From: an uncultured bacterium
GTDB taxonomy: Bacteria; CALINM01
Length of the DNA stretch: 7,244 nt
NCBI GenBank assembly: GCA_938045315.1
Contig: CALINM010000212.1
Span: 1-7,244 of the forward strand
Direction: 5' to 3'
A model generated the notes under the pieces. It searched no databases. It saw nothing but the letters and a program-made list of their open reading frames with translations, and had not been told where the DNA came from. Position numbers and translations under genes: made by a program. Shown piece by piece: positions 1-7,244 of the stretch. The stretch's first letter is position 1. Each line of letters opens with the position of its first letter.

Positions 1-546
1 TATGAAGATGATGAATTATTTATAAAAGCAATTGAACTGAATCATAAAATACCAGTGCTATCATTTCTCTTAAAAGAAAAGAGACGAATTAACGTAAGAA
101 AGGATGTATTAAATGAATTAAAGTTAAAACCAGGCCCATGGCTTTCAGAACTAAAAAAAATTGTAGTAAATAATCGACAATCAGAAAACACCAATATATA
201 TGTTCCTGAGAAAGGATATATGCCTGTTTCTCAATTAATTGAGACACTTTTACTTATAAACAAAGGGGAGTCAATAGCATATATAACTGATATAATTTAC
301 TCCAAAAAAAATGTTACAAAAATCAGAGAACATTTTTATGAACCAGATATTCTTTTTTGCGAGGCTTTTTTTTCATCTGAAGATTCTAAACGGGCAAGGG
401 AAAGATATCATCTTACAGCTAAGGAAACATTAGAGATTTCAAAACTGATTAAAGCAAAAAAACTTATTATTTTCCACTTTTCACCAAGATACAAAGGTAA
501 GTTTAAAAAAATATATAAAGAAGCAGGTTTTTATAACGATTTATAG
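1..546 (+). CDS. Ribonuclease Z-like MBL-fold hydrolase, C-terminal part (5' end outside window)
   Basis: The frame is open from base 1 to the TAG at 544-546, giving 181 residues with no start, so the gene begins upstream and the GTG at 55 is probably internal. Counting from base 1, visible landmarks are NHKIP (14-18), a KPGPWL segment (about 42-48), YITD with a candidate metal-bridging Asp97, FCEAFF (119-124), RYHLTA with His137, and HFSPRY with His159. The last two and the preceding E-A-F element match the C-terminal metal-binding half of RNase Z (tRNA 3' endonuclease, rnz/elaC) and close relatives. RNase Z trims the 3' trailer of precursor tRNAs in the cytoplasm using two zinc ions. The N-terminal HxHxDH motif that would confirm a metallo-beta-lactamase enzyme is outside the window. 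A related MBL hydrolase with another substrate is possible. No functional link to the converging minus-strand genes is apparent. Confidence 0.75.
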   Translation, partial: YEDDELFIKAIELNHKIPVLSFLLKEKRRINVRKDVLNELKLKPGPWLSELKKIVVNNRQSENTNIYVPEKGYMPVSQLIETLLLINKGESIAYITDIIYSKKNVTKIREHFYEPDILFCEAFFSSEDSKRARERYHLTAKETLEISKLIKAKKLIIFHFSPRYKGKFKKIYKEAGFYNDL

Positions 547-570
547 GGTCGGAACCGCAAAATCCGACCC
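546..570. repeat. GC-rich inverted repeat between convergent genes
   Basis: Perfect 8-bp arms GGGTCGGA (546-553) and TCCGACCC (563-570) flank a 9-base loop, followed by further C residues that make a run of eight (568-575). The left arm starts on the last base of the RNase Z-like stop codon, and the lipoprotein gene ends 17 bases to the right on the opposite strand. Neither side has a T tract, so it is not a standard rho-independent terminator, though it could still stop converging transcripts. A REP-like dispersed palindrome is an alternative. Its GC content stands out from the surroundings. Confidence 0.5.
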
Positions 571-586
571 CCCCCTAATAATTAAA

Positions 587-766
587 TTACTTCTTTTCTG
601 CTGGTGCTGGAGCAGGTGCTGGTGCAGCTTTAGAAGTTGACGGCTGCTGAACTGCTGGAGCAGGTGCTGGTGCAGGAGCAGGAGCTTCTTCTTTTTTCTG
701 ACAGGCAACAAGTGCCATTGTAGCAATAATTACGGCCAGCACGGATGATGCAATCAGTTTTTTCAT
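587..766 (-). CDS. Small Ala/Pro-repeat lipoprotein
   Basis: This 59-residue gene starts with ATG at 766 (minus strand), preceded by a GGGAGGTG Shine-Dalgarno at about 774-781, and ends with TAA at 589-587. Residues 1-21 form a lipoprotein signal: Met-Lys-Lys, a hydrophobic stretch (4-20), then the lipobox LVAC with Cys22 as the lipidated residue. The mature part of 38 residues begins CQKKEE and holds two Ala-Pro tracts (28-38 and 47-56) split by a Gln/Ser/Thr linker, ending in EKK. Such Ala/Pro stretches usually form an extended, flexible tether, so a membrane-anchored periplasmic peptide is likely; the function is unknown. It lies downstream of the cooS terminator in the same orientation, and no clear promoter of its own is visible. 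Start and lipobox are well supported. Confidence 0.8.
   Translation of the reverse strand: MKKLIASSVLAVIIATMALVACQKKEEAPAPAPAPAPAVQQPSTSKAAPAPAPAPAEKK
605..675. repeat. Direct repeat encoding the Ala-Pro tracts of the lipoprotein
   Basis: Bases 605-627 and 653-675 are identical over 23 nt, with a period of 48 nt (16 codons, in frame). Both encode alternating Ala and Pro. Recombination or slippage between the copies would add or remove 16 residues without breaking the frame, so the tract may vary in length between strains. Confidence 0.8.
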
Positions 767-793
767 TTTTTTTCACCTCCCTTATCTTTAAGT

Positions 794-827
794 AAAAAAG
801 GCTGAGGAGTCATTACCCCTCAGCCTT
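794..827 (-). terminator. Rho-independent terminator of the cooS transcript
   Basis: Perfect 10-bp arms AAGGCTGAGG (798-807) and CCTCAGCCTT (818-827) enclose a 10-base loop. Read on the minus strand, the stem is followed directly by a T tract (complement of 794-799). It lies 24 bases beyond the stop codon of the 60-residue gene, so it should end the cooS transcript. It also sits about 30 bases before the lipoprotein start, so expression of that gene would need read-through or a promoter not recognised here. Confidence 0.85.
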
Positions 828-850
828 AATTTTAGGATAATTTTAACAAT

Positions 851-1033
851 TTATTTTTTTTCCGCTCCAGGGCTAAAAATATTACCACATTTTATTTCAG
901 GCTTAATTTGCTCGTGCACTTTAGGCCTGATTACCTCAAGCACAAACTTTAGAGCGGCATCTTTATCGCTATCCTCATAAATGGTTTCAATTAATTGTTG
1001 TTCTTTCTCATCAAGTGTAATATTAGCTTTCAT
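851..1033 (-). CDS. Small protein of unknown function downstream of cooS
   Basis: This 60-residue product starts at ATG 1033 (minus strand) after an AGGAGG Shine-Dalgarno at about 1039-1044, which overlaps the cooS stop codon at 1043-1045. The genes are 9 bases apart, so translational coupling in one operon is likely, and the terminator lies 24 bases downstream. The protein is soluble and charged, with no signal peptide or membrane segment. Residues 7-42 look like two amphipathic helices separated near Asp21-Asp25, with Arg36-Pro37 near the end. A short tail carries the only cysteine (Cys49, in KCGN) and ends AEKK. I do not recognise a family. It has too few cysteines to be the ferredoxin CooF and no P-loop, so it is not CooC. 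Position suggests an accessory or regulatory partner of the dehydrogenase, which is inference only. Confidence 0.75.
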   Translation of the reverse strand: MKANITLDEKEQQLIETIYEDSDKDAALKFVLEVIRPKVHEQIKPEIKCGNIFSPGAEKK

Positions 1034-1042
1034 AAAAACCTC

Positions 1043-2977
1043 CTATTTTAGCTCTCTTCTGTCAGCCATATCAAAGAGTTTTCTTTCTTTCTTCTGATGA
1101 ATATTAAGGGCAACCCTTTTTTGATTAATGTGATCAATCATCATCGCCGCAATTTTAGACGCTTCCGTTGCAAAACCCCATTTCCCACCAAGGTCATTTG
1201 CAATTTCATCAAATAAATATTGATGAAATTTAGTCCCTTCAATTGTTGGGAATGTTACACCAAATACTGTAAACACACCAGAGCCCACAAAGTATTGTCC
1301 TATAGCAACAGCTTTTTCACTCATATATTCTGGCGCTGCCCCCGCTGCTGGGATGTCAGCAATATCCTCACCTAAACCACCCTCAGCAATTATGTTGCAT
1401 GCTGCGATAAGAATTCTACTATTATCAACACAGGATCCTGCATGTAAAACAGGTGGGATTCCAACAGCTTCACATACCTCTCTAAGCCCAGCACCAGCAT
1501 ACTTATATGCTGCTTCAGGTGTCATAAAACCAGCCTTACCACAAGCAGTGGCTGAACAACCTGTTTGGACAACAAGTATGTCATTTGCTAGAAGCTCTTC
1601 AACAAGCGCTAAATGAACCGCATCATGCTTAACCCTGGGATTATTGCAACCCACTACACCAGCTATACCTCTAATTCTACCGTTTATAATGTTATCATTT
1701 AAAGGACGGAAGGAACTTCTAAAGCTGCCACCTAACATATACTCTATTGACTCATTACCAAATCCAACCACAAGCTCTTGAGTCTTTTTGGGTATATGCA
1801 CTTTATCTTTTATTCTCTTCGTAAAATTATCACATGCAAGCTTTAAGATTGCCTTAGCGCCTTCGATTGGATGATGATCATCAAATTCAATATAAGTTGA
1901 ATCTGTAATTTTACATCTTGGGTTTGTAGTGATAAAAGAAGTGTGATAACATTTTGCAACCTCTGCTAATCCCTGCATAATGCACTGTACATCCACTACC
2001 ATAGCTTCAACTGCCCCAGTTATAACAGCAGCTTCAGTCTGCATAAAGTTACCACCATATTTTACCCCGTGCCTTACGAGAAGTTCAGCACCAGAGCAAC
2101 ACATGCCGACTACATTAATACCCTTTGCCCCCTTCGACTTAGCATAATCTACTAAACTTGGGTCTTGGGCAACAGCTAAAATAGCTTCTGCAAGAACTGG
2201 CTCATGACCATGTATTATAACATTAACCATATCTTCTTTTAGGACACCTAAGTCAATTTCAGATCTAACAGGCATCTGGGTCCCAAACATTATATCCTGT
2301 AAATCTGACGCAATCATAGAGCCCCCCCAACCATCGCAAAGGGCAGTTCTTGTGGCGGCGAGAATAATGTTTTTATAGTCCTGATCAACACCCATATGGG
2401 TTCTATGCATTAATTCCATCACTTCCCTTTGAATACCCCTTGGAACAACACCCATTTTTCTCCATATTTCCTGCCTTTTTTTAGGAGCCCACTTAATGTG
2501 AGAAATCTCTCCTTCCTGTTGTGTGAAATTTTTTAGATAAAGTTCCCCCACATCAACTGCTACATCTTTTACAGAACGTCCTTCTGTTGGGATACCATTT
2601 CTTTTTGCCACTGCCCAAAGCTTTTTTTCATCCTTGATCTGATAACCTTGAACCTCACCTTTAGCAGCTGCTAAAAAAACATAAGTTGTTGTAAGAGCAT
2701 GGTCGCAATGTGATGCTGTCCCTGAAGCAACCATTCTGGCAAAATTCCTTGCCTGAATAGTATTTATATCAGCACCACACACTCCAAGTCCACTTCCATC
2801 TTTTGGGTTCAATCTGCATGGTCCCATAAAGCAATGCTTACAACAGGCAGATACAGCACCTATTGGACAGGCTTTAACTTTTTCAGCTCTATCAAAGGCT
2901 GTTTCAATTTTCTCATTAGCTGCTTTGTTAAGCAACTCAGCAGTTGTTGGTGATACTGTTTTTGGATGTTCTGACAT
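1043..2977 (-). CDS. cooS: Anaerobic carbon monoxide dehydrogenase, catalytic subunit CooS
   Basis: This 644-residue protein is a full-length Ni-Fe CO dehydrogenase (CO + H2O to CO2 + 2 H+ + 2 e-), normally a cytoplasmic homodimer. Near the N-terminus, Cys37 and Cys45 fit the inter-subunit D-cluster, and Cys46, Cys49, Cys54 and Cys67 fit the B-cluster. The active-site C-cluster ligands are present: a His in HGH (256-258), Cys294 (GMCC), Cys332 (VQC), Cys444 (VVGC), Cys474 (QTGC) and Cys516 (GSC). Lys555 in SEKAVAIG matches the catalytic lysine. The proton-relay histidines differ from the textbook pattern: His90 and His93 are kept, but the next two positions at three-residue spacing are Thr96 and Tyr99. 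The start ATG has a GGGGG-type Shine-Dalgarno 5-9 bases upstream. It is the first gene of its operon. No cooF (ferredoxin), cooC (nickel insertion ATPase) or acetyl-CoA synthase gene is in the window, so the electron acceptor is not shown. Confidence 0.97.
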   Translation of the reverse strand: MSEHPKTVSPTTAELLNKAANEKIETAFDRAEKVKACPIGAVSACCKHCFMGPCRLNPKDGSGLGVCGADINTIQARNFARMVASGTASHCDHALTTTYVFLAAAKGEVQGYQIKDEKKLWAVAKRNGIPTEGRSVKDVAVDVGELYLKNFTQQEGEISHIKWAPKKRQEIWRKMGVVPRGIQREVMELMHRTHMGVDQDYKNIILAATRTALCDGWGGSMIASDLQDIMFGTQMPVRSEIDLGVLKEDMVNVIIHGHEPVLAEAILAVAQDPSLVDYAKSKGAKGINVVGMCCSGAELLVRHGVKYGGNFMQTEAAVITGAVEAMVVDVQCIMQGLAEVAKCYHTSFITTNPRCKITDSTYIEFDDHHPIEGAKAILKLACDNFTKRIKDKVHIPKKTQELVVGFGNESIEYMLGGSFRSSFRPLNDNIINGRIRGIAGVVGCNNPRVKHDAVHLALVEELLANDILVVQTGCSATACGKAGFMTPEAAYKYAGAGLREVCEAVGIPPVLHAGSCVDNSRILIAACNIIAEGGLGEDIADIPAAGAAPEYMSEKAVAIGQYFVGSGVFTVFGVTFPTIEGTKFHQYLFDEIANDLGGKWGFATEASKIAAMMIDHINQKRVALNIHQKKERKLFDMADRRELK

Positions 2978-2995
2978 ACTATCCCCCTTTAAAAA

Positions 2996-3014
2996 ATTAA
3001 GTTTTAGACTTAAT
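2996..3014. promoter_or_regulatory. Palindromic candidate operator at the cooS transcription start
   Basis: ATTAAGT (2996-3002) and ACTTAAT (3008-3014) form a perfect 7-5-7 inverted repeat. It begins about where transcription from the predicted cooS promoter should start (near 3014) and runs into the leader, the usual position of a repressor site. A third ATTAAGT lies at 3039-3045, overlapping the predicted -35 box. It does not match the published CooA (TGTCG-N6-CGACA) or FNR (TTGAT-N4-ATCAA) consensus. The arms are AT-rich in an AT-rich region, so chance is not excluded. Confidence 0.45.
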
Positions 3015-3020
3015 CTTTAA

Positions 3021-3048
3021 ACTATATTACTTTCTAAAATTAAGTCAA
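3021..3048 (-). promoter_or_regulatory. Predicted sigma-70-type promoter of cooS
   Basis: On the minus strand, TTGACT (complement of 3043-3048) and TATAGT (complement of 3021-3026) are separated by 16 bases. Each box differs from consensus at one position. Transcription would start near 3014, leaving a leader of about 36 nt before the cooS ATG. Confidence 0.6.
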
Positions 3049-3089
3049 GTAAAAATATCATTTTAATTATTTTACTCTCTTTATTAATT

Positions 3090-3160
3090 TTTGCAAAAAA
3101 TTTTTTTATTCCGCTAATTGCGAATTTGCTAAAAAAATTTTCTATTTTCGCCAAAAGGCG
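3090..3160. repeat. Two imperfect A/T-tract units in the divergent intergenic region
   Basis: Two units start with TTTGC at 3090 and 3125, about 35 bases apart. Each continues into an A tract joined to a T tract (3095-3107 and 3131-3140), then ATT and a short GC-containing inverted repeat, the clearer being CGCC-AAAA-GGCG at 3149-3160. Such tracts are often curved. The rest of the 357-base gap between cooS and the first pilin (2978-3334), apart from the two promoters and the palindrome, is low-complexity AT-rich sequence in which I see no gene or RNA. Confidence 0.35.
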
Positions 3161-3278
3161 TAAACTTAATGACACAACTTTTTTTCCTTATAATTATAAC
3201 TTATTGAAAATAAATGAAATATTTTATCTGTTAAATTTTTAATTTAATAAAAAAAAGCTGGCATAAAATTTTCTTATA

Positions 3279-3308
3279 TTGACAATACCAGTAGAATTAG
3301 GATAAAAT
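3279..3308 (+). promoter_or_regulatory. Predicted sigma-70-type promoter of the pilus operon
   Basis: A consensus TTGACA (3279-3284) lies 18 bases ahead of TAAAAT (3303-3308). Transcription would start near 3315, giving a leader of only about 20 nt that contains the AAGGAGGT ribosome site at 3323-3330, five bases before the pilin ATG. The leader is too short for a riboswitch. Confidence 0.65.
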
Positions 3309-3334
3309 TAATTCAAAAAAAAAAGGAGGTAAGT

Positions 3335-3799
3335 ATGAAGTGTAAAGTTTTATTAATGATTGCTTTAGTTGTGATCGTATCCTTAAGCTCAAATGCTTTC
3401 GGAGCTGACACAGGTACAGTAAACATTAATGCTACAGTTGTGGGCACGTGCAAGTTTACTACTAATACTGCTAACATTAGTGTTACTCTTGATCCATCAG
3501 TGGGTGGCCCTGTTACAGGAAGTGGTTCTCTTGTTTTTTGGTGCACAAAAAATGCCAGCTACACAGTAACAGATGATGATGGATTATATGAGACAGGTCC
3601 TAATGCAAACAGAGTTTATAATTCTTCGGCTAGTGAGTACATACCCTATACTTTTACCTATACTCCAACATCAGGCACAGGTAGTGGTCCTCAAAATACA
3701 ATAACACTAACTTTAACAGCAAGTTTTGCACAAACAGATTATGAAAATGCTGCAGCAGGAACATATTCAGATACAGTAACAATAACTGTAAATCCATAA
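3335..3799 (+). CDS. Spore coat U-type (archaic chaperone-usher) pilin, first copy
   Basis: This 154-residue protein has a Sec signal peptide (Lys2 and Lys4, hydrophobic 5-19, likely cleavage after FGA at Ala24). The mature part of about 130 residues is rich in Thr, Ser, Asn and Gly and in alternating beta patterns. It begins GTVNINATV, an alternating hydrophobic stretch of the kind used as donor strand in pilus assembly. Cys39 and Cys70 probably form the disulfide typical of the SCPU family (CsuA/B-like pilins). It ends GTYSDTVTITVNP, the family's usual closing strand. It should be secreted, capped by the chaperone encoded downstream and polymerised by the usher. It is first in its operon with by far the best ribosome site there (AAGGAGGT), which fits a major, abundant subunit. 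Function is inferred from family pattern and neighbours; major versus minor status is inference. Confidence 0.85.
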   Translation: MKCKVLLMIALVVIVSLSSNAFGADTGTVNINATVVGTCKFTTNTANISVTLDPSVGGPVTGSGSLVFWCTKNASYTVTDDDGLYETGPNANRVYNSSASEYIPYTFTYTPTSGTGSGPQNTITLTLTASFAQTDYENAAAGTYSDTVTITVNP

Positions 3800-3806
3800 T
3801 TATTTT

Positions 3807-4313
3807 ATGGATAAATACTTTTTAAAGAGGGCAACTGCCCTCTTCATTTTTTTATTTACATTATTTTTTTTAAAGCAAAACTTGTTTGCTGCACAGGGTA
3901 CAGTAAATATTAATGCTAATTTAGTCTCTGGTTTAACATGCTGGTTTAATACAAGTAATGCAACCATAAATCTTGGGGATCTAATTCCTGGTAGTAATCT
4001 TGATATTACATCATCAGCTACTTTAAGGTTTAGGTGCTTTGCAGTAGGAACTCTTGTTTATTCAATAACCGATGATGATGGACTTCATGAACCTTCACCT
4101 GGCTTACATAGGCTAAAACATATTACAGATAATGAATATATTAATTACGAGTTCGATTATAATCCAAAAAGTGAGACTATAGTTGGACCGCCCTGGAGGA
4201 TAATCAGAATACAGAGAACCTTGAATATTACGGTTACAGTACCTCATAATTCTTATCAAAATGCATCGGTGGGGAATTATTTCGATGTTGTGACCTTAAC
4301 TTTACTACCATAA
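3807..4313 (+). CDS. Spore coat U-type pilin, second copy
   Basis: This 168-residue paralogue of the preceding pilin lies 7 bases after its stop codon. It has a strongly hydrophobic signal peptide (about 9-29, likely cleavage after FAA at Ala29), then QGTVNINANLV, nearly the same mature N-terminus as its neighbour. Cys45 and Cys77 correspond to that pilin's cysteine pair. Shared internal motifs are TDDDGL, an E-Y-I element, and the ending with YQNASVGNY followed by DVVTLTLLP. It is longer and more basic, with extra Arg/His residues around 100-140. No Shine-Dalgarno precedes ATG 3807, so translation probably depends on ribosomes ending the first pilin, giving lower yield. A minor, adaptor or tip-proximal subunit is a reasonable guess, but the order within the pilus cannot be read from sequence. 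Confidence 0.82.
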   Translation: MDKYFLKRATALFIFLFTLFFLKQNLFAAQGTVNINANLVSGLTCWFNTSNATINLGDLIPGSNLDITSSATLRFRCFAVGTLVYSITDDDGLHEPSPGLHRLKHITDNEYINYEFDYNPKSETIVGPPWRIIRIQRTLNITVTVPHNSYQNASVGNYFDVVTLTLLP

Positions 4314-4353
4314 ATAATTTTCCTTTCACATCTTTTTATGGTAATATTGTCTT

Positions 4354-5451
4354 ATGCAAATTAGTTCTTGTTATCTTTTCTACAGATTGAAAAAACGTTT
4401 AATCGGTGAGCTACTTTTAACAGGAAAATTTATTAGTAAAGATGTCTTAGATAAAGCACTAGAAGAACAAAGAATAAACAACAAACTTATTGGTGAATTA
4501 CTTGTCGAACTGGGAGCTCTTTCAAAAGAAGAGCTAAATATAGTACTAAAATTTCAAGAGAATTTATCAACCCCTAAAGAGGCAATCAAATTTGCTGGTG
4601 GTATAAGAAAAAAGTTAGGTGAGCTTTTACTTGAAGTTGCTAAGATTAGTGAGAATGATCTTGAAGAAGTTCTATCTGTCCAAAAAATTTCGGGACGTAA
4701 AATTGGTGAAATTTTACTTGAAAAAGGATTAATAACTGAAAAGGAACTTAAGGCTGTTCTTCTATTTCAGAAGATTCAAGAGGAAAAACATGCACCTGAA
4801 AAAATTAAATTGGGGGAGCTGCTTTTAAGTCTTAATGTTATAACTCAAGAACAATTAGAGAGTGCATTAAAAATACAAAGAAACAATCCAGAAAAGAAGT
4901 TGGGAGAAATCTTAATTGAGTCAGGTTATGCTAAAAAGGATGATATTGAACGGGGTTTAAAGTTACAGCAAAAATTGGCTACAATTGCCCTTTCTACAAT
5001 TATTAACTTCTCCACTGATTTTTTAATAAATGAATTACCTGCAAGAGAACTACAACCACCAGCAACTAAAAAGGCACAGATTCAAATAACTGCTGAAGTA
5101 AAAAGCTACGCAAAAATTAATCTCACAAAGCAGGTAAATGAATTTATAATAAAGGAGAACCATATTAATAAAGGCTTTATTGATTTAGAAGATGTTACAT
5201 ATTTAATGATTTCCACAAACAATAAATCACTATTTTTAGTTTTTGAGGGTTTCTCCAAAGACATAATAGAAGAAGTGGAAATCTTTGGATTAGGGGAACC
5301 AGTAAAAATTGGTCCCCATGGTGGTATGATTCTAATTAAAGATATACCCAAAAGATCACAATTTAACCTATCATATAGGATAAGAATTTCAAAAAATGCG
5401 AGGGTAGGAACCTATGCTTGGCCGTATACTATTTCTGTTGCTCCTTTTTAG
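4354..5451 (+). CDS. MshEN-like repeat protein fused to a pilus-associated beta domain
   Basis: This 365-residue protein has two parts. Residues 15-206 contain six repeats of the pattern L-G-E-(L/I)-L-L-x-x-G-x-(I/L)-(S/T)-x4-L-x3-L-x2-Q, with closing glutamines at 39, 68, 110, 139, 175 and 205. Spacings of 29, 29 and 30 within pairs suggest three pairs, resembling MshEN (type II secretion ATPase N-terminal) domains that can bind cyclic-di-GMP. Residues 207-230 are moderately hydrophobic. Residues 240-365 are beta-rich and end with SYRIRISKNARVGTYAWP and a final beta strand, reminiscent of secreted domains encoded near spore-coat-U pilins. No signal peptide or convincing membrane helix is visible, although its neighbours have signal peptides. 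The gene lies 40 bases after the second pilin and overlaps the chaperone gene by 38 bases. Neither ATG 4354 nor an in-frame TTG at 4387 (giving MKKRLIGELL) has a good ribosome site. Cytoplasmic location and ligand binding are inference. Confidence 0.8.
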   Translation: MQISSCYLFYRLKKRLIGELLLTGKFISKDVLDKALEEQRINNKLIGELLVELGALSKEELNIVLKFQENLSTPKEAIKFAGGIRKKLGELLLEVAKISENDLEEVLSVQKISGRKIGEILLEKGLITEKELKAVLLFQKIQEEKHAPEKIKLGELLLSLNVITQEQLESALKIQRNNPEKKLGEILIESGYAKKDDIERGLKLQQKLATIALSTIINFSTDFLINELPARELQPPATKKAQIQITAEVKSYAKINLTKQVNEFIIKENHINKGFIDLEDVTYLMISTNNKSLFLVFEGFSKDIIEEVEIFGLGEPVKIGPHGGMILIKDIPKRSQFNLSYRIRISKNARVGTYAWPYTISVAPF

Positions 5452-6154
5452 CTCCTTAATTGATACAGGAATAGCTGCTGAATGGAGAATTTCACCCATT
5501 AAAATTGAGCTTGCACCACAGGATAAGAGTGCATCAATAACTGTCTTTAATGAAGATACAATCCCTATTAATTTTCAAGTGAAAGCTATGGAATGGACTC
5601 AAGATGAAAATGGAAATGATAATTACTTTGAAACGGAAGATATTATCTTTTTTCCAAAGATCCTAACAGTGGAACCAAAAAAAGAAAGATTAATAAGAGT
5701 GGGTTTTAAAAAAAATAATCCCCTTAAAGAGAAAACATATAGGCTCTTCGTGGAGGAGATCCCATCGGAGCAATCAAACGGAGGGGTTGCTGTCCGTATT
5801 GCCCTCAGATTTGGAATACCTATTTTTATTAAACCTTTGAAAGAAGAAATTAAATGGGAAATAAAGAAAAAAGCAGTGGAAAAAAAATTTTTCACCATAG
5901 AAATTGAAAATAGTGGTAACCAACATTTTTACCTTACCCACATAAAACTAACAGGTAAAAGTAAAGATAATCCCGAAAGGAATTTATTTTCTAAGGAAAT
6001 AAAAGGATGGTATATATTGTCAGGATCAAAAAGGGAATTTAAAGAAAAATTAGAAGAATGCGATAAGATCGATAAAATTCATTTTCAGATTGTAACCGAT
6101 AGGTTCACCTTCGATGATATGCTTACGATCTCTAAAGAAAATTGTGGTAATTAG
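5414..6154 (+). CDS. Periplasmic pilus chaperone (PapD/CsuC family)
   Basis: This 246-residue protein has a signal peptide (Arg4, hydrophobic 5-16, likely cleavage after IAA at Ala22), then two immunoglobulin-like domains. The N-terminal domain (about 23-141) shows ISPIKIEL, SITVFNED, FQVKAMEWTQ, the subunit-binding G1-type strand region ILTVEPKKERLIRVGF (83-98), YRLFVEEIP (109-117) and the signature RIALRFGIPIFIKP (128-141). The C-terminal domain is 145-246. Chaperones of this type receive pilins from the Sec system, complete their fold by donating a strand, and deliver them to the usher. The start overlaps the previous gene by 38 bases, with AGGG and TAGGA just upstream, and the end overlaps the usher by 41 bases, so translation is probably coupled. 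Length and motifs are normal for the family. Confidence 0.92.
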   Translation: MLGRILFLLLLFSSLIDTGIAAEWRISPIKIELAPQDKSASITVFNEDTIPINFQVKAMEWTQDENGNDNYFETEDIIFFPKILTVEPKKERLIRVGFKKNNPLKEKTYRLFVEEIPSEQSNGGVAVRIALRFGIPIFIKPLKEEIKWEIKKKAVEKKFFTIEIENSGNQHFYLTHIKLTGKSKDNPERNLFSKEIKGWYILSGSKREFKEKLEECDKIDKIHFQIVTDRFTFDDMLTISKENCGN

Positions 6155-7244
6155 TTTTTTCCTGAGCAATTTACTCTTCCCTTCCTACATTTTTGCATCT
6201 ATTAAAGAAGAAGTAGTATTATCATTAACAATAAATGGGGAAAAGATTGGAGATATATTTTGTGTTCTTGAAGGTGACAATATATTTATACCCTTAGAAA
6301 CTTTTAGAGAAGCTAAATTTAGAAAAATTGATGGTAGGTTTTTAAATATTTATGGCAAAGAATACGTGGACTTGAAAAGCTGGGGTGAGATAAAGTTTGA
6401 ACTTAATATAGAAAGATTAGAATTAAACCTGTTCGTTCCACCAGAGTACTTGCCAGCAAACATAATTAACCTGTATCCAAAAAGAAAAGAGAATGTTATT
6501 ATACCAACCCAAAACAGTGCATTTCTAAATTACAGATTTGATTATTCCAATGTTGAAGGAGTTAGAAATTTATACATAAATCATGAACTTGGAATAAGGC
6601 TAAAACCCATTTCTTTTTTGACAAATGGTTTTTACTTTGATAACACTAACAAATATACACGGCTTGACACAGCAATTTATTATGACGATAGACATTCTTT
6701 AAATAGATTAGTAATAGGAGATTTTGTTACTCCATCATCTCCCACTACTTCTGGTAATAAAATGATTGGTATAAGCTTTTTAAAAAAATTTAATATTGAT
6801 CCATATTTCATTTTTAAACCCACCTTTGACATTAGATCCTACGCAAATTTTCGATCAGAGGTAGAGATATATTTAGACGAAACCCTAATAAGAAGGGAAT
6901 TTATACCACCAGGAGAAATTAACATTACTGATCTGTATTATTATGGCGGAAGAAGGGATATTAAAGTACTTATTAAGGATCCCTTCGGTAAAATAGAGAC
7001 CATAAGTTATCCCTTATATTTCACTGACATAATGTTAAAAAAAGGTCTAAGGGATTTCAATTATTCCCTTGGTTTTTTGAGAGAAAATTATGGAGTTGAA
7101 AGTAATAGATATAATCATCTTAGTTTTTCTGCTTTTGAAAAATATGGTTTTAATGACTACCTTAATATAGGCGGACATTTTGTTTCAGTGCCTTCAAAGG
7201 ACTTTTATAATATTAGTATTGGAAACAATATTTTGCTCTTACAT
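6114..7244 (+). CDS. Outer-membrane usher (FimD/PapC/CsuD family), N-terminal part
   Basis: The frame is open from ATG 6114 to the right edge, giving 377 residues of a protein usually about 750-900 long. Residues 1-28 form a signal peptide (Arg5, Lys8, Lys9, hydrophobic 10-27, cleavage after IFA). Residues 29 to about 130 fit the periplasmic N-terminal domain that receives chaperone-pilin complexes. The barrel appears to start near NYRFDYS (139-145). Family landmarks follow: GDFVTPSS (202-209), an R-S-x3-N-F region leading into VEIYLDETLIRRE (250-262) and PPGEINITDL (265-274) as in the plug and following strands, KDPFGK (288-293), and GLRDFNYSLGFLRENYG (311-327). The usher forms the secretion pore and catalyses subunit exchange. 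The ATG overlaps the chaperone gene by 41 bases and lacks a strong ribosome site, so coupling is likely. The C-terminal domains, and any tip adhesin gene, lie beyond the window. Confidence 0.9.
   Translation, partial: MICLRSLKKIVVISFFLSNLLFPSYIFASIKEEVVLSLTINGEKIGDIFCVLEGDNIFIPLETFREAKFRKIDGRFLNIYGKEYVDLKSWGEIKFELNIERLELNLFVPPEYLPANIINLYPKRKENVIIPTQNSAFLNYRFDYSNVEGVRNLYINHELGIRLKPISFLTNGFYFDNTNKYTRLDTAIYYDDRHSLNRLVIGDFVTPSSPTTSGNKMIGISFLKKFNIDPYFIFKPTFDIRSYANFRSEVEIYLDETLIRREFIPPGEINITDLYYYGGRRDIKVLIKDPFGKIETISYPLYFTDIMLKKGLRDFNYSLGFLRENYGVESNRYNHLSFSAFEKYGFNDYLNIGGHFVSVPSKDFYNISIGNNILLLH

Follow-up and report, generated by a model that had tools for sequence, protein, structure and literature searches.

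A candidate inner-membrane c-di-GMP receptor fused to a pilus-associated beta domain in a chaperone-usher operon

To our knowledge, chaperone-usher pili lack both an ATPase and any cytoplasmic component, and it is therefore generally assumed that cytoplasmic signals act on them via expression. Nor do we know of a c-di-GMP receptor domain encoded in operons of the Csu or CupE type. The second messenger c-di-GMP affects the expression of chaperone-usher genes (PMC13243610). The locus described here raises the question of whether it could also reach such a pilus directly, through a protein encoded in the pilus operon itself. The locus lies in a 7,244-nucleotide stretch of DNA from an uncultured bacterium (the window) and comprises five genes that follow each other on one strand:

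3335–3799, + strand: SCPU pilin 1 (PF05229, E 1.5e-12)
3807–4313, + strand: SCPU pilin 2 (PF05229, E 5.9e-6)
4354–5451, + strand: fusion gene with three MshEN domains, a signal/anchor-like segment and a beta domain (365 amino acids; open frame with an NCBIfam match, uninterrupted at each of 25 distinct loci)
5414–6154, + strand: PapD-type periplasmic chaperone (PapD_N; PF00345, E 1.3e-16)
6114–7244, + strand: usher, cut by the end of the window (PF00577, E 2.7e-8)

The Pfam matches to the pilins, the chaperone and the usher define a chaperone-usher operon of the SCPU type. The fusion gene is an ORF with an ATG start, and the chaperone ORF begins within it, overlapping it by 38 bases. An earlier note on this DNA had taken the overlap as an argument for operon membership. 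The overlap and the gene order recur in a congener whose protein shares 65% identity (L008); the order of the pilus genes is repeated in other loci as well. Between the two congeners, dN/dS is approximately 0.13 across the whole fusion ORF, which indicates purifying selection, although the value is rough because synonymous sites are close to saturation. The window also contains a prismane-type/carbon monoxide dehydrogenase gene (1043–2977, − strand; PF03063, E 1.4e-159) that is divergent from the pilus operon and hints at an anaerobic, CO-using host. The C-terminal part of a beta-lactamase-fold hydrolase (1–546, + strand; PF12706, E 3.7e-7) is truncated by the start of the window.

We divided the fusion protein into the following parts:

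4399–4557, + strand: MshEN domain 1 (residues 16–68), with motifs at 16 and 45 and L, not R/K, as first motif residue
4612–4770, + strand: MshEN domain 2 (residues 87–139), both half-sites fitting the motif in the window protein, with K for R
4807–4968, + strand: MshEN domain 3 (residues 152–205), predicted to be membrane-proximal and holding the best conserved putative c-di-GMP site of the family
4972–5043, + strand: internal Sec signal/anchor-like segment (residues 207–230), with a K, a hydrophobic core at 208–220 and a possible weak cleavage site between LPA and RE
5083–5448, + strand: C-terminal beta domain (residues 244–365), probably periplasmic, of a family without a Pfam name

Searches for this architecture used only the beta domain as query, with genome contigs scanned by a five-row alignment, and were therefore unbiased towards MshEN. 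They found the fusion in Thermodesulfobacteriota, Myxococcota, Nitrospirota and Pseudomonadota, with Paraburkholderia elongata among the hosts; together with the window's own phylum (three genomes in the comparison set), 25 distinct fusions were counted. Four further full fusions (L074–L077), obtained from a later and separate sample, share the third MshEN domain, the spacing and the signal segment with these 25, and one of them (L077, genome G719) lies in a single-contig genome of 3.7 Mb. The fusion is conserved in distant genomes; the earlier note had named a lack of conservation in related genomes as one outcome that would refute its reading. The assembly that holds the window is fragmented into 244 contigs, and an assembly error or a local loss of frame might have joined two unrelated pieces into a meaningless fusion. 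The repetition of the architecture in 25 loci and in the single-contig genome, together with an open frame under purifying selection, reduces the chance of this to almost nil, and we consider an assembly artefact ruled out by the conserved fusions.

Not all members of the family are complete. Three shortened proteins (L044, L065 and L067) retain MshEN3 alone, and a fourth (L073), which may be in decay, has just half of it left. In a tree of the beta domains, fused members are spread widely and the state changes at least twice, with most deep branches unresolved. A pilus locus from Nitrospirota (L052) has a second small ORF with MshEN-like repeats (2999–3349, + strand; 116 amino acids) upstream of the pilin and the fusion.

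The N-terminal array was identified as MshEN by profile and by motif. It matched the NCBIfam family of MshE-related c-di-GMP domains (NF053729) over three stretches with 136.9 bits (E 1.3e-40), against a cut-off of 38 bits, and the same identity holds for 20 of the 20 fusion members checked. The 24-residue MshEN motif occurs six times, starting at residues 16, 45, 87, 116, 152 and 182. The copies pair into three domains of 53–54 residues, with spacers of 5, 5 and 6 residues between the paired motifs, which gives each domain the two-motif organization of MshEN; the spacer of MshEN3 is one residue above the usual length in the window's genus. Furthermore, the family profile matched Vibrio cholerae MshE, whose structure with c-di-GMP has been solved (PDB 5HTL; PMC5013675), at E 6.6e-11 with the alignment on MshEN3. 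The six MshEN-like repeats that the earlier note had read from the letters are therefore confirmed, and they do not belong to a different helical family. In Pfam, which the note had proposed to search, the window protein had no family above cut-off, DUF4388 falling narrowly below it; the NCBIfam match is well above its own cut-off.

Conservation of the ligand contacts (R1, L2, G3, L17, L21 and Q24) distinguishes MshEN3 from MshEN1. MshEN3 has nearly all of them. Its L2, G3, L17 and L21 are present in both halves of all 25 distinct fusions, Q24 is present in 24/25 and 25/25, and position 1 is R or K in 23/25 and 21/25. MshEN1 lacks R1 in the window, and only 1/22 and 2/22 family members have R or K at this position in its two halves. 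Mutagenesis of MshE showed that c-di-GMP binding depends most on the hydrophobic positions and the glycine positions and that changes of Arg9 and Gln32 cost at most fivefold (PMC5013675). Considering this and the contacts kept, MshEN3 is expected to bind c-di-GMP, as is MshEN2 in the window protein, whereas binding by MshEN1 is doubtful. The ligand is probably available, since the window's genome has 12 GGDEF matches. We also weighed the possibility that the repeats have lost c-di-GMP binding and act as a scaffold or as a docking part for other proteins, for example a secretion ATPase or the translocon. The near-universal loss of R1 from MshEN1 is consistent with such a role, as is the precedent of XpsE, one of the MshEN homologues that lost binding (PMC5013675). 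However, the positions most costly to binding are intact in MshEN3 of all 25 members, and replacing R1 by K or other residues costs less than fivefold (PMC5013675), which makes a non-binding array rather improbable. The contacts of MshEN3 were kept in every member although the beta domains of the family are only 20–30% identical to that of the window, and we counted this in favor of a receptor.

The segment that follows the array (residues 207–230) had escaped the earlier note and decides how the protein can work. Throughout the family, a hydrophobic run begins after the last glutamine of MshEN3 and extends for about 13 residues, with the typical form KLVTAALIAALSLA. The mean net charge changes from +1.6 before the segment to −0.7 after it. 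The median hydrophobicity of the segment in the family (2.40) approaches that of the signal peptides of pilins, chaperones and ushers at the same loci (2.48–2.73) and is well above that of a cytosolic control (0.85). The window's own core, which holds an N and a D, is the weakest of the family. Charge and hydrophobic core fit a Sec signal; the cleavage-site statistics are weak, and the core is poorest in the window protein. The segment resembles a Sec signal/anchor, which would place the MshEN array inside and the beta domain outside. We rejected a separate internal start that would yield the beta domain alone, since just four members have Met in front of the core and most have K.

The spacing on the two sides of the segment differs. 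Between Q205 and residue 220 there is no indel in 25 sequences, and the linker past the segment varies from 17 to 26 residues in the same set. The AlphaFold model of the full protein, a structure prediction that the earlier note had recommended, has a single helix at 195–220, then a disordered linker and then a confident beta domain with strands at 253–364.

The signal-like character of the segment also accommodates a two-in-one precursor, in which signal peptidase I frees the beta domain as an ordinary secreted pilus subunit. The remaining MshEN-membrane stub would then act separately on another target or be a mere passenger of co-expression. AxA-like sites follow the segment in 24 of the 25 members, the short Ala/Leu-rich core is typical of cleavable signals, and secreted beta domains do occur on their own. 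However, the number of AxA sites barely exceeds that in shuffled linkers (p ~0.04–0.05, marginal). Moreover, the fixed spacing from the ligand glutamine to the core and the three members reduced to MshEN3 point to a joint action of sensor and segment. We regard such independently working parts as unlikely and favor a protein in which the array acts on the segment or on the beta domain beyond it.

By sequence, the beta domain falls outside the SCPU pilins. We found no Pfam match, SCPU included, in any of 21 members, and hhalign against 24 SCPU pilins returned a probability of 0.7%. In addition, SCPU pilins have an invariant cysteine pair, and no cysteine is conserved in the beta domain. We therefore rejected membership of the domain in the SCPU family (PF05229). 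The earlier note had likened it to domains secreted with SCPU pilins, and a relation to such domains is supported: relatives that consist of the beta domain alone start with signal peptides, and several adjoin SCPU genes. Predicted alone, the domain folds as a beta sandwich (pLDDT 92.7). Among solved structures it comes closest to CanA, the cannula protein of Pyrodictium (Z 8.5), and then to pilus subunits such as FimG, PapA and FimI (Z 6–7), against a background of unrelated sandwiches (Z 5–6). The likeness of the model to CanA and to pilus subunits is only suggestive, and as the fold searches gave no firm homologue, we did not take these weak sandwich similarities as an identification. A tblastn search of plasmids with the beta domain returned no match. 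The domain defines a probably extracytoplasmic family outside Pfam. At one locus (L057), two signal-peptide-only beta domains without MshEN stand in tandem (4842–5378 and 5500–6036, + strand), convergent to a pilus operon.

The fusions keep close company with pilus genes. Pilin, chaperone or usher genes adjoin 20 of the 25 fusions, and SCPU genes adjoin all five of the newly sampled loci (L073–L077). Among 297 genomes of one phylum, an usher is present in 8 of the 10 with the beta domain and in 5 of the 287 without it (Fisher p 4e-11, uncorrected for kinship). In four loci (L059, L062, L066 and L068) the fusion lies outside the pilus operon, in convergent orientation to it. Usher and SCPU genes were not found in the assemblies of four fusions (L051, L055, L056 and L069), and a strict tie to a chaperone-usher pilus is therefore not universal. 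These four could point to a wider envelope function to which the pilus neighborhood is secondary. The adjacency counts and the strong co-occurrence with ushers speak against it, and the four assemblies are perhaps incomplete or the result of recent losses, so that we consider a wider role very unlikely.

Taken together, we assign a probability of about 0.6 to the reading that the fusion protein sits in the inner membrane as a c-di-GMP receptor and gates how a pilus-associated subunit is exported or acts. The array would remain in the cytoplasm, where MshEN3 would bind c-di-GMP through both half-sites, and its last helix would continue into the Sec signal/anchor segment. The beta domain would be translocated to the periplasm and function there as a pilus-associated subunit (pilin-like, base or minor) with the chaperone and usher of its own operon. 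c-di-GMP bound some three residues from the hydrophobic segment could alter the use of the segment for export or the action of the beta domain on assembly, and pilus output would then track the second messenger without new transcription. The receptor could be an anchored transducer or a precursor that is gated and then cleaved; both versions predict c-di-GMP binding and an N-in/C-out topology. In a more specific and less probable form of the proposal, c-di-GMP bound to MshEN3, whose last helix would run straight into an internal Sec signal, would determine whether the pilus subunit crosses the inner membrane. If true, a second messenger would switch chaperone-usher assembly at the translocation step. 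As to the sign of control, our guess is that c-di-GMP promotes the pilus.

Several known systems share elements with the proposed receptor. LapD is an inner-membrane, c-di-GMP-controlled protein that acts on a periplasmic partner. Like the mechanism suggested here, it relays cytoplasmic c-di-GMP sensing through the membrane to the control of adhesion, but its degenerate EAL domain, HAMP domain and protease-holding periplasmic domain are unrelated to the parts of the fusion. NfrB, a glycosyltransferase of E. coli, is an inner-membrane protein with a cytoplasmic MshEN that controls a surface product (PMC8669469), a placement similar to that predicted for the fusion. NfrB is, however, an enzyme with a C-terminal MshEN, whereas the fusion has its MshEN at the N-terminus and an extracytoplasmic beta domain as likely output. 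With MshE and the ATPases of type IV pili and type II secretion (PMC5013675; PDB 5HTL), the fusion shares the 53-residue two-motif domain, the contacts found in MshEN3 and a tie to surface fibers. It differs in having no ATPase, three tandem domains, a signal/anchor-like segment, an exported-type beta domain and a place in a chaperone-usher operon. The archaic Csu and CupE pili (PMC10104325) resemble the window's system in combining SCPU pilins, a PapD-type chaperone and an usher in one operon.

Our literature search, which covered the main texts of mostly open-access papers, found MshEN reported neither within a chaperone-usher operon nor on any exported protein; the fusion may be listed among the supplementary architectures of Wang 2016. 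The recurrence of the fusion across phyla suggests an undescribed direct link between c-di-GMP and chaperone-usher pili. A receptor physically linked to a pilus-associated domain that is probably exported would give c-di-GMP a direct route to the pilus, and one that can be tested. It would also represent a new output for an MshEN receptor and an unusual placement of a folded sensor ahead of an export signal.

Known carriers of MshEN include ATPases, glycosyltransferases, REC, HD-GYP, CheA, CheX, cyclases and kinases (PMC5013675); NfrB (PMC8669469) is one of the glycosyltransferases. Two ORFs from the collected loci, judged by eye, have MshEN in other company. A 486-residue protein (L009, + strand) joins MshEN-type repeats to a receiver and to a domain resembling nucleotide cyclases, and combinations resembling it are on record (PMC5013675). 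A 518-residue protein (L020, + strand) has an MshEN-like N-terminus on an apparent sigma-54 activator (AAA+ and HTH), and is possibly a c-di-GMP-controlled activator of transcription.
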